From contig NZ_QEYD01000001.1 of assembly GCF_003122215.1 (NCBI RefSeq), forward strand, positions 248,001 to 312,000: a stretch of DNA of 64,000 bases, written 5' to 3'. The notes under the pieces were generated by a model. That model searched no databases. It saw nothing but the letters and a program-made list of their open reading frames with translations, and was not told where the DNA came from. Both the position numbers and the translations under genes were made by a program. Below, one piece after another: positions 1 to 64,000 of the stretch. Origin of the DNA: Pararhodobacter marinus (lineage in GTDB: Bacteria; Pseudomonadota; Alphaproteobacteria; Rhodobacterales; Rhodobacteraceae). Position 1 is the first letter of the stretch. Every line of letters begins with the position of its first letter.

Positions 1-659
1 CATCGGGCGCGGCGGTGCTGTTTCCCGGCAATGTCTATGTCTACGGCACCCGGCCCGGCCCATGGGACGACACGACACCGCACGTTCCCGTCACGCGCAA
101 GGGCCGCATCCGGGCCGAGGTCGAAGCGCGCTACCGCGCCGCCGCCGACGCGGGCGTGCAGACGATCCTTCTGCGCGCGGGCGACTTCATCGATCCCGAC
201 AGCGATCAGGACCTGATGGGCATCGTTTTCCTCAAGAAGCTGCACAAGGGCATCGTCACCACCATGGGCGATCCCGATGCCGATCATGCCTATGCCTACC
301 TGCCCGATCTGGCGCGCGCGATGGTCATGCTGGCCGAAAAACGCGCCGCGTTGCCCGCCTTCAGCGATACCCCATTCCCGGGCCACACCTTCACGATCCG
401 CGAATTGACCGCGTCGCTGTCTCAGATGACCGGCCGCCCGCTGAGCATCCGGCGCTTTCCGTGGTGGGCGTTGCGGCTGGGCGGCCCGTTCTGGGAACTG
501 GCGCGGGAAATGACCGAGATGCGCTATCTCTACGACCTGCCGCACAGGCTTTCGGACGGCCCGCTTTCGCAACGGCTGCCGGAGTTTCGCGCCACCCCGC
601 TCGGCGAAGTCCTGCAGACCGTGCTGGCGCGGAACACGCGTTTCGCAACCGCAGCGTGA
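1..659 (+). CDS. NAD(P)-binding epimerase/SDR-like protein, 5'-truncated by the window edge
   Basis: The reading frame is open from the first bases and a GTG at 15 falls inside the fold, so the true start lies upstream of the window. The visible part includes FPGNVYVYG, which resembles the central strand and the Tyr region of extended SDR/epimerase proteins, and later HAYAYLPDLARAMVML, typical of the substrate-side segment of NAD-dependent epimerases. The N-terminal Gly-rich nucleotide-binding motif is missing because of the cut. The substrate cannot be read from the sequence. It ends 60 bases before a small gene on the same strand. Confidence 0.75.
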   Translation, partial: SGAAVLFPGNVYVYGTRPGPWDDTTPHVPVTRKGRIRAEVEARYRAAADAGVQTILLRAGDFIDPDSDQDLMGIVFLKKLHKGIVTTMGDPDADHAYAYLPDLARAMVMLAEKRAALPAFSDTPFPGHTFTIRELTASLSQMTGRPLSIRRFPWWALRLGGPFWELAREMTEMRYLYDLPHRLSDGPLSQRLPEFRATPLGEVLQTVLARNTRFATAA

Positions 660-719
660 CTTGAGCGCCCCGCTGCGCTACCGTGTCAGGCCAAGTCCTA
701 TCGAAACGAGGAGGCTACG

Positions 720-905
720 ATGTCCAAGCATCCGCTGGATCACGACCACGGCCCGTCGAAAGGCCGGCTCGAGAAATTCACCGCCGCCGAGAAAGCAGAA
801 ATGCCCAGCGCCGCCACCCGCGAGCTGCAGAAACGCGAACGCACCAAGGGCGAGGCAAAGCTCAGGGCCTATACCAGGATCGAGAAGGGGGGCGTTTCGG
901 GTTAA
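720..905 (+). CDS. small conserved-looking hypothetical protein (61 aa)
   Basis: This 61-residue, highly charged protein (many Lys, Glu, Arg; sequence begins MSKHPLDHDHGPSKG) has no membrane segment or signal peptide. A strong ribosome site, AGGAGG, lies 5 bases before the ATG, which supports a real gene. Its stop codon overlaps the stop of the convergent zapE gene by four bases. I do not recognise a function. It looks like a small, probably disordered or helical cytosolic protein. Confidence 0.65.
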   Translation: MSKHPLDHDHGPSKGRLEKFTAAEKAEMPSAATRELQKRERTKGEAKLRAYTRIEKGGVSG

Positions 906-1993
906 CCCTCGGACCCGTCCGCGCTCCAGTCAGCCGCCTGCATCTCGCGCAGGCGGCTGGCCGTGCGCTCGAATTCGAAGGAACCTGCGCCTTCGGCATA
1001 CAGGCTCTCGGGCTCATCCGCGGCCGAGGCGATCAGGCGGACCCTGGCCTCGTACAGGGCGTCGATCAGCGTGACGAAGCGCTTCGCCTCGTTGTAATTC
1101 GACGCCGACAGGCGCGGAATGTCTTCAAGGATCAGCACCCGCACCCGTTCGGCCAGCGCCAGGTAATCCGCCGGCCCCAGCGGCCTGGCGCACAGATCCC
1201 AGAACGACGCGCGTGCCACGCCATTGTGGTGGTGCGGCACCTCGACCCGGCGCCCCTGCACTTCCAGCACCAGAGGCGTCCCGCCGGCATGGCCGGTCAA
1301 TTCGTCCCACAGATTGTTGATCGCCGCCCGCGCCTCCGCCCCGGCGGGCGAAAAGAACACTTTCTGGCCGCTCAGCCGGTGCTGCCGGTAATCGGTTTCG
1401 CTCTCCATCTCGATCACGTCCATCTTCTGGCGGATCAGGTCGATGAAGGGCACGAACAGAGCGCGATTGAGCCCGTTCTTGTACAGATCCTCGGGGACCC
1501 TGTTCGAGGTCGTCACGATCACGACGCCCGCATCGAACAGCATCTGGAACAGGCGTCCGACGATCATCGCATCGGTGATGTCGGTGATCTGCATCTCGTC
1601 GAAGGCCAGCAGGCGAACGTCGTCGGCAACCTTGCGGCCCACGGGGGCCAGCGCATCGTCGACGCCTGTCTTGCGCGCCTCGTGCATGCCGTGATGCACT
1701 TCCTGCATGAAGGCGTGGAAATGGACGCGCCGCTTTTCGGGAATATCGACCGATTTTTCGAACAGGTCCATCAGCATCGACTTGCCGCGCCCGACGCCTC
1801 CCCACAGGTAGAGCCCCTTGTAGCCATCAGGCGCCTTCTTGAAGAAACCGCCCAGCAGGCCCTTCTTCACCGGCTGCTCCAGGAAAGCGCGCCGTTCCTC
1901 CAGCGCCGGCAGGATGGCCCGCTGCGCCGCGTCGGGACGGATGTCGCCCGCGGCAACCTTGGCATCGTAGAGTTCGGTCAATGTCTGTCGCAT
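902..1993 (-). CDS. zapE: ZapE/AFG1-family cell-division ATPase
   Basis: The 363-residue protein has a Walker A motif GGVGRGKS near residue 66 and a Walker B-like LLAFDEMQ near residue 129, followed by the TSNR sensor segment. These are features of the AFG1/ZapE AAA-like ATPases. In E. coli ZapE binds FtsZ and affects Z-ring stability; the mitochondrial relative AFG1/LACE1 acts in protein quality control. The length fits the family. It is transcribed leftward, alone, converging on the small gene at 720-905. Confidence in the family is high; the division role is inferred from the family. Confidence 0.93.
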   Translation of the reverse strand: MRQTLTELYDAKVAAGDIRPDAAQRAILPALEERRAFLEQPVKKGLLGGFFKKAPDGYKGLYLWGGVGRGKSMLMDLFEKSVDIPEKRRVHFHAFMQEVHHGMHEARKTGVDDALAPVGRKVADDVRLLAFDEMQITDITDAMIVGRLFQMLFDAGVVIVTTSNRVPEDLYKNGLNRALFVPFIDLIRQKMDVIEMESETDYRQHRLSGQKVFFSPAGAEARAAINNLWDELTGHAGGTPLVLEVQGRRVEVPHHHNGVARASFWDLCARPLGPADYLALAERVRVLILEDIPRLSASNYNEAKRFVTLIDALYEARVRLIASAADEPESLYAEGAGSFEFERTASRLREMQAADWSADGSEG

Positions 1994-2163
1994 CCCGCTG
2001 ACTTAGCGCGCCACCCGGCTCCGCGCCAGCGCCTCGCTGCATTCCGCCTTCCTTGTTTCGTTCCGGTTTTCCCCGGGGCGCCCCGCCGATCTCCCGTATC
2101 TGGCCTTGCCCTTACCGGGGTGCATTCGGTAACGGTGTTGCGTAGCTGAACAGGGAGCGAGAG

Positions 2164-3015
2164 ATGGCGAGTGACGACCCGCGGACGCTGGTGTCCACCG
2201 ACTGGCTGGCAGCGCATCTGAACGACCCGGATCTGCGCATCCTCGATGCCTCGTGGCACATGCCCGGCTCGGATCGCGATTCGAAGGCCGAGTATCAGGC
2301 CGCGCATATCCCGGGCGCCCGGTTCTTCGATATCGACGAGATCAGCGACCAGCGCAGCGCCCTGCCGCACATGGCCCCCCCGCCCGAGAAATTCATCTCG
2401 CGGATGCGGGCGATGGGCGTCGGCGACGGGCATCAGGTCGTGGTCTATGACAGCGTGGGCATCTTCTCGGCCCCGCGCGTGTGGTGGACCTTCAAGCTGA
2501 TGGGCAAGATGGATGTTGCGGTGCTGGACGGCGGGATGCCGAAATGGCTGCGCGAGAACCGCGAGACCGAGGATCTGCCGCCCGTCGTGCGCGACCGCCA
2601 CATCACCACCCAGCGCCAGGCGCATATGGTCAAGGATGTGAGCCAGGTGGCCTCGGCCTCGAAGCTGGGCGACTGGCAGATCGTCGATGCGCGCGGCGAA
2701 GCGCGCTTCAAGGGCGAGGTCGAAGAACCCCGTCCGGGCCTGCGCTCGGGCCATATTCCGGGGGCGAAGAACACGCCTTTCGGCAACCTGCTGAACGAAG
2801 ACGGCACGATGAAGGACGAAGCGGGCCTGCGCGCCGCCTTCGAGGCCTCGGGGGTCGACCTGTCGAAGCCGATCATCACCTCCTGCGGTTCGGGCGTGAC
2901 CGCCGCGATCCTGTCGCTGGCGCTGGAACGGCTGGGCCACCCGCAACACGCGCTCTACGACGGATCGTGGAGCGAATGGGGCATGTATCCCGACCTGAAG
3001 GTCGAGAAGGGCTGA
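2164..3015 (+). CDS. sseA: 3-mercaptopyruvate sulfurtransferase (two-rhodanese-domain)
   Basis: The 283-residue protein has two rhodanese domains. The second ends in the active-site loop CGSGVTA (Cys near residue 240), which is the mercaptopyruvate-type loop rather than the thiosulfate-type CRKGVTA loop. GHIPGAKN near residue 200 is the usual rhodanese signature. It should transfer sulfur from 3-mercaptopyruvate to thiol or cyanide acceptors in the cytosol. A GGAG ribosome site precedes the ATG. The next gene begins one base after its stop, so the acetyltransferase and probably the aminotransferase are co-transcribed, consistent with sulfur amino acid metabolism. Confidence 0.93.
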   Translation: MASDDPRTLVSTDWLAAHLNDPDLRILDASWHMPGSDRDSKAEYQAAHIPGARFFDIDEISDQRSALPHMAPPPEKFISRMRAMGVGDGHQVVVYDSVGIFSAPRVWWTFKLMGKMDVAVLDGGMPKWLRENRETEDLPPVVRDRHITTQRQAHMVKDVSQVASASKLGDWQIVDARGEARFKGEVEEPRPGLRSGHIPGAKNTPFGNLLNEDGTMKDEAGLRAAFEASGVDLSKPIITSCGSGVTAAILSLALERLGHPQHALYDGSWSEWGMYPDLKVEKG

Positions 3016-3016
3016 C

Positions 3017-3583
3017 ATGACGCTCTACAAGGCTGGCGAAACCGTCGAGTACCGGGTCACCTGGCTGGAAATGACGCGGCGGCCGGGCTATGGCTGGCCA
3101 TCGCTGCCGGTGGGGCGCGACGTGATCCTGACCCATGCCGACACGCCTCCGGCCTGGTGGTTCCTGGCGCTTTATAACGCGGTCGGGCGCGATTACGCCT
3201 GGACCGACAAGCACGCGATGGACGACGCGGCGATTGCCGACTGGATCCAGCATGCCGATGTGTCGCTGTACACGCTGATGGGCAAAGGCTGGCCGCAGGG
3301 CTTCTTCATGCTCGACTGGCGCGAGACGGGAACCTGCGATCTGGCCTATTTCGGGCTGGTGCCCGAAGCGGTCGGGATGGGGCTGGGAAGCTGGCTGCTG
3401 AAAACCGCGATTCTGACGGGCTGGGAGCGCGCGGGCACGACCCGCATGACCGTCAATACCTGCACGCTCGATCACCCGCGCGCGCTGGCGCAGTACCAGC
3501 GCATGGGCTTTTCGCCGCTGAAGACCGAAGTGCATTCCCGGACCTTGGCGCAGGATTTCACCGCCAAGCAACCCCTGACCTGA
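3017..3583 (+). CDS. GNAT-family N-acetyltransferase
   Basis: The 188-residue protein carries the acetyl-CoA binding loop of the GNAT fold near residues 117-127 (VGMGLGSWLL) and the terminal strand-helix segment YQRMGFSPL near residue 158. It follows sseA with a one-base gap and precedes the aminotransferase by 16 bases, so it sits inside a three-gene unit. The acceptor substrate is not evident. Start chosen because it is the first ATG after the upstream stop and gives full domain length. Confidence 0.85.
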   Translation: MTLYKAGETVEYRVTWLEMTRRPGYGWPSLPVGRDVILTHADTPPAWWFLALYNAVGRDYAWTDKHAMDDAAIADWIQHADVSLYTLMGKGWPQGFFMLDWRETGTCDLAYFGLVPEAVGMGLGSWLLKTAILTGWERAGTTRMTVNTCTLDHPRALAQYQRMGFSPLKTEVHSRTLAQDFTAKQPLT

Positions 3584-3599
3584 AAGAAGAGAGAACGCC

Positions 3600-4778
3600 A
3601 TGTTCCAGAGCCTGCCCGCCCCGGCTGCCGATCCGATCCTGAAGGTCATGACGATGTATCGCGAGGACGCGCGCGAGCAGAAGGTCGATCTGGGTCTGGG
3701 TGTCTACAAGGATGCCAGCGGCAACACCCCGGTGATGCGCGCGGTCAAACTGGCCGAAGAACAGCTTGTCGCGCAACAGGACACCAAGAGCTACACCACG
3801 CTTGCCGGCGATCCCGCGCATTCCAAAGCGGTCGCCAAGCTGGTTTTGGGCGACACGGTCCCCGCCGCGCGGCTGGCCGGAAGCTCGTCCACGGGCGGCA
3901 CCGGCGGGGTGCGGCAGGGGCTCGAGCTGATCCGTCAGGCGAACCCCGAGGCGACGGTGTGGATCTCGACGCCCACCTGGCCCAACCACTTCGCGCTGAC
4001 CAAGGCGGCGGGGCTGAAATTCCAGACCTACCGCTATTACGACGCGGAAAGCGGCAGCCTGAACCGCGCGGGCATGTGGGAAGACCTGAACGGCGCGAAA
4101 GAGGGCGACGTGGTCATGCTGCATGGCTGCTGCCACAACCCGACCGGCGCCGATCTGGGCACGGATGACTGGGCGCAGATGGCCCAGTTCTGCAAATCCA
4201 AGGGCGTCATGCCCTTCATCGACATCGCCTATCAGGGCTTCGGCGACGGGCTGGACGAGGACGCCGCCGGTCTGCGCCTGCTGGCCGGGCAGATGGAGCG
4301 GATGATCGTCGTCGCCTCGGCCTCGAAGAATTTCGGGCTGTACCGCGACCGCGCCGGCTGCTGTCTGGTCATCAGCCCCGAGGCCGAGCGTGCCGCCGTG
4401 CAGGGCACGCTGGAGACGATCAAGCGGCAGGCCATCAGCTTCCCGCCCGATCACGGCGCGCGGCTGGTGACGATGATCCTGGACGACGACGCCCTGCGCG
4501 CAACCTGGGAACACGAACTGGCCGAGATGCGCGACCGCATGAACGCGCTGCGCCGCCAGCTGGCCGATGCCCTGCGCCGCGAATGCGGGTCGGACCGTTT
4601 CGGCTTTCTGGCAGATCAGCGAGGGATGTTCTCGGTCCTTGGCGGGGACGACGCGCAGATCGACCGCCTGCACAAGGAATTCGGCGTCTATGTCGTCGGC
4701 GGCGGACGGCTGAACATGGCGGGCCTGACCGAAGAGTCGATCCCCCATGTCGCCCGGGCCATCGCCACGGTGCTCTGA
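3600..4778 (+). CDS. aromatic amino acid / aspartate aminotransferase (PLP, class I)
   Basis: This 392-residue protein begins MFQSLPAPAADPIL, typical of the aspartate/tyrosine aminotransferase subgroup (AspC/TyrB). The PLP-binding lysine is Lys243 in the motif SASKNFGLYRDR, and a CHNPTG segment near residue 178 gives the conserved Asn that contacts PLP. It should transfer the amino group of aspartate or aromatic amino acids to 2-oxoglutarate. Coupling to mercaptopyruvate sulfurtransferase is sensible, because cysteine transamination makes mercaptopyruvate, but that link is an inference. An AGAGAG ribosome site precedes the ATG. Confidence 0.9.
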   Translation: MFQSLPAPAADPILKVMTMYREDAREQKVDLGLGVYKDASGNTPVMRAVKLAEEQLVAQQDTKSYTTLAGDPAHSKAVAKLVLGDTVPAARLAGSSSTGGTGGVRQGLELIRQANPEATVWISTPTWPNHFALTKAAGLKFQTYRYYDAESGSLNRAGMWEDLNGAKEGDVVMLHGCCHNPTGADLGTDDWAQMAQFCKSKGVMPFIDIAYQGFGDGLDEDAAGLRLLAGQMERMIVVASASKNFGLYRDRAGCCLVISPEAERAAVQGTLETIKRQAISFPPDHGARLVTMILDDDALRATWEHELAEMRDRMNALRRQLADALRRECGSDRFGFLADQRGMFSVLGGDDAQIDRLHKEFGVYVVGGGRLNMAGLTEESIPHVARAIATVL

Positions 4779-4793
4779 CACGGCCGCAAAGCA

Positions 4794-4820
4794 GAACGGG
4801 GGCGATCACCGCCCCCGTTC
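4794..4820. terminator. bidirectional hairpin between convergent genes
   Basis: A perfect 11-bp stem (4794-4804 with 4810-4820) and a 5-base loop lie between the aminotransferase stop and the chrR stop. There is no T tract, so strength as an intrinsic terminator is uncertain, but the position between two convergent genes fits a shared terminator. Confidence 0.6.
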
Positions 4821-4841
4821 GCGAACCGGCAACAGGCCGGG

Positions 4842-5483
4842 TCAGATCTTCAGGAACGGCTGCAGCAGGCGCGGGATCAGCCCGTTGAACCGCAACGGCG
4901 CATCGGTCACGGCCAGGCAGATGCACGGCGCCCCCGGTTCGGCGACCGGCGTATGCTCGAGCGCTTCATCGGCGATTTCGACATCGCCCCGTGCGAAGTG
5001 ATCGGTTTCGTCGCGGAACGCCCCCTGCAGCACCAGCGTCAGCTCGGTGCCATGGTGACCGTGATCGGGAACAGCGGTGCCGGGCGGGATGTAGAGCAGC
5101 CGCGCGCTGCTGTCCGGACCCTGCGTCAGGATCGCCTGCCGCACCCCGCCGCCCACGCTGCGCCACGCCACCGCGTCGCTGTCGCCGCCGACATACTCCT
5201 GCAAGGGCGTCGGAAAAATGCCGGTCGAAGCCCGGCGCGGCGCGGGACGCTCGGGCGCATCGGCGCCGATCCGCTCCAGCACCGCCGCCAACGCGCCGCC
5301 CGCCATCGCCACCGCGCCGCTGTCTTCCAGAAGCGCGCCGCCGACCGCGTCCTGCGCCTGCAGCCGCGCGCGGCATTCGTCGCACATCGACACATGCGTG
5401 GCGACGAGCAGGTTGAACGCCTCGGGCAGGATTCCGGCGGAATAGCCGGTCAGCAGGGCGTCAGAGAGGTGATGACGGATCAT
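4842..5483 (-). CDS. chrR: ChrR-family cupin anti-sigma factor
   Basis: The 213-residue protein shows the zinc-binding anti-sigma domain at its N-terminus, with His5, His30, Cys34 and Cys37 (motif HVSMCDEC). This matches the ligand pattern described for Rhodobacter sphaeroides ChrR with a one-residue shift. The C-terminal half is a cupin (IPPGTAVPDHGHHGTE, then EHTPVAEPG). In the family it holds RpoE inactive and releases it in response to singlet oxygen. The gene follows rpoE with 12 bases between stop and start, and the rpoE stop codon overlaps its ribosome site TGAGGA, so translation is probably coupled. Confidence 0.94.
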   Translation of the reverse strand: MIRHHLSDALLTGYSAGILPEAFNLLVATHVSMCDECRARLQAQDAVGGALLEDSGAVAMAGGALAAVLERIGADAPERPAPRRASTGIFPTPLQEYVGGDSDAVAWRSVGGGVRQAILTQGPDSSARLLYIPPGTAVPDHGHHGTELTLVLQGAFRDETDHFARGDVEIADEALEHTPVAEPGAPCICLAVTDAPLRFNGLIPRLLQPFLKI

Positions 5484-5495
5484 CTGTTGGTGTCC

Positions 5496-6041
5496 TCAGC
5501 TCATATGCTGGCGCAGTTTTTCCAGCGCCAGCCGGATACGCGACTTGATCGTCCCGAGCGGAAGCCCGGTTGCGGTGGCGATCTGGGAATGGCTCAGATC
5601 ACCGAAATAGGCCCGCTCGATCAGCGCGCGTTGGTCTTCGGGCAGCCGGGCGAGAGCCTCGCCCAGCCGTTCTGTCTCTTGTTGCAGGACCAGCGAATCA
5701 AGCTGATCGGGTTCGGGTTCCGGGCCCCAGGGAAGGTCCTCGGGCTCGGGGCGGCGGTCGCGCCGCAACAGGTCGATGCGGCGATTGCGGGCGATCGTGA
5801 AGATCCACGTCGCGACCGAGGCGCGGGCCGGATCGAACATCCGCGCCTTGCGCCAGACCGTGGCCATCACGTCCTGAACGCAGTCTTCCGCCACGGCGGG
5901 CGTTGCGCCCGACTTGATCAGGAAGGCTTTCACCCGGGGCGCGAAATGCGTGAACAGGGCCGCAAACGCCGCTTTGTCTGCATCGCGCGCCACCGCGATC
6001 ATCAAATTGGCATAGCGCAGACTATCGTCGTCGCTGGTCAC
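5496..6041 (-). CDS. rpoE: ECF sigma factor RpoE (singlet-oxygen response, ChrR-controlled)
   Basis: Sigma-70 region 2 (FAPRVKAFL, then WRKARMFDPARA and TWIFTIARNRRID) and region 4 (LSHSQIATATGLPLGTIKSRI) are intact. The GTG at 6041 is chosen as start. It has a GGAGGG ribosome site 9 bases upstream and gives a 181-residue protein beginning VTSDDDSLRY, the usual length for this group. An in-frame ATG at 6140 would add 33 unlike residues and lies almost at the predicted transcription start. The protein should direct transcription of the singlet-oxygen regulon, including its own operon and the divergent four-gene operon. Confidence 0.93.
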   Translation of the reverse strand: MTSDDDSLRYANLMIAVARDADKAAFAALFTHFAPRVKAFLIKSGATPAVAEDCVQDVMATVWRKARMFDPARASVATWIFTIARNRRIDLLRRDRRPEPEDLPWGPEPEPDQLDSLVLQQETERLGEALARLPEDQRALIERAYFGDLSHSQIATATGLPLGTIKSRIRLALEKLRQHMS

Positions 6042-6146
6042 GTCGCTTGGCCCTCCGCCGGTGAATCGGTTGGACGATGCGCGCCCCACAGGCGGCACCG
6101 GCACAGCGATTGTCTTCGGATCCCGGAGTTCTTGCAACATGCGGTC

Positions 6147-6174
6147 AATACGCTATTCCCGCCGAACCGGATCA
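6147..6174 (-). promoter_or_regulatory. RpoE-type promoter for rpoE-chrR
   Basis: On the minus strand the sequence reads TGATCC, 16 bases, CGTATT. TGATCC is the known -35 element of RpoE (ECF11-like) promoters in Rhodobacter as I recall it, and the CGTA core with this spacing fits the -10. It points at rpoE, leaving a leader of about 100 bases before the GTG. Autoregulation is the expected behaviour. Confidence 0.7.
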
Positions 6175-6254
6175 CCGGCCGCGCGATTTTTTCGCAAGAC
6201 ACGGGACAAGACAGGGGACCGGATCCCTCACCGGACATTTTTTCGGATTTGTTT

Positions 6255-6282
6255 TCATCCGTTTCCCGTTGCCGCGCGTATC
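6255..6282 (+). promoter_or_regulatory. RpoE-type promoter for the divergent flavoprotein operon
   Basis: On the plus strand the sequence reads TCATCC, 16 bases, CGTATC. It differs from the rpoE-side promoter by one base in the -35 and one in the -10, and has identical spacing. It ends 25 bases before the ATG at 6308. Confidence 0.65.
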
Positions 6283-6307
6283 CTGTCCAAACCATCGGGA
6301 GTGCAAG

Positions 6308-7600
6308 ATGCCGTTCGAATCCGTTCCAGTACCGCCCAAGCGGATTGCCGTCATCGGTGCCGGGATTTCGGGGATGGCGGCCGCGTGGATGCTGGCGCCG
6401 GGCCACCGGGTAACGCTGATCGAAGCCGAGCGGCGGCTGGGCGGCCATGCGCGGACCGTGATCGCGGGGAAATGGGGCGATCAGCCGGTGGATACCGGTT
6501 TCATCGTCTTCAACCACGCGAATTATCCCAACCTGACGGCAATGTTTGAAGCGCTGGACGTGCCGACCGCGCCCGCCAAGATGAGTTTCGGCGCCTCGTT
6601 CGAAGGCGGCACCTGCGAATACGCGCTGGCCAATCTCGACACGCTGTTTGCAACCCGGCGCAACCTGGCCGATCCGCGCTTCCTGCGCATGGTGCGCGAT
6701 ATCCTGCGCTTCAATTCCCGCGCCGAACATGCGGCGACCGATCAGGACATGAGCATCGGCAACCTGATGGACCGGCTGGGCATGGGCCGCTGGTTCCGCG
6801 AGCGCTACATCGCCCCGTTCTCGGGCGCGATCTGGTCAACGCCCACGGACAAGATCATGGATTTCCCGGCCCGGGCGATGGTCGAGTTCTTCCGCAACCA
6901 TGCGCTGTTGTCGAACAAGGGCCAGCACCAGTGGTATACCGTGCAGGGCGGCTCGATCCAGTATGTCACGCGGCTGGAACGCGACCTTAGGGTCCGGGGC
7001 GTGGATATCCGCCTCAACGCGCGGACCGAGGCCGTGCGGCGCCTGCCCGACGGGGTCGAGGTCCGGCTTCAGGGCGGCGAATGGGAAAAATTCGACGACG
7101 TGATCTTTGCCACGCATTCCGACACGACCCTGTCGCTGCTCTCGGATGCCAGCGCGACGGAACGCGCCGCCCTGGGCGCGGTGCGCTATCAGGACAACCA
7201 CGCGGTGCTGCATTGCGACGAAACGCTGATGCCGAAGCGCCGCAAGGTCTGGTCCTCGTGGAGCTATACCGAGCATTCGCCGCAGGACCGCGAGAGGATC
7301 AGCCTGACCTACTGGATGAACTCGCTGCAGCCGATCCCGCAGGACGATCCGATGTTCGTCACGCTCAACAGCACACGCGCGGTGCGCGAGGACCGGATCT
7401 ACGACGAGCATACCTTCCGGCATCCCGTCTACGATATCGCGGCCTTTGCCGCGCAGGACGTGCTGCGCGTGCTGAACGGACGGCGCAACACGTGGTTCTG
7501 CGGGGCCTGGATGAAGAACGGCTTCCACGAAGACGGGTTCGCCAGCGCGGTGGACGTCGTCACCAAGATGGGCGCCGGCGCCGAAGCCGAGGCCGCATGA
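6308..7600 (+). CDS. FAD-dependent amine-oxidase-like oxidoreductase of the RpoE regulon
   Basis: The 430-residue protein starts at the ATG at 6308, giving the FAD-binding motif IAVIGAGISGMAAAWML at residues 13-29; longer readings upstream run through the promoter. GGHARTV and DTGFIVFNHANYPNL are typical of the amine-oxidase/cyclopropane-fatty-acid-associated flavoproteins. In R. sphaeroides related genes next to rpoE belong to the singlet-oxygen regulon and have been connected with modified (furan-type) fatty acids; I recall this as family knowledge. Role here: probably oxidation of a membrane acyl chain. It overlaps the next gene by ATGA. Confidence 0.88.
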   Translation: MPFESVPVPPKRIAVIGAGISGMAAAWMLAPGHRVTLIEAERRLGGHARTVIAGKWGDQPVDTGFIVFNHANYPNLTAMFEALDVPTAPAKMSFGASFEGGTCEYALANLDTLFATRRNLADPRFLRMVRDILRFNSRAEHAATDQDMSIGNLMDRLGMGRWFRERYIAPFSGAIWSTPTDKIMDFPARAMVEFFRNHALLSNKGQHQWYTVQGGSIQYVTRLERDLRVRGVDIRLNARTEAVRRLPDGVEVRLQGGEWEKFDDVIFATHSDTTLSLLSDASATERAALGAVRYQDNHAVLHCDETLMPKRRKVWSSWSYTEHSPQDRERISLTYWMNSLQPIPQDDPMFVTLNSTRAVREDRIYDEHTFRHPVYDIAAFAAQDVLRVLNGRRNTWFCGAWMKNGFHEDGFASAVDVVTKMGAGAEAEAA

Positions 7601-8352
7601 GCGCCGTCGAACATATCGCCGGGCAGACCTTTCACGGGCGCAACGACACCCTGTCGAACCGTTTCTCTTACGGCGTCGATTATGTGCTGGTCGATGCCGA
7701 GGCCGCGCAGAGCGCGCCGCGCCTGTTCTCGCGCAACCGCGCCAACCTGATTTCGCTGCACGACCGCGACCATGGCGGCGAACGCGGCGCCGGGCGGGGC
7801 GCGGCCTGGGTGCGCACGGTGATGGAAGCCACCGAGGCGCCGCAGATCGGCCGGATCGAGCTTTTGGCCCAGCCACGCGTGCTGGGTCACGTGTTCAACC
7901 CGGTCTGCTTCTGGCTGTGCCACGATCTTCAGGGCGCGCTGGTCTGCGTAATCGCCGAGGTTAACAACACCTTCGGCGACCGCCATTCCTATCTGTGCCA
8001 CAACGACGGCTTTGCCCCGATCGGGCCCGAGGACACGCTGGAAGCGCAGAAGATCTTCCACGTCTCGCCCTTCCAGCCCGTCGAGGGCGGCTATCGCTTC
8101 CGCTTCGACATCCGCCCCGATCGGATCGCCATCCGCATCGCCTATGACCATGCGGGGGGCGGGCTGGTTGCCACGCTGACCGGCCCGCGCCGCCGGGCCA
8201 CGACCGGCAGCCTGCTGCGCGCGATGCTGCGCCGCCCCTTCGGCTCGCGCCGGGTGCTGGCGCTGATTCACTGGCAGGCGCTCAAATTGTGGTGGAAAGG
8301 CGCGGTCTACCGCCCCCACCCCCTGCCCCCCGAACAGGAGGTTTCGCGATGA
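7597..8352 (+). CDS. DUF1365 family protein
   Basis: The 251-residue protein starts at the ATG that overlaps the flavoprotein stop (ATGA). It contains the DUF1365 landmarks FSYGVDYVLVD near residue 23, LLAQPRVLGHVFNPVCFWLC near residue 88 and EVNNTFGDRHSYL near residue 119. DUF1365 proteins are commonly encoded beside the flavin oxidoreductase and fatty-acid methyltransferases, and act in acyl chain modification in the singlet-oxygen regulon of Rhodobacter; the exact reaction is not shown by the sequence. It is translationally coupled on both sides. Confidence 0.88.
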   Translation: MSAVEHIAGQTFHGRNDTLSNRFSYGVDYVLVDAEAAQSAPRLFSRNRANLISLHDRDHGGERGAGRGAAWVRTVMEATEAPQIGRIELLAQPRVLGHVFNPVCFWLCHDLQGALVCVIAEVNNTFGDRHSYLCHNDGFAPIGPEDTLEAQKIFHVSPFQPVEGGYRFRFDIRPDRIAIRIAYDHAGGGLVATLTGPRRRATTGSLLRAMLRRPFGSRRVLALIHWQALKLWWKGAVYRPHPLPPEQEVSR

Positions 8353-8900
8353 CCGAGATCCTGCTGACCCTCGGCGCCCTTGCCGTTCTGACGTTGGTGG
8401 CGCGCAATTTCCTGGGCTTCACGGCCCAGCGTCCGGCGCATTACGCAGGCCAGCAGCCGCAATTCGATCTGCGCCGCCACCTCGACGGTCCGCTTCTGTG
8501 CGAAGGCGTCATCTACGGCCCGCTGGGACGCGTCAATTCGCGTTTCGTGGCCGACATGCAGGGCCGCTGGGAGGGCAATCGCGGCGTCCTGGACGAGCAT
8601 TTCCGCTATTCCAGCGGTGAAACGCAGATCCGTCAATGGCGCCTGACGCTGGCCAATGACGGCGAGGTCCGGGCCGAGGCCGACGATCTTGCCGATCCGG
8701 GCCGGGGCCGTCAGGAAGGCGCGGCGCTGCAATTGTGCTACCGCATTCGCCTGCCCGAGAAGGCGGGCGGCTGGGTGCTGGACGTGACGGACTGGATGTA
8801 TCTCACCGAGAACGGCACGATCATCAACCGCAGCCAGTTCCGCAAGTTCGGCATCAAGGTGGCCGAGCTGGTCGCGACGATGCGGAGGGTTCCGGCATGA
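8349..8900 (+). CDS. DUF3833 family protein
   Basis: The 183-residue protein begins with a hydrophobic segment (residues 3-16, EILLTLGALAVLTL), so it is probably membrane-anchored or exported. The body contains HLDGPLLCEGVIYGPLGRV and WMYLTENGTIINRSQFRKFG, recognised as DUF3833. The function is unknown. The start overlaps the upstream stop (ATGA) and the stop overlaps the next start in the same way. This places it as the third member of the RpoE-promoted operon. Confidence 0.8.
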   Translation: MTEILLTLGALAVLTLVARNFLGFTAQRPAHYAGQQPQFDLRRHLDGPLLCEGVIYGPLGRVNSRFVADMQGRWEGNRGVLDEHFRYSSGETQIRQWRLTLANDGEVRAEADDLADPGRGRQEGAALQLCYRIRLPEKAGGWVLDVTDWMYLTENGTIINRSQFRKFGIKVAELVATMRRVPA

Positions 8901-9628
8901 GCACGCTTGCAGGCCAGACATGGTGGCTGATCGGCGCGTCCGAGGGTTTGGGTCACGCGGTGGCAAAGGCCATGGCGCAGGACGGCGCCGAGCTGATCCT
9001 GTCGGCCCGGTCCGAGGATCGCCTGCGCGAGGTCGCGCTGGAAACCGGGGGCCGTCCGCTGACGGTGGATGTGTCAGACCCCGACTCGGTCGCGCAAGCG
9101 GCCGAGCAGGCGGGCGAGATCGACGGGCTGATCTACCTGGCGGGGGCCTATTGGCCGCTCAGGGCGCAGGAATGGGACAGCGGCAAGATCGAGACGATGA
9201 TCGACGTGAACCTGACGGGCGCGGTGCGGGTGCTGGGCCATGTCCTGCCCGCGATGATCGCGCGCGACCGGGGGCGGATCGTTCTGACCGGGTCGCTGGC
9301 CGGGTTCCGGGGCCTGCCCGGCAGCCTGGGCTACGGGCAGTCCAAGGCCGGGCTGATGAACCTTGCGCAGGGCCTGCAGGCCGATCTGCAGGGCACCGGC
9401 GTGGCGGTGCAACTGGTCAATCCGGGCTTCATCAAGACCCGGCTGACCGACAAGAACGATTTCTCGATGCCGTTCCTCATGCAGCCCGAGGAAGCCGCCG
9501 GGCACGTCGTGAAGGCGATCCGCAGCGGCAAACCGGCGACCTCGTTTCCCGCGCTGTTCTCGTGGCTGTTCCGCGCCGGGCGGAACCTGCCCACCGGGAT
9601 GTGGAACCGGATCTTCGCGCGCGGCTGA
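8897..9628 (+). CDS. short-chain dehydrogenase/reductase (SDR)
   Basis: The 243-residue protein has the cofactor motif GASEGLG near residue 13, an LAGAYWP segment in place of NNAG near residue 81, Ser in LTGSLAG near residue 135 and the catalytic YGQSK near residue 149. It is a classical SDR of normal length. It closes the four-gene operon. A role in reducing an intermediate or an aldehyde/ketone formed from oxidised acyl chains is an inference from the operon. The start ATG overlaps the upstream stop. Confidence 0.88.
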   Translation: MSTLAGQTWWLIGASEGLGHAVAKAMAQDGAELILSARSEDRLREVALETGGRPLTVDVSDPDSVAQAAEQAGEIDGLIYLAGAYWPLRAQEWDSGKIETMIDVNLTGAVRVLGHVLPAMIARDRGRIVLTGSLAGFRGLPGSLGYGQSKAGLMNLAQGLQADLQGTGVAVQLVNPGFIKTRLTDKNDFSMPFLMQPEEAAGHVVKAIRSGKPATSFPALFSWLFRAGRNLPTGMWNRIFARG

Positions 9629-9696
9629 ACGCCGCCGGCTCCCCTTGCACCGATGGGCGTTCAAGGCGATGCTGATCCACAACGCAGGAGATTCCG

Positions 9697-10020
9697 ATGA
9701 CGCCCGAGATCAGCATCAAGAAAGTGGTGCATATCATCTTTCAGGCCCGTGAAACGGGCCGGACCGCCGAACTGCACGCCTTCATCGAGGCGCTCAACGA
9801 AGACGAAAAGGCCAATCTGGTCGCCGTCGCCTGGGTCGGGCGCGGCGCCTTCGAGCCCGAGGATTTCGACGAGGCACTGAAGACCGCCTATGCCGAGGCG
9901 ACGGCGCCCACCGCCGATTACCTGATGGGCATGCCGCACCTGTCCGAGAACCTCGAATCCGGGCTGGAAGCGCTGGAAATCGACGTGACCGAGGCGGAAG
10001 AGGATTTCTACGACCGCTGA
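9697..10020 (+). CDS. DUF3775 family protein
   Basis: The 107-residue acidic protein reads as DUF3775: ISIKKVVHIIFQARE at the N-terminus, LNEDEKANLVAVAWVGRG in the middle, and a Glu/Asp-rich C-terminal tail. There is no signal peptide or membrane segment. The function is unknown. An AGGAG ribosome site precedes the ATG. It lies 68 bases after the RpoE-linked operon and could be read from it, though it may have its own promoter. A hairpin terminator follows. Confidence 0.8.
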   Translation: MTPEISIKKVVHIIFQARETGRTAELHAFIEALNEDEKANLVAVAWVGRGAFEPEDFDEALKTAYAEATAPTADYLMGMPHLSENLESGLEALEIDVTEAEEDFYDR

Positions 10021-10037
10021 TCCGCAACGGGCGAAAC

Positions 10038-10060
10038 GGCGCAGCCGGGAAGGCTGCGCC
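10038..10060. terminator. hairpin between convergent genes
   Basis: A 9-bp perfect GC-rich stem (10038-10046 with 10052-10060) and a 5-base loop lie between the DUF3775 gene and the convergent thiolase gene. No T run follows it on either strand. Confidence 0.55.
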
Positions 10061-10068
10061 CGCAGAAT

Positions 10069-11271
10069 TCAGACGCGCTCGAGCGCGATGGCAATGCCCT
10101 GCCCCACGCCGATGCACATGGTGCACAACGCGCGCGTCCCACCGTTGAGCTGCATCTCCAGCGCGGCGGTGCCGGTGATCCGGGCCCCCGACATGCCCAG
10201 CGGATGACCCAGCGCGATGGCGCCGCCATTGGGGTTCACGCGCGGGTCGTCATCGGCGATGCCAAGCTGGCGCAACGTGGCCAGCCCCTGCGAGGCGAAA
10301 GCCTCGTTCAGCTCGATCACGTCGAAATCCGCCGGCGTCAGCCCCAGCCGCGCCATCAGCTTCTGCGAGGCGGGCGCCGGACCGATCCCCATCACGCGCG
10401 GCGGCACCCCGGCGGTCGCGCCGCCCAGGATGCGGGCGATGGGCGTCAGGCCATGGGCCTTGACCGCCGCCTCGGACGCCACGATCAGTGCCGCCGCCCC
10501 GTCATTGACGCCCGAGGCATTGCCCGCCGTCACCGTACCGTCAGCCGTCACGATGGGCCGCAGACGCGCCAGATCCTCCAGCGTGGTCGAGGCGCGCGGA
10601 TGCTCGTCGGTATCGACAAGGGTGGTGGCCTTGCGGCTTTTCACCTCGACCGGCGTGATCTCTTTCGCCAGACGCCCGTTTGCCTGCGCTGCGGCGGCCT
10701 TCTGCTGGCTGCGCAGGGCGAAAGCGTCCTGATCGGCGCGCGCGACGCCGTGGTCGACGGCGACATTCTCGGCCGTTTCGGGCATCGAATCGACGCCGTA
10801 TTGCGCCTTCATCAGCGGGTTGACGAAGCGCCAGCCGATGGTCGTGTCGTAAACCGCGTTGTTGCGCGAGAAGGCGCTGTCGGCCTTGGGCATGACGAAG
10901 GGCGCGCGCGACATGCTTTCGACGCCGCCCGCGATCATCAGATCGGCCTCGCCCGCCCTGATCGCGCGGGCGGCGGCCAGGATCGCGTCCATCCCCGAGC
11001 CGCACAGGCGGTTGATCGTGGTGCCCGAGGCCTCGACCGGCAGGCCGGCCAGCAGCGCGGCCATGCGCGCGACGTTGCGGTTATCCTCGCCGGCCTGGTT
11101 GGCGCAGCCATAGATCACGTCATCGACCGCCGCCCAGTCGACGCCGGCGTTGCGCTCGATCAGCGCCCGCAGGGGAACCGCGGCCAGGTCATCGGCCCGG
11201 ACCGAGGACAGGGCGCCGCCGAAACGGCCAATGGGCGTGCGGACATAATCGCAAAGGTAAGCATCGGGCAT
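10069..11271 (-). CDS. pcaF: beta-ketoadipyl-CoA thiolase / acetyl-CoA acyltransferase
   Basis: The 400-residue thiolase has the nucleophilic Cys in NRLCGSGMDA near residue 90, the His in NEAFASQGLA/GGAIALGHPLGMSGAR near residue 355, and the second Cys in CTMCIGVGQG near residue 385. The start MPDAYLCDYVRTPIGR and the 400-residue length match 3-oxoadipyl-CoA thiolases (PcaF/PaaJ type) better than PhaA. That assignment would place it at the last step of aromatic degradation, giving succinyl-CoA and acetyl-CoA. No other pca genes are in the window, so substrate assignment is tentative. A GGAG ribosome site supports the start at 11271. Confidence 0.85.
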   Translation of the reverse strand: MPDAYLCDYVRTPIGRFGGALSSVRADDLAAVPLRALIERNAGVDWAAVDDVIYGCANQAGEDNRNVARMAALLAGLPVEASGTTINRLCGSGMDAILAAARAIRAGEADLMIAGGVESMSRAPFVMPKADSAFSRNNAVYDTTIGWRFVNPLMKAQYGVDSMPETAENVAVDHGVARADQDAFALRSQQKAAAAQANGRLAKEITPVEVKSRKATTLVDTDEHPRASTTLEDLARLRPIVTADGTVTAGNASGVNDGAAALIVASEAAVKAHGLTPIARILGGATAGVPPRVMGIGPAPASQKLMARLGLTPADFDVIELNEAFASQGLATLRQLGIADDDPRVNPNGGAIALGHPLGMSGARITGTAALEMQLNGGTRALCTMCIGVGQGIAIALERV

Positions 11272-11445
11272 GGGGGTCTCCGGTTCGGTGGCAGCGTCAG
11301 GACGGGTCTGGACGGCGCGGCGCGGGGCCGTCCGTTCCGCGCGCACGCTAAGCGGCGGATGCCGGATCTGCAACGAAATGCGGGACGGGACCGCAGGGCG
11401 AGAAGCGCATGGCCCGCCTGTCCCAGGGGCTGCGCGCCGGACAAG

Positions 11446-11484
11446 AAAAAACCCCGCAAGGCTTTGAACCTTGCGGGGTTTTCA
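11446..11484 (-). terminator. intrinsic terminator downstream of tRNA-Leu
   Basis: A perfect 12-bp stem (11450-11461 with 11469-11480) and a 7-base loop are followed on the minus strand by a run of six T. It would end the tRNA transcript. On the plus strand a shorter T run also follows, so it may work both ways. Confidence 0.85.
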
Positions 11485-11494
11485 TTGTCGCAAT

Positions 11495-11581
11495 TGGTGC
11501 CCAGGAGAGGACTCGAACCTCCACTTCCGTACGGAAACTAGCACCTGAAGCTAGCGCGTCTACCAATTCCGCCACCTGGGC
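11495..11581 (-). tRNA. tRNA-Leu (anticodon CAG)
   Basis: The minus strand folds into an 87-base class II tRNA: acceptor stem GCCCAGG pairs with CCTGGGC, CCA is encoded, a long variable arm is present, and the T arm carries GGTTCGAGTCC. The anticodon stem CTAGC/GCTAG encloses the loop TTCAGGT, giving anticodon CAG, which reads CUG, the dominant leucine codon in GC-rich genomes. A terminator follows immediately. Confidence 0.97.
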
Positions 11582-11785
11582 CGGTTGCGTGAGCGGCTGA
11601 TTATCCGTGCCCTCGGGCACTGTCAACGGGGCTCGTGAAAAAATCGCGCGGCGGGGAAAGAAATCTCTCGCCGCATCGCAGCAAGCGCTTAGCCGGTTTC
11701 GTGGTTTTAACTTGTCGCGACTGGGGGGCGCAGGTATTCAGCAAGACAACGCTATGGACGCAGCGATCTCTGTACGGAGGGCGAA

Positions 11786-12772
11786 ATGTCGAAACTTGTC
11801 ACCATCCTGGGCGGTTCGGGCTTTGTCGGGCGCTATGTCGCCCGCCGCATGGCACAGGCGGGTTGGCGCGTTCGCGTCGCCACGCGCCGTCCCAGCGAAC
11901 ATCTCTTCGTGCGGACCTATGGCGTCGTCGGTCAGGTCGAGCCGGTCCTGTGCAACATCCGCGACGATGCCTCGATTCGCGCGGTGCTGCAGGGCGCCGA
12001 CGCGGTGGTGAACTGCGCGGGCGTGCTGACCGAAAGCGGCAAGAACAGCTTCAGCGCGGTGATGGCCGAAGGTCCGGGGCGCGTCGCGCGGCTGGCCACC
12101 GAGGCGGGCGTGGCGCATATGGTGCATATCTCGGCCATCGGCGCCGATGCGCAGGCGGAAAGCGGCTATGCCCGCGCCAAGGCGGCGGGCGAAGCGGCGG
12201 TGCTTGACGCCTTCCCCAGCGCGGTGATCCTGCGCCCCTCGGTGATCTTCGGCCCCGAGGACGAGTTCTTCAACCGTTTCGCCGGGATGGTCCGCAGCTC
12301 GCCGATCCTGCCGATCACCGCGGGCCAGACGAAGTTCCAGCCGGTCTATGTCGACGATGTGGCCGAAGCCGCCGCCAAGGGCGCGACGGGCGATGCCGCC
12401 CCCGGTATCTACGAGCTGGGCGGCCCCGACGTGATGACCTTCCGCGAGCTGATGGCGATGATGCTCGATGACATCCGCCGCAACCGCGTGATCTTCAACA
12501 TGCCGCGCTGGATGGCGGGGCTGGTGTCGCGTCTGATGGGCGTGGTGCAGTTCCTGACCATCGGCATCGTCAAGAACCCACTGACCCGCGACCAGATCGC
12601 CGATCTGCAGCGCGACAACGTGGTGTCGGGCGAGGCGAAGGGCCTGACCGATCTGGGCATCACACCCACGCCGATGGAACTGATCCTGCCGACCTATCTG
12701 TGGCGCTTCCGGCCCGCCGGGCAATACGCCGCGATCAAGGAATCGGCGAAGGGCCTGCGCGGTCAGGAATAA
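11786..12772 (+). CDS. complex I NDUFA9-like NAD(P)-binding protein
   Basis: The 328-residue protein has an N-terminal Rossmann motif TILGGSGFVGRYVA (residues 6-19) and continues as an atypical SDR of the NDUFA9/YfcH-like group, with VVNCAGVL near residue 75 and LRPSVIFGPEDEFFNRF near residue 150. In mitochondria and some alphaproteobacteria this protein is an accessory subunit of NADH dehydrogenase with a bound nucleotide. Here it stands apart from any nuo genes. A GGAGGG ribosome site precedes the ATG. Its 3' end overlaps the convergent uppP stop by ten bases. Confidence 0.88.
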   Translation: MSKLVTILGGSGFVGRYVARRMAQAGWRVRVATRRPSEHLFVRTYGVVGQVEPVLCNIRDDASIRAVLQGADAVVNCAGVLTESGKNSFSAVMAEGPGRVARLATEAGVAHMVHISAIGADAQAESGYARAKAAGEAAVLDAFPSAVILRPSVIFGPEDEFFNRFAGMVRSSPILPITAGQTKFQPVYVDDVAEAAAKGATGDAAPGIYELGGPDVMTFRELMAMMLDDIRRNRVIFNMPRWMAGLVSRLMGVVQFLTIGIVKNPLTRDQIADLQRDNVVSGEAKGLTDLGITPTPMELILPTYLWRFRPAGQYAAIKESAKGLRGQE

Positions 12773-13566
12773 GCCAGCCACAACAGGAACACGCCCAGCG
12801 CGATCCGGTAGATCACGTAGGGCGTGAAGCTGACGGCGGCGAGGAACCGCATCATCAGCTTCAGCGCGACCAGCGCCGCGACGAAGCTGATCGCCGCGCC
12901 GATGGCGCCGTCTATCGCGGCCCGGGCATTCGCGGTCTCGACCAGGTCCAGCGCCGTGATCGCGCCCGAGGCGATGATCGTCGGGATCGACATCAGCATC
13001 GACAGCCGCGCGGCGTCGTGACGCTCGAATCCCAGGAACCGCGCGCCGGTGATGGTACTGCCCGAGCGTGACGTGCCCGGAATCAGCGCCACGGCCTGCC
13101 ACAGGCCAAGGATCATCGCGTCGCGCAGGTTCCAGCCCTCGGCCGCGCGCGTTTCCGGGCCCTTCTTGTCGGCGATATACAGCACGATCCCGAAGCCCAG
13201 CATCGCCCAGCCGATGACCGCGACAGACCGCATCGCATCGATCAGGCCGGTGACTTTCAGGATCAGCCCGAACAGGATCACCGGCACCGTGGCGACGGCC
13301 AGAAGCCCGGCCAACCGCGCGCCCTCGGTCTCGAACCGGCCGCGAATCATGTCCGGCATGCCGCGCAGCACCGACACCACGTCGTCACGGAAATAGAGCA
13401 TCACGGCAAACAGCGTGCCCACATGCACGGCGACATCCAGCGCGACGCCCTGGTCCTGCATGCCTGTCAATTGCGGGAACAGGATCAGATGACCCGAGGA
13501 CGAGATCGGAAGGAACTCGGTAATGCCCTGAATCAACGCCAGAATCAGGATGTGGTAGAGCGGCAT
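12763..13566 (-). CDS. uppP: undecaprenyl-diphosphate phosphatase UppP (BacA)
   Basis: The 267-residue polytopic membrane protein shows the UppP signatures: GITEFLPISSSGHLIL near residue 14, with the catalytic Glu/Ser/His region, and PGTSRSGSTITGARF near residue 163. It regenerates the undecaprenyl phosphate lipid carrier for peptidoglycan and other envelope polymers, and in several bacteria gives bacitracin tolerance. The length is normal. It is transcribed alone, leftward. Confidence 0.95.
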   Translation of the reverse strand: MPLYHILILALIQGITEFLPISSSGHLILFPQLTGMQDQGVALDVAVHVGTLFAVMLYFRDDVVSVLRGMPDMIRGRFETEGARLAGLLAVATVPVILFGLILKVTGLIDAMRSVAVIGWAMLGFGIVLYIADKKGPETRAAEGWNLRDAMILGLWQAVALIPGTSRSGSTITGARFLGFERHDAARLSMLMSIPTIIASGAITALDLVETANARAAIDGAIGAAISFVAALVALKLMMRFLAAVSFTPYVIYRIALGVFLLWLAYS

Positions 13567-13780
13567 TCAGGAAGACTCCGGTCCGTGCGCGCGCACCTTA
13601 GCGGCAATGCGCGACAGCTTCATCCGAAAACATATGTAACTCATGCTGACCTATTTTCCGGGAAAAATCCTGCGCTGGCATTGCATGGACAAAAATAAAG
13701 TGGATATAGGTCACGCATACTGACTTTTATTGCGCCGCGGTTCAGAGTATCTCTGCGCGACACATCGGGAGGCCGTACCC

Positions 13781-15217
13781 ATGGCAAAACAGCCTATGCT
13801 CAAATTCGTGACCACGTCCAAGGAGATGCCGACCAAGCGCACTCCGGACGAACGGCGCGAGGATTTCGCCGAGATCTACCGCGAATACGCGGCCGAAAAG
13901 GCGCAGGAGCAAGCCAGCCGCTGCAGCCAGTGCGGCGTCCCTTATTGCCAGTCGCACTGCCCGCTGCACAACAACATCCCCGACTGGCTGATGCTGACGG
14001 CGACGGGCCGGCTGCAGGAAGCCTACGAGCTGTCGCAATCGACCAACACCTTCCCCGAGATCTGTGGCCGCATCTGCCCGCAGGACCGCCTGTGCGAAGG
14101 CAATTGCGTGATCGAGCAATCGGGTCACGGCACCGTCACCATCGGCGCGGTCGAAAAATACATCACCGACACCGCGTGGGAAAAAGGCTGGGTCAAGGTC
14201 GGCGCCCCGCTTGAAGAGCGCGATCAGTCGGTCGCCATCATCGGCGCGGGCCCCGGCGGGCTGGCCGCGGCCGACAACCTGCGCCGCGCGGGCCTGCAGG
14301 TCACGGTCTATGACCGTTACGACCGCGCGGGCGGGCTGCTGACCTATGGTATCCCGGGCTTCAAGCTGGAAAAGGACGTGGTCATGCGCCGCGTCGAGCA
14401 GCTGGAAGCGGCGGGCGTGCAATTCGTGCTGAACTGCACCGTGGGCGAGGACATCAGCTTCGACGCGATCCGCGGCAAGCATGACGCGGTGCTGATCGCC
14501 ACCGGCGTCTACAAATCGCGCGACCTTGGCGGCAAGGGCGCGGATCTGAACGGGATCGTCAAGGCGCTGGACTACCTGACGGCGTCGAACCGCAAGAGCT
14601 TCGGCGACGAGGTCGAGGATTTCGACTCGGGCCGTCTGGATGCGAAGGGCAAGCGCGTCGTCGTCATCGGCGGCGGCGATACGGCCATGGATTGCGTGCG
14701 CACCGCCGTGCGGCAGGGCGCGACCTCGGTCAAGCTGCTCTATCGGCGTGACCGCGACAACATGCCCGGCTCGCAGCGCGAAGTGCAGAATGCCGAGGAA
14801 GAAGGCGTCGATTTCGTCTGGCTGACCGCCCCCGCCGGTTTCGAGGGCACGGAGAAAGTCGAAGGCGTCGTCGTGCAGAAAATGCGTCTGGGTGCGCCCG
14901 ACCTGTCTGGCCGTCGCTCGCCCGAGCTGATCGAAGGCGCCGATTATGTCGAGCCCGCCGATCTGGTGATCAAGGCGCTGGGTTTCGAACCCGAGGAACT
15001 GCCCGCGCTATGGGACGTGCCCGAGCTGACCGTGACCCGCTGGGGGACGATCCGTTGCGACCACACCACGCACGCGACCAGCCTGCCGGGCGTCTATGCC
15101 GTGGGCGACATCGTGCGCGGGGCCTCGCTGGTGGTCTGGGCGATCCGCGACGGGCGCGAAGCGGCGCAGTCGATCCTGGATTACCTGGCGGCGCCCGCCG
15201 CCGTGGCGGCCGAGTGA
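13781..15217 (+). CDS. gltD: glutamate synthase small subunit
   Basis: The 478-residue protein begins MAKQPMLKFVTTSKEMP after a GGGAGG ribosome site; a longer reading from 13730 would add unrelated residues. The N-terminal cysteine-rich segment (CSQCGVPYC, then CGRICPQDRLCEGNC) holds the [4Fe-4S] ligands. The FAD motif VAIIGAGPGGLAAADNLRRAG and the NADPH motif VVVIGGGDTAMDC follow. It transfers electrons from NADPH to GltB for glutamate formation from glutamine and 2-oxoglutarate. Unusually, two small genes separate it from gltB in the same operon. The 214-base region upstream, divergent from uppP, holds its promoter, but I could not assign elements confidently. Confidence 0.96.
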   Translation: MAKQPMLKFVTTSKEMPTKRTPDERREDFAEIYREYAAEKAQEQASRCSQCGVPYCQSHCPLHNNIPDWLMLTATGRLQEAYELSQSTNTFPEICGRICPQDRLCEGNCVIEQSGHGTVTIGAVEKYITDTAWEKGWVKVGAPLEERDQSVAIIGAGPGGLAAADNLRRAGLQVTVYDRYDRAGGLLTYGIPGFKLEKDVVMRRVEQLEAAGVQFVLNCTVGEDISFDAIRGKHDAVLIATGVYKSRDLGGKGADLNGIVKALDYLTASNRKSFGDEVEDFDSGRLDAKGKRVVVIGGGDTAMDCVRTAVRQGATSVKLLYRRDRDNMPGSQREVQNAEEEGVDFVWLTAPAGFEGTEKVEGVVVQKMRLGAPDLSGRRSPELIEGADYVEPADLVIKALGFEPEELPALWDVPELTVTRWGTIRCDHTTHATSLPGVYAVGDIVRGASLVVWAIRDGREAAQSILDYLAAPAAVAAE

Positions 15218-15921
15218 TGGAGGCCCGGCTCCGCCTTCTGGCGGCGACGGCCGCGATGGCGGGCTTTGCGCTGCCGGCTTTCGCGGAGGATTTCGTGCCG
15301 CCTGCCGGATGCACGCTGACGATGACCGAGCAGGCGCGCGACTGCACCGTTTCGCAGCATTTCATCTGCGAAAACGCCCCCGGCCATCGCTGGCGGATCA
15401 GCTTCGACGGCCAGGGCGCGTTCTATATCAACGAGATCGACGCCGAGGCCCAGTGGCTGCGCGACCGCTCGTTGCCCGATGGTGCGTGGACGATGACGGA
15501 GCAACCCGCTGCGGACCCGGCCTCGATCAGCACGCTGTTCGACACCGGCCGCGACGACTGGGCCTTTGTCGAGCGGCGTCCCTCGGGCGAGAGGGTGCGG
15601 GTCGAAGGATACGACCGGCTGCTGGGCCAGACCGTCGTGATCGACGGCGAAGAGCTTGAGCGCACGCAATACAGCTTCCGCACGCTGACGATGGACGGCA
15701 CCGAGCTGAGCGTTTCCTCGGGCGAGGAATACGCCTCGCGCCGGCACAGCCGCTTCTTTGCCGGCCTGCGCACGACCGAGATCGACGGCGAGAGCGTCAC
15801 CACCGACCGCTCGCCCGTTGCTTTCGTGTTCGAGGGCGAGCCGGGCTTCGGCTCGACCATGCCGCTGCATGGCTGCGGCCAGATGATGAGCGCCCTGACC
15901 CGGCCGGAGGATCACGCATGA
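15217..15921 (+). CDS. secreted hypothetical protein in the glutamate synthase operon
   Basis: The 234-residue protein starts at an ATG that overlaps the gltD stop (TGATG). Residues 1-23 form a signal peptide ending ALPAFAE, so it is exported to the periplasm. The mature part has cysteines in CTLTM, DCTVS and FICEN and a late MPLHGCGQM, suggesting disulfides. I do not recognise the family. The stop overlaps the next start (ATGA). Its coupling to gltD is clear, but a link to nitrogen metabolism is not shown by its sequence. Confidence 0.8.
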   Translation: MEARLRLLAATAAMAGFALPAFAEDFVPPAGCTLTMTEQARDCTVSQHFICENAPGHRWRISFDGQGAFYINEIDAEAQWLRDRSLPDGAWTMTEQPAADPASISTLFDTGRDDWAFVERRPSGERVRVEGYDRLLGQTVVIDGEELERTQYSFRTLTMDGTELSVSSGEEYASRRHSRFFAGLRTTEIDGESVTTDRSPVAFVFEGEPGFGSTMPLHGCGQMMSALTRPEDHA

Positions 15922-16364
15922 CCGATATGACCCGCACCGGCGGCTGCATGTGCGGCGCCGTCCGTTTCACGGCCAAGCTGACCAAGCTGGAATTCGGCGC
16001 CTGCCATTGCGAGATGTGCCGCCGCTGGACCGGCTCGGCGCTTCTGGGCATCACGGTGCCGCAGGCCAATGTCACCTGGCAGGGCACCGAGAATGTAAGC
16101 CGGATCCAGTCGTCCGACTGGGCCGAACGCGCCTTCTGCAACAAATGCGGAACGCCGCTTTATTATCACCTGACAGCCGAAGGGCCGATGTCGGCCGATC
16201 TGGAACTGCCCATCGGGCTTCTGGACGATGCCGGCGGGCTGACGATGACCAACGAGATCTTCATCGATCAGAAGCCCGACAGTTTCACCTATGCGGGCGA
16301 GGGGCGGCACACCATGACGCGCGCCGAAACCTTCGCCAAATACGCCCCCAACGCCAATACCTGA
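15918..16364 (+). CDS. GFA family (Mss4-like zinc) protein
   Basis: The 148-residue protein has the GFA pattern: CMCGAVRF near residue 11, CHCEMCRRW near residue 31 and FCNKCGTPLYY near residue 74. These cysteines bind zinc in the Mss4-like fold. The family was named after a glutathione-dependent formaldehyde-activating enzyme, but most members have no proven reaction. It is translationally coupled to the upstream secreted-protein gene and lies 14 bases before gltB, so it is part of the glt operon. Confidence 0.9.
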   Translation: MTDMTRTGGCMCGAVRFTAKLTKLEFGACHCEMCRRWTGSALLGITVPQANVTWQGTENVSRIQSSDWAERAFCNKCGTPLYYHLTAEGPMSADLELPIGLLDDAGGLTMTNEIFIDQKPDSFTYAGEGRHTMTRAETFAKYAPNANT

Positions 16365-16378
16365 ACAGGAGACTTGCC

Positions 16379-19300
16379 ATGACCGTCTATGACGAAAGCT
16401 GGGTCGCCGCCGAAGAGGCAAAGCGCCAGTGGATGGATGAGAACGGCCTTTACAAGGCCGATGACGAGCATGCCTCCTGTGGCGTGGGCCTTGTCGTGAC
16501 GATCGACGGCAAGCCCTCGCGTCAGGTGGTGGTGAACGGGATCAACGCGCTGAAAGCGATCTGGCACCGCGGCGCGGTCGATGCCGACGGCAAGACGGGC
16601 GACGGCGCGGGTATCCATGTGCAGATCCCCGTCCCCTTCTTCTATGACCAGATCCGCCGCACCGGGCACGAGCCCGATCTGGACGCGCTGATCGCCGTGG
16701 GCCAGGTCTTCCTGCCGCGCACCGATTTCGGCGCGCAGGAACGCTGCCGCTCGATCGTCGAGACCGAAGTCCTGCGGATGGGGTATTACATCTACGGCTG
16801 GCGTCACGTGCCGGTCGATACCTCGGTGCTGGGCGAGAAAGCCAACGCGACGCGCCCCGAGATCGAACAGATCCTGATCCGCAACACCAAGGGCACCGAC
16901 GAGGAAACCTTCGAGCGCGAGCTTTACGTCATCCGCCGCCGGATCGAGAAAGCCGCCGCCGACGCACAGATCCAGGGGATGTATCTGTGTTCGCTGAGCT
17001 GCCGCTCGGTGATCTACAAGGGCATGATGCTGGCCGAGCAGGTGGCCGAGTTCTACCCGGATCTGAAAGACGAGCGTTTCATCTCGTCCTTCGCGATCTA
17101 TCACCAGCGCTATTCGACCAACACCTTCCCGCAATGGTGGCTGGCGCAGCCCTTCCGGATGCTCGCCCATAACGGCGAGATCAACACGCTCAAGGGCAAC
17201 GTCAACTGGATGAAGTCGCACGAGATCCGCATGGCCTCGTCGGCCTTCGGCGACATGGCCGAGGATATCAAGCCGATCATCCCGGCGGGCACGTCCGATT
17301 CGGGCGCGCTGGACGCGGTGTTCGAGGTTCTGGTGCGCTCGGGCCGCTCGGCGCCGATGGCGAAAACCATGCTGGTCCCCGAAGCGTGGTCGAAAACCAC
17401 GGTCGAGCTGCCGAAAGCGTGGCAGGACATGTATTCCTATTGCAACTCGGTGATGGAGCCGTGGGACGGCCCCGCCGCCCTGGCCATGACCGATGGCCGC
17501 TGGGTCTGCGCGGGTCTCGACCGCAACGGCCTGCGCCCGATGCGCTATGTCGTGACCGGCGACGGGATGCTGATCGCGGGGTCGGAAACCGGCATGGTTC
17601 CGACCGACGAGATGACCGTGCGCGAAAAGGGCGCGCTGGGTCCGGGGCAGATGATCGCCGTGGACATGAAAGATGGCAAACTTTACCGCGACGTCGCGCT
17701 GAAGGACCGCCTGTCGGCCAGCCAGCCCTTCGGCGAATGGATCGACAAGATCGTCGACCTGAACGCGCTGCTGCGGGACGTTCCCGAAAAGCCGATGTTC
17801 TCGGGCGAGGACCTGCGCCGCCGCCAGATCGCCGCCGGCTATTCGATGGAAGAGGTCGAGCAGATCCTCTCGCCGATGGCCGAGGACGGCAAGGAAGCCG
17901 TGGCCTCGATGGGGGATGACACGCCCTCGGCCGTGCTGTCGAAAATCTATCGCCCGCTCAGCCACTTCTTCCGCCAGAACTTCAGCCAGGTCACCAACCC
18001 GCCGATCGACAGCCTGCGCGAAAGCCGGGTGATGTCGCTGAAGACGCGGTTCGGCAACCTGAAGAACGTGCTGGACGAATCCAGCGCCCAGACCGAGATC
18101 CTGATGCTGGAATCGCCGTTCATCGCGAACGAGGAATTCCGCGTCATGGTCGAGCAATTCGGCGGCGGCGTGGCGGTGATCGACTGCACCTTCGACGATG
18201 ATGGCGACGAGGACGCGCTGCGCAACGGGCTCGAGCGGATCCGCACCGAGGCCGAGGATGCCGTGCGCTCGGGGAATGCGCATATCGTGCTGACCGATGA
18301 AAAGCAGGGTCCCAGCCGGGTGCCGATGCCGATGATCCTGGCGACCTCGGCGGTTCATTCGTGGCTGACCCGCAAGGGCCTGCGGACCTTCACCTCGATC
18401 AACGTGCGCTCGGCCGAATGCGTCGATCCGCATTACTTCGCTGTGCTGATCGGCTGCGGCGCGACGACCGTGAATGCCTATCTGGCCGAGGACACCATCG
18501 CCGACCGGATCGACCGTGGCCTTCTGGAAGGCTCGCTGGTCGATGCCATGCGCCGTTACCGCGACGCGGTGGATGCGGGCCTGCTGAAGATCATGGCGAA
18601 GATGGGGATTTCGATCATCTCGTCCTATCGCGGTGGCCTGAACTTCGAGGCCGTCGGCCTGTCGCGCGCGCTGGTCGCCGATTACTTCCCCGGTATGCAT
18701 AGCCGGATCTCGGGGATCGGTCTGCACGGGATCCAGATGAAGCTGGTCGAGGTCCATTCCAAGGGTTGGAAGATGCCCGTGGGCCCGCTGCCGGTGGGCG
18801 GCTTCTACAAGGCGCGGCGCTCGGGCGAAAAACACGCCTGGGAAGCGCAGACCATGCACCTGCTGCAATCGGCCTGCGACCGCGCGAGCTATGACATGTG
18901 GCGCAAATATACCGCTGCATTGCAGGCGAACCCGCCGATCCATCTGCGCGATCTGCTGGATTTCAAACCGCTGGGCCGGGCGATCCCGATCGAAGAGGTC
19001 GAATCGATCACCTCGATCCGCAAGCGCTTCGTCACGCCGGGCATGTCGCTGGGCGCGCTCTCGCCCGAGGCGCACCGCACGCTGTCCATCGCGATGAACC
19101 GCATCGGCGCCAAGTCGGATTCGGGCGAAGGCGGCGAAAGCCCCGACGATTTCACGCCCGAACCCAATGGCGACAACGCCTCGGCCAAGATCAAGCAGGT
19201 GGCTTCGGGCCGGTTCGGCGTGACCGCCGAATACCTGCTGCATTGCGAGGAACTGGAGATCAAGGTTGCCCAGGGCGCCAAGCCCGGCGAGGGCGGTCAG

Positions 19301-20917
19301 CTGCCCGGCATGAAGGTCACCGACCTGATCGCCAAGCTGCGCCACTCGACCAAGGGCGTCACGCTGATCTCGCCGCCGCCGCACCACGACATCTATTCGA
19401 TCGAAGACCTCGCGCAGCTGATCTACGACCTCAAGCAGATCAACCCGCGCGCCAAGGTCACCGTGAAGCTGGTGGCGTCCTCGGGCGTCGGCACGATCGC
19501 GGCTGGCGTGGCCAAGGCCAAGGCCGACATCATCCTGATCTCGGGCCATAACGGCGGCACCGGGGCGTCGCCCGCGACCTCGATCAAGTATGCGGGCCTG
19601 CCGTGGGAGATGGGCTTGACCGAGGCGCATCAGGTTCTGGCGATGAACAACCTGCGCGACCGGGTGACGCTGCGCACCGATGGCGGTCTGCGCACGGGTC
19701 GCGACATCGTCATGGCGGCAATGCTGGGGGCCGAGGAGTACGGCATCGGCACCGCCGCGCTGATCGCCATGGGCTGCATCATGGTGCGTCAGTGCCAGTC
19801 GAACACCTGCCCGGTCGGCGTCTGCACGCAGAAAGAAGAGCTGCGCCAGAAGTTCACCGGCAACGCGGACAAGGTGGTCAATCTCATCACCTTCTACGCG
19901 CAGGAAGTGCGCGAGATCCTCGCCAGCCTCGGCGCCCGGTCGATTGACGAGATCATCGGCCGCGCCGACCTGCTCACGCAGGTCAGCCGGGGTGCCGCGC
20001 ATCTGGACGATCTGGACCTGAACCCGATGCTGATCACCGTCGATGGCGCGCGCAAGATCCGCTACGACCGCGACAAGCCGCGCAACGCCGTGCCCGAGAC
20101 GCTGGACAGCGAGATCATCCGCGACGCCGCCCGCTTCTTCGAAGAGGGCGAGAAGATGCAGCTCAGCTACGCGGTGCGCAACACGCACCGCACGGTGGGC
20201 ACGCGCGCGGCCAGCCATATCGTCAAGAAATTCGGCATGAACAACAATCTTCAGGCCGACCACCTGACGGTGAAACTGGCCGGTTCCGCCGGTCAGTCGC
20301 TGGGCGCCTTCTCGGTCCGCGGCATGAAGATCGAGGTCTTCGGCGATGCCAACGACTATGTCGGCAAGGGCCTGTCGGGCGGGCTGATCGTGGTGCGTCC
20401 GCGGATGTCCTCGCCGCTGAAAGCGTCCGAGAACACGATCATCGGCAACACCGTGCTTTACGGCGCGACGGCGGGCACGCTGTTCGCGGCGGGTCGCGCG
20501 GGCGAGCGCTTCGCGGTGCGGAACTCGGGCGCCCGGGTGGTGATCGAAGGCTGCGGCTCGAACGGGTGCGAATACATGACCGGCGGTGTGGCCGTGATCC
20601 TGGGCTCGATCGGCGCGAACTTTGGCGCGGGCATGACCGGCGGCATGGCCTATGTCTATGACCCCGAGGGGCTGGCGGCGGACATGCTGAACATGGAAAC
20701 GCTGGTGACCTGCCCGGTGACCGTCGACCATTGGGAGGCCGAGCTGAAGGGCCTGATCGAGCAGCACGTCGCCGAGACGGAAAGCGTGCGCGGCACCGAG
20801 ATCCTGCGCCGCTGGGATATGGAGAAGTCGAACTTCATCCAGATCTGCCCGAAAGAGATGCTGGTGCATCTGTCGCATCCTCTGTCGGTCGAACCGGCCG
20901 CCATGCCGGCCGAGTGA
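16379..20917 (+). CDS. gltB: glutamate synthase large subunit
   Basis: The 1512-residue protein begins MTVYDESWVAAEE after an AGGAGA site. The glutaminase nucleophile is Cys34 in ASCGVGLV, so a 33-residue propeptide must be cleaved, as is usual for GltB. Further domains follow in order: class II amidotransferase, central domain, the FMN-binding synthase domain with GGESPDDF and ISGHNGGTGASP, the [3Fe-4S] cysteines in CIMVRQCQSNTCPVGVC, and the C-terminal beta-helix with repeated glycine-rich turns. With GltD it makes two glutamates from glutamine and 2-oxoglutarate. A terminator follows. Confidence 0.97.
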   Translation: MTVYDESWVAAEEAKRQWMDENGLYKADDEHASCGVGLVVTIDGKPSRQVVVNGINALKAIWHRGAVDADGKTGDGAGIHVQIPVPFFYDQIRRTGHEPDLDALIAVGQVFLPRTDFGAQERCRSIVETEVLRMGYYIYGWRHVPVDTSVLGEKANATRPEIEQILIRNTKGTDEETFERELYVIRRRIEKAAADAQIQGMYLCSLSCRSVIYKGMMLAEQVAEFYPDLKDERFISSFAIYHQRYSTNTFPQWWLAQPFRMLAHNGEINTLKGNVNWMKSHEIRMASSAFGDMAEDIKPIIPAGTSDSGALDAVFEVLVRSGRSAPMAKTMLVPEAWSKTTVELPKAWQDMYSYCNSVMEPWDGPAALAMTDGRWVCAGLDRNGLRPMRYVVTGDGMLIAGSETGMVPTDEMTVREKGALGPGQMIAVDMKDGKLYRDVALKDRLSASQPFGEWIDKIVDLNALLRDVPEKPMFSGEDLRRRQIAAGYSMEEVEQILSPMAEDGKEAVASMGDDTPSAVLSKIYRPLSHFFRQNFSQVTNPPIDSLRESRVMSLKTRFGNLKNVLDESSAQTEILMLESPFIANEEFRVMVEQFGGGVAVIDCTFDDDGDEDALRNGLERIRTEAEDAVRSGNAHIVLTDEKQGPSRVPMPMILATSAVHSWLTRKGLRTFTSINVRSAECVDPHYFAVLIGCGATTVNAYLAEDTIADRIDRGLLEGSLVDAMRRYRDAVDAGLLKIMAKMGISIISSYRGGLNFEAVGLSRALVADYFPGMHSRISGIGLHGIQMKLVEVHSKGWKMPVGPLPVGGFYKARRSGEKHAWEAQTMHLLQSACDRASYDMWRKYTAALQANPPIHLRDLLDFKPLGRAIPIEEVESITSIRKRFVTPGMSLGALSPEAHRTLSIAMNRIGAKSDSGEGGESPDDFTPEPNGDNASAKIKQVASGRFGVTAEYLLHCEELEIKVAQGAKPGEGGQLPGMKVTDLIAKLRHSTKGVTLISPPPHHDIYSIEDLAQLIYDLKQINPRAKVTVKLVASSGVGTIAAGVAKAKADIILISGHNGGTGASPATSIKYAGLPWEMGLTEAHQVLAMNNLRDRVTLRTDGGLRTGRDIVMAAMLGAEEYGIGTAALIAMGCIMVRQCQSNTCPVGVCTQKEELRQKFTGNADKVVNLITFYAQEVREILASLGARSIDEIIGRADLLTQVSRGAAHLDDLDLNPMLITVDGARKIRYDRDKPRNAVPETLDSEIIRDAARFFEEGEKMQLSYAVRNTHRTVGTRAASHIVKKFGMNNNLQADHLTVKLAGSAGQSLGAFSVRGMKIEVFGDANDYVGKGLSGGLIVVRPRMSSPLKASENTIIGNTVLYGATAGTLFAAGRAGERFAVRNSGARVVIEGCGSNGCEYMTGGVAVILGSIGANFGAGMTGGMAYVYDPEGLAADMLNMETLVTCPVTVDHWEAELKGLIEQHVAETESVRGTEILRRWDMEKSNFIQICPKEMLVHLSHPLSVEPAAMPAE

Positions 20918-20956
20918 GCCGCGGGCGGCTCGCCCCCGCCACGCATGGACCGCAAA

Positions 20957-20983
20957 AAAGGGGCCGCTTTCGCGGCCCCTTTC
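20957..20983. terminator. bidirectional intrinsic terminator
   Basis: An 8-bp stem GGGGCCGC/GCGGCCCC (20960-20967 with 20972-20979) has a four-base loop. It is flanked by A6 on the left and T3 with C/T on the right, so on the minus strand it is followed by six T. It separates gltB from the convergent Liv operon. Confidence 0.8.
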
Positions 20984-21008
20984 GCTTCCCGGCAAGGCCC
21001 GGTGGCGA

Positions 21009-22196
21009 TCACTCGCCGGTCATGTCGACCGTTTCCATCGTATCGCCGTCGATCCGGGCGATCGTGTGCCACGCCCCGTCACCGACCTGGCTGATGAAGA
21101 TGTCGTTCGATCCCTGGTGATCGGCGCCGTAGCTGACATGCGTGCCCAGAAGCGCGTCATCGAAATCGAGCGATTCCATCGCCGCCACGAAATTCTCCGT
21201 GGTCAGATCCGGCCCGGCCTCTTCCAGCGCCATCACGAGGTTCTGCGCCGCGGTGTAGCCCAGCATAGCGAAGCCGGACGCCGGCTGCTCGTAGCGCGCC
21301 TGATAGGCCTCGATGAACGCGGCGGGGGCTTCGTCATTCGCGCGGGCATAAAGATCCTGCCAGCCCGACGACGCATAAAGCCCGTCCGTCACGCCGCCCG
21401 GCACCATCGCCACCGGCTCGAGGAACCCGGCCGACGTGGTCAGGAACATCGCGTCTTCCCAGCCCAGCCGCTTGGCCGTGCCGACGACGGTGATCCCGGC
21501 GCGGACGCCCAGCGCCTGCGTGATGATCTGGCAGCCCGCGTCGCGCAGACGGCTGACGGCGCCGACGAAGTCCTGCTCGTCTGGACGGTGCGTGGTTTCG
21601 TCCACATAGTTCAGCCCCAGCCGCTCGGCCGCTTCGCGCGACGACAGCGCGATCTCTTCACCGAAATCGGTGGGCAGATACATCGAGCAGACATTGGTCG
21701 CGCCGGTTTCGGCATTCAGATACTCGATCCCCGCCTGCACCTGGTCGTAATAGCTGGAGAACGCGACGAAGTTCATGCCCGGCGGTTCGGGCAGGATGGC
21801 CCGCGCGGCGGTCAGCGGGCTGATATTGGGGACGCCGCGCCGCTCCATCAGCGGGTAATGCGCCAGGTTGTGCGGCGTGCCCAGATTGAGCAGCATCGCG
21901 AAGACGCCGTCGCGCTCGATCAGCTTGTTATAGGCCTGCGTGGCGCGCGGCAGCTGATAGCCGTGATCCTCGGTGATGTAGCGGATCTGGCGGCCATGCA
22001 CGCCGCCATTGGCATTCACCTGCTCGAAGAACAGGTTGGCGCCGTTCACCGCCGGGGTCGACACCGCCGCGAACACGCCCGACAGGTCATGCGCGCCGCC
22101 GATCAGGATCTCGCTGTCGGTGACGCCACGGGTCTGCGCGCCCGCCGTGCCGGCCACGGCCATGATGGCGGCGGCGATCATCAGTTTGGTCTTCAT
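21009..22196 (-). CDS. Liv-type ABC transporter substrate-binding protein
   Basis: The 395-residue protein has a signal peptide (residues 1-20, ending GTAGAQ) and the type I periplasmic binding fold typical of LivJ/LivK-like proteins: ILIGGAHDLSGVFA at the N-terminus and GGVHGRQIRYITEDHGY near residue 63. The usual ligands are branched amino acids, but in operons with an acyl-CoA ligase the ligand is often an aromatic or dicarboxylic acid; the ligand here is unknown. It is the last gene of a leftward six-gene operon and is followed by a terminator. Confidence 0.9.
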   Translation of the reverse strand: MKTKLMIAAAIMAVAGTAGAQTRGVTDSEILIGGAHDLSGVFAAVSTPAVNGANLFFEQVNANGGVHGRQIRYITEDHGYQLPRATQAYNKLIERDGVFAMLLNLGTPHNLAHYPLMERRGVPNISPLTAARAILPEPPGMNFVAFSSYYDQVQAGIEYLNAETGATNVCSMYLPTDFGEEIALSSREAAERLGLNYVDETTHRPDEQDFVGAVSRLRDAGCQIITQALGVRAGITVVGTAKRLGWEDAMFLTTSAGFLEPVAMVPGGVTDGLYASSGWQDLYARANDEAPAAFIEAYQARYEQPASGFAMLGYTAAQNLVMALEEAGPDLTTENFVAAMESLDFDDALLGTHVSYGADHQGSNDIFISQVGDGAWHTIARIDGDTMETVDMTGE

Positions 22197-22239
22197 GTCT
22201 TCCTCCCCTTTTCGGACCCGAGGGCCCTGTCTTGATGTT

Positions 22240-24108
22240 TCAATACATCGCGTCGATCAGCGCCTTGTGGCGCGTTTCGACGGTTGCGCGTTTCAGCTTC
22301 ATCGTGGCCGTAAGCTCCTCATCCTCGGCTGTCAGAAGCACGTCGATCAGACGGAAATCCTTGATCTGCTCGACCCGCGCGAACTCCTTGTTGACCGCAT
22401 CCACCTCGGCGCGGATCAGGTCCAGCACCTCGGGGGCGCGGCACAGCGACCGGAAATCGCTGAACGGCACCTTGTGGTCCTGGGCGTATTTCTCGACGTT
22501 TTCCTGGTCGATCATGATCAGGCAGGTCAGGTATTTGCGCCGGTCGCCGATGATCACCGCATCGCTGATGTAATGGCTGAATTTCAGACGGCTCTCGATC
22601 TCGGCGGGGGTGATGTTCTTGCCCCCGGCGGTGATGATGATGTCCTTGATCCGGCCGGTGATCGTCAGGAAGCCCTGATTGTCCAGCCGGCCGACATCGC
22701 CGGTCTTCAGCCAGCCGTCCTCGGTGAAAGCCTCGGCGGTCTTGTCGGGCTTGTTGAGATAACCCTTGAAGACGTTGAGCCCCTTGACCTGGATCTCGCC
22801 CTCGGACGAGATCCGCACCGCGACGCCTGGATTGGGGCGACCCACAGACCCTGTGGCATTGGATTCGGGCAGGTTGATGGTGGCCACGCCCGCCGTCTCG
22901 GACATGCCGAAGCCTTCGTAAAGCGGCACGCCGATCGCGTGATACCAGCGCAAAAGGTCGGGCGAGATGGGCGCGGCGCCGGTCAATCCGCGCTCGATCC
23001 GGTCCATGCCCAGCATCCGGCGCAGGTTCGACAGGACAAGGAAATCCCAGATCCGGTAACGCAACGCGACACCCGCGGGCACCGGCTTGTCGTCAAGCAG
23101 GCAATCCGCCCGCGCGCGCCCGGCCTTGATCGCCTGCCCGAAGGCCCAGCGACCCAGAGCGGTGGATTCCTGCGCCATGACCAGAACGCGCGAATAGATC
23201 TTTTCCCACACCCGCGGCACGGCAACGAAACCATGCGGCGAGATCTCGCGCAGATTGTCGAAGACGGTTTCCGGGCTTTCCGCGAAATTCACCGTCGAGG
23301 ACACGATCAGCGGCGTGTAAAGCGACACGATCCGTTCCAGGATATGGCACAGGGGCAGGAAGCACAGTTGCTCGGCCCGCTTTTCGAATCCCAGCCCCGA
23401 CAGCGAGCATTCCATCCCCGCCATGATGTTTTCCTGCGTCAGCATCACGCCTTTGGGCTGCCCGGTCGTACCCGAGGTATAGATCAGCACGCAGACATCC
23501 TCGGGCTTGGCCTTGTCGATCTCGGCGTTGAACACGGCCTCGTCGTCGTGACGGCGGCCCAGATCGTAGAGATCGTCAAGGAACAGGCATTTCTCATGCG
23601 CGAAGTCGTGCAGCCCCTCGGGGTCGAGGATGATGACCTTCTGCAAAGACGGCATCTGGTCGGCCACTTCCAGGAACTTGTCGAGCTGTTCGTCATTCTC
23701 GACGAACAGGAACTTCGTCGCGCTGTCATTGACCAGATAGGCAAGCTGCTGGGCGCTGTCGGTCGTGTAGACACCCGACGAGACCGCGCCCATGCATTGC
23801 GCGGCCATATCGATATACATCCACTCCTTGTTGTCCTCGGACAGGATGGAGATCACGTCGCCGCGCGCCAGCCCCAGCGCCCGCAGCCCCATGCCGATCA
23901 GCCGCGCATGCGTCAGGTAATCGGTCCAGCTATAGGCTTGCCAGATGCCCAGATCCTTTTCGCGATGCGCGGTGGCCAGCCCGTTTTCCTGACAGCGCGC
24001 ACGCAACAGCGCGGGCACCGTCACATGGCCGTCGATGCGGACGGGCCGCTGCCCGGGCTCGGCATTGACGCGAACGCCCTTGAGAACCTTCTCGCCGCTC
24101 ATCGCCAT
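22240..24108 (-). CDS. AMP-forming long-chain-type acyl-CoA ligase
   Basis: The protein of about 622 residues has the AMP-binding motif YTSGTTGQPKGV near residue 195, GYGMSETAG-type sequence (LYEGFGMSETAGVAT) near residue 378, and GWLKTGDVGRLD with the C-terminal lysine segment ITAGGKNITP near residue 500. It belongs to the COG1022 long-chain acyl-CoA synthetase group. The ATG at 24108 follows AAGGA; an ATG two codons later overlaps the livF stop (ATGA) and is also possible. Location inside the ABC operon suggests that it activates the imported acid with CoA. Confidence 0.88.
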   Translation of the reverse strand: MAMSGEKVLKGVRVNAEPGQRPVRIDGHVTVPALLRARCQENGLATAHREKDLGIWQAYSWTDYLTHARLIGMGLRALGLARGDVISILSEDNKEWMYIDMAAQCMGAVSSGVYTTDSAQQLAYLVNDSATKFLFVENDEQLDKFLEVADQMPSLQKVIILDPEGLHDFAHEKCLFLDDLYDLGRRHDDEAVFNAEIDKAKPEDVCVLIYTSGTTGQPKGVMLTQENIMAGMECSLSGLGFEKRAEQLCFLPLCHILERIVSLYTPLIVSSTVNFAESPETVFDNLREISPHGFVAVPRVWEKIYSRVLVMAQESTALGRWAFGQAIKAGRARADCLLDDKPVPAGVALRYRIWDFLVLSNLRRMLGMDRIERGLTGAAPISPDLLRWYHAIGVPLYEGFGMSETAGVATINLPESNATGSVGRPNPGVAVRISSEGEIQVKGLNVFKGYLNKPDKTAEAFTEDGWLKTGDVGRLDNQGFLTITGRIKDIIITAGGKNITPAEIESRLKFSHYISDAVIIGDRRKYLTCLIMIDQENVEKYAQDHKVPFSDFRSLCRAPEVLDLIRAEVDAVNKEFARVEQIKDFRLIDVLLTAEDEELTATMKLKRATVETRHKALIDAMY

Positions 24109-24869
24109 GTTTTCCTTTTCTTCCAACGCCTCTCGCCCCGCGCGCCCTCGTTCGCATGGCCCAGATAGAAGCTCTGAATATCCTCGGACGCCGCCAGCTT
24201 CGCGGCACTGTCGGCCATGACGATCCGGCCCAGCTCCATCACGTAGCCCTGATCGGCCAGATCCAGCGCGACGGCGGCATTCTGTTCGACCAGCATCATG
24301 GTGACGCCTTCGTCCTTGTTCAGACGCCGCAGGATGTCGAAAATTTCCTGCGTCAGAAGCGGCGACAGGCCCAGCGACGGCTCGTCCAGCAGCATGATCT
24401 TGGGCCGCAGCATCAACCCCCGTCCGATCGCGAGCATCTGTTGCTGACCGCCCGACAGCGTGCCCGCTTCCTGCTCGCGCCGCTCGGCAAGGATCGGGAA
24501 ATAGCTGAACACCATGTCCCGGTCGCGCGCGATCTCGGCGCGGTCCGAGCGGGTATAGGCCCCGAGGCTGAGGTTTTCCTCGACCGTGAGCAGGGGGAAG
24601 ACCTCGCGCCCCTCGGGGACCTGCACGATGCCGCGCCGCACCACCTGATGCGGCTCGCGGCCCTGAATCGGGTCGCCTTCGAACAGGATCTGCCCCTTTT
24701 CCGGGTCCATGATCCCGGAAATGGTCTTCAGCAGGGTCGTCTTGCCCGCGCCATTGGCGCCCAGCACGGTGACGACCTGTCCCTTCTGCACCTCCAGGCT
24801 GACGCCGCGAATGGCCATGATCGGCCCGTAGAAGGTTTCAAGGTTCTTGACTTCAAGAAGCGCGCTCAT
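24099..24869 (-). CDS. livF: Liv-type ABC transporter ATP-binding protein (LivF)
   Basis: The 256-residue ATPase has Walker A GANGAGKTT near residue 34, the signature LSGGQQQML near residue 138 and Walker B IMLLDEPS near residue 158. It matches LivF by length and by the VPEGREVFPLLTVEENL segment. Its C-terminal tail (after residue 240) is Arg/Lys-rich and overlaps the ligase start. It is coupled to livG by ATGA. Confidence 0.93.
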   Translation of the reverse strand: MSALLEVKNLETFYGPIMAIRGVSLEVQKGQVVTVLGANGAGKTTLLKTISGIMDPEKGQILFEGDPIQGREPHQVVRRGIVQVPEGREVFPLLTVEENLSLGAYTRSDRAEIARDRDMVFSYFPILAERREQEAGTLSGGQQQMLAIGRGLMLRPKIMLLDEPSLGLSPLLTQEIFDILRRLNKDEGVTMMLVEQNAAVALDLADQGYVMELGRIVMADSAAKLAASEDIQSFYLGHANEGARGERRWKKRKTWR

Positions 24870-25666
24870 ACCCGCTCTCCCTGCGCATTCGCGGTCTTCG
24901 ATACGGCCGAGGTGCCGAGGTAAGCCTCGATCACCGCCGGATGCGACTGAACCTCGGCGGGCGTGCCTTCGGCCAGCTTGGCCCCGTCGGCCAGCGCCAG
25001 CACCCGGTCGCAGACCTTGGAGACCAGCCCCATGTCATGCTCGACCATCAGCACCGTGATGCCCATCTGGCGGCGGATGTCGTCGATCCACCAGCGCATG
25101 TCCTGCGTTTCCTCGACCGACAGGCCCGATGCCGGTTCGTCCAGCAACAGAAGCCGCGGCTTCGTCGCCAGCGCACGCGCCAGTTCCACCACCTTGCGCA
25201 CGCCGTAGGGCAGCCCGGCGATCATCTTGTCGCGGTAGACCTGCAGATCGAGGAAATCGATCACCTCCTCGACCGCATGCCTGTGCTCGCGCTCTTCCGC
25301 CCGGATCCGCCCGGCAAAGAACAATTGTTCGGGCAAGGTCGACCGGCGGTGACGATGCCGTCCGACCAGCAGGTTCTGCAGCACCGTCGCGCGTTCGAAC
25401 AGCTCGATATTCTGGAAGGTCCGGGCGATGCCCAGATTGGCGATCTCATGCGCGCGGTGATTGAGCAGGTCCTCGCCATCGAACCGGATCGAGCCCCGAA
25501 CCGGGCGGTAGAACCGCGAGATCATGTTGAAGACCGTCGATTTCCCCGCGCCATTGGGGCCGACCAGCGCGAAGACCTCGCCCTCGTTCACGGACATCGA
25601 CAGGTTGTTCACCGCCGTGACGCCGCCGAATTTCAGCGTGACGCCGTCGAGTTCCAAAAGGCTCAT
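24866..25666 (-). CDS. livG: Liv-type ABC transporter ATP-binding protein (LivG)
   Basis: The 266-residue ATPase has Walker A GPNGAGKST near residue 37 and Walker B LLLLDEPASGLS near residue 168. The signature region is atypical, reading LPYGVRKVVELARAL near residue 148 where LSYGxQRxLEIARAL is usual for LivG. FNMISRFYRPVRGSI and HEIANLGIARTFQNIELF are LivG landmarks. It pairs with LivF to energise the permeases. Both ends overlap neighbours by ATGA. Confidence 0.93.
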   Translation of the reverse strand: MSLLELDGVTLKFGGVTAVNNLSMSVNEGEVFALVGPNGAGKSTVFNMISRFYRPVRGSIRFDGEDLLNHRAHEIANLGIARTFQNIELFERATVLQNLLVGRHRHRRSTLPEQLFFAGRIRAEEREHRHAVEEVIDFLDLQVYRDKMIAGLPYGVRKVVELARALATKPRLLLLDEPASGLSVEETQDMRWWIDDIRRQMGITVLMVEHDMGLVSKVCDRVLALADGAKLAEGTPAEVQSHPAVIEAYLGTSAVSKTANAQGERV

Positions 25667-26742
25667 CTCAGGCGCTCCGTCTTCAGATAGGTTTTCTGGC
25701 GACGGAACATGTCGCGGCGGGCGAAGGGGAACAGCTCAAGCCATGTGCGGATCTTCAGCCAGCGTCCGTACAGGCCCATCGGCTCGAACAGGATGAAGGC
25801 GATCAGGATCATGCCGAACACGCCGGTCTCCAGCCCGGGGATCGAGGCCGAGCCCAGATTGTCGGTCAGGATCGACAGGAATTGCGGCAGGAAGGCGATG
25901 ACGATCGCACCCAGAAACGCGCCGTGGATAAAGCCCAGCCCGCCGATGATGATCATCATCAGAAGCTGGATCGCGATCAGGAAGTTGAAGGTTTCGTTGT
26001 TGAAGGCGCCCGCGAACAGGCCCATCAGCGCCCCGCCAAGGCCCGCAAAGGCACAGGACAGGCCGAAAGCCAGCGTCTTGGTGCGCGCCACATCGACGCC
26101 CATCGCCTGCGCCGAAATCTCGGAATCCCGCACGGCGGCAAAGGCCCGGCCCAGCGGCGAGCGCAGCAGGTTGCGATAGAGCAGCGCGACGAAGATCGAC
26201 GTGCCCAGCGCAAGGTAATACCAGGTCTCGGGCGCGGCCCAGCGGTTGATCTCGATCCCGAAGATCTCGATCACCGGGGCGAAATAGCCGTTCACGCCCC
26301 CGGTCCAGGGTTCAAGGATCACGATCAGGTCGTCTGCCAGAATGGCCAGCGCCAGCGTGAAGATCGCCAGATAGACACCGTGCAGTTTCAGCGCCGGAAT
26401 GGCGATGATCGCGCCGATGATGCCGGTCACGATCCCGGCCAGCAGGAACGCGGCCAGAAACGGCAGTCCCAGCTCCATGAAATTGACGCAGCTGTAGCAG
26501 CCCAGCGCCATGAAGGCCGAATGCCCGAGGCTCACCTGTCCCGTCTGCCCGGTCAGCAGCATCAGGCCAAGGCCCGCCACCGCCCAGATCAGCACGTTGG
26601 TGACTTCGCCCAGATAAAAGCCGTCGATCAGCCACGGCAGCACCAGCATCAGAAGCAACAGCGCCACGTAAAGCGAGAAGTTCCACCAGTCGGGGAACAG
26701 CCGGATGTCCTGATCGTAGGATGTCTTGAAGTGAAAGCGCAT
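25663..26742 (-). CDS. livM: Liv-type ABC transporter permease (LivM)
   Basis: The 359-residue protein is strongly hydrophobic, with about ten predicted membrane spans, and carries the LivM signatures TGQTGQVSLGHSAFMALG near residue 66 and the cytoplasmic loop EAAA-equivalent SPLGRAFAAVRDSEISAQAMGVD near residue 196 (first part conserved in permeases of this group). It is slightly longer than most LivM proteins at its N-terminus. Together with LivH it forms the inner-membrane channel. It overlaps livG by ATGA and lies 4 bases after livH. Confidence 0.92.
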   Translation of the reverse strand: MRFHFKTSYDQDIRLFPDWWNFSLYVALLLLMLVLPWLIDGFYLGEVTNVLIWAVAGLGLMLLTGQTGQVSLGHSAFMALGCYSCVNFMELGLPFLAAFLLAGIVTGIIGAIIAIPALKLHGVYLAIFTLALAILADDLIVILEPWTGGVNGYFAPVIEIFGIEINRWAAPETWYYLALGTSIFVALLYRNLLRSPLGRAFAAVRDSEISAQAMGVDVARTKTLAFGLSCAFAGLGGALMGLFAGAFNNETFNFLIAIQLLMMIIIGGLGFIHGAFLGAIVIAFLPQFLSILTDNLGSASIPGLETGVFGMILIAFILFEPMGLYGRWLKIRTWLELFPFARRDMFRRQKTYLKTERLR

Positions 26743-26746
26743 GGGA

Positions 26747-27622
26747 TCAGACCTTCTTGACGCGGACTTGTGCGAACAGCCCGTGCGGCCGGAATACCAG
26801 CACGAAGATGAGAATCGCGTAGGGGGCGATCTGCGAATAGCCGGTCGGCAGATAGCGCGCGGCGAAAGGCTCGATCACGCCGACGATCAGCCCGCCCATC
26901 AGCGCGCCCGGCAGGCTGCCGAACCCGCCGATCACCGCCGCCGCAAAGGCCTTGATGCCGATGAACCCGGCCGAGATGTCGAGCGTCCCTTTCGACCCGT
27001 AGAGGATCCCCGCCACGCAGGCGACGATCCCCGCCAGCGCCCAGACCGCGCCCTGAACCCGCTTCACCGGAATGCCCATGTAATAGGCGGCCATCTGGTT
27101 CTGCGACGCCGCCTGCATGGCCAGTCCCAGCTTCGTGCGCTGAAAGAACTGCCACAGGGCAAGGGTCATCAGCAGCGTGACGACGATCACCGCGATATCG
27201 GCGAGCGACAGCACCACCCCGCCGAATCGCACATCGCCCAGCGCCAGCGGGGAATGCAGGTTCTGCGGCTCGTGGCCCCAGATCACCCCCGCGACGAAAC
27301 GGATCACGAATCCCAGCGAGATCGTCAGGATCACCACCGCCGTCTGGCTTTGCCCGAACATGAACCGCAGGACGGTCAGGTCCAGCAGATAGCCCAGCGC
27401 GCCCATGATGATCAGCGCGATCGGCACCGCCAGCCAGAAGTTCAGCCCCATGAAATGGGGGTTCACCAGCCCCACCATGACGAAAGCGCCGAGCATCATG
27501 AAATCGCCCTGCGCGAAATTCACGGCTTCGGTCGCCTTGTAGATCAGCACGAATCCCAAGGCGACGAGGCCGTAGACACAGCCGTTGGCGAGCCCGCTCA
27601 ACAGCAGTTGCAACACATCCAT
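26747..27622 (-). CDS. livH: Liv-type ABC transporter permease (LivH)
   Basis: The 291-residue membrane protein starts MDVLQLLLSGLANGCVYGL after a GGGAGG ribosome site; a longer reading to 27727 has no hydrophobic character and is not used. VNFAQGDFMMLGAFV near residue 46 and YYMGIPVKRVQGAVWALAG near residue 181 are LivH hallmarks. It is the promoter-proximal gene of the operon livH-livM-livG-livF-ligase-binding protein, transcribed from the region 27623-27933. Confidence 0.92.
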   Translation of the reverse strand: MDVLQLLLSGLANGCVYGLVALGFVLIYKATEAVNFAQGDFMMLGAFVMVGLVNPHFMGLNFWLAVPIALIIMGALGYLLDLTVLRFMFGQSQTAVVILTISLGFVIRFVAGVIWGHEPQNLHSPLALGDVRFGGVVLSLADIAVIVVTLLMTLALWQFFQRTKLGLAMQAASQNQMAAYYMGIPVKRVQGAVWALAGIVACVAGILYGSKGTLDISAGFIGIKAFAAAVIGGFGSLPGALMGGLIVGVIEPFAARYLPTGYSQIAPYAILIFVLVFRPHGLFAQVRVKKV

Positions 27623-27791
27623 GGATGGTCCTCCCAGACCCGCGCCGTCTCGACCCGGCGTTGATCGCCGGTGCCGGCCTCCTTCGGCGCGTCGTCTCAG
27701 GATTGACGGAAGATCGGGGCATTTCAACTACAGAAAGCCATTCTCTGACGAAAATTTGCAGATCCCTGCCGCGACGGAAGCCATCGGGCCG

Positions 27792-27885
27792 GTGCATTCT
27801 GCAACGCGGCATGTTGCATTCTGTGAGTCATTTCAGAAGTTTGTTTCCCTCATAGAAACATTCTTCTTCTTGTGCGTGCATTCTG
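27792..27885. promoter_or_regulatory. direct repeats and inverted repeat between liv and transglutaminase genes
   Basis: The decamer GTGCATTCTG occurs at 27792 and 27876, and with one change (TTGCATTCTG) at 27814. The spacings are 22 and 62 bases, close to whole helical turns. TGCAAC (27800) and GTTGCA (27813) form an inverted repeat with 7 bases between. The 359-base stretch between livH and the plus-strand gene is AT-richer than its surroundings and holds no ORF that I support. The repeats look like operators for one or both divergent units. Confidence 0.45.
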
Positions 27886-27981
27886 GCGTTAATCTAGCGC
27901 TGTGATCGCATTCATTCAGGTTGCCAGTTTTGGATGGGTGCGGGGCGAAAGCAAAAAACGTCGAGACTATTGGGGGTTCAC

Positions 27982-29043
27982 ATGCAGGTAGCTGCTTTCG
28001 ACAAGTACAACTCTGAATTGCTGAATATGTTTTCGGATTCTACCCTCGGGCTTTTCATGCCCGGACGGGAGGCGGAACTGTTCAGCTTCGGAACAATCGA
28101 TTACCTTGATGCGGGCGACATCTTGCCCGCGAAAACCGAGTCACCGCTTCATGTTGTGCTCGATGGGCGCCTTGCGGGGACGTCGGGCTGGTTCGGTCCG
28201 GGCAACCATTTCGGGACACCGGAAAGCGAATTGCAGGCGCTGGACCGCCCTGCGCGCGTCTGGGTAGTGGATACGACCACCCTGCCGATGGATCTGCGGC
28301 GCGGCATGACGAAGGCGCTGATTGCCTCGGACATGGCCGAAGCGGCGGCCAAACCGGCCGACGAACTGCCCGAGGCTGATTCGCTTTGCGATGCCGATCA
28401 CCCGGAAATTCGTCGTCAGGCCGCACGGTTGCGCCGCGCCTCGCCCGCCAGCACGGCCGAGGCGATCCTGAAATTCGTGCACGGTTTCCCCTATCGCTTC
28501 GGCGCCTGGCAGGAACGCGCCTCGGACACGCTCAAGCGTGGCGTCGGCATGTGTACGACCAAGACCAATCTTCAGGTCGCGCTGATGCGCGCCGCCGGGC
28601 TGGAAGCGGGCTTTGTCGAAGTGCCGATGCCGACCTCGGTTCTGGGCAAGCTGATGCCGTCGAGCTGGCTGGCCCTGCAACGCCCGACCGTGCGTCACTA
28701 CTTCGCCGCGGTGAAGCTGAACGGCGTGTGGCATGGCGCGGATTCGTCCTACGACTACGCCAGCTACCGCATCTTCCTGGAAATGTTTCCGTGGATGGCG
28801 CATCGCGAAGAGCCGGTCCTGACCGAGGGCGCGCCTTATATTCCCTGCCTCGAGATCCAGCACAAGGACCTGTTCGACATCACCGTCGTCGACTCGATCG
28901 CCGGGGAAATGGGCAAGAAAAGCCGGTTCGAAACCCGCCATTTCGAAGCGCTCAACACCCATGTCGATCGCGCGCGCGGTGTGCACCAGCGCTGGCTGGG
29001 TTCGACCGCCGAGGCCGTCGCCGGCAACGGGGTCAGCGCATGA
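27982..29043 (+). CDS. transglutaminase-like protein, partner of a CoaBC-like flavoprotein
   Basis: The 353-residue protein starts at the ATG at 27982 after a GGGGG site. Residues 30-100 look like a small beta-rich (cupin or cyclic-nucleotide-binding-like) domain (DAGDILPAKTESPLHVVLDGRL). The second half is a transglutaminase-like fold with candidate catalytic Cys191 (GVGMCTTKTNL), His239 (VRHYFAAVKL) and Asp254 (WHGADSSYD). No signal peptide is present, so it is cytosolic. Its stop overlaps the start of the CoaBC-like gene (ATGA). Substrate and reaction (protease, amidase or transglutaminase) are unknown. Confidence 0.8.
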   Translation: MQVAAFDKYNSELLNMFSDSTLGLFMPGREAELFSFGTIDYLDAGDILPAKTESPLHVVLDGRLAGTSGWFGPGNHFGTPESELQALDRPARVWVVDTTTLPMDLRRGMTKALIASDMAEAAAKPADELPEADSLCDADHPEIRRQAARLRRASPASTAEAILKFVHGFPYRFGAWQERASDTLKRGVGMCTTKTNLQVALMRAAGLEAGFVEVPMPTSVLGKLMPSSWLALQRPTVRHYFAAVKLNGVWHGADSSYDYASYRIFLEMFPWMAHREEPVLTEGAPYIPCLEIQHKDLFDITVVDSIAGEMGKKSRFETRHFEALNTHVDRARGVHQRWLGSTAEAVAGNGVSA

Positions 29044-30308
29044 GTCTATACGACTGGGACTTCAGCGCCCCGACGCCGTCGTCGATGGGCGACCACGACG
29101 TGCCGCGCGCCTCGGACCGGCTGGCGGGCAAACGCATTGCGCTGCTCGTGACCGGCGGGATCGCGGCGATGAAGACCCCCGAACTGGCGCGCGGTCTGCG
29201 CCGGCACGGGGCCAGCGTCACCGCTTTCGCCAGCGAGGACGCGCTGAACTACGTCGCCCGCGAGGCGCTGGAATGGGCCACGCTGGGTCCGGTCGTGACC
29301 GGACTGACCTGGCGTGCCGAGCATCTCAGCGATGGGCAGCCTTTCGATGCCTACCTTGTTGCCCCGGCAACTCATTCGACCATCGCCAAGATGGCGCACG
29401 GGATCGGCGACACCGTCGTCACCTCGACGCTGATCTCGGCCCTGGGCCGGATGGAACAGGGACGCGCGAAGGTGCTGATTGCGCCGACGATGCACGGCAC
29501 GATGCACAACGCCCAGCTTGTCGACAATGCGCGCAGGCTGGCGGCGCAGGGCGTGCACCTGATCGCGCCCCGTGACGCCTATGGCAAGCACAACCTGCCC
29601 GAGACCGAGCTTCTGTGCATCGCCGTGGGCCGTGCGCTGAGCGAGTCGCCGCTGCAGGGCCGCCGGATCATGGTCACGGCGGGCCCGACCCCGGTACCGA
29701 TCGACGGCGTGCGCCGCATCGTCAACCGTTTCCGGGGCCGTCTGGGCGCGCAGCTGGCCGAAGAGCTGGTCTGGCGCGGGGCCGAGGCCGAGCTCATCCT
29801 TGGCGACGGCGCCTGGCGTCCGAAAACGCCGATGCCGATCACCGTCACCCGCACCTTCGACGAGTACCGGGATACCGTCGTTTCGCGCGTGAAATCCGGG
29901 CTCTGGGCGGGCGTGTTCTCGGCCGGGGTGGCGGATTACCGGCCCCGGCAGGCGGTCACCGGCAAGATCGCCTCGGGTCAGGCCAGCCTGACGCTGGATC
30001 TGGAACCCACCGAGAAGGTGATCGACCTTGCGATGAACGCCGATACGCGGATGCACACGGTCGCGTTCAAGTATCTCGAGGGCGTTTCCGAGGAAGAGCT
30101 GATCCGCGTCGCGTCGAAACGGCTGGACCGTGCCGGGCTGGTCGTCGCCACGCGCGGCGAGGATACGCGCGGCACCGATCAGCGCGCGCTGATGGTGACA
30201 TCCGAGGGCGTGACGCCCGTCGATGACAAGCGCGCCATCGCGCGGGCGATCTCGGACTACCTCGAGGGGCTGGTCGACAGCCCGGCGATGCTGAACGCCG
30301 CCGAGTAA
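29040..30308 (+). CDS. divergent CoaBC-like (phosphopantothenoylcysteine decarboxylase/synthetase-like) protein
   Basis: The 422-residue protein has a CoaC-like flavoprotein domain (LVTGGIAAMKTPELARGL at residue 37; VAPAT at 107) and a CoaB-like domain (VTAGPTPVPIDGVRRIVN at 212; GVADYRP at 296; Lys309). The flavin-side His95 is kept. The PxMNxxM substrate motif has become PTMHGTMH (149-156), losing the Asn, and the flap that should carry the catalytic Cys (ACGD.G.G) reads DAYGKHNLPE (179-188) with no Cys. It is therefore probably not the housekeeping CoaBC but a paralogue with altered chemistry. It is translationally coupled to the transglutaminase-like protein. Confidence 0.8.
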   Translation: MSLYDWDFSAPTPSSMGDHDVPRASDRLAGKRIALLVTGGIAAMKTPELARGLRRHGASVTAFASEDALNYVAREALEWATLGPVVTGLTWRAEHLSDGQPFDAYLVAPATHSTIAKMAHGIGDTVVTSTLISALGRMEQGRAKVLIAPTMHGTMHNAQLVDNARRLAAQGVHLIAPRDAYGKHNLPETELLCIAVGRALSESPLQGRRIMVTAGPTPVPIDGVRRIVNRFRGRLGAQLAEELVWRGAEAELILGDGAWRPKTPMPITVTRTFDEYRDTVVSRVKSGLWAGVFSAGVADYRPRQAVTGKIASGQASLTLDLEPTEKVIDLAMNADTRMHTVAFKYLEGVSEEELIRVASKRLDRAGLVVATRGEDTRGTDQRALMVTSEGVTPVDDKRAIARAISDYLEGLVDSPAMLNAAE

Positions 30309-30330
30309 GCCACCGGGACAACGCGAAAGG

Positions 30331-30358
30331 GCGGCCGGGGATTCCGGCCGCTCTTTTC
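30331..30358. terminator. intrinsic terminator after the CoaBC-like gene
   Basis: An 8-bp perfect GC stem GCGGCCGG/CCGGCCGC (30331-30338 with 30344-30351) is followed by TCTTTTC on the plus strand. It also lies just past the stop of the convergent regulator gene and may serve both. Confidence 0.75.
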
Positions 30359-30373
30359 GTATGCTCCCGCGGC

Positions 30374-31078
30374 TCAGATCATGCGGATCACGTCCTTTTC
30401 GACGGCCAGCATGTAACCCTGACGCGGGATGTTGCGCACCAGCAATTCGCTGACCATCTGGTTGCCCAGCGAATCCCGCAGCCGCTTGATCCGCGTGGCG
30501 CCTGCCGCTTCCTCGCAATCCGCCTCCTTGCGGCCCGAGATCACCGATTCCAGCGACGCGCCCGACATCATCTCGTCATCCATCCGCGCCTCGGCCAGCA
30601 CCGCCAGCGCCTCGACCGCGGCCTCGGTCAGGTTGAACTCCATGTCGTTGATATAGACCTTGCGCTCACCCCGGCTGATGACCAGAGACGATACCTGAAT
30701 GCCGGTCTTCTGCACCTCAGCCAGCTTTCGGTTCAGCCCGATCAGCACCAGAACCAGAACCAGCGACGTGATCAGAAGCAGGCTGGCGAAGACGATCAGC
30801 ACGAAGATCACGCCGCGATAGCTGACCAGCACCTCGGTAAAGGTGGTGCCCGACTGAGCCAGGATCTCCAGGAGCCGCAGCTCGGCATTGCCGGTCAGGT
30901 CGGCGTTGTCGTTGAAGATCTGCAGCACCCGCGCGTTGAACTCGTTCGTGTCGGGCAGGTTGATGAACAAAAGAACCGCCGCCAGTGCTAGGATTAGCAC
31001 GATGGCAGCGATCCCCAGAACGATCGCGCGCGAGCCCGCGCGCGTCAGGCTGGTTTCAGAAGCGGAGGTAGTGGCCAT
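30374..31078 (-). CDS. membrane-anchored winged-helix regulator
   Basis: From the ATG at 31078 the protein has 234 residues. Two hydrophobic segments (about residues 18-40 and 88-114) flank a short, probably periplasmic stretch. The C-terminal part (about 146-228) looks like a winged-helix DNA-binding domain of the OmpR/ToxR type (LTEAAVEALAVLAEA, then ATRIKRLRDSLGNQMV and RNIPRQGYMLAVE). The regulator would bind DNA while held in the membrane, but with the membrane part N-terminal, opposite to ToxR/CadC. The longer reading to 31300 would overlap the upstream secreted-protein gene almost completely and is not used. Confidence 0.7.
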   Translation of the reverse strand: MATTSASETSLTRAGSRAIVLGIAAIVLILALAAVLLFINLPDTNEFNARVLQIFNDNADLTGNAELRLLEILAQSGTTFTEVLVSYRGVIFVLIVFASLLLITSLVLVLVLIGLNRKLAEVQKTGIQVSSLVISRGERKVYINDMEFNLTEAAVEALAVLAEARMDDEMMSGASLESVISGRKEADCEEAAGATRIKRLRDSLGNQMVSELLVRNIPRQGYMLAVEKDVIRMI

Positions 31079-31346
31079 TCGTGTAACCCGAATTTCCCGG
31101 AGCGGCGTTCGAGTTAACTGTGGACACAATATTCGACAAGGTCCAGCCGGAGCGGCCCAGCGCGTTGCGCAGATAATCGGCGGCAGCCTGCGCATTGCAG
31201 GCCCCGCCGCGGATCTCGGCCACGCCAAAGGCAAGCTGGACGGGGTTCTGCCGCTGCGCCCGATACTCGGCATAGCAGGCGGCCTGCGCGGGCGCTGCAA
31301 GCGCCGTAAGCGTGGCGGCGGTGAGAATCAGGGAACGGAAGGTCAT
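31056..31346 (-). CDS. small secreted protein (96 aa)
   Basis: Residues 1-22 form a signal peptide (SLILTAATLTALAAPAQA-A). The mature part has two cysteines (CYAEYRAQR and GGACNAQAA), which may form a disulfide, and ends GYTNGHYLRF. The family is not recognised. It overlaps the start of the membrane regulator gene by 23 bases on the same strand, so the two are probably co-transcribed and the small protein may be linked to the regulator's signal. Confidence 0.7.
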   Translation of the reverse strand: MTFRSLILTAATLTALAAPAQAACYAEYRAQRQNPVQLAFGVAEIRGGACNAQAAADYLRNALGRSGWTLSNIVSTVNSNAAPGNSGYTNGHYLRF

Positions 31347-31444
31347 GGCGGTCTCGGGCTTTTATGGAGCGGATACCTGCCGACCATGCGCATCCCGGCC
31401 CCGCTATGCAATATCGGCCCCCGGAAAGGCGCGTTTTCGCCGAC

Positions 31445-31457
31445 GTTATCCGATAAC
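31445..31457. promoter_or_regulatory. inverted repeat in a divergent intergenic region
   Basis: GTTATC-C-GATAAC is a perfect 13-base palindrome between the leftward secreted-protein gene and the rightward Cys-rich protein gene. It could be an operator. The 263-base region holds no other support. Confidence 0.3.
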
Positions 31458-31609
31458 CACCCCCCGATATTGCCTCTCACGACCGGCTTGCGCAGGCTGA
31501 GTCCATGACGGTCCACACGCGCGCCGCGTGTCTTGCGGGTTCAGACGCCCGTTGCCGACGCATCGTGCCACCGACATTCCGCGTAACCGACATCCTGAAA
31601 GGTCTTGTC

Positions 31610-32320
31610 ATGACATCCCTCTCTCGCAATCCCTCGGCCGGGATGCGCGCGTTGCCGCAGCGACTGACCATGCTGGTGGCTGCCGCCGCACTCCTGCTCG
31701 CCGGTCTGGGCGCTACCGCGCGTCCGGCCAAGGCCGATGCCGACGACATCCTGCGCTTTCTTGCCGGGGCCATCGTCGTCGGCGCCATCGTCAACGCCAT
31801 CGACGACAACCACACGCCGCAATATTACGGCCGCTGGGCGCTGCCGAATTCGTGCCTGGAAACCATCCGCGTCAACCATCGCAATGTGCAATCCTACAAT
31901 GCCCGCTGCCTGCGCCGCGCGGGTTATCAGGGCCTGCCCGGCCGTTGCAGCTACGAGTTCCGGCTGCGGGGCGGCCATGTCCGGCGCGGCTATATCGCCG
32001 AATGCCTCTACGAGGCCGGCTATCGCGGTCAGGGCGGCTATTATTCCTCGCCGCCGCGCTACCAGCCGCCCTATTCCCCGCCGATCCAGGCCCAGCCGCC
32101 CCGCGTCTCGCCGCCCTATCACGGCCAGCCGCAGGTGCGCGGCAACCTGCCCAACCGCTGCCTGATGTCTTATCGTCAGAACGGGCGCAGCGTGCAGGGC
32201 TACTGGGCCAACTGCCTGCGCAACGCGGGCTACAACAACCTGCCGGGTCGCTGCCGCGTCACCGCGACGAACGGCGACCGGATCTTCAACGCCACCTGCC
32301 TGCGGCAGTCCGGCTATTGA
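31610..32320 (+). CDS. exported Cys-rich protein with two tandem repeats
   Basis: The 236-residue protein starts at 31610 after AAAGG. A hydrophobic N-terminal signal (around residues 20-34, MLVAAAALLLAGLGA) is followed by a second hydrophobic stretch (residues 45-60). Two repeats of about 58 residues follow, each starting LPN-x-CL, with a central LPGRC and ending AGY or SGY, and each having four cysteines at matching places. A Pro/Gln/Tyr-rich linker separates them. The pattern suggests a disulfide-stabilised periplasmic or surface domain duplicated internally. No function is recognised. A terminator follows. Confidence 0.75.
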   Translation: MTSLSRNPSAGMRALPQRLTMLVAAAALLLAGLGATARPAKADADDILRFLAGAIVVGAIVNAIDDNHTPQYYGRWALPNSCLETIRVNHRNVQSYNARCLRRAGYQGLPGRCSYEFRLRGGHVRRGYIAECLYEAGYRGQGGYYSSPPRYQPPYSPPIQAQPPRVSPPYHGQPQVRGNLPNRCLMSYRQNGRSVQGYWANCLRNAGYNNLPGRCRVTATNGDRIFNATCLRQSGY

Positions 32321-32413
32321 GTCACCGTCCCGGTTGCGGTGCGACCTCGTATTTCACCGCAATTCCTTTCGAACGGCATCGCGGCCGGGACGCGTGAGCC
32401 GGGGAAACCCGGA

Positions 32414-32446
32414 GAAAGGGGGCAGGCCTTGGGCTTGCCCCCTTTT
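32414..32446 (+). terminator. intrinsic terminator after the Cys-rich protein gene
   Basis: A long stem (AAGGGGGCAGGCC with GGGCTTGCCCCCTT, one mismatch region) is followed by TTTT, about 95 bases after the stop codon and 58 bases before rnhB. Confidence 0.75.
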
Positions 32447-32503
32447 GCCCCGCAAAGGGGCGCCGCGACTTGCCTGATCGCGCGCGGCGTGGTTTCTCGG
32501 GTC

Positions 32504-33136
32504 ATGACCCTGACACTGACCAGAACCGCCCGCCCGCTGCCCGACCTGTCGCTTGAAACCGCGCTCGGCGTGCCCTTGGTGGCAGGCGTCGACGAGGTGG
32601 GGCGCGGACCGCTGGCCGGGCCGGTAACGGCGGCGGCGGTGATCCTGGACCCGGCGCGGCTGCCCGCGGGGATCGACGATTCAAAGCGCCTGCGCGAACC
32701 CGCCCGCCTGCGGCTCGCCGAAGAGATCCGCGTCAACGCCGTTGCCTGGGCCGTGGCCCATGCCAGCGTCGACGAAATCGACACGCTCAATATCCTGCAG
32801 GCCAGCCACCTGGCGATGCTGCGCGCGCTGTCGGCCCTGCAGCCCGTGGCAACCCATGCGCTCATCGACGGCAACCGCCTGCCGCGCGACCTGACGATCC
32901 CCGCGCAATGCGTGGTGAAGGGCGACAGCCTCAGCCTGTCGATCGCCGCCGCATCCATCCTGGCCAAGGTCGAGCGCGATGCGATCATGTCTGAACTTTC
33001 GCTCACAAACCCTGGATATGGCTGGGAAAAGAACGCGGGCTACCCCTCGCCCGCGCACCTGAAGGCGCTGCAGGAGAGGGGGGTAACCCCGCATCATAGG
33101 CGCTCTTTCGCCCCCGTCCGCAAGATGTTGTGTTAA
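32504..33136 (+). CDS. rnhB: ribonuclease HII
   Basis: The 210-residue protein from the ATG at 32504 contains the RNase HII signature VAGVDEVGRGPLAGPV (residues 23-38, acidic metal ligands Asp and Glu), DDSKRL near residue 60 and the later SIAAASILAKVERD segment. It cleaves RNA in RNA-DNA hybrids, including single ribonucleotides in DNA. The start has a weak ribosome site; longer readings run through the upstream terminator and are not used. The end of the gene lies 116 bases before ccrM. Confidence 0.92.
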   Translation: MTLTLTRTARPLPDLSLETALGVPLVAGVDEVGRGPLAGPVTAAAVILDPARLPAGIDDSKRLREPARLRLAEEIRVNAVAWAVAHASVDEIDTLNILQASHLAMLRALSALQPVATHALIDGNRLPRDLTIPAQCVVKGDSLSLSIAAASILAKVERDAIMSELSLTNPGYGWEKNAGYPSPAHLKALQERGVTPHHRRSFAPVRKMLC

Positions 33137-33155
33137 GAACGCAAAATAAGGGACT

Positions 33156-33194
33156 GATTCAGAAAGGGAATTGACGCGGACTCCAACTTGAATC
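33156..33194 (+). promoter_or_regulatory. cluster of three GANTC sites upstream of ccrM
   Basis: GATTC (33156), GACTC (33179) and GAATC (33190) lie within 39 bases just before the ccrM start. GANTC is the target of the CcrM enzyme encoded downstream. In Caulobacter, methylation of GANTC sites in the ccrM promoter/leader controls its expression; the arrangement here suggests the same feedback. Confidence 0.65.
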
Positions 33195-33201
33195 ATCTTA
33201 A

Positions 33202-34362
<1,161 letters not shown>

Positions 34363-34415
34363 CGCATCAACAGTTTACCGCCAGCGTCCGTGCTTCCGCG
34401 CATGGACGCCACTTT

Positions 34416-34445
34416 CCCCCGTCCTTCGTGGCGGGGGCTTTTTTT
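34416..34445 (+). terminator. intrinsic terminator after ccrM
   Basis: A CCCCCG/CGGGGG stem (34416-34421 with 34432-34437) with a ten-base loop is followed by C and seven T, 53 bases after the ccrM stop. Confidence 0.85.
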
Positions 34446-34494
34446 ATCAGATAGCGCGGCGCGGGATCGGTCAAGCGATTCCGGCGCGTCCTTT

Positions 34495-34659
34495 TCAATC
34501 GGCCTGCTGGTTTTTCTCGGCCGCTTTCTTCATCCGTTCGATCAGCGCCGTCTTGTCGGCATCGCCGCCCAGCTTCCCTTTCGGATGCTCGTTCACCGTC
34601 TTGTTGCGCGGATGTTTCCCCGGCGCGCCACGGCCCCCGGATTTGCTGTAATCAGGCAT
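34495..34659 (-). CDS. small conserved-looking basic protein (54 aa)
   Basis: This short gene reads MPDYSKSGGRGAPGKHP and continues with Lys/Asn-rich sequence ending KKAAEKNQQAD. It is strongly basic in the first half, with a Gly/Pro-rich segment, and a C-terminal amphipathic helix (LIERMKKAAEKN). A GGGAG site overlaps the upstream gntR-family stop. The next upstream gene ends 8 bases before it on the same strand, so it is probably co-transcribed. Function unknown; possibly nucleic-acid binding by composition only. Confidence 0.65.
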   Translation of the reverse strand: MPDYSKSGGRGAPGKHPRNKTVNEHPKGKLGGDADKTALIERMKKAAEKNQQAD

Positions 34660-34667
34660 TTGGTCGC

Positions 34668-35438
34668 TTACTCCCGCGCCAGTTCGTGTTGGTACCGCAG
34701 CCGCGCGACATCCTCGTTGCGATCCGCGCGCCGCAATTCGCCGAGCGTCTGCTCGACCTTGTTCATATGCGCCTCGGCGGCCTGCCGGGCGGCCTGGGGA
34801 TCGCGCGCCTGGATGGCCGCGTTGATCGCCCGGTGCTGTTCCAGCAGCAGATCCCGCGTCGAACGCTGGCGGAACATCTGCTGGCGGTTGTAGAAAACGC
34901 CGGCCTTCAGCAAGTCGAACATCACCCGCATCGTGTGCAGCATGATGATGTTGTGGCTTGCCTCGATGATGGCGAGGTGGAATTCCGCGTCGAGCTCGGC
35001 CTCGTCGGCCGGGTTACGCTTCAGATGCGCGGCTTCCATCTTTCGGAACACGGTGTCAATCACCTTCAGATCGGTATCCGATCCGAACCGCGCCGCGCGG
35101 TCGGCGCACATGCCTTCAAGGTCGCGCCGGAAGCTGACGTAATCGACCACCGCCTCTTCATGCGTGGCGAACAGCTTGATCAGCGCCTCGGAAAAGGCCG
35201 AGCCCAGCATGTCGGCCACGAACACGCCCGACCCGGCGCGGCTGACCAGCAGACCGCGCTCCTGCAGGTCGGCGATCGCCTCGCGCAGCGACGGACGGCT
35301 GACGCCCATACGCTCGGCCAGCTCGCGCTCGGACGGCAGACGCTCGCCGGGGCGCAGCAGGCCGCGCAGGATCAGAAGCTCGATCTGGCGAACGACCCCG
35401 CGTGAGAGCTTTTCTTGTTGGACCGGCTGAAACGGCAT
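34668..35438 (-). CDS. FadR-type GntR-family transcription regulator (FCD domain)
   Basis: The 256-residue protein starts at the ATG at 35438 behind a G-rich ribosome site. The N-terminal winged helix includes RPGERLPSERELAERMGVSRPSLREAI (winged-helix signature near residues 30-55), and the C-terminal FCD ligand domain has the metal-binding residues in DAEFHLAIIEASHN and later EQHRAINAAIQARD. Relatives respond to carboxylic acids such as pyruvate, lactate or glycolate. No metabolic operon is adjacent, so the ligand and targets are open. Confidence 0.9.
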   Translation of the reverse strand: MPFQPVQQEKLSRGVVRQIELLILRGLLRPGERLPSERELAERMGVSRPSLREAIADLQERGLLVSRAGSGVFVADMLGSAFSEALIKLFATHEEAVVDYVSFRRDLEGMCADRAARFGSDTDLKVIDTVFRKMEAAHLKRNPADEAELDAEFHLAIIEASHNIIMLHTMRVMFDLLKAGVFYNRQQMFRQRSTRDLLLEQHRAINAAIQARDPQAARQAAEAHMNKVEQTLGELRRADRNEDVARLRYQHELARE

Positions 35439-35582
35439 CTTCCCCCCCTGATTGGTCAAAAGATATGACCGCACCTGCCGCCGGGCAACTGGCTGCGCCG
35501 AAAACCGGACAGAATAATCGGGGGCCGGACAACGCGGCCCGGCCCCCGAAATCGACGTGTTGTAAGGTCTGGCCCGGACAGC

Positions 35583-36209
35583 TCAGTTCGGACGGATCGT
35601 CAGCACCACCCGGCGGTTCTGCGCCCGGCCCGTCGCGGTCTCGTTCGAGGCCACCGGCTGGCTTTCGCCCATGCCGCGGGTCTGCACGCGCTGCGCGGGC
35701 ACGCCGGCCGAGATCAGCACGCCGGCCACCGCATCGGCGCGGCGCAGCGACAGCGCCTGGTTATAGGCGTCCGAACCGGTCGAGTCGGTATGGCCGGTGA
35801 CGAAGAGCATGCTCAGCGGGTAGCTGTTGATGTTCTGCGCGACGGCGCGCAGATTGGTCTGCAGATCCGGACGCACGGCCGAGCTGTCGGTGGCGAACAG
35901 GATATCCTGCGACATCGTCACGACGATTTCCTGGCCGGTGTTGACGACCTGCGCGTTCGATCCCAGCGAGGCCTGAAGCTCGGCCGCCTGCCGGTCCATA
36001 TGCGCCCCGATCATGCCGCCCGCGATAGCCCCAAGCCCGGCGCCGATCGCCGCGTCGCCCCGGTCGCCGACCATGGAGCCCAGAAGACCGCCCACGGCGG
36101 CGCCGGTCAGCGCGCCGGTGCCGGCGCGATAGGGATCGCCGGTCGAGGTGGTGCAGGCGGCCATCAGGGCCAGCGCGGACATCGCCGCCATCGCCTTCGT
36201 TGCGGTCAT
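35583..36209 (-). CDS. OmpA-like lipoprotein with glycine zipper
   Basis: The 208-residue protein begins at 36209 after AAGGAGA. Residues 1-18 form a lipoprotein signal with the lipobox LMAAC (Cys19). A glycine-zipper segment (GTGALTGAAVGGLLGS to AGGMIGAHMD) is followed by an OmpA/MotB peptidoglycan-binding domain (LFVTGHTDSTGSDAYNQ, LSLRRADAVAGVL, GMGESQPVASNETATGRAQNRRV). This YiaD-like architecture tethers the outer membrane to the cell wall. Confidence 0.92.
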   Translation of the reverse strand: MTATKAMAAMSALALMAACTTSTGDPYRAGTGALTGAAVGGLLGSMVGDRGDAAIGAGLGAIAGGMIGAHMDRQAAELQASLGSNAQVVNTGQEIVVTMSQDILFATDSSAVRPDLQTNLRAVAQNINSYPLSMLFVTGHTDSTGSDAYNQALSLRRADAVAGVLISAGVPAQRVQTRGMGESQPVASNETATGRAQNRRVVLTIRPN

Positions 36210-36336
36210 GGAAATCTCCTTTAAGTCCTTGGGGACAAAACTGTCGGAGCGCAGAATATCCAAAGCCTTGCAGCGCGGACAGTGGCCTTGTTGCACCGCC
36301 CGCGTCACGATCGATTGATCGGCGGATTGCTGCCCG

Positions 36337-37191
36337 CTAGGCCGCGTCTTCGCGCGCGGCCTCCCAGGCCAGCATCGCCCGCTTCACCGGCAGGCCCCAG
36401 TGATAGCCTGTCAGCGCGCCCGACTTGGCGATCGCACGGTGACACGGGATGAGCCAGCTGATCGGGTTGCGCCCCACCGCCGCGCCAACCGCCCGGTTCG
36501 CCTTTGGGCTGCCGATGGCACGGGCGATCTCGGAATAGGTCGTGACATGCCCCGAGGGGATCGTCAGCAACGCCTCCCAGACCTTGATCTGGAACGGCGC
36601 GCCGATCAGGTAGAGCGGCGTCTCGCGCAGCCCGCCCTCATGGCCGAAGGCGGTATCCACCCAAGGCTTCAGCCGCATCGGATCCTCGACATAATCGGCC
36701 TTGGGCCAGCGGCGCACCAGATCGGCAAAGGCAGCCTCGGCCCCCATTTCGGCGGCGAAACCCATGCCGCACAGGCCCTTGTCCGTCCCCATCACAAGCG
36801 CCGCGCCGAACGGGCTGTCGAACCAGCCCCAATAGATCCGCAGACCCGCGCCGCCCCGCGCGTAATCGCCCGGCGTCATCGCCTCCCAGCGCAGGAACAG
36901 GTCATGCAGCCGCCCGGGACCCGACAACCCGGCCTCGTGCGCCGCCTCCAGCACGGTGAAGCGCTCGGCCAGCAGGCTGCGCGCATGCCCCAGCGCCAGA
37001 TATTGCTGATAGCGCTTGGGCGACACGCCCACCCATTGCGTGAAGACGCGCTGGAAATGCGCCGCCGACATGCCCAGCCGCCCGGACAAGTCCTCCAACG
37101 CCACGCGCTCGCCGCCCGCCGCATCGATCTCGGCAATCGCGCGCGCCATGACGCCGTAATGATATCTGCCTTCGTCCATCACCCCGTCCAT
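36337..37191 (-). CDS. Ada-like protein: AraC helix-turn-helix fused to O6-methylguanine-DNA methyltransferase
   Basis: From the ATG at 37191 (AAGGGG site) the protein has 284 residues. The N-terminal half is an AraC-type DNA-binding domain (LSGRLGMSAAHFQRVFTQWVG). The C-terminal half is the alkyltransferase, with the acceptor cysteine in ISWLIPCHRAI near residue 250. The N-terminal zinc/phosphotriester domain of full Ada is absent. It repairs O6-alkylguanine by suicidal transfer and may act as a regulator. It stands alone. Confidence 0.9.
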   Translation of the reverse strand: MDGVMDEGRYHYGVMARAIAEIDAAGGERVALEDLSGRLGMSAAHFQRVFTQWVGVSPKRYQQYLALGHARSLLAERFTVLEAAHEAGLSGPGRLHDLFLRWEAMTPGDYARGGAGLRIYWGWFDSPFGAALVMGTDKGLCGMGFAAEMGAEAAFADLVRRWPKADYVEDPMRLKPWVDTAFGHEGGLRETPLYLIGAPFQIKVWEALLTIPSGHVTTYSEIARAIGSPKANRAVGAAVGRNPISWLIPCHRAIAKSGALTGYHWGLPVKRAMLAWEAAREDAA

Positions 37192-37279
37192 CCCGCGCCC
37201 CTTCATTCTGCCGGAAATACTCACCTTCGGGGGCATCCTATCCACCGGCGCGCGGGCTCTCGACCCGGAACCTGCGCAT

Positions 37280-38455
37280 TCACGCGCCCCACCAGTCGCG
37301 GGGTTTCATCCGCTTGGCGCGCCCGGACCGGTCGTCGAGCCACAGGGCCAGCCGCCGGAGCGGCGACAGCGCCAGTGTCAGCCACAGCCGGTTGCGGCGC
37401 TTCGAAAAGTCCCGGTTGAAGGGGCAGACCCGCAGGCAGATCGCGCAATCCGAAGCCAGCTTCGCCCAGTAACCGAAGCATTTCTCGGCATCCGAGGTCC
37501 ATTTCACCACGCCCCTGATCGCACTGCGTCCCGGCCTCCGGTCCGAGGGCGCATCGAAGGGCAGCGCCTTGACCGGGCAGGCATCGGCGCAGCGGGTGCA
37601 GATATCGCAGACCGCCTTCACGCCCAATGGTTTCGGCGCGTCGTGGGTCAGGGGCAGGTTGGTGAAGATCTTGGAGAACCGCAGCCGCGGGCCGAATTCG
37701 GGCGTGATCACGAGCTGGTTGCGCGCGTATTCGCCCAAGCCCGCCTTCACCGCATAGGGGATCACCAGGCCGGTATCGTTCATCGAGGCCACGGCCTCGT
37801 ATCCCAAGTTGCGGATGAAGGCCGCGAGCTGCATGATGATCGCCGCTTCATGGCTGTATTCCCGCCCCGTCGCCGCGCCCGCCAGCGCCGAGGGATAGGT
37901 CTGCACCAGCGGCTGGTCCATCTGGTGGCCCAGCACGATCACCGAGGTCATACCGGGCGGCAGATCCACCGGCGCCTCGCTGAAATCGCGGGTATCGACC
38001 TGCGTTTCATAGATCCAGCGCGGATCGAAAGCGGTGATCCCGCACAGATCGGCCCCGAAGAAGGCCGCCACGCGCTTGATCTCCCCCGCCATCCGCGCCG
38101 GGTCGTCCACCGCCACCTGCACCGGGGCCATGGGCGTGTCCGCGCGGATCGGGGCCTGAAATCCCTCGCGCACCCCCTCGCCCGCCGAGCGGTTCGAGAC
38201 GATGTCGCTGACCAGCCAGGCCGCGTTTCTCAGCGCGAAATCCTTTTGCTGGAACCCCTCGCCCTTTCGCGGCGTCGCGTCGATGCGGTAGCTGGCGAAG
38301 AACGCATCGGTCTGTTTCGAGCGCACCGACGGGTCCCAGAACGCCCGCGTGAATACGTCGTCGCGCTGGCGGAAGCGTTCGAACGCATCGGTGACGACGA
38401 TCCCCGCCGCCGCATCCAGCGGGTCGGGCGGGTGGTTATGGCCGGGCTGTGTCAT
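37280..38455 (-). CDS. reductive-dehalogenase-like corrinoid/iron-sulfur protein, cytosolic
   Basis: The 391-residue protein has two ferredoxin motifs, C283-x2-C286-x2-C289-x3-C293-P and C326-x10-C337-x2-C340-x3-C344-P, and ends with the paired Trp (W388, W389) near the C-terminus, as in reductive dehalogenases. Tyr200 and Lys262 are 62 residues apart, the spacing of the catalytic Tyr426/Lys488 that I recall for Nitratireductor NpRdhA; GLGEYARNQLVITPEFGPRLR precedes Lys262. There is no Tat signal, no partner rdhB, and no fused reductase domain. QueG (epoxyqueuosine reductase) is a distant relative but lacks this layout. Substrate unknown. Confidence 0.75.
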   Translation of the reverse strand: MTQPGHNHPPDPLDAAAGIVVTDAFERFRQRDDVFTRAFWDPSVRSKQTDAFFASYRIDATPRKGEGFQQKDFALRNAAWLVSDIVSNRSAGEGVREGFQAPIRADTPMAPVQVAVDDPARMAGEIKRVAAFFGADLCGITAFDPRWIYETQVDTRDFSEAPVDLPPGMTSVIVLGHQMDQPLVQTYPSALAGAATGREYSHEAAIIMQLAAFIRNLGYEAVASMNDTGLVIPYAVKAGLGEYARNQLVITPEFGPRLRFSKIFTNLPLTHDAPKPLGVKAVCDICTRCADACPVKALPFDAPSDRRPGRSAIRGVVKWTSDAEKCFGYWAKLASDCAICLRVCPFNRDFSKRRNRLWLTLALSPLRRLALWLDDRSGRAKRMKPRDWWGA

Positions 38456-38554
38456 GGCGCCACGCTACGCCCCGGGCCTGAGCGCTGTCAAAGCCTCTGG
38501 ACGCAATGCCCCGCCCGCGCCATGGTGACGCACAGACGCTTTTCCGGCCCCCCC

Positions 38555-39772
38555 ATGTCCCTGCTCATTTCCTTCGCGGCTCTGTTCGTCTCGGTCTTCC
38601 TGCTGCAGATGGGACTGGGCGGCGTGGTGCCGCTGGATGCGCTGTCGGGCACCGAGCTGGGCTTCAGCGCCGAACAGATCGGCGCGATGGGCTCGGCGCA
38701 TTTCCTGGGCTTCTTCGTGGGTTGCTGGTGGGCGCCCCGGCTGATGGGCAGCGTGGGGCATTCCCGCGCCTTCGCCGCCTTCGCCGCCGCTGGCACGACC
38801 GGCATCCTCGCGCATATGATGTGGGTCGATCCCTGGGCCTGGTCGGCGATGCGGATGCTGTCGGGGCTGGCCGTCGCGGGCTGCTACACGATCATCGAGG
38901 CCTGGCTGCAATCCAAGGTCACCAATGCCACGCGCGGGCGGGCGATGGCGGTCTACCGGATGGTCGACGTGACCGGCAATCTGGGCGCGCAGGTGATGAT
39001 CGCCTTCCTGACCCCCGCCGCCTATGTCAGCTACAACCTGCTGGCGCTGTTCATGTGCTTTGCGCTGTTCCCGCTGCTTCTGACGCGGGTCGAGGCCCCG
39101 CCGGCCGGCGCCGCGCCCCGGCTGAGGCCGATGATGGCGTGGCGCAAATCGCCGCTCGGCGCGGTGGGTGTCGTGGTCTCGGGCGTGACCGGCGCGGCCT
39201 TCCGCATGGTCGGCCCGCTTTTCGGCATCGCCGTGGGGCTCGAGGCCGACCGCATCGCGCTGTTCCTGTCGGCCTATGTGCTGGGCGGCGCCTTCGCCCA
39301 GTTCCCGATGGGCTGGATCGCCGACAAATACGACCGGCGGCTGGTGCTGATCTGGATCTCGGCGGCGTCCATCCTGGGATGCGCCGGCATGGTCGCGGGG
39401 GCGCAGGGGAACATCGTCACGATCTTCCTGGCCGCCGGATTCTTCGGCTTCACCACCTTCCCGATCTATTCGATATCGACCGCGCACGCCCATGACTTCG
39501 CCGAGCAGCACGAGCGCGTCGAACTCAGCGCCGCGCAGATGTTTCTTTATGCCGTCGGCGCCATCGCCTCGCCGGTCATCGCCTCGGCGCTCATCGGCGC
39601 GTTCGGCCCGGCCTCGATGTTCGCCTTCATCGCGCTGGCGCATGTGCTGCTGATCGTCTTCGGGCTGGTGCGGATGCGCGTCGGCCGCACGCCCGATCAC
39701 CACACACCCTATGTTTACACGCCGCGCACATCCTTCCTGATCGGACGTCTGCTCAGGCGCCGGGACGAGTAA
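38555..39772 (+). CDS. MFS transporter (YcaD-like group)
   Basis: The 405-residue protein starts at the ATG at 38555 and has about twelve predicted membrane spans. The cytoplasmic loops carry RGRAMAVYRMVDVTGN near residue 128 and GWIADKYDRRLVLIW near residue 255, typical of the major facilitator superfamily. It is related in pattern to the second MFS protein of this window (60844-62088). It diverges from the reductive-dehalogenase-like gene with only 99 bases between them, so substrate transport for that enzyme is a possible but unproven link. Confidence 0.85.
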   Translation: MSLLISFAALFVSVFLLQMGLGGVVPLDALSGTELGFSAEQIGAMGSAHFLGFFVGCWWAPRLMGSVGHSRAFAAFAAAGTTGILAHMMWVDPWAWSAMRMLSGLAVAGCYTIIEAWLQSKVTNATRGRAMAVYRMVDVTGNLGAQVMIAFLTPAAYVSYNLLALFMCFALFPLLLTRVEAPPAGAAPRLRPMMAWRKSPLGAVGVVVSGVTGAAFRMVGPLFGIAVGLEADRIALFLSAYVLGGAFAQFPMGWIADKYDRRLVLIWISAASILGCAGMVAGAQGNIVTIFLAAGFFGFTTFPIYSISTAHAHDFAEQHERVELSAAQMFLYAVGAIASPVIASALIGAFGPASMFAFIALAHVLLIVFGLVRMRVGRTPDHHTPYVYTPRTSFLIGRLLRRRDE

Positions 39773-39810
39773 GGCTTGCGCCCGCCTGCCCGGCATTGCA
39801 AGGAACCCTC

Positions 39811-40455
39811 ATGGCCGCGCAACTCGACTATCTCACGCTCAAGGAAATCTTCCGCAGGTTTCACGAGGTCGAACCCGAACCCAAGGGCGAACTCGACCAC
39901 ACCAACGCCTATACGCTGGTCGTGGCGGTGGCGCTGTCGGCGCAGGCCACGGATGTCGGCGTGAACAAGGCCACGAAAGCGCTGTTCAAGATCGCCGACA
40001 CGCCCGAAAAGATGCTGGCCCTCGGCGAAGAAGGGCTGATCGAGCATATCAAGACCATCGGCCTTTACCGCAACAAGGCCAAGAACGTGATCAAGCTGTC
40101 GCGCATCCTGGTCGAGCAATATGGCGGCGAGGTGCCGTCCTCCCGCGCGGCGCTGCAATCGTTGCCCGGCGTCGGACGCAAGACCGCCAATGTGGTGCTG
40201 AACATGTGGTGGGGTGTGCCCGCGCAGGCGGTCGACACGCATATCTTCCGCATCGGCAACCGCACCGGCATCTGCCCTGGCAAGGATGTCGACGCGGTGG
40301 AACGCGCGATCGAGGACAACATCCCCGCCGAGTACCAGCACCACGCCCATCACTGGCTCATCCTGCATGGCCGCTATGTCTGCAAGGCGCGCAAACCGAA
40401 TTGTCCCGCCTGCCTGATCCGTGACCTCTGCCCCTTCGACGAGAAAACCCTATGA
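39811..40455 (+). CDS. nth: endonuclease III (Nth)
   Basis: The 214-residue protein has the helix-hairpin-helix LPGVGRKTANVVLNM with the catalytic Lys near residue 120, the catalytic Asp in VDTHIFRIGNRTG near residue 138, and the [4Fe-4S] motif C-x6-C-x2-C-x5-C at the C-terminus. It is a bifunctional glycosylase/AP lyase for oxidised pyrimidines. An AGGAA ribosome site precedes the ATG. It is coupled by ATGA overlap to the RidA gene, which in turn overlaps the sugar-kinase gene. Confidence 0.96.
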   Translation: MAAQLDYLTLKEIFRRFHEVEPEPKGELDHTNAYTLVVAVALSAQATDVGVNKATKALFKIADTPEKMLALGEEGLIEHIKTIGLYRNKAKNVIKLSRILVEQYGGEVPSSRAALQSLPGVGRKTANVVLNMWWGVPAQAVDTHIFRIGNRTGICPGKDVDAVERAIEDNIPAEYQHHAHHWLILHGRYVCKARKPNCPACLIRDLCPFDEKTL

Positions 40456-40850
40456 CCCGTACCAATGTCTCCTCCGGCTCGTATCTCGAACCGATCATCG
40501 GCTTCAGCCGCGCCGTCCGCATCGGACAGCATGTCTCGATCGCCGGTACCGCACCGATCGCCGTGGGCGGCGGCACGCATGGCGTGGGCGACATGGCCGC
40601 GCAGATGCGCCGCTGCCTGGAAATCAGCCTTGCCGCGCTGGCCGATGCGGGCGCGCGCCCCGAACACGTGATCCGCTCGCGCATCATCGTCACCGATATC
40701 GCCCGCTGGGAAGAGGCCGCGCGCGTCCACGGCGAAGTCTTCGGCGAGATCCGCCCCGCCTGCACCGTGATGGCGGTCAGCGGCTTCGTCGATCCCGACT
40801 GGCTGGTCGAAACCGAAATGGACGCGATCATCCCGGAGGCAGGGCAATGA
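40452..40850 (+). CDS. RidA family (YjgF-like) protein
   Basis: The 132-residue protein fits the RidA/YjgF fold: FSRAVRIGQHVSIAGTAPI near residue 18, MAAQMRRCLEISLAAL and the C-terminal RPACTVMAVSGFVDPDWLVETEMDAI. The usual Arg near the fold's end that binds the carboxylate in RidA deaminases is seen as part of 'RPACT'. Family members hydrolyse reactive enamine/imine intermediates. It overlaps both neighbours by ATGA. Confidence 0.9.
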   Translation: MTRTNVSSGSYLEPIIGFSRAVRIGQHVSIAGTAPIAVGGGTHGVGDMAAQMRRCLEISLAALADAGARPEHVIRSRIIVTDIARWEEAARVHGEVFGEIRPACTVMAVSGFVDPDWLVETEMDAIIPEAGQ

Positions 40851-41839
40851 GCAAAACCTATCAGGTCGCCGGCATCGGCAACGCCATCGTCGATGTGATC
40901 TCGACCGTGGACGACCACTTTCTGGACCATATGGGCATCCGGAAAGGCATCATGCAGCTGATCGAACGCGAACGCGCCGAAACCCTGTTCGGCGCGATGC
41001 GCGACCGGCAGGAAGCGTCGGGCGGGTCGGTGTGCAACACCATCGCGGGCGTCGGCGCGCTGGGCCTGAAAACCGCGCTGGTGGGTCGGGTGCGCGACGA
41101 CAGCCTCGGTCGGTTCTTCGCGCAGGATACCGAACGCACCGGCACCGCCTTCGTCAACCCGCCGGTCAAGGGGGGCGAGCTGCCGACCTCGCGCTCGATG
41201 ATCTTCGTGACGCCCGATGGCGAGCGGTCGATGAACACCTATCTGGGCATCTCGTCCGAAGTGGGCCCCGACGATGTCGACGACGCGGTCATGGCCGATA
41301 CCGAGATCGTGTTCCTCGAAGGCTACCTGTTCGACAAGGACAAGGGAAAGGAAGCGTTCCTCAAAGCCGCGCGCGCCTGCCACAAGGGCGGCGGCCGGGT
41401 CGGCATCGCCCTGTCCGATCCGTTCTGCGTCGACCGTCACCGCGCCGATTTCCGCCGCCTTGTCGCCGACGAAATGGATTACGTCATCGGCAATGAAAAG
41501 GAATGGACCTCGCTCTATCAGGTCAACGACCTGGACGAGGCGCTGGCGCTCGCCGCCCGGGATTGCGGCATCGTCGTCTGCACCCGCTCGGGCGATCCCG
41601 TGGTGGTGATCAAGGACGGCCATCGGGTCGAAGCCCCGGTCAACACGCGGATCCCGGTCGATGCGACGGGCGCGGGCGACCAGTTCGCGGCGGGGTTTCT
41701 CTACGGGCTGGTCACCGGGCGGTCGATGGAAACCTGCGGGCGCATGGGCAACATCGCCGCGGCCGAGGTGATCGGCCATATCGGCGCCCGACCCCGCGCC
41801 GACATACACGCATTGTTCAAGGCCGAGGGGCTGGTCTGA
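40847..41839 (+). CDS. PfkB-family carbohydrate/nucleoside kinase (adenosine kinase-like)
   Basis: The 330-residue protein shows the PfkB motif 1 region ([15 protein letters not shown] near residue 59) and motif 2 with the catalytic Asp, [16 protein letters not shown], near residue 270. The N-terminus [17 protein letters not shown] is common to adenosine-kinase-like members of alphaproteobacteria. It phosphorylates a ribosyl or related substrate with ATP. It is the third gene of the nth-ridA-kinase unit. Confidence 0.88.
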
Positions 41840-41894
41840 CCTTGCAGCAGGCCGGGCACTCCCCATATCGGAAGGCGTAAAAGCGGAGGCGCGC

Positions 41895-42818
41895 ATGGGT
41901 TACGTCAAGACCGGGATCCTGATGGCGGCGATGACCGCCCTGTTCCTTGGCATGGGCTATCTCATCGGCGGCAGCTACGGCGCGGTGATCGCGCTGGTCG
42001 TCGCCGCCGGGATGAACGCCTTCGCCTGGTGGAACTCGGACAAGGCGGTGCTGAGGATGCACAATGCCCGCCCCGTCGACGCCCATACCGCGCCCGACCT
42101 GCAGCAGATGGTGATGGAGCTGGCGCGCAATGCCGACCTGCCGCCGCCCGCAATCTATGTCATCGAAAGCGACCAGCCCAACGCCTTCGCCACGGGCCGC
42201 AACCCCGATAACGCGGCGGTCGCGGTGTCGCGCGGCCTGATGGACCGCATGTCGCGCGAAGAGGTCGCGGCGGTGGTCGCGCATGAACTGGCGCATATCA
42301 AGAATTACGACACGCTGACGATGACCATCACCGCAACCTTCGCCGGGGCCATCTCGATGCTGGCGAATTTCGCGATGTTCTTCGGCGGCTCGCGCGAACG
42401 CGCGAATCCCATCGCCATGATCGCGATGATGATCCTTGCGCCGCTGGCGGCGGCGCTCGTGCAGATGGCGATCTCGCGCTCGCGCGAATACGAGGCGGAC
42501 CGCATCGGGGCGCAGATCGTCGGCAACCCGCTGTGGCTGGCCGACGCGCTGCGCAAGATCCAGGGCTATGCCAGCCGGATCGACAACGACGCGGCCGAAC
42601 GCAACCCCGCCACGGCGCATATGTTCATCATCAACCCGCTGCATGCCCATGCGCGCGACAAGCTGTTCTCGACCCATCCGGCGACCGAGAACCGCATCGC
42701 CGCGCTTGAGAAACTGGCCGTCGAGATGGGTACCCGCAGCGCGACGGGCATGGGCGGCCGCCCGGCCTCGAACCGGCGCAGCGCGGACCCGCGCCACGAC
42801 CCCGGCCCCTGGGGCTGA
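41895..42818 (+). CDS. htpX: membrane zinc metalloprotease HtpX
   Basis: The 307-residue protein has two N-terminal membrane spans (residues 7-48), the metallopeptidase motif HELAH near residue 134 with the third ligand Glu in EYEADRIGA near residue 200, and two further hydrophobic segments between. It matches HtpX, which degrades misfolded membrane proteins under envelope stress. The C-terminal tail is Arg/Pro/Gly rich. It is followed by an intergenic repeat. Confidence 0.94.
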
Positions 42819-42847
42819 CGGAGGGGGGGCTGACGGAGAGGACGGAC

Positions 42848-42896
42848 GGGGGGCGCTGCCCCCCGGACCCCCCGGGATATTTATGGACCAAAGATG
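42848..42896 (+). repeat. REP-like intergenic repeat, copy 1
   Basis: A 7-bp stem with 3-base loop (GGGGGGC-GCT-GCCCCCC, 42848-42864), a C/G-rich bridge, and then a conserved tail at 42875-42896 (GGATATTT then GGACCAAAGATG). The tail matches copy 2 in 18 of 22 positions. Such hairpin-plus-GGATATTT elements are frequent between genes in Rhodobacteraceae, as I recall. Confidence 0.7.
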
Positions 42897-43017
42897 CACG
42901 ACAAACGGCGTGGCCGGGAGTCGACCACGCCGCCGTCTTCGTTCACGGTCATCGGCATCCCTGCCTGTCCCGTGCCGCCAGAGTGGCGCATTAACCTTGA
43001 TGCCAGGTAAACGCGGC

Positions 43018-43084
43018 CCTCTTTGTTCCTCAAATATCCTCGGGGGGTGAGGAGCGCAGCGACGAGGGGGGCAGACAGCCCCCC
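43018..43084 (-). repeat. REP-like intergenic repeat, copy 2, entering the CoA-transferase gene
   Basis: On the minus strand it reads GGGGGGC-TGTCT-GCCCCCC, a G/C bridge, then GGATATTTGAGG and AACAAAGAGG. It is inverted relative to copy 1, with 121 bases between them. The last 17 codons and the TGA stop of the CoA-transferase gene lie in this element. Confidence 0.7.
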
Positions 43085-44205
43085 TGCCCGTCATCCGCCT
43101 CGCCCAAGGTCGGCACGGGACGCGCCGAGACCGCAGGCTCCCCGTCGAAGACGAAAGGCGAGCGGATGCCGCGATGCGCGCCCAGATCCAGCTCCATCCC
43201 GCGGGCCCTGACCTGCGGATCGGCGAAGACCTCGTCCATCGTGTTGATCGGCCCGGCCGGGATTCCCTGAGCCTCGCATCCGGCAAGCAGCGCGGCCTTG
43301 GTCCAGCCGCGCGTCCTGGCCGAGATCGCCTCGCAAAGCGGCGCGCGGTTGGCGACGCGGCCGGCATTGTCGCGGTAATCGGGATGCGTGATCAGGTCTT
43401 CCAGACCCAACAGCGTGCACAACCGGTGATACTGCGCGTCGTTCCCGGTGGCGATGATGATATGGCCATCCGCGACCTCGAACACCTGATAGGGCACGAG
43501 GTTGGGATGCCAGTTTCCGGTCCGGCCCGGCGCATGGCCCGAGGACAGGTAGTTCATGCCCTGGTTCGCCATTACCGAGACCGCGCAATCCAGAAGCGCC
43601 ATGTCGACATGCGCGCCCTTCCCCGTGCGCCCGCGTTCGATCACGGCGGCAAGAATGGCGGTGGTGGAATAGACCCCGGTGAACAGGTCGGTTACGGCGA
43701 CCCCCACGCGATGCGGTTCGCCCTCGGCCGGGCCGGTGATCGACATCAGCCCGGACATCCCCTGGATGATGTAATCGTAGCCCGCGCGGTGGGCATAGGG
43801 GCCGTCCTGCCCGAAGCCGGTGATCGAGCAATAGATGAGCCGCGGGAAGACGTCTTTCAGCGTCTGGTAATCGAGGCCGTATTTCTTCAGCCCGCCGACC
43901 TTGAAGTTCTCGATCAGGATATCGGCATCGGCCAGCAAGGCCCTGACCTTCGCCTGCCCTTCGGGCGTGCGGAAATCGGCGGTGACCGAGCGTTTGCCGC
44001 GGTTCGCGGAATGGAAATAGGCCGCGACCGGGGTGCCGTCGCGGTCGATGAAGGGCGGCCCCCAGCGGCGGGTATCGTCGCCTTCAGGGGCCTCGACCTT
44101 GATCACCTCGGCGCCCAGATCGGCCAGCGTCTGACCGGCCCAGGGGCCGGCAAGGATGCGCGCCAGTTCGACGACGCGCAGCCCTTTCAGCGGTGTTGCG
44201 CTCAT
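43030..44205 (-). CDS. CaiB/BaiF-family CoA transferase
   Basis: The 391-residue protein is a class III CoA transferase: GLRVVELARILAGPWAGQTLADLGAEVIKVE at the N-terminus is the family hallmark (residues 8-38), and the catalytic Asp sits near residue 165 in VAVTDLFTGVYS/VDMALLDCAV region. It moves CoA between acids through a covalent Asp intermediate. The last 17 residues (from GGCLPPSS to PEDI) are encoded by a repeat element and are not typical of the family. It is translationally coupled to the DsbA-like gene upstream. Substrate unknown. Confidence 0.9.
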   Translation of the reverse strand: MSATPLKGLRVVELARILAGPWAGQTLADLGAEVIKVEAPEGDDTRRWGPPFIDRDGTPVAAYFHSANRGKRSVTADFRTPEGQAKVRALLADADILIENFKVGGLKKYGLDYQTLKDVFPRLIYCSITGFGQDGPYAHRAGYDYIIQGMSGLMSITGPAEGEPHRVGVAVTDLFTGVYSTTAILAAVIERGRTGKGAHVDMALLDCAVSVMANQGMNYLSSGHAPGRTGNWHPNLVPYQVFEVADGHIIIATGNDAQYHRLCTLLGLEDLITHPDYRDNAGRVANRAPLCEAISARTRGWTKAALLAGCEAQGIPAGPINTMDEVFADPQVRARGMELDLGAHRGIRSPFVFDGEPAVSARPVPTLGEADDGQGGCLPPSSLRSSPPEDI

Positions 44206-44888
44206 CCGTCGGCCAGCAGCGGGTCCAGGATCGCACGGAATTCATCCATGCTCATGTTGGAATAGGTCGTGCCGTTGATCACGAAGGACGGGGTGCCGGT
44301 GATCTCGTATTCCTCCATCCCTTCCTGGTAGACCTGCATCATGGCCGTGGCCATCTCGCGGTCGGCGAGGCATTCGTTCAGCGCCTCGTCGGTCAGCCCG
44401 GCGCGGCGGCCGATGCGGCGCAGGTTGTCGGCGACCTCGTTGGCGTCCGAGCCGCGCGCCCATTGCTGCTGCTCGTCATACAGGATGTCCGAGATGCCGA
44501 AATAGCGCATCTGCCCGCCGCAGCGCGCGACCAGCGCGGCCCACAGGCCATAGGCGTCGAAATAGACCTCGCGGTATTCGAAGCGCACGCGGCCGGTATC
44601 GATGTATTCTTCCTTCAGTTGCGGCCATACACTTGCATGGAAGTTGGCGCAATGCGGGCAGGTATACGAGGCGAATTCCATGATCGTCACCTCGGCATCG
44701 GGATTGCCGAGAACCAGGTCCTCGACGCGCGAGGTATCGACCTCGCCCTCGGTCTGGGCATGGGCGGCGCCGGGCGCGATCAGGGTCTGGCCGGGCACCG
44801 GGCGACCTGTCAGATTGGTGTAGCCGGCATAGGCACCGGCGGCGGCCAAAGCGGCGCCGCCCGAAAGCAGAAGCGAGCGTCGGTTCAT
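44202..44888 (-). CDS. DsbA-like periplasmic thiol oxidoreductase
   Basis: The 228-residue protein begins at the ATG at 44888 after AAAGGA. The N-terminal RRSLLLSGGAALAAAGAY suggests a twin-Arg or Sec signal or anchor. The active site is CPHC within FASYTCPHCANFH near residue 77, and the cis-Pro loop is TGTPSFVING near residue 201. It is a DsbA/thioredoxin-like protein of the Com1-like group that would form or shuffle disulfides in the periplasm. It overlaps the CoA-transferase start (ATGA) and the DUF721 stop. Confidence 0.92.
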   Translation of the reverse strand: MNRRSLLLSGGAALAAAGAYAGYTNLTGRPVPGQTLIAPGAAHAQTEGEVDTSRVEDLVLGNPDAEVTIMEFASYTCPHCANFHASVWPQLKEEYIDTGRVRFEYREVYFDAYGLWAALVARCGGQMRYFGISDILYDEQQQWARGSDANEVADNLRRIGRRAGLTDEALNECLADREMATAMMQVYQEGMEEYEITGTPSFVINGTTYSNMSMDEFRAILDPLLADG

Positions 44889-45493
44889 TCTGTATCCTTT
44901 CCTTCGTCCCGGCGCCGTGTCTGGGCTTGCCGGTCCTGTCGCATGAGAACTTGGGTGGCGAGACGATCCAGCGCGGCCTTCAGCCCGCCATCGCTCACGC
45001 CTTCGGTCATACCCTCGACCACCTGCCGCGCACGCGACAGCGCATTGGGCGAGGGTGTGGCGATATTCGGCCCCTCGAAGGGGCGCTGCGATTCTGCCAG
45101 TCCGGGGGCCAGTTGCGGCGCCATCCCGCGCGCCGAGGTCTGGGTCACGCGGACCCGGCTGATCGCGGCATAGCCGTAGATTGCGTTCACCTTGTCGCGC
45201 AGCGTGTCGGCCTGCATCTGCACCAGCGGCGCGGCGGCGCCCGAGGCCAGCAGCGTCAGCGTGGCGCCGATCCCCTGCTGGGCATAGCTGACCTTCACCG
45301 GCCGGCACATCCGCGCCAGTTCCGGGCCGGCGATCTCCGGCCAGTGGGTTAGCAGGCGGGTGACGGCGAAGCCGCGCGATTCGCCCGCCTTGCGGATCGG
45401 GTCGCGCAACAGCCCACTGGCCGGCTCGAATCCGCGCATCCGGCGCGAGGCTTTCGCGCGCGGGGCATCGGGGGCTTTCGAGGCAGAGGTCAT
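44885..45493 (-). CDS. DUF721 (DciA-like) protein
   Basis: The 202-residue protein from the ATG at 45493 carries the DUF721 core: RGFAVTRLLTHWPEIAGPELARMCRPVKV near residues 39-68, and ATLTLLASGAAAPLVQMQADTLRDKVNAIYGY after it. The family includes DciA, the ancestral loader of the replicative helicase, although alphaproteobacterial members are more diverse. The C-terminal half is low-complexity and charged. It heads a three-gene unit with the DsbA-like and CoA-transferase genes and diverges from mutY with 86 bases between. Confidence 0.82.
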   Translation of the reverse strand: MTSASKAPDAPRAKASRRMRGFEPASGLLRDPIRKAGESRGFAVTRLLTHWPEIAGPELARMCRPVKVSYAQQGIGATLTLLASGAAAPLVQMQADTLRDKVNAIYGYAAISRVRVTQTSARGMAPQLAPGLAESQRPFEGPNIATPSPNALSRARQVVEGMTEGVSDGGLKAALDRLATQVLMRQDRQAQTRRRDEGKDTE

Positions 45494-45579
45494 TGCGGGG
45501 CGGGCTTTCCTGTCAGTCGGCAATATCTTAGTGACTCTGAAAGCCTTGGCCAGAGGCCGCGCGACAGGAGGCGTCAAGA

Positions 45580-46659
45580 ATGCGTGACGGGACTGCAACA
45601 CGCCACGAAGCCGCGGCGCTTCTGCGCTGGTACGACCGGGCCGCACGGGTGCTGCCGTGGCGCGTGGGGCCGGCAGACCGTGCGGCGGGCGAACGGCCCG
45701 ATCCCTACCGCGTCTGGCTGTCCGAGATCATGCTGCAGCAGACGACGGTGGCCAGCGTGAAAGCCTATTTCGACCGTTTCACCACCCGCTGGCCCGATGT
45801 CGGGGCACTGGCCGCCGCCGAGGATGCCGAGGTGATGGCCGAATGGGCGGGTCTTGGCTATTACGCCCGCGCGCGCAACCTGATCGCCTGTGCGCGGCAG
45901 GTCGCACAGGCGGGGGCGTTTCCCGATACGCTGGACGGGCTGCGCGCGCTCCCCGGCATCGGCGCCTATACCGCCGCTGCCGTGGCCGCCATCGCCTTCG
46001 ACCGGCCCGAAACGGTGGTCGACGGCAATGTCGAGCGCGTGGTCTCGCGGCTTTTCGCGGTACAGGACCCGTTGCCCAAGTCGAAACCAACGCTGGCGCG
46101 GCTGGCCGCGACCCTGACACCGCAGCAGCGCCCCGGCGATTTCGCGCAAGCGATGATGGATCTGGGCGCGACGGTCTGCACGCCGCGCAATCCGCGCTGC
46201 GCCGATTGTCCGCTCGAGGGTTTCTGCGCGGCGCGCGCGCAGGGGATCGCCGCCGAGCTGCCGCGCAAGACACCCAAGGCGCCCAAGCCGACCCGGCGCG
46301 GCATCGCCTATGTCGCGTTCCGCGCGGACGGCGCGCCGCTGCTGGAAACGCGCCCGCCCAAGGGGCTTCTGGGCGGGATGCCCGGATGGCCCGGCACCGA
46401 CTGGTCCGACGATCCGGACCCCGCGCCGCCTATCCCGGCGGACTGGACCATCCTGCCGGGCGTGGTGAAGCACACCTTCACCCATTTCCATCTGGAGCTG
46501 ACGGTCGCGCTGGCCCATCTGCCGCAGGACGCCGCGCCCGAGCGGGGCGACTTCCGCCCCGGCTTCGACCCGACCGCGCTGCCCACGCTGATGCGCAAGG
46601 TCCACGATCACGCGGATGCGGCATCGGGCGACCTTTTCGCCCCGCGCAAGCGGGATTAG
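45580..46659 (+). CDS. mutY: A/G-specific adenine glycosylase MutY
   Basis: The 359-residue protein shows the catalytic Glu in SEIMLQQTTVASV near residue 48, the HhH LPGIGAYTAAAVAAIAF near residue 124 with the catalytic Asp in VVDGNVERV, the [4Fe-4S] motif CTPRNPRCADCPLEGFC near residue 198, and a C-terminal NUDIX-like domain (RGIAYVAFRADGAPLLETR, then KHTFTHFHLEL). It removes adenine mispaired with 8-oxoguanine. Confidence 0.96.
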   Translation: MRDGTATRHEAAALLRWYDRAARVLPWRVGPADRAAGERPDPYRVWLSEIMLQQTTVASVKAYFDRFTTRWPDVGALAAAEDAEVMAEWAGLGYYARARNLIACARQVAQAGAFPDTLDGLRALPGIGAYTAAAVAAIAFDRPETVVDGNVERVVSRLFAVQDPLPKSKPTLARLAATLTPQQRPGDFAQAMMDLGATVCTPRNPRCADCPLEGFCAARAQGIAAELPRKTPKAPKPTRRGIAYVAFRADGAPLLETRPPKGLLGGMPGWPGTDWSDDPDPAPPIPADWTILPGVVKHTFTHFHLELTVALAHLPQDAAPERGDFRPGFDPTALPTLMRKVHDHADAASGDLFAPRKRD

Positions 46660-46683
46660 GGTAGCGGGGAACGGAGCGCTTCC

Positions 46684-47829
46684 ATGACCACCGCCGTCAG
46701 ACCGATCTCGTCGCTTGCCGCCGCGCTGCCTTTCTGGCTGTCGCTGGGTTTCGTGCCGCTGATCTGGATCGGTGCGTGGGGCGGCGGCTTCTGGTTGCTG
46801 CTGGCGCCGCTCTACGCATTCGGGCTGATCTCGCTCATGGATGCGATCGGCGGGCTGAACCTTGCCAATCCCGATACCGGAACGCCCGTCGAGCAGCTTT
46901 TATGGTATCGCCTGATCACGCTGATCTGGTTCCCGATACAGACCGCGATGATCTTCGGCCTGATCTGGTACGTCACCCATCGCGGCGATCTGGTCTGGCA
47001 CGAATTGCTGGTGCTGTTCTACGGGCTTGGCATGGCGACCGGCGGCATCGGCATCGTCTATGCCCATGAGCTGATGCATCAGAAATCCCCGTCCGAGCGC
47101 TGGCTGGGCGATCTGCTGATGGCGCAGGCGCTGTACTCGCATTTCCGCTCGGAGCATCTGCGCGTGCATCACCTGTGGGTCGCCACGCCGCGCGATCCGG
47201 TCAGTGCGCGCTATAACGAGGGGTTCTGGAGCTTCTTTGTCCGCGTGCTGCGCGATTGCCCGCGCTCGGCCTGGCGGGCCGAGGTGGCGATGCTGAAGCG
47301 TGCGGGCAAAGGTCCGTTCGACCCCGCCAACCCGTTCTGGCGCTATGCCGGGCTGCAGGCCGGGTTCCTGATTCTGGCTTTCGTCGTCGGCGGCTGGCTG
47401 GGGCTGGCGCTGTTCGTCTATCAGGCGATGGCGGCGATCTTCCTTCTGGAGCTGACGAATTACGTCGAGCATTACGGCTTGACGCGCAAATACCTGGGCG
47501 AGGGCCGCTACGAGCATGTCCAGCCGCGGCATTCGTGGAACGCGGCGCACAAGGCGTCGAACTGGCTGCTGATCAATCTGCAGCGCCATTCCGATCATCA
47601 TTACAAGCCCGACCGCCGCTTTCCGCTTCTGCGGACCTACACGGCCGAGGAAGCCCCGCAATTGCCGGCGGGCTATCCGGCGATGATCTTCGTCGCGGCG
47701 TTTCCGCCGTGGTGGCGCCGGATGATGAATCCGCGCGTCCGCGCGTGGCGCAAGCAATTCTATCCCGACATCGACGACTGGTCCGCCTACAAGGCCGGCA
47801 CCAACCCGATGCCGCGCGGCGCCATCTGA
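46684..47829 (+). CDS. alkB: alkane 1-monooxygenase (AlkB)
   Basis: The 381-residue membrane protein has about six predicted spans and the eight-histidine pattern of AlkB: HELMHQ near residue 123, HLRVHHLWVATPRDP near residue 159, NYVEHYGL near residue 260 and RHSDHHYKPDRRF near residue 302. It should hydroxylate medium-chain alkanes at the terminal carbon with rubredoxin as electron donor. No rubredoxin gene lies nearby, and no fused rubredoxin domain is present. It lies 24 bases after mutY, which gives no functional link. Confidence 0.94.
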   Translation: MTTAVRPISSLAAALPFWLSLGFVPLIWIGAWGGGFWLLLAPLYAFGLISLMDAIGGLNLANPDTGTPVEQLLWYRLITLIWFPIQTAMIFGLIWYVTHRGDLVWHELLVLFYGLGMATGGIGIVYAHELMHQKSPSERWLGDLLMAQALYSHFRSEHLRVHHLWVATPRDPVSARYNEGFWSFFVRVLRDCPRSAWRAEVAMLKRAGKGPFDPANPFWRYAGLQAGFLILAFVVGGWLGLALFVYQAMAAIFLLELTNYVEHYGLTRKYLGEGRYEHVQPRHSWNAAHKASNWLLINLQRHSDHHYKPDRRFPLLRTYTAEEAPQLPAGYPAMIFVAAFPPWWRRMMNPRVRAWRKQFYPDIDDWSAYKAGTNPMPRGAI

Positions 47830-47839
47830 CCGGGCGGGG

Positions 47840-48901
47840 TCAGCGCCGGGGCTTGCTCCACAGCCAGCCCTTGCGGTGGAACCAGTAGGTCAGCGCGAGC
47901 GCCATGATCGCCATCAGCGCCATGACGATGGGATAGCTCCATTTCCAGTGCAGCTCGGGCATGTAGTCGAAATTCATCCCGTAGACGCCGACGATGAAGG
48001 TCAGCGGAATGAAGATCGTGGCGATCAGCGTCAGGACCTGCATCACCTCGTTGGACTTGTTGGCCTGGCTCGACAGCAGCAGATCGACCAGCCCGGTGGC
48101 AATTTCGCGGTAGGTCTGGATCGTTTCGATCAACTGCACGGTGTGATCCTGCACATCGCGCAGATACAGCCGGGTATTGTCGGAAAAGCGCTGGATCTCT
48201 TCGCGCTGCAGCGTCGCCACCACGTCGCGCATCGGCCAGACCGCGCTGCGCACGCTCATCAATTCGCGCTTATGGGCGTGAATCTGGCCCATCTCGACCT
48301 CGCCCGTCTGGAAGACGATGTCGTCTTCCAGCGTCTCCAGCTGATCGCCCAGCTGTTCGACCACCGGGAAATAGGCGTCGATCAGCGCGTCGATCAGCGC
48401 ATAGCACAGGTAATCCGCGCCGCGCTTGCGCATCTGGCCGACCGGGTTGCGCAGCCGGGCGCGGACGGGATCGAACACGTCGCCGGGCTTCTCCTGGAAG
48501 GTGATGACATAGCCGTCACCCAGAAAGATCGCCACCTGTTCGGTCGCCAGCTGCGCGGCGCCCCGGTCGGGCATGCGCAAGACGATGAAGTGATGGGCTT
48601 CGTATTCCTCGGCCTTGGGGCGCTGATGGACGCTGACCACGTCCTCCATCGCCAAGGGATGCAGGCCGAAGGTCGCGGCGATATGGCTCAGCATCTTGTG
48701 GTCGCCCAGACCGTCGACGTTCAGCCACAGCACCTGCCCCTCCTCGACCGGAAGAAGGCCCTCTTTCTCTTCCACCCCGTCGGGCGAGAAGCGGAAGGAA
48801 TGGACCCTCGTGGCGCGGGCCTCGGGATCGACCGACAGCGTGCCGGGGGGCGCCCCGGGGGGCGTGCGGCTTCGGCGGGAATAGCGTGGTTCCTTGCTCA
48901 T
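47840..48901 (-). CDS. corA: CorA-family magnesium/cobalt transporter
   Basis: The 353-residue protein has a large soluble N-terminal domain and two C-terminal membrane spans, with the pore signature YGMNF near residue 310. FIPLTFIVGVYGMN is the canonical motif. It is in the divalent-cation channel family. It converges on alkB with 10 bases between the stops and lies 6 bases after the EamA transporter gene on the same strand. Confidence 0.95.
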   Translation of the reverse strand: MSKEPRYSRRSRTPPGAPPGTLSVDPEARATRVHSFRFSPDGVEEKEGLLPVEEGQVLWLNVDGLGDHKMLSHIAATFGLHPLAMEDVVSVHQRPKAEEYEAHHFIVLRMPDRGAAQLATEQVAIFLGDGYVITFQEKPGDVFDPVRARLRNPVGQMRKRGADYLCYALIDALIDAYFPVVEQLGDQLETLEDDIVFQTGEVEMGQIHAHKRELMSVRSAVWPMRDVVATLQREEIQRFSDNTRLYLRDVQDHTVQLIETIQTYREIATGLVDLLLSSQANKSNEVMQVLTLIATIFIPLTFIVGVYGMNFDYMPELHWKWSYPIVMALMAIMALALTYWFHRKGWLWSKPRR

Positions 48902-48907
48902 GGCGGA

Positions 48908-49783
48908 TCAGATAGGCCGGGGCGGCGCCTTGGAAAGCTGCACCGCCAGGATCCCGGCCATGATGATGGCGACGCCGATCACGTCGATCAGGCCCAACCC
49001 CTCGCCCAGCAGGGCCGCCGCGATGGCCACGCCGAAGAACGGATTGAGGAAATGGAAGGTCGCGCCGCGCACCGCACCGATGCGCTGCACCAGCATGAAC
49101 CAGACCCAGGTCGCGGCGAGGCCCGGCACCAGCGTGGTATAGAGGAAGGCAAGGATCAGGCGCGGGGTCCAGTGGACCTCGAACGTCTCGAAGGCCAGCG
49201 CCGGGCCGATCAGCGCGACCGAGCCCACCAGCATCTGCAGCCCGACCACCATCATCACGTTCCCGCCCGACGAGGCGCCGCGCAAAGCCAGCGTGGCGAT
49301 GGTCAGCGCGATGGCGGCCAGCACGCACAGCGCGACACCGACCGGGTCCAGCCCGCCGCCGAAACGCGCGCCCATGATCAGGATCACGCCCCCGAAACCG
49401 GCCACCAACCCGGCGACGGCGACGGGTTTCAGCCTGTCGCCCATGAACAGGAAGCCGGCGGCAGCCACCATCAGCGGCAGGGTCGAGGCGATGATCGCGG
49501 CGGCCGAGGCCTCGATCCACTGCATGGCGATGAAGTTGAGGCCCAGATAGGCCGCGTTCTGGCAGATCCCGAAAATGATCGTCGCCCGCCACTGAGAGCG
49601 CGTCAGGTTCCAGCTTTCGCCCAGCATCCGCGCGAGCGCGACGCCGATCAGCCCCGAGATGAGGAACCGCAGCGACAACGAGTAGAGAGGCGGCGCGTCC
49701 GCGACGATCATCCGGGCCGATGTAAAGGCCGAGGACCACATGAAGGCGAAAGCGAGGCCCATGAAGAGCGCTTTGAAATCCAT
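48908..49783 (-). CDS. EamA-domain (DMT superfamily) transporter
   Basis: The 291-residue protein starts at the ATG at 49783 behind AGAGGA and consists of two EamA repeats, together about ten membrane spans (FAFMWSSAFTSARM in the first, GATFHFLNPFFGVAIAA in the second). Such drug/metabolite exporters move amino acids or small metabolites. The substrate is not evident. The longer reading to 49963 lacks hydrophobic character and is not used. The 269-base stretch between it and katE (49784-50052) holds no gene I can support. Confidence 0.88.
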   Translation of the reverse strand: MDFKALFMGLAFAFMWSSAFTSARMIVADAPPLYSLSLRFLISGLIGVALARMLGESWNLTRSQWRATIIFGICQNAAYLGLNFIAMQWIEASAAAIIASTLPLMVAAAGFLFMGDRLKPVAVAGLVAGFGGVILIMGARFGGGLDPVGVALCVLAAIALTIATLALRGASSGGNVMMVVGLQMLVGSVALIGPALAFETFEVHWTPRLILAFLYTTLVPGLAATWVWFMLVQRIGAVRGATFHFLNPFFGVAIAAALLGEGLGLIDVIGVAIIMAGILAVQLSKAPPRPI

Positions 49784-50052
49784 GGGAATCCTCTGTCCAG
49801 CGGGGCCGGCCGGGTCCCCGGCGGCGAGACTAGCCGGGCTTTCCGCCGAGGGAAAGGGGCCTCCTTTGGGCCGCAGAGGGGGCAAGGCGCAGGAGTCCGA
49901 CGGATTGGAAACGGCGCGAAGGGTCGGACGAAAAGACCCGCAACAGGAACGCCGATCCGGCACGCAATTCGCGCGCCGGACCGCTGTTCCGTCCCGGGGG
50001 TCAGGACCTGGCCTCCCCCGGGCCAGAGGTTTCCGGCTCTGGCCGTTCCCCG

Positions 50053-52161
<2,109 letters not shown>

Positions 52162-52236
52162 GGCGTTACCTGCTGCGCTGGATCTAGAGGGGGGACCGGG
52201 GGCGTGGTGCGCCAACCCCGATTCCGTGCGGCTGTA

Positions 52237-52261
52237 AACCGCTTGATCGCGGGGATGTTCC
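52237..52261 (-). promoter_or_regulatory. EcfG-type promoter for katE
   Basis: On the minus strand: GGAAC, 17 bases, GTTTA. This is the consensus of EcfG/general-stress promoters in alphaproteobacteria. It ends 76 bases before the katE ATG. Confidence 0.75.
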
Positions 52262-52319
52262 CGGACCTTCGGCCCGGCTGATGCGGGGCGCGTCTTCCGC
52301 CGATTTTCACGCGGCGGCG

Positions 52320-52344
52320 GGAACATAGCGGTTGCGACGCGGTT
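52320..52344 (+). promoter_or_regulatory. EcfG-type promoter for the PRC-barrel gene
   Basis: On the plus strand: GGAAC, 17 bases, GTT, ending 58 bases before the PRC-barrel ATG. It forms a divergent pair with the katE promoter. Confidence 0.75.
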
Positions 52345-52402
52345 CATGGCCCGTAAAGCCGGATCGCCGTGATCCGGCGCCGTCTCACGAAGGAGAGATG
52401 CA

Positions 52403-52753
52403 ATGGACGTCGAAGGTTCCAATCTGGTTTCCGCCGACAATGTCGCGGGCACCAGCGTTTATGGCCCGGATGGCAGCAAGGTCGGATCGATCGACCGGGT
52501 GATGATCGACAAGGTCAGCGGCAAGGTGGCTTATGCGGTGATGAGTTTCGGCGGTATTCTCGGCATCGGCGGCGATGAGCGGCCCGTACCGTGGGGTGCG
52601 CTGAACTACGACACCAGCCTCGGCGGGTTCCGCACCAACATCACCGAGGACCAGCTGTCCGACGCACCGGCCAAGAACGATCAATGGCACAGGGACCGGG
52701 ACTGGGAAGAGCGCACGCATGCGGTCTACGGGTTGCCGCCGTACTGGATGTGA
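52403..52753 (+). CDS. PRC-barrel domain protein
   Basis: The 116-residue protein holds one PRC-barrel ([36 protein letters not shown], residues 17-52) followed by a Trp/Arg-rich C-terminal tail. A GGAGAG ribosome site precedes the ATG. PRC-barrel proteins of this size are common members of alphaproteobacterial general stress regulons, with unknown biochemical role. A terminator follows. Confidence 0.9.
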
Positions 52754-52780
52754 TCCCGGCGCGGACCTCACGACAAACAA

Positions 52781-52808
52781 GAGCCCGGCGCTTGCGCCGG
52801 GCTTTTCC
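52781..52808. terminator. intrinsic terminator after the PRC-barrel gene
   Basis: An 8-bp stem GCCCGGCG/CGCCGGGC (52783-52790 with 52795-52802) and a 4-base loop are followed by TTTTCC. It separates the gene from the convergent sigma factor gene. Confidence 0.85.
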
Positions 52809-52847
52809 TCACGGGCCTGTCCGGGACTGACAGGAACAGGGCCGGCG

Positions 52848-53399
52848 CTATTGCGTTGCCGACGCCAGGGTCGCGCGGGCGCGGTAGATGCGGCTCTTGA
52901 TCGTGCCGATATCGCAATCGAACATCTCTGCCGCATCAAGGTAGCTGACGCCCAGGATCACCACGGCCACGAAGGTCTCGCGGAAATGCACGGGAAGGTC
53001 GTTGATGGCGCGCACCATCTCGGACATGCGCAGATGCCAGTATTGCGTATCGACGATCCCGACGGGGATACTGGCCACGCAATCCTTGCTGCCCGGTTTT
53101 TCGCGCGCCTGCTTGATGCAATTCGAATAGAAACGATTGCGCATGATGGTGAACAACCACGCCCGCAGATTGGTGCCGGGCTTGTAGAGATGGATGTTCT
53201 CGATCGCCCGCAGCAAGGTTTCCTGCACCAGATCGTCTGCCTCGACCGGGTTCTTGCACAGGGACCGGGCAAAAAGACGGAGTGGCGGAATGAACTCGAT
53301 GACGGCGTCCGATTGCACGGTCTCGGACGAATCGCGTTGCACTGATACGGGCGGACGCACCGCCGCCTTGCCGCCCATGGCTTCGCTGGCCAGCTTCAT
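52848..53399 (-). CDS. EcfG-like ECF sigma factor (general stress response)
   Basis: From the ATG at 53399 (GGGAG site) the protein has 183 residues. Region 2 reads DDLVQETLLRAIEN...PGTNLRAWLFTIMRNRFYS and region 4 reads GVSYLDAAEMFDCDIGTIKSRIYRARA. This is close to the EcfG pattern, the sigma factor of the PhyR-NepR-EcfG cascade. Six consensus EcfG promoters lie within 10 kb of it. A clear match to that consensus is not present before its own start. PhyR is not in the window. Confidence 0.82.
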   Translation of the reverse strand: MKLASEAMGGKAAVRPPVSVQRDSSETVQSDAVIEFIPPLRLFARSLCKNPVEADDLVQETLLRAIENIHLYKPGTNLRAWLFTIMRNRFYSNCIKQAREKPGSKDCVASIPVGIVDTQYWHLRMSEMVRAINDLPVHFRETFVAVVILGVSYLDAAEMFDCDIGTIKSRIYRARATLASATQ

Positions 53400-53776
53400 G
53401 GCACTTCTCCCAATATGTGTCTGAAACAGCCCGCTCGGGGATGTCCCAGCGCATTTTTTTGTCGTGACCCTTCCCGCGCGCCGACAGGACATATCAGGCG
53501 CCGGGTGGTATCACGTCGTGTGGCTCGATGAACGGCAGGCCCCGGATGAGACGGTCATGAAATTCTTGTCCTCCGCCCCGGTCCGGCAATTGTGCAGGCC
53601 TCCCGCCCAGTCTTTCCGATAGGGTGGTGCGGGGTCAGGCCCTTGTCCACCGCTGCGCGAAAAAAAGGCGGTTGTCCGCTCAGACTCGGGCAACGGGCCG
53701 CTGATCGCAGCCAGCCGGAGGGCTTTGCGAAGACGGCGCCTAGCGGCTCATGTCGGTATTGAAGGAGTGCGCAGGA
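53400..53776. other. intergenic region without supported gene
   Basis: This 377-base stretch contains a short T-rich patch near 53454 and minus-strand reading frames without clear start sites (for example 53511-53693, 60 codons, no recognisable motif). A GGGAC-N15-GTTT string upstream of the sigma factor deviates from the stress consensus and is not counted. I see no RNA gene. Confidence 0.5.
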
Positions 53777-53944
53777 TCAGTGCGACGCCCGGTTTCGCGC
53801 TTCGACCGCGAGTTTCAGCTTGAGCGCAAGATCCGACAATTCCTTTGACACCGGCTCGGCCTCGACCTGTTTGAGCAACTGGGAAAGCGTCCGGTCAAAT
53901 TGCTCCTGCGCGACGGCAAGATCGGTTTCTTTGCGGTAAACCAT
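53777..53944 (-). CDS. small NepR-like protein (55 aa)
   Basis: From the ATG at 53944 the protein has 55 residues and consists of helices with the pattern LLKQVEAEPVSKELSDLALKL. This resembles the NepR core (EPVPxxFxxLLxxL), the anti-sigma factor of EcfG. It lies close to an EcfG-like sigma gene and an HWE kinase, which supports the idea, but the similarity is at pattern level. The ribosome site is weak (GAGA). A TTG at 53965 is an alternative start. It carries an RpoE-type promoter and a near-consensus stress promoter upstream. Confidence 0.5.
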   Translation of the reverse strand: MVYRKETDLAVAQEQFDRTLSQLLKQVEAEPVSKELSDLALKLKLAVEARNRASH

Positions 53945-54028
53945 CGTCCGTATCTCTCTTCGCAACGCCGCGCTGGCGGTTTGCAGTCATCGGGGGGCAA
54001 AGGCCCTGTGCGCGGCAGGTCAAAGGGG

Positions 54029-54056
54029 GGTACGTCCGGTTCGTTCCCCCGGATCA
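54029..54056 (-). promoter_or_regulatory. RpoE-type promoter, overlapping a near-consensus EcfG motif
   Basis: On the minus strand: TGATCC, 16 bases, CGTACC, matching the rpoE promoter of this window in -35 and spacing. Within it, GGAAC (54047 leftward), 17 bases, CTT is one base from the EcfG consensus. Either could drive the small NepR-like gene, with a leader of about 80 bases. Confidence 0.5.
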
Positions 54057-54101
54057 CCGCGGCACGGCGTTTTTCACCCAGACGACCGGAAATACCGGCG
54101 C

Positions 54102-57100
54102 TCACGTACCCAGCGGGACCTCGATCTGCACGTCGAGCCCTTCGGGGGGAAAGGCAAGCGTCAGCGTCCCCTGCAGGCGATATTCGATCTCGCCATGCAG
54201 CAGCTCGCTTCCGAAGCCCTTGTCCTCGGGCGGGGTGACGGGCGGACCGCCGGTTTCCCGCCACCGGATCCGCAGCCGCCCGGCATCGACCGACCACGAA
54301 ACGGTGACAGTCCCGCCCTCGGCCGAGAGCGCGCCGTATTTCATTGCATTGGTGGCCAGTTCGTGCACGGCCATCGCCAGCGACAGGCCCATCTGCGGCG
54401 ACAGGTTCAGGTCCTCACCCTCGAGCGAGAAGGCCTGCTCGCCATGCGGCCGAAGCTCGTCGGCCAGGATCCCGGCGAGCGAGGCGTTCTTCCAGCTTTC
54501 GCGCGACAAGGTGCCGTAGGTCCGGTTCAGCGCCTCAAGCCGGCCGGTGAAAGCCTGCCCGAAGGTCTCGAGATCCGGCGAGCGTTCCAGCGTCCGGCGC
54601 GAAATCGCGGTGACCACCAGCAACAGGTTCTTGACGCGGTGGTTCAGCTCGTCGACCAGAACCTGCTGATGCTGTTCGGCTTCTGCCAGCTGGGTGACAT
54701 CCACGAAGGTGACGACGACCCCGTCGATGGCCGCGCTGCCGGTCCGGTAGGGATTGAGGCGCAACAGGTAGTGCCGCCCGTCCGCATCGGCGCCGAGTTG
54801 CCGTTGGTCCGGCTCGCCCAGACGGAACACGCGGTCGATCTCGGCGTGCAGATCCGGATATTCCTGCGCGCCCGACAGGTCGGTCAGAGGTCGCCCGATA
54901 TCGCTGTTGCGCAGGTTGAAGAACGCGGCCGCCGCCGGTGTGAAACTGCGGATCACCAGCGCCTCGTCCAGAAAGATCGTGGCGATTCCCGTGCTTTCGA
55001 ACAGGTTCTGAAGGTCGCTGTTGGCGCGGTCCAGCTCGTCGATCTTGTGGTTCAGCTCGGCGTTGATCGTGTTGAGCTCTTCGTTGAGCGACTGCGATTC
55101 CTCTTTCGATGCCTCCAGTTCCTCGTTGGCGGATTGCATCTCTTCATTGACCGAGGTCAGCTCTTCGTTCGAGGATTTCAGCTCTTCCAGCGCGGTTTCG
55201 TATTCCTCGATCGTCGATTGCAGCCGCTCCTTGGTATCGCGCAGCTCCTGCTCGTATTCGCCGTGGCGGCGGGCTTCGTCGTCGCCCGTCTGCGGTATCG
55301 CCTCCGCATCGGGGCTGCCGCGCAGGTCGAACACGACCAGATACAGCAGATCCGCACCCTTGGAATCGCCCAGCGGCTCGATGCTGATATCGACCAGCTG
55401 GATCGGCTCGCCCTCGCTCTCGATGCGCAGGCCCTGCCGGGTGACGCGCGTCTGCGTGCGCACGCATTCCCGCAGCGCGCCCCGCAGATCCAGCCGCAGC
55501 CCGTGCCGCGCCAGCGTCAGAAGGTGGCGGCTGGGGGCGCCTTGCGGCGCTTCGAGGACACGCCCGGTTCCGGCCGAGTAATAGACGATATCCGCATCCG
55601 AGGTGACGGCCACATGCGCCGGCGCATAGCGTTCGAGGATCCGGCTTTCGATCCGGCTGCGCAGCGAGCCCATCCGCTCTTTCGGCATCGAGGCAGTCCC
55701 TTCCGAGAAATTGCGCGCCCGGCTGGGGCCCGTGAGAGCGGGCACCTTCAGCGAGCGGCCCACATGTTCCCGCGCCTGATAGATGCGGTGTTTCTTGTCG
55801 ATCGTGGCGAACAGGTCGCCATGCGGCCCGATGCTTTCGGAACTGCCAAGGAACAGGTAGCCCCCGGGTCGCAGCGAGTAGTGAAAGGTCGGGATCACGT
55901 GACGCTGCACGTCGGGGCCGAAATAGATCAGCAGGTTCCGGCACGACACCATGTCCATTCGCGAGAACGGCGGGTCCCGCACCAGGCTGTGCGGCGAGAA
56001 GATGCACAGCTCGCGGATCTCGGCGGTGACGACCCGGCTGTCGCCGTCGGGCTTGAAGAACCGCTTCACGCGCTCGGGCGAGACCTCGGCCAGCAGGCTG
56101 TCGGGATACCGCCCGGTCCGCGCCACCGACAGCGCCGCCTCGTCGATATCGGTCGCGAAGATCTGAACCTGCGGCGGAGTCTCGATCCGGTCCATATGCT
56201 CGCGCAGCAGGATCGCCAGCGAATAGACCTCTTCCCCGGTCGAACAGCCCGGCACCCAGATCCGCAGCGTGTCGCCCCGGGATTTGCCTTCGAACAGAAG
56301 CGGCACGATCTGGCGCTCGAGTTGGGCGAAAGCCTCCGCGTCGCGGAAGAAATTCGTGACGTTGATCAGCAGATCGCGGAACAGGTTCCCGATCTCGACC
56401 GGATCCTTTCGCAACAATTCGAGATAGGCGTCGAGCGTCTGCAATTGCCGGACCTGAAGGCGGCGATAGACCCTGCGAAAGAAACTCCGGGTCTTGTAGC
56501 CGGAAAAATCGTGGCTCGAATGCGCGGTCAGAAGGGCGCAGATCTCGTGGTGGATGCGGTCAAGCTCGGCCGCGCGATGGGCATCGCCGGCGCTGCGCGC
56601 GTCGGACAGCGCCCGGAAACTGCGCGCGAAGACTTCCAGCCGGTGCGGCATGGCCTCGGGCTGCATTTCCAGATCGACCACGTCGCTCGACACCGCGCTT
56701 TCCGGCATGGCCGCGGTGTCCATGGGCTCGGCCTTTGTCACCCGGGCAAGGGTCAGGCCCCCCACCTCGCGGATCGCCTTCGATCCCAGCGTCCCGTCGC
56801 CGTCCTCCCCCGCCAGCAACACGCCCACCGCGTATTCTCTCCGATCCTCGGCCAGCGAGGCAAAGAAATTGTCGATGGGACGCGGCGCATGTTCGCCCGG
56901 CTGCGGTACGGACAGGTGAAGCGCTCCGTCACGGAACGTCGCGGCACAATGATGCGGGATCAGGTAGGCATGCCCGGCAAGCACACGAACGCCGTCCTCG
57001 GCCATCGCGAACTTGACGGGCGAGCCGGTGGAAAGCTCTTTGCAAAGATCCTCCCATCCATGCGTTTCGACCGGCGGGATCACGATCATCGCGAAGCCGG

Positions 57101-57194
57101 GTTCTTCGGTAAAGGCACCGAAAAAGGCCCGGAGCGTTTCCGCCGCGCCGGTCGAGCAGCCGATTGCGACGATCGGGTATCTACTGTCAGGCAT
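54102..57194 (-). CDS. CheB-CheR-PAS-HWE histidine kinase
   Basis: The 1030-residue protein has, in order: a CheB methylesterase-like domain (1-200, Ser in GCSTGA, Asp in LLAGEDGDGTLG, but the QHxxP His motif reads VIPPVETHG); a CheR methyltransferase domain (205-490, NVTNFFRD, WVPGCSTGEEVYS, CRNLLIYF); a long coiled coil rich in Glu/Asn (about 640-730, TIEEYETALEELKSSNEE); a PAS domain (about 735-835); and an HWE kinase domain with His852 in DELNHRVKNLL, HELATNAMKYGAL and WRE. There is no membrane segment. It diverges from a response regulator, its likely partner, with 147 bases between. Confidence 0.92.
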   Translation of the reverse strand: MPDSRYPIVAIGCSTGAAETLRAFFGAFTEEPGFAMIVIPPVETHGWEDLCKELSTGSPVKFAMAEDGVRVLAGHAYLIPHHCAATFRDGALHLSVPQPGEHAPRPIDNFFASLAEDRREYAVGVLLAGEDGDGTLGSKAIREVGGLTLARVTKAEPMDTAAMPESAVSSDVVDLEMQPEAMPHRLEVFARSFRALSDARSAGDAHRAAELDRIHHEICALLTAHSSHDFSGYKTRSFFRRVYRRLQVRQLQTLDAYLELLRKDPVEIGNLFRDLLINVTNFFRDAEAFAQLERQIVPLLFEGKSRGDTLRIWVPGCSTGEEVYSLAILLREHMDRIETPPQVQIFATDIDEAALSVARTGRYPDSLLAEVSPERVKRFFKPDGDSRVVTAEIRELCIFSPHSLVRDPPFSRMDMVSCRNLLIYFGPDVQRHVIPTFHYSLRPGGYLFLGSSESIGPHGDLFATIDKKHRIYQAREHVGRSLKVPALTGPSRARNFSEGTASMPKERMGSLRSRIESRILERYAPAHVAVTSDADIVYYSAGTGRVLEAPQGAPSRHLLTLARHGLRLDLRGALRECVRTQTRVTRQGLRIESEGEPIQLVDISIEPLGDSKGADLLYLVVFDLRGSPDAEAIPQTGDDEARRHGEYEQELRDTKERLQSTIEEYETALEELKSSNEELTSVNEEMQSANEELEASKEESQSLNEELNTINAELNHKIDELDRANSDLQNLFESTGIATIFLDEALVIRSFTPAAAAFFNLRNSDIGRPLTDLSGAQEYPDLHAEIDRVFRLGEPDQRQLGADADGRHYLLRLNPYRTGSAAIDGVVVTFVDVTQLAEAEQHQQVLVDELNHRVKNLLLVVTAISRRTLERSPDLETFGQAFTGRLEALNRTYGTLSRESWKNASLAGILADELRPHGEQAFSLEGEDLNLSPQMGLSLAMAVHELATNAMKYGALSAEGGTVTVSWSVDAGRLRIRWRETGGPPVTPPEDKGFGSELLHGEIEYRLQGTLTLAFPPEGLDVQIEVPLGT

Positions 57195-57341
57195 GTAGGC
57201 TTTCCAGCATCAGGACGAATCGGGCCAAAGAGCGTGTTACCGAACCGGCAGGGCAAACAAAAAAAGCCCGGAAGTCCGCTTGTTGGCGGCTTTCCTTCAT
57301 ACGAATCATTGTCATTCGCCGATTGGCCTTAGGTTAACACA

Positions 57342-58004
57342 ATGGGTGAACGGCGCATCCCCCGGTTGAAACAGGGCGGTGCCAACCAGACATCAGAGGA
57401 GACGAAACCCGGAGGAAGACGCTTGCGGATCCTGATTGTAGAAGATGATTTCTTTGGCGCGCAACAGCTTGCGTCCGAGATTCGCAGGACGGGCAACAGC
57501 GTGATCGGGCCGTTTCCGACCATGCAGCTGGCCTTGCCCCATATCGAGTCGAGCGACGCCGCCATTCTCGACGTGTGTCTGGGCAATTCGGTCTCGTTCC
57601 CCGTGGCCGACGCGTTGATGTGTTCTGGGGTGCCGTTCCTGTTTCTGACGGCGCATGACAACCGCAAGGTTCCCGAACGGCTGAGCCATGTGCGCGTCTT
57701 TGCCAAGCCCACCACCGCCGATTCCCTGCTTCAGGCGCTCAGTATGCCAGTTGCAGAGCCGGGAATAGGGCCGGGAATGGGCATCACGACAACAGAACCG
57801 GTCGAAAGCGTGGTGAACGGGCTTCTCGATCACGCCCGCGGGGTCCTGCCCGACCGCTCCGCCGCCGAGCGGCTCGTTGCCGCGGTGCTGCGCGACGCGA
57901 TCAGCAAGGCTCCGAAACGGAGCGACGGCGAAGAGACCGGTCCCTGGCTGCGCCGTCTGCTGAACGACGAGCTGCGCAACCGCCGACGCCGCCATTTCCA
58001 CTGA
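57342..58004 (+). CDS. response regulator with receiver and uncharacterised C-terminal tail
   Basis: The 220-residue protein has a receiver domain from about residue 28: ILIVEDDFFG (acidic residues), the phosphorylated Asp in AAILDVCLG near residue 83, Thr in FLFLTAHD and Lys in VFAKPTT. The C-terminal 90 residues show no DNA-binding fold I recognise and end in an Arg-rich HFH tail. An in-frame TTG at 57423 has a strong GGAGGA ribosome site and begins exactly at the receiver, so it may be the true start. It is probably phosphorylated by the adjacent HWE kinase. Confidence 0.85.
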   Translation: MGERRIPRLKQGGANQTSEETKPGGRRLRILIVEDDFFGAQQLASEIRRTGNSVIGPFPTMQLALPHIESSDAAILDVCLGNSVSFPVADALMCSGVPFLFLTAHDNRKVPERLSHVRVFAKPTTADSLLQALSMPVAEPGIGPGMGITTTEPVESVVNGLLDHARGVLPDRSAAERLVAAVLRDAISKAPKRSDGEETGPWLRRLLNDELRNRRRRHFH

Positions 58005-58013
58005 CAACACGGG

Positions 58014-58274
58014 CTACTCGCCTTTCTGGTAGAACCGGATCAGGGCAAGGACTTCCTCCATCTCGGCCGCGCGCTTCATGCCGTTGGGGACGCCCGGGAT
58101 CGTCACGGCGCCGGGGTCTTCCTGCCCGTCGGTTGCCATCGACGCCCTGAGCAGCCAGTCGCAAAGCTCTTGCCGTTCGGCCTCGGGCAGCAAGAGGACG
58201 GTCTTGGCCACCACGCGGCGCAAGGCGCTCAGACTGGCCTTCAGCGCCTCGATTTCGGTTTCCGGATCGGTCAT
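58014..58274 (-). CDS. small hypothetical protein, stress-promoter linked (86 aa)
   Basis: From the ATG at 58274 (AAAGGGG site) the protein has 86 residues, beginning MTDPETEIEALKASLSALRR and rich in helices. The start of longer readings (to 59537) crosses otsB on the other strand. Two Cys-free helical segments (VVAKTVLLLPEAERQEL and MEEVLALIRFYQKGE) suggest a small helical bundle. A GGAAC-N17-GTT promoter faces it from the region shared with otsB. Function unknown. Confidence 0.7.
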   Translation of the reverse strand: MTDPETEIEALKASLSALRRVVAKTVLLLPEAERQELCDWLLRASMATDGQEDPGAVTIPGVPNGMKRAAEMEEVLALIRFYQKGE

Positions 58275-58330
58275 GTCTTTCCCCTTTCTGAGCGCCCCTT
58301 TCTGAGCGGGGTCCACGAAACGTGGCCACA

Positions 58331-58365
58331 GGTGGGAACATCCGCCGCGCCCGGTTGTTCCCACC
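58331..58365. promoter_or_regulatory. symmetric bidirectional EcfG-type promoter
   Basis: GGTGGGAACA (58331) and TGTTCCCACC (58356) are exact inverted repeats with 15 bases between. On each strand this gives GGAAC, 17 bases, GTTCC, so one element can fire otsB to the right (58335-58359) and the small gene to the left (58361-58337). Confidence 0.75.
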
Positions 58366-58417
58366 GGGTCTCGATCCGAGGCGACCTCCCGGAACCCGGA
58401 CGAAAGGTCGGAAACCG

Positions 58418-59179
58418 ATGCCGAACACCCTTCATGCTCTGCGCGGGCCGGGCCGCCACGCCCCGCCGGACCCTGCGCGTCATGCCTTCTTTCTCGATTT
58501 CGACGGCACCCTTGTCGACATTGCCGCGCGCCCGTCCGAGGTCGTGCTGCTGCCTGAAACCGTGGATCTCCTGAAGGCGCTTCAGCGGGCCAGCGACGGC
58601 GCCGTGGCCATTCTCTCGGGGCGCGCGCTTGCCGAGCTTGAACGCCTGACGGCGCAGGTTGCACCCGTTCTCGCGGGGACGCATGGCGTCGAGATAAGGC
58701 GCGACGCGGGAACGCTGACCCCCTCTTTCGCGGATCGCCGGGCGCTCGATACCGCGTATCGGGTGCTGGACGATCTGGCCCGCAGCCACGGCCTGCTGCT
58801 TGAAACCAAGCCGGGCGCCTTGGCGCTGCATTACCGCAACCGGCCCGACCTGGCGCCCTTGTGCAAGAACGCCGTGTCAGAGGTGGCCCGCAAATCGAAC
58901 CTTCGGATGATCGCGGGCAACATGGTCTGCGAGGCAATGCTGACCGGCTACGACAAGGGCCGCGCCCTGCAGACGCTGATGGGCGAAGCGCCGTTCCGCG
59001 ACCGCATCCCCGTGATGGTCGGCGACGACACCACGGACGAGGACGGATTTCTGGCGGCGCAACAGCTCGGCGGTATCGGCGTGAGCATCGGCCGCAGGGA
59101 CAGCTGCGCCCGGCTGTTTTGCCCCGACCGCTACAGCGCGATGGACTGGCTGCGCGCGGGCGTTGAACGAAGCGTCTGA
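58418..59179 (+). CDS. otsB: trehalose-6-phosphate phosphatase
   Basis: The 253-residue protein has the HAD motif FLDFDGTLVD near residue 25 (nucleophile Asp), and GDDTTDEDGF near residue 203, typical of OtsB. It hydrolyses trehalose-6-phosphate to trehalose. The ATG at 58418 follows AAAGGTCGG. It precedes otsA on the same strand by 91 bases; both enzymes give osmotic and desiccation protection, and are common targets of the general stress response. A consensus stress promoter lies upstream. Confidence 0.96.
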   Translation: MPNTLHALRGPGRHAPPDPARHAFFLDFDGTLVDIAARPSEVVLLPETVDLLKALQRASDGAVAILSGRALAELERLTAQVAPVLAGTHGVEIRRDAGTLTPSFADRRALDTAYRVLDDLARSHGLLLETKPGALALHYRNRPDLAPLCKNAVSEVARKSNLRMIAGNMVCEAMLTGYDKGRALQTLMGEAPFRDRIPVMVGDDTTDEDGFLAAQQLGGIGVSIGRRDSCARLFCPDRYSAMDWLRAGVERSV

Positions 59180-59185
59180 CCGGCG

Positions 59186-59211
59186 GGAACATTTCCGGCG
59201 ATGCGGCGGTT
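59186..59211 (+). promoter_or_regulatory. possible EcfG-type promoter for otsA (18-base spacer)
   Basis: GGAAC, 18 bases, GTT lies just after otsB. The spacer is one base longer than the consensus found at the other sites. It may give otsA extra expression beside read-through from otsB. Confidence 0.4.
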
Positions 59212-59224
59212 GTGCCGCCCGAGA

Positions 59225-59244
59225 GACCGTCCGACCGGACGGTC
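59225..59244. promoter_or_regulatory. perfect 20-base palindrome before otsA
   Basis: GACCGTCCG-AC-CGGACGGTC is an exact inverted repeat with 9-base arms and a 2-base centre, 26 bases before the otsA ATG. It could be a repressor operator or an RNA hairpin near the ribosome site. Confidence 0.4.
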
Positions 59245-59270
59245 GGAAACCGGACATCAGGGGGGGTGGA

Positions 59271-60686
59271 ATGACAGGCAGGCTGATTGTTGTATCGAAC
59301 CGGATCCCAAGCGAGACCGGGGGTGCGGGCGGATTGATCGTCGCGCTGCACGACGCTCTGAGCGCGACGGGTGGCCTGTGGATCGGCGCGGAAGCGGACC
59401 CTGTCGAGACGCCCGGGGAAAGCCTGCGGGTTCTGTCCAGCCAGCCCTACAGTCGGCTGGGCTATCAGCTGAGCCATCAGGAGATCGAGCATTTCTACCT
59501 GGGCTATTCGAATTCGGTGCTGTGGCCGCTTTGTCACCGTCGTCCCGACCTAGTCGACCTGAAACCCGCCTACGAGGAAAGCTATCGGGCCGTGAACCGG
59601 CGGGTGGCGCGGATGATCGCGGCGATTGCCCGGCCCGAAGACACGATCTGGGTGCACGATTACCATTTCTTCCCGCTGGCCGCGGAATTGCGGGCGCTGC
59701 GCCTGCAGAACAGGATCGGCTTCTTCCTGCACATCCCGTTCCCGTCTCTCGGCGATCTTTCCGTCCTGAGCCAGCCTGCGGATTTTGCCGAGTGGCTGGG
59801 GCATTACAACCTTGTCGGCCTTCAGACGCTGTCGGACGTGGCGCGCGCGCTCGAGATGTTCCGCGCCGATCCCCGGGCCGAATTCCTGATGGACGGCACC
59901 GTCAAGTTCCGCGACAGGATCACCTCGGTGCGTTCCTTTCCGATCGGCATCGATGTCGAACAATTCCAGAAGGACGCGGCGGCGCAGGATGAGCAGCCCT
60001 TGGGCAAGGAAGCGCCGGAAAGCTATTTCATCGGTGTCGACAGGCTCGATTATTCCAAGGGCCTGCCGAACCGGTTCCGGGCCTTCGGTCGCTATCTCGA
60101 AAACCGCCCGCCCGACCAGCGTCCCTGTCTGGTCCAGATCGCGCCGCCTTCGCGCGAACGGGTGCAGGCCTATCACGATATCACCCGCGAGCTTGAAGAG
60201 ATCGCCGGGCACCTGAACGGCACCTTTGCCGAACTGGACTGGACGCCGCTGCGCTACATCCACCGCAGCGTTCCGCGTCACCGGCTGGCGCGCCTGTTCC
60301 GCGGAGCGCGGGGATGCCTGGTGACGTCGTATGCGGACGGGATGAACCTGGTGGCGAAGGAATACGTCGCGGCGCAGGACCCTGACGACCCCGGCGTTCT
60401 GATCCTGTCGCGGCTGGCCGGCGCGGCCGAGGAATTGTCCGCCGCTCTGTTGATCAATCCCTATGATATCGACGATATCGCCGGCGCGATCCGTCAGGCC
60501 GTTTCCATGCCGCTTGCCGAGCGCCAGCGCCGTCACGCGGCCTGCCTGAAGGCCGTGATGGCCAACGATGCGACCGGCTGGGCGCGTTCTTTCGTGAGCG
60601 TCCTGTCGCAGGTGCCGGGAACCCTCGTCTGGCCGGGCAGTACCGGACGGCTGGAAGACAGCGAATTCCTGGCGCCTTCGGATTAA
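59271..60686 (+). CDS. otsA: trehalose-6-phosphate synthase
   Basis: The 471-residue GT20 glycosyltransferase has LIVVSNRIPSETGG at the N-terminus, VWVHDYHFFPLAAELR near residue 125, GVDRLDYSKGLPNRFRAF near residue 257 and DGMNLVAKEYVAAQ near residue 355. It joins UDP-glucose (or ADP-glucose) and glucose-6-phosphate to make trehalose-6-phosphate, the substrate of OtsB. A G-rich ribosome site precedes the ATG; the longer reading from 59163 is not used. Confidence 0.97.
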   Translation: MTGRLIVVSNRIPSETGGAGGLIVALHDALSATGGLWIGAEADPVETPGESLRVLSSQPYSRLGYQLSHQEIEHFYLGYSNSVLWPLCHRRPDLVDLKPAYEESYRAVNRRVARMIAAIARPEDTIWVHDYHFFPLAAELRALRLQNRIGFFLHIPFPSLGDLSVLSQPADFAEWLGHYNLVGLQTLSDVARALEMFRADPRAEFLMDGTVKFRDRITSVRSFPIGIDVEQFQKDAAAQDEQPLGKEAPESYFIGVDRLDYSKGLPNRFRAFGRYLENRPPDQRPCLVQIAPPSRERVQAYHDITRELEEIAGHLNGTFAELDWTPLRYIHRSVPRHRLARLFRGARGCLVTSYADGMNLVAKEYVAAQDPDDPGVLILSRLAGAAEELSAALLINPYDIDDIAGAIRQAVSMPLAERQRRHAACLKAVMANDATGWARSFVSVLSQVPGTLVWPGSTGRLEDSEFLAPSD

Positions 60687-60755
60687 TCATCCCGTCACAC
60701 TTTCGGGCAAAAGCTGGCGCAAGGCGGTGGATCGGACCGTGACCCGGATCGCAAG

Positions 60756-60780
60756 GGAACCCGTCCCGGACCCGTCCGTT
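60756..60780 (+). promoter_or_regulatory. EcfG-type promoter upstream of the MFS gene
   Basis: GGAAC, 17 bases, GTT on the plus strand, ending 63 bases before the ATG at 60844. Confidence 0.7.
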
Positions 60781-60843
60781 GACCTTGACTAATGTTAACC
60801 CGCAAGCGGCATTCGCCCGAAAACCGACCCCAGATCACGAAGT

Positions 60844-62088
60844 ATGTCCCGTAGTCTTCTTCCGCTCATCGCCCTGTTCATGGGCACCGCCCTTCTGCTT
60901 TTCGCCGGCGGGATCAACGGCCTGATCCTGCCCGTGCGCGGAACCGCCGAGGGTTTCAGTGCCACGTCGCTGGGGCTTTTGGGGACGGGCTGGGCGGTCG
61001 GTTATATCGCGGGCTGCCTGCTGACGCCGTGGCTGGTGGTGCGCGTGGGCCATATCCGGGCGTTCGGCGCGATGTGCGCCGGGGCAGCGGTGGCCATCCT
61101 GGTTTCCCTTCTGGTGATCGCGCCCGGGATCTGGATCCCGGTGCGTGCCCTGTCCGGCTTCTGCTTTGCCGGTGCGGCGATGATCGCCGAAAGCTGGCTC
61201 AACGAGAAAGCGGATGCCCGCTCGCGCGGCAGGATCTTCGGCATCTACACCATGGTCAACCTTGCCGCGACGACGGCCGGGCAGATGATCCTGTCGCTGG
61301 GGGATTCGTCGGGGTTCTTCTTTTTCGTGCTGGGAGCCATCGTGTATTGCCTGGCGCTTCTGCCCACCGCCGTGGGGGCCACGACCAGCCCCACGCCCCT
61401 GACGGTAGTGAAGCTCGATGTCGGCGCGCTCTGGCGCAATTCGCCGGTCGCGGTGTTTGCGGTGCTGATGGTCGGCATTTCCAATTCCGCCTTCGGCACC
61501 CTTGCCGCCGTCTATGCCGACTGGGCCGGGTTCTCGATCACCGATATCGCCCTGTTCGCCAGCATCCCGATCCTGGCCGGGGCGCTGTCGCAGATCCCGA
61601 TCGGCGCCGCCTCGGACCGGTTCGACCGGCGCCGGGTGCTGCTGGGCGTGTCGGTTCTGGCGCTGATCACCGATCTGGCTTTCCTGTTCACCGGCAGCAC
61701 GGATCCGGTCCTGCTGTTCTGCCTCTCGGCCGCTTTCGGCGCGACGGTCTTCGTGATGTATCCGGTGATCGTCGCCCATGCCAATGACCACGCGGCGCCG
61801 GGAACCTTCATCCAGGTCAGCGGCGGGCTCTTGCTGGTCACCGGCATCGGCTCGGTGATCGGTCCCACTGTCGCCGGGCTGGCCATGGGCTATTCCGATC
61901 CCTCCGCAATGTTCCTGGTGACAGGGATCTGCCATCTGAGCGTCATTCTCTTCACGCTCTGGCGGCTGCGCGTCCGCTCGGCCATCGCCACGGGCCTGAA
62001 GACGGCGTTCCAGGCCTCGCCCATGGCGCGGATGTCGACGCCAGAGACGGTTGCCCTGTCTTCGGATGACATGGCCGAGGCACGGTAA
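60844..62088 (+). CDS. MFS transporter (YcaD-like group)
   Basis: The 414-residue protein has about twelve predicted membrane spans. MFS signatures are ESWLNEKADARSRGRIFGIYTM near residue 118 (first part) and IGAASDRFDRRRVLLG near residue 254. It resembles the MFS protein at 38555-39772 in spacing and loops (RIFGIYTMVN versus RAMAVYRMVD). The substrate is unknown. A stress promoter upstream suggests use under general stress. Confidence 0.87.
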   Translation: MSRSLLPLIALFMGTALLLFAGGINGLILPVRGTAEGFSATSLGLLGTGWAVGYIAGCLLTPWLVVRVGHIRAFGAMCAGAAVAILVSLLVIAPGIWIPVRALSGFCFAGAAMIAESWLNEKADARSRGRIFGIYTMVNLAATTAGQMILSLGDSSGFFFFVLGAIVYCLALLPTAVGATTSPTPLTVVKLDVGALWRNSPVAVFAVLMVGISNSAFGTLAAVYADWAGFSITDIALFASIPILAGALSQIPIGAASDRFDRRRVLLGVSVLALITDLAFLFTGSTDPVLLFCLSAAFGATVFVMYPVIVAHANDHAAPGTFIQVSGGLLLVTGIGSVIGPTVAGLAMGYSDPSAMFLVTGICHLSVILFTLWRLRVRSAIATGLKTAFQASPMARMSTPETVALSSDDMAEAR

Positions 62089-62164
62089 CGGCTCGCTTCC
62101 TGACGCATCGGCCTTCCCCCAACACCGACGGCCTTTCTTTCCGCCTGTGGACGCCCGGCGCGCG

Positions 62165-62189
62165 GGAACAACCTGTCCCTGCGCGGGTT
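62165..62189 (+). promoter_or_regulatory. EcfG-type promoter for the acyl-CoA dehydrogenase/PIG-L operon
   Basis: GGAAC, 17 bases, GTTTA on the plus strand, ending 30 bases before the ATG at 62220. Confidence 0.72.
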
Positions 62190-62219
62190 TAGGCTGGCCC
62201 ATCGCAACCGGGACCTGCC

Positions 62220-63221
62220 ATGACCGCCGATCAGAAGACCCGCAGAATCATCCCTCCCGAGAGCTCGGCGCTGCCGCTGGACCCCGGTCTCTGGGCGGAT
62301 CCCCGGTCGCTGCACCGCGCCCTTCGCCGCGCGGGACACGAGGATCTGAGCGAGGCGCGGCTGCTCGAAGGGCATGTGAACGCGCATCGGCTTGTCTGCA
62401 GCCTGGGCAGCGACGCGCAACGCCGCAGGACCGAGTCCGAGATGCGCGCGGGCGTGTTGTTCGGGGTCTGGGGCGCCGACAGCGCGACCAAGGTCGCATG
62501 GGACGGGCGCGTCCTGTCCGGTGCCAAGCAATTCGCGTCGGGTCTCGGGCGGGTGGGCAAGGCCATCGTTCCCGCGATTGGCCCTGACGCGCAGCAACTC
62601 GTCATCGTGGATGCGTCCGATCCGGGGCGTCACCGCAGCGCCGACTGGAACATGACCGGCATGCAGGCCAGCCTTTCGGGCGGGTTTCTCTGCGACGGGC
62701 TGACCGGCGAAACGCTGGGCGCGCCGGGCACCTATCAGCGCGAACCCGGTTTTCTGGGCGGCACATGGCGGATCGCGTCGGTCACGCTGGGCGGCATTGC
62801 CGGGCTTCTCGACCGCGCCGCCCTGGCGCTGGGGCGGCGCGGATATCTGGACGCCGAGGCGCAGGCGCTGCGCCTGGGGCCCCTGGCCATCCGCGCGCTG
62901 GCGGCAGAGGACGCGATCCTCAGGGCCGGCGTGATCGCCGAGGGCGCGGCGGGACAGAAGGACCCCGAGGCCGCCGCCACCAGATCGGTAGCGATGCGCC
63001 TGCTGACCGAAGAACTGGCGCAGGAAGCCATCGCCGGGGTCGAGCGTTCCGTGGGATTGTCGCTCTTTCGGGTCGACGACCCGGTCGGGACCCATGCCCG
63101 CGATCTGGCTTGCTATATCCGGCAGGCCGCACGGGACGCGATGATGCTGCGCGTCGCACGTTCCCTGCTGACCGGGGGCACAGGACAGGGCGCGGGGCTG
63201 GAGGCGTGGTTCGATGCGTGA
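62220..63221 (+). CDS. acyl-CoA dehydrogenase-like protein (short)
   Basis: The 333-residue protein resembles acyl-CoA dehydrogenases in its middle and C-terminal region: VLFGVWGADSATKVAWDGRVLSGAKQFASG near residues 79-108 matches the beta domain, and the C-terminal helices end around residue 320. The N-terminal helical domain is shortened, and the usual catalytic Glu cannot be placed with certainty. It overlaps the PIG-L gene by 8 bases. Its partner genes suggest modification of an acyl group on a sugar- or lipid-like product, which is inference. Confidence 0.7.
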   Translation: MTADQKTRRIIPPESSALPLDPGLWADPRSLHRALRRAGHEDLSEARLLEGHVNAHRLVCSLGSDAQRRRTESEMRAGVLFGVWGADSATKVAWDGRVLSGAKQFASGLGRVGKAIVPAIGPDAQQLVIVDASDPGRHRSADWNMTGMQASLSGGFLCDGLTGETLGAPGTYQREPGFLGGTWRIASVTLGGIAGLLDRAALALGRRGYLDAEAQALRLGPLAIRALAAEDAILRAGVIAEGAAGQKDPEAAATRSVAMRLLTEELAQEAIAGVERSVGLSLFRVDDPVGTHARDLACYIRQAARDAMMLRVARSLLTGGTGQGAGLEAWFDA

Positions 63222-63933
63222 CCCGTCATCCATGGCCATGACCACCAGCTTCGATGCCCTGACGCACGGCGCGCCTTTGGTCGTGCTGGCCCCGCATCCC
63301 GACGACGAATCGCTGGGCTGCGGAGCGCTGCTGGCGCAGGCCTTCGCGGCGGGAACGGGCGCGCTGGTCGTGTGCCTGACGGATGGCAGCGCTTCGCATA
63401 AAGGGTCTCGCCGCTATCCGCCCTCGCGCCTTGCCGCGCTGCGACGGCGCGAGCTTGAGGAGGCTGTCCTCCGGCTGGGCGGAACGCCGCGCGACATCCT
63501 GTGGCTGGGGCTCGAGGACGCGCGAACCGCCGGCAATCCGAGGATCCCGGCGGTGATCCGCCTGTTGTGCCGGACCTGCCAGCGGCTTGGCGCGGGCTCC
63601 CTTTTTGCCACGCTCGAAACCGATCCGCATACGGATCACAAGACCGCCGCCGCCATCGCCGAGGCGGTCGCCGCGCGGGTGGGCCTGAGACATTTCGGCT
63701 ACCCGATCTGGACCCGCTGGCAGCGCCCGGATTTCCGTGCGGACCTGACGGGCTGGACCGAACACCGGCTTCCGCCGGGCCCCCACGCGGCCCGCAAGCG
63801 CGCCGCGATTGCCGCGCATCGCAGCCAGCTCGAACCGCTGATCGACGATGCGGCCGTGTCCTTCCGGCTTGACCCCGGTTTTGTCGAGGATCTCTCGACC
63901 GGGCCCGAGCTTTTCTTCGAGAGGTCCAGATGA
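63214..63933 (+). CDS. PIG-L family N-deacetylase
   Basis: The 239-residue protein has the zinc motif APHPDDESLGCG near residue 26 and the second histidine segment DPHTDHKTAAAIAEAV near residue 136. This is the LmbE/PIG-L fold, which removes acetyl groups from N-acetylglucosamine-type substrates. Its start overlaps the upstream gene and its stop overlaps the next start (ATGA), so the three are co-translated. The sugar substrate here is unknown. Confidence 0.9.
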   Translation: MRDPSSMAMTTSFDALTHGAPLVVLAPHPDDESLGCGALLAQAFAAGTGALVVCLTDGSASHKGSRRYPPSRLAALRRRELEEAVLRLGGTPRDILWLGLEDARTAGNPRIPAVIRLLCRTCQRLGAGSLFATLETDPHTDHKTAAAIAEAVAARVGLRHFGYPIWTRWQRPDFRADLTGWTEHRLPPGPHAARKRAAIAAHRSQLEPLIDDAAVSFRLDPGFVEDLSTGPELFFERSR

Positions 63934-64000
63934 CAACCCGGGTCAGCATCGAGCATCTCGAGCGTCTTTATCGCGACACCGACGATCCGTGGAACTTCCG
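63930..64000 (+). CDS. SAM-dependent methyltransferase, NodS-like (partial)
   Basis: Only the first 23 codons are in the window: MTTRVSIEHLERLYRDTDD followed by PWNF. The motif LYRDTDDPWNF is typical of the N-terminus of NodS-like methyltransferases (N-methylation of amino sugars in Nod factors). The rest lies beyond the right edge. The position directly after a deacetylase suits methylation of the freed amine. Confidence 0.65.
   Translation, partial: MTTRVSIEHLERLYRDTDDPWNF

Follow-up and report, generated by a model that had tools for sequence, protein, structure and literature searches.

The canonical PhyR-NepR-EcfG system (ECF15) combines an EcfG-type sigma factor, a NepR-like protein, a response regulator made of a receiver and a sigma-like part, an HWE kinase and GGAAC promoters, and counterparts of all of these appear to be present at the locus described here. 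Unlike in the canonical system, the small candidate anti-sigma protein of the locus (family B) is unmatched by the Pfam NepR model, the promoters mostly read GGAACA, the regulators carry no exact motif upstream, and the regulon is packed alongside them on an insertion. As in our locus, a second EcfG, EcfG2 (PF00052), is tied to catalase and oxidative stress in R. etli (PMC3892343), and the parts of that article dealing with EcfG2 name no anti-sigma factor or response regulator nearby and report that no target motif was found. The S. meliloti factor RpoE5, about whose regulation little is known according to the passages devoted to it (PMC6180224), also has a relative of family B, convergent with the sigma gene (locus L208). 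The likeness of an unannotated RsiA-like ORF near RpoE5 to RsiA1/RsiA2 is already in print (PMC6180224), and the same passages give no family, cognate receiver or island. Two general-stress sets per genome, with HWE kinases, are also present in Rubellimicrobium thermophilum, where, in the sections available, both PhyR copies have ordinary sigma-like and receiver domains (PMC12148442), unlike the response regulator that we call REC-sigma2. For non-canonical EcfG factors the pattern is described, in the excerpt available, as still to be determined (PMC8103513), and the accessible parts of the open-access literature yielded nothing similar to such islands or to a receiver-sigma protein.

The stretch of DNA analysed (the window) is 64,000 nucleotides long. 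Six exact GGAAC-N17-GTT sites had been listed at 52237-62189 by a sequence-only reading, and a motif scan of the window found all of them at those coordinates, although the total there is seven, one (52833-52857, +) having been overlooked. The promoter-like site at 52237-52261 (-), GGAACA-N16-GTT, lies 76 bp from the start of katE, and that at 52320-52344 (+) lies 59 bp from the start of a PRC-barrel gene. Two overlapping divergent sites (58335-58359, +, and 58337-58361, -) face otsB and an 86-aa gene, respectively, whereas the remaining two precede an MFS gene (60756-60780, +, which reads GGAACC and is an exception in the island) and the operon beginning at 62220 (62165-62189, +). The seventh site, which lies partly within the 3' end of the sigma gene, points into that gene and is followed by no called gene; it was considered as a promoter but not placed as one.

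Eight matches to GGAACN{16,17}GTT were counted in the window against a shuffle mean of 2.43, with 0 of 100 shuffles reaching eight, and therefore the earlier estimate of well under one chance motif per 10 kb was right. The cluster extends 11 kb beyond the end of the window, and the next 20 kb contain nine further exact N17 sites where 0.32 are expected. Altogether, a 23-kb interval (C11:300237-323283) holds 16 of the 190 matches in the genome, with 0.98 expected (Poisson 1.3e-14, a value resting on an interval picked post hoc, after the cluster was noticed). Within 25.2 kb of island there are 16 N17 sites and no N16 site, against one N17 site in 78.8 kb of flank, and 13 of the 16 lie 10-76 bp upstream of a gene start. 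In the genome-wide search that had been suggested the island cluster stands out, but the core is unenriched over the genome (190 matches versus 242 for the reversed control), and the bare motif was rejected as a marker of a genome-wide regulon. Matches with an A after the core numbered 52 in the genome versus 14 in the control, with 14 of the 52 inside the island. Clustering of the motif recurs around related sigma factors in other genomes.

The block of stress genes spans about 25 kb (approximately 50.0-75.4 kb, in window numbering extended past its end) and is an insertion, bordered on the right by an HU gene. Its left neighbour, outside the island, is an EamA/DMT-type transporter gene, so named by reading of the sequence (48908-49783, -). 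In five genomes of the same genus the flanking DMT and HU-AMP nucleosidase genes lie 1.5-9.9 kb apart with the island absent, and no island gene was detected in the 20 kb examined at that place; in two other genomes (G585, G591) the flank region is rearranged and uninformative on the insertion. No tRNA genes were found in the island, whose G+C is 0.665 versus 0.658/0.669. The compact local regulon that had been predicted has good support in the sequence, and similar clusters exist elsewhere, although the island has roughly double the length that had been seen and is inserted.

Gene calls came from a codon-usage caller, and start codons are approximate. The island begins with katE (50053-52161, -), a large catalase (PF00199/PF06628/PF18011, with the NCBIfam catalase HPII model below cut-off), followed by the gene for the 116-aa PRC-barrel protein (52403-52753, +; PF05239, E 1.1e-11). 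The 86-aa gene (58014-58274, -) belongs to no family, having no Pfam or NCBIfam match over cut-off, and its relatives adjoin ligD in two other islands (L072, L075). Trehalose synthesis is represented by otsB, trehalose-phosphatase (58418-59179, +; PF02358), and otsA, trehalose-phosphate synthase (59271-60686, +; PF00982, with TIGR02400 below cut-off), and these are followed by the MFS transporter (60844-62088, +; PF07690). Pfam upheld the names given before to PRC, otsB, katE and MFS, whereas 'acyl-CoA dehydrogenase' for the first gene of the last operon (62220-63221, +) is unconfirmed because neither Pfam nor NCBIfam gave a match to it at 1e-3. The second gene of this operon, which runs on beyond the window, encodes a PIG-L deacetylase (63214-63933, +; PF02585). 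The sites past the window precede BON, a second PRC-like gene, sodC, gene 68241, SDR, ku and ku2-ligD.

The sigma factor gene (52848-53399, -) encodes 183 aa matching PF04542, PF22029 and PF08281 over cut-off, and with 16 GGAAC-N17-GTT sites in the 25 kb around it the protein is EcfG-type in the wide sense, as had been proposed, although the tree makes it a second, non-canonical EcfG. The tree separated 17 island-type rows from 16 canonical rows with a support of 100/100, and the possibility that this is the canonical EcfG of the genome was rejected, given its place in the separate clade and the presence of canonical phyR-nepR-ecfG genes on contig C29. The extended island locus has no NepR match, and the only PF18557 match of the genome is on C29. 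Canonical ecfG is usually autoregulated. Upstream of the genes for the sigma factor, family B, REC-sigma2 and the kinase the exact motif is absent, and therefore autoregulation of the sigma factor is not predicted here.

The sequence-only reading had named the sigma factor and its regulon but left the likely regulators beside the sigma gene unmentioned. Adjoining this gene is an unannotated ORF of 55 aa (53777-53944, -), which we call family B and which has a paralogue beyond the window (extended 69108-69275, -). No Pfam or NCBIfam family matched the ORF over cut-off, including the curated NepR model PF18557, yet hhalign aligned the family B and NepR profiles with Prob 94.4 and a score of 33.9, the best of 100 shuffles scoring 13.7; the match is gapless over 40 columns and far above 100 column shuffles. 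The AlphaFold model (pLDDT 83.5) has helices at 3-29 and 34-54, the same two-helix plan as NepR. A PDB profile search with family B gave no NepR chain at E<=10, and Foldseek with the model gave no match. Judged by profile and predicted fold, family B is likely NepR-like and a candidate anti-sigma factor.

Family B was found at E<=1e-9 in 12 of 16 genomes of the host family with the non-canonical sigma factor, a count that is not independent for the nine genomes from which the profile was built, family B having first been spotted beside these sigma genes; the other three (G021, G135, G285) contributed no sequence. In 11 of the 12 it is no more than about 4 kb away from the sigma gene, and at the same threshold it is missing from G050, G147, G154 and G263. 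Outside those 16 genomes (295 sampled) it was found only in G217 (3e-7), besides two weak matches. Island-sigma genomes were recognised from a tree of best-matching loci, so that more distant ones may be missed, and the searches for family B and REC-sigma2 were limited to the top first-look candidates of each genome (about 21 and 11, respectively). Among the best 80 named loci, which are the best-scoring of a longer scan and include near-duplicates, family B lies no more than 9 kb from the sigma gene in 30, NepR lies beside it in 21 and neither is present in 29, whereas the two occur together in none (7.9 expected, hypergeometric 7e-6). The profile used there contains sequences from those loci, and the earlier profile from host-family genomes matched nearly all. 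In L072 and L075 a NepR-like ORF lies alongside family B. The 50 kb of R. etli p42f around the presumed EcfG2 contain 14 N17 sites as well as ferritin-like and DUF4142 genes, and in this interval (30001-80000) there is no family B at E<=0.1 and no full-length REC-sigma2; R. etli must use something other than these two proteins.

REC-sigma2 is encoded at 57423-58004 (+) from a TTG start, with an alternative ATG at 57342. Its receiver (about residues 1-107) has E7/D8/D9, D50, T76 and K95, and its tail (124-193) is sigma-region-2-like, with no region 4 according to Pfam. In hhalign the C-terminal part matched sigma with Prob 97.5 and a score of 66.9 (best of 100 shuffles, 17.8), scoring higher with the non-canonical sigma (66.9) than with the canonical one (54.2). 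PhyR-type response regulators and ECF sigma chains came top in a PDB profile search, the best match (E 9.6e-6) being a PhyR and just the first two lying below 0.001. We take 3t0y, 3n0r, 5uxw, 5uxv and 4g97 among these chains to be PhyR; 2lfw and 4qic are PhyR by record. In the parts consulted of another report, 9cb6 and 9by5 are also named PhyR (PMC12148442). The 50 Foldseek matches listed for the model are response regulators and receiver domains, with no sigma or PhyR named among them. They include 1s8n and 6ww6, presumably REC-ANTAR two-domain chains, whose long alignments have an rmsd of 14-20 A. A REC-ANTAR assignment, considered since the order of domains is the same, was rejected, given that Pfam at E<=1 returns Response_reg alone and that the PDB matches of the tail are of sigma/PhyR type. 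Canonical PhyR has sigma-like regions 2 and 4 followed by the receiver, whereas in REC-sigma2 the receiver comes first and is followed by region 2 alone, and by these comparisons the protein resembles an inverted half-size PhyR.

Between family B and REC-sigma2 lies a gene for a CheB-CheR-PAS-HWE histidine kinase of 1030 aa (54102-57194, -; PF01339, PF01739, PF13596, PF07536), with an HWE_HK domain recognised by PF07536 at E 6.2e-20. Full-length REC-sigma2 was found in eight genomes (G000, G018, G051, G217, G272, G309, G326, G551), and all eight have family B, including four (G217, G309, G326, G551) that were recovered by both searches and gave no sequences to the profiles. The two genes are neighbours in five of the eight. 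In G309, which belongs to a different family, the genes for sigma, REC-sigma2, family B and kinase are contiguous; in G051 REC-sigma2 is distant from the island, and in G326 and G551 the 20 kb examined contain no sigma gene and the match to family B is weak (E 5e-5). Full-length REC-sigma2 is missing in 12 of the 16 island-sigma genomes, the best first-look candidates having been scored.

We consider it probable, on the strength of these sequence features, that the block is a self-contained stress island of about 25 kb, in which a non-canonical EcfG with its own partner switch drives the neighbouring regulon. From the homologies and the gene order we infer binding, phosphorylation, release of the sigma factor and use of the sites as promoters by it. 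Under stress the CheB-CheR-PAS-HWE kinase would phosphorylate D50 of REC-sigma2, whose region-2-like tail would then capture the NepR-like family B, freeing the island sigma factor. The freed factor would transcribe, from the GGAAC-N17-GTT promoters, katE, the PRC gene, the 86-aa gene, otsBA, the MFS gene and the 62220 operon, as well as BON, the second PRC-like gene, sodC, 68241, SDR, ku and ku2-ligD. Weighing against this reading are the genomes and named loci that lack family B or full-length REC-sigma2, R. etli among them, the distance of REC-sigma2 from the island in G051, the negative PDB and Foldseek results for family B, the Foldseek list for REC-sigma2, the NepR-like ORF found alongside family B in L072 and L075, and the missing exact motif upstream of the switch genes. 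We postulate more tentatively, giving it about an even chance at best, that this and related islands hold a second, orthogonal alphaproteobacterial partner switch, in which REC-sigma2, the NepR-like mini anti-sigma and the CheB-CheR-HWE kinase may control non-canonical EcfG factors with a GGAACA dialect of their own, switch and regulon forming one inserted block.

The canonical EcfG, under PhyR-NepR, could instead be the factor that mainly serves the island promoters, with the island sigma as a minor amplifier and the small and receiver proteins as side players, given that the core motif is the same and that the genome has a canonical phyR-nepR-ecfG set (C29). A minor-amplifier role has reportedly been proposed for C. 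crescentus SigU. Moreover, overexpression of S. meliloti RpoE5, a factor of this type, revealed a single target, and the rpoE5 gene is in turn a target of RpoE2, according to the passages available (PMC6180224). The sixth base of the sites speaks against this explanation: in sets both chosen by exact motif and position, 52 of the 78 island-type sites (16 loci plus the island of the window, one of them, L077, also having a canonical set at its edge) have A there, and 18 of the 22 canonical sites, from 15 loci, have C (Fisher 1.6e-7 and 5e-8). The EcfG motif ascribed to the island holds for the core GGAAC-N17-GTT, although the sites mostly carry the variant GGAACA and not GGAACC. A point against the proposed island switch is that GGAACAW is only modestly commoner in genomes with the island sigma (294 versus 184, 16 genomes each; reversed control 81 versus 101), 14 of the 16 genomes without it being canonical in the tree and two (G001, G013) absent from it. 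Since the sixth base differs, the motif cluster travels with the non-canonical sigma, and the R. etli EcfG2 regulon is largely separate in the portion of the report available (PMC3892343), we regard a leading role of the canonical EcfG as unlikely.

It also seems improbable that family B and REC-sigma2 are extra NepR- and PhyR-like parts that buffer the canonical EcfG and form no separate switch. The remote homology of family B to NepR, and of REC-sigma2 to sigma region 2, would suit such a role, and Methylobacterium NepR paralogues act in one network, as stated in the part of the source consulted (PMC4814048), yet family B tracks the non-canonical and not the canonical sigma, the tail of REC-sigma2 is closer to the former, and the four genes are contiguous in G309. 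Just as doubtful is the view of family B as a mere member of the regulon whose NepR likeness is due to chance, the sigma factor being controlled by its synthesis and not by an anti-sigma. Family B is indeed short, low in information and helical, has no NepR match in the PDB and is missing beside the sigma factor in four of 16 genomes and in R. etli, but chance would hardly account for the gapless 40-column match so far above the shuffles, or for the pairing with REC-sigma2 in 8/8 genomes. In addition, the S. meliloti ORF at the equivalent place, matched by family B at L208 7882-8088, was independently called RsiA1-like in the passages on RpoE5 (PMC6180224).

For this clade, the locus supplies candidates for the anti-sigma factor of non-canonical EcfG and its antagonist, as well as for the kinase and for the variant promoter. 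If the proposed switch is real, a sigma mimic of half size and reverse domain order can work in a partner switch, and a whole stress regulon would be inheritable as a single block. A plasmid search with a Rhizobium family B protein returned no Rhizobium record among its 83, which comprised 77 from Sinorhizobium, 5 from Mesorhizobium and 1 from Martelella.

The genome of Pararhodobacter marinus carries the order phyR, nepR, ecfG on contig C29, with a NepR above the PF18557 cut-off and two adjoining PhyR_sigma2 matches. A tree built from 33 EcfG proteins put the sigma factor encoded at 52848-53399 of the window and 16 others in a clade apart from the canonical proteins, with 100/100 support in a bootstrap that was not fully settled. 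This split, together with the canonical set on C29, rules out that the window sigma is the canonical EcfG. The rows of this second clade stem from 16 of the 295 genomes of the family (island-sigma genomes), and the matches from the same-genus genome G222 were all of the canonical kind.

All six GGAAC-N17-GTT motifs reported by the sequence-only reading are present in the window and exact, and a seventh, at 52833-52857 (+), had been overlooked; GGAACN{16,17}GTT had 8 matches there versus 2.43 in shuffles. When the whole draft genome was searched (4.49 Mb, in which the window is C11:248001-312000), a dense local cluster stood out, a 23-kb stretch (C11:300237-323283) that holds 16 of the 190 matches (0.98 expected), nine of them past the window end, but there was no genome-wide enrichment: the reversed control gave 242 matches, and therefore the pattern alone is no promoter mark. 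The spacing is 17 at all 16 island sites and 16 at none. Thirteen of them lie 10-76 bp upstream of a gene start; twelve of these placements rest on our own gene calls, and the thirteenth (70903, in numbering extended past the window end) holds if ku begins at an internal ATG 26 bp past the site, a start consistent with the Ku model. This leaves 52833, 75259 and 75178, the last being the mirror of 75180. Two pairs of opposite promoter-like sites overlap fully, at 58335-58361 and at extended 75178-75204 (L032 11178-11204), the former intergenic between divergent genes and the latter with one side lacking a called gene. Such overlapped sites read GGAAC-N17-GTTCC, and therefore the -10 element of one lies inside the -35 element of the other.

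Among the site-bearing units there are katE, a PRC gene, an 86-aa gene, otsBA, an MFS gene and the operon from 62220 to a PIG-L gene, followed by BON-MgtC, a second PRC-like gene (a weak match, below cut-off), sodC, gene 68241 (no family matched), SDR, ku and ku2-ligD. The name acyl-CoA dehydrogenase, earlier given to the 62220 gene, found no support in Pfam or NCBIfam at 1e-3. Relatives of the 86-aa gene (58014-58274; 43-45% identity) directly adjoin ligD in two other islands (L072 5912-6166; L075 13172-13453), suggesting a possible connection with non-homologous end joining. The present island has two different ku genes (L032 6953-7756 and 10295-11146), each with a promoter-like site of its own, and a single ligD. 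No exact motif was found upstream of the regulatory genes interspersed with these units, namely those for the sigma factor, a 55-aa protein (53777-53944), a CheB-CheR-PAS-HWE histidine kinase (54102-57194), a receiver protein (57423-58004) and a further 55-aa protein paralogous to the first (extended 69108-69275); a one-mismatch scan gave a single poor site upstream of the first 55-aa gene and nothing upstream of the other four.

The 55-aa protein, hereafter family B, matched no Pfam or NCBIfam family above cut-off. Comparison of its profile with that of NepR gave Prob 94.4 and a score of 33.9 over 40 gapless columns, versus 13.7 for the best of 100 column shuffles and 15.4 for NepR reversed, and its AlphaFold model has two helices. 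A profile built on ten relatives, which nine of the genomes supplied, matched in 16 of the 295 family genomes: E was <=1e-9 in 12 of the 16 with the island sigma and 3e-7 in G217, and three more matches were weak, including one in G147, which also has the island sigma. In the best 80 named loci among the matches listed, family B lies less than 9 kb from the sigma gene in 30 (including Mesorhizobium, Rhizobium, Neorhizobium, Ensifer and Paracoccus), NepR adjoins it in 21, both occur in none and neither in 29. Within the family, both family B and another NepR-like ORF lie near the non-canonical sigma gene in L072 (ORF at 9337-9507) and L075 (9356-9523), possibly a third arrangement. In Sinorhizobium meliloti 1021 the family B gene (L208 7882-8088; the first profile gave E 5.5e-10) and the sigma gene converge; at the same place a study of ECF sigmas in this species noted an unannotated ORF similar to RsiA1/RsiA2 (PMC6180224), which we count as prior notice of one family B member.

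The receiver protein, REC-sigma2, retains the residues E7/D8/D9, D50, T76 and K95, and its tail of about 70 residues matches sigma region 2 (Prob 97.5), with a score of 66.9 for the non-canonical sigma, 54.2 for canonical EcfG and at most 17.8 in 100 shuffles. In a PDB search with a profile of nine such tails, the first eleven hits were ECF sigma factors and PhyR-type response regulators (E 9.6e-6, 5.6e-5 and, for the remainder, 0.0035-0.14). The structural model (pLDDT 76) has three tail helices (127-141, 145-165 and 172-192) behind a linker (108-123) below 50. Whereas PhyR has sigma regions 2 and 4 and the reverse domain order, REC-sigma2 has the receiver first and the region-2-like part last. 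The acceptor Asp is retained in 8 of the 9 proteins compared and is Glu in L202.

Full-length REC-sigma2 occurs in five of the 295 family genomes and four of 289 genomes of the class (G000 is in both sets), and all eight also have family B, weakly in G326 and G551 (E 5e-5); the two genes adjoin in G018, G217, G309, G326 and G551. In G309, from another family, consecutive genes encode a sigma factor, REC-sigma2, family B and the kinase (51% identical), and G326 and G551 have the genes for REC-sigma2 and family B in a run with a kinase gene of this type, with no sigma gene in the 20 kb read around it and EcfG-like genes elsewhere. In G263 the CheB-CheR-HWE kinase adjoining the sigma gene is called as two ORFs of 160 and 875 aa (L206 6794-9988), perhaps a split or broken copy. 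This anatomy fits a partner switch in which, judging from homology, pairing and adjacency, the kinase would signal to REC-sigma2, REC-sigma2 would capture family B, and the sigma factor, once freed, would drive the island genes. The main weakness of this reading is that full-length REC-sigma2 is missing in 12 of the 16 island-sigma genomes and family B in four; neither was found in the 50 kb examined around the Rhizobium etli sigma gene. Therefore either other antagonists act in these genomes, or the module is one of several solutions.

Around this kind of sigma gene at 14 loci elsewhere there were 72 N17 and 10 N16 sites (reversed controls, 10/11), with 1 to 10 N17 sites per locus (one each in L073 and L078); the best 80 named loci among the matches listed, canonical ones included, had 368 versus 31 (controls, 55/63). 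SDR, PRC, ligD, sodC, MgtC and otsBA recur in several loci despite differing gene order, as does a ferritin-like gene, which is so annotated in R. etli and identified by our own sequence reading in the other loci. The 50 kb of R. etli p42f had 14 N17 and 2 N16 sites versus 4 controls; the sigma there, which we take as EcfG2, lies within a dense GGAAC-N17-GTT run with ferritin-like and DUF4142 genes (L262 24422-36919). A study of R. etli EcfG2 reports that no motif was found for its targets (PMC3892343).

At island-type loci, 52 of 78 promoter-placed sites had A as the base after GGAAC and 14 had C, versus 18 with C and one with A among 22 at canonical loci (Fisher, 1.6e-7 and 5e-8); the window site at 60756, GGAACC, is an exception, and the 14 R. 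etli N17 matches had A in 8 and C in 6. Before GTT, C was rarer in islands (21/78 versus 15/22; P 8e-4) and G commoner (36/78 versus 5/22; P 0.054). Genome-wide, GGAACAW-N15-GTT occurred at 4.6 per Mb in the 16 island-sigma genomes versus 2.8 in 16 taken as without this sigma, a modest effect (Mann-Whitney, 6e-4).

The island is an insertion, bordered by a DMT transporter gene on the left and by HU and AMP nucleosidase genes on the right. The DMT-HU-AMP nucleosidase run lies within a 1.5-kb flank in 6 of 29 other DMT-gene loci and is absent from that flank in 23. In five same-genus genomes the DMT-HU distance is 1.5 (G594), 2.1 (G588), 2.3 (G595), 9.9 (G222) and 3.3 kb (G592); the 20 kb read in each held no island genes, with other genes between DMT and HU, and one N17 match across these 100 kb. 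Two further same-genus loci are uninformative: G585 lacks, across the 40 kb read, both HU and AMP nucleosidase, and G591 is rearranged on a short contig. The G+C of the island, 0.665, equals that of its flanks, and no tRNA lies inside it. Among same-genus genomes the DMT-HU interval varies in gene content and length (L255 9853-19741 in G222, L256, L257, L258 and L261) and looks like an insertion hotspot.
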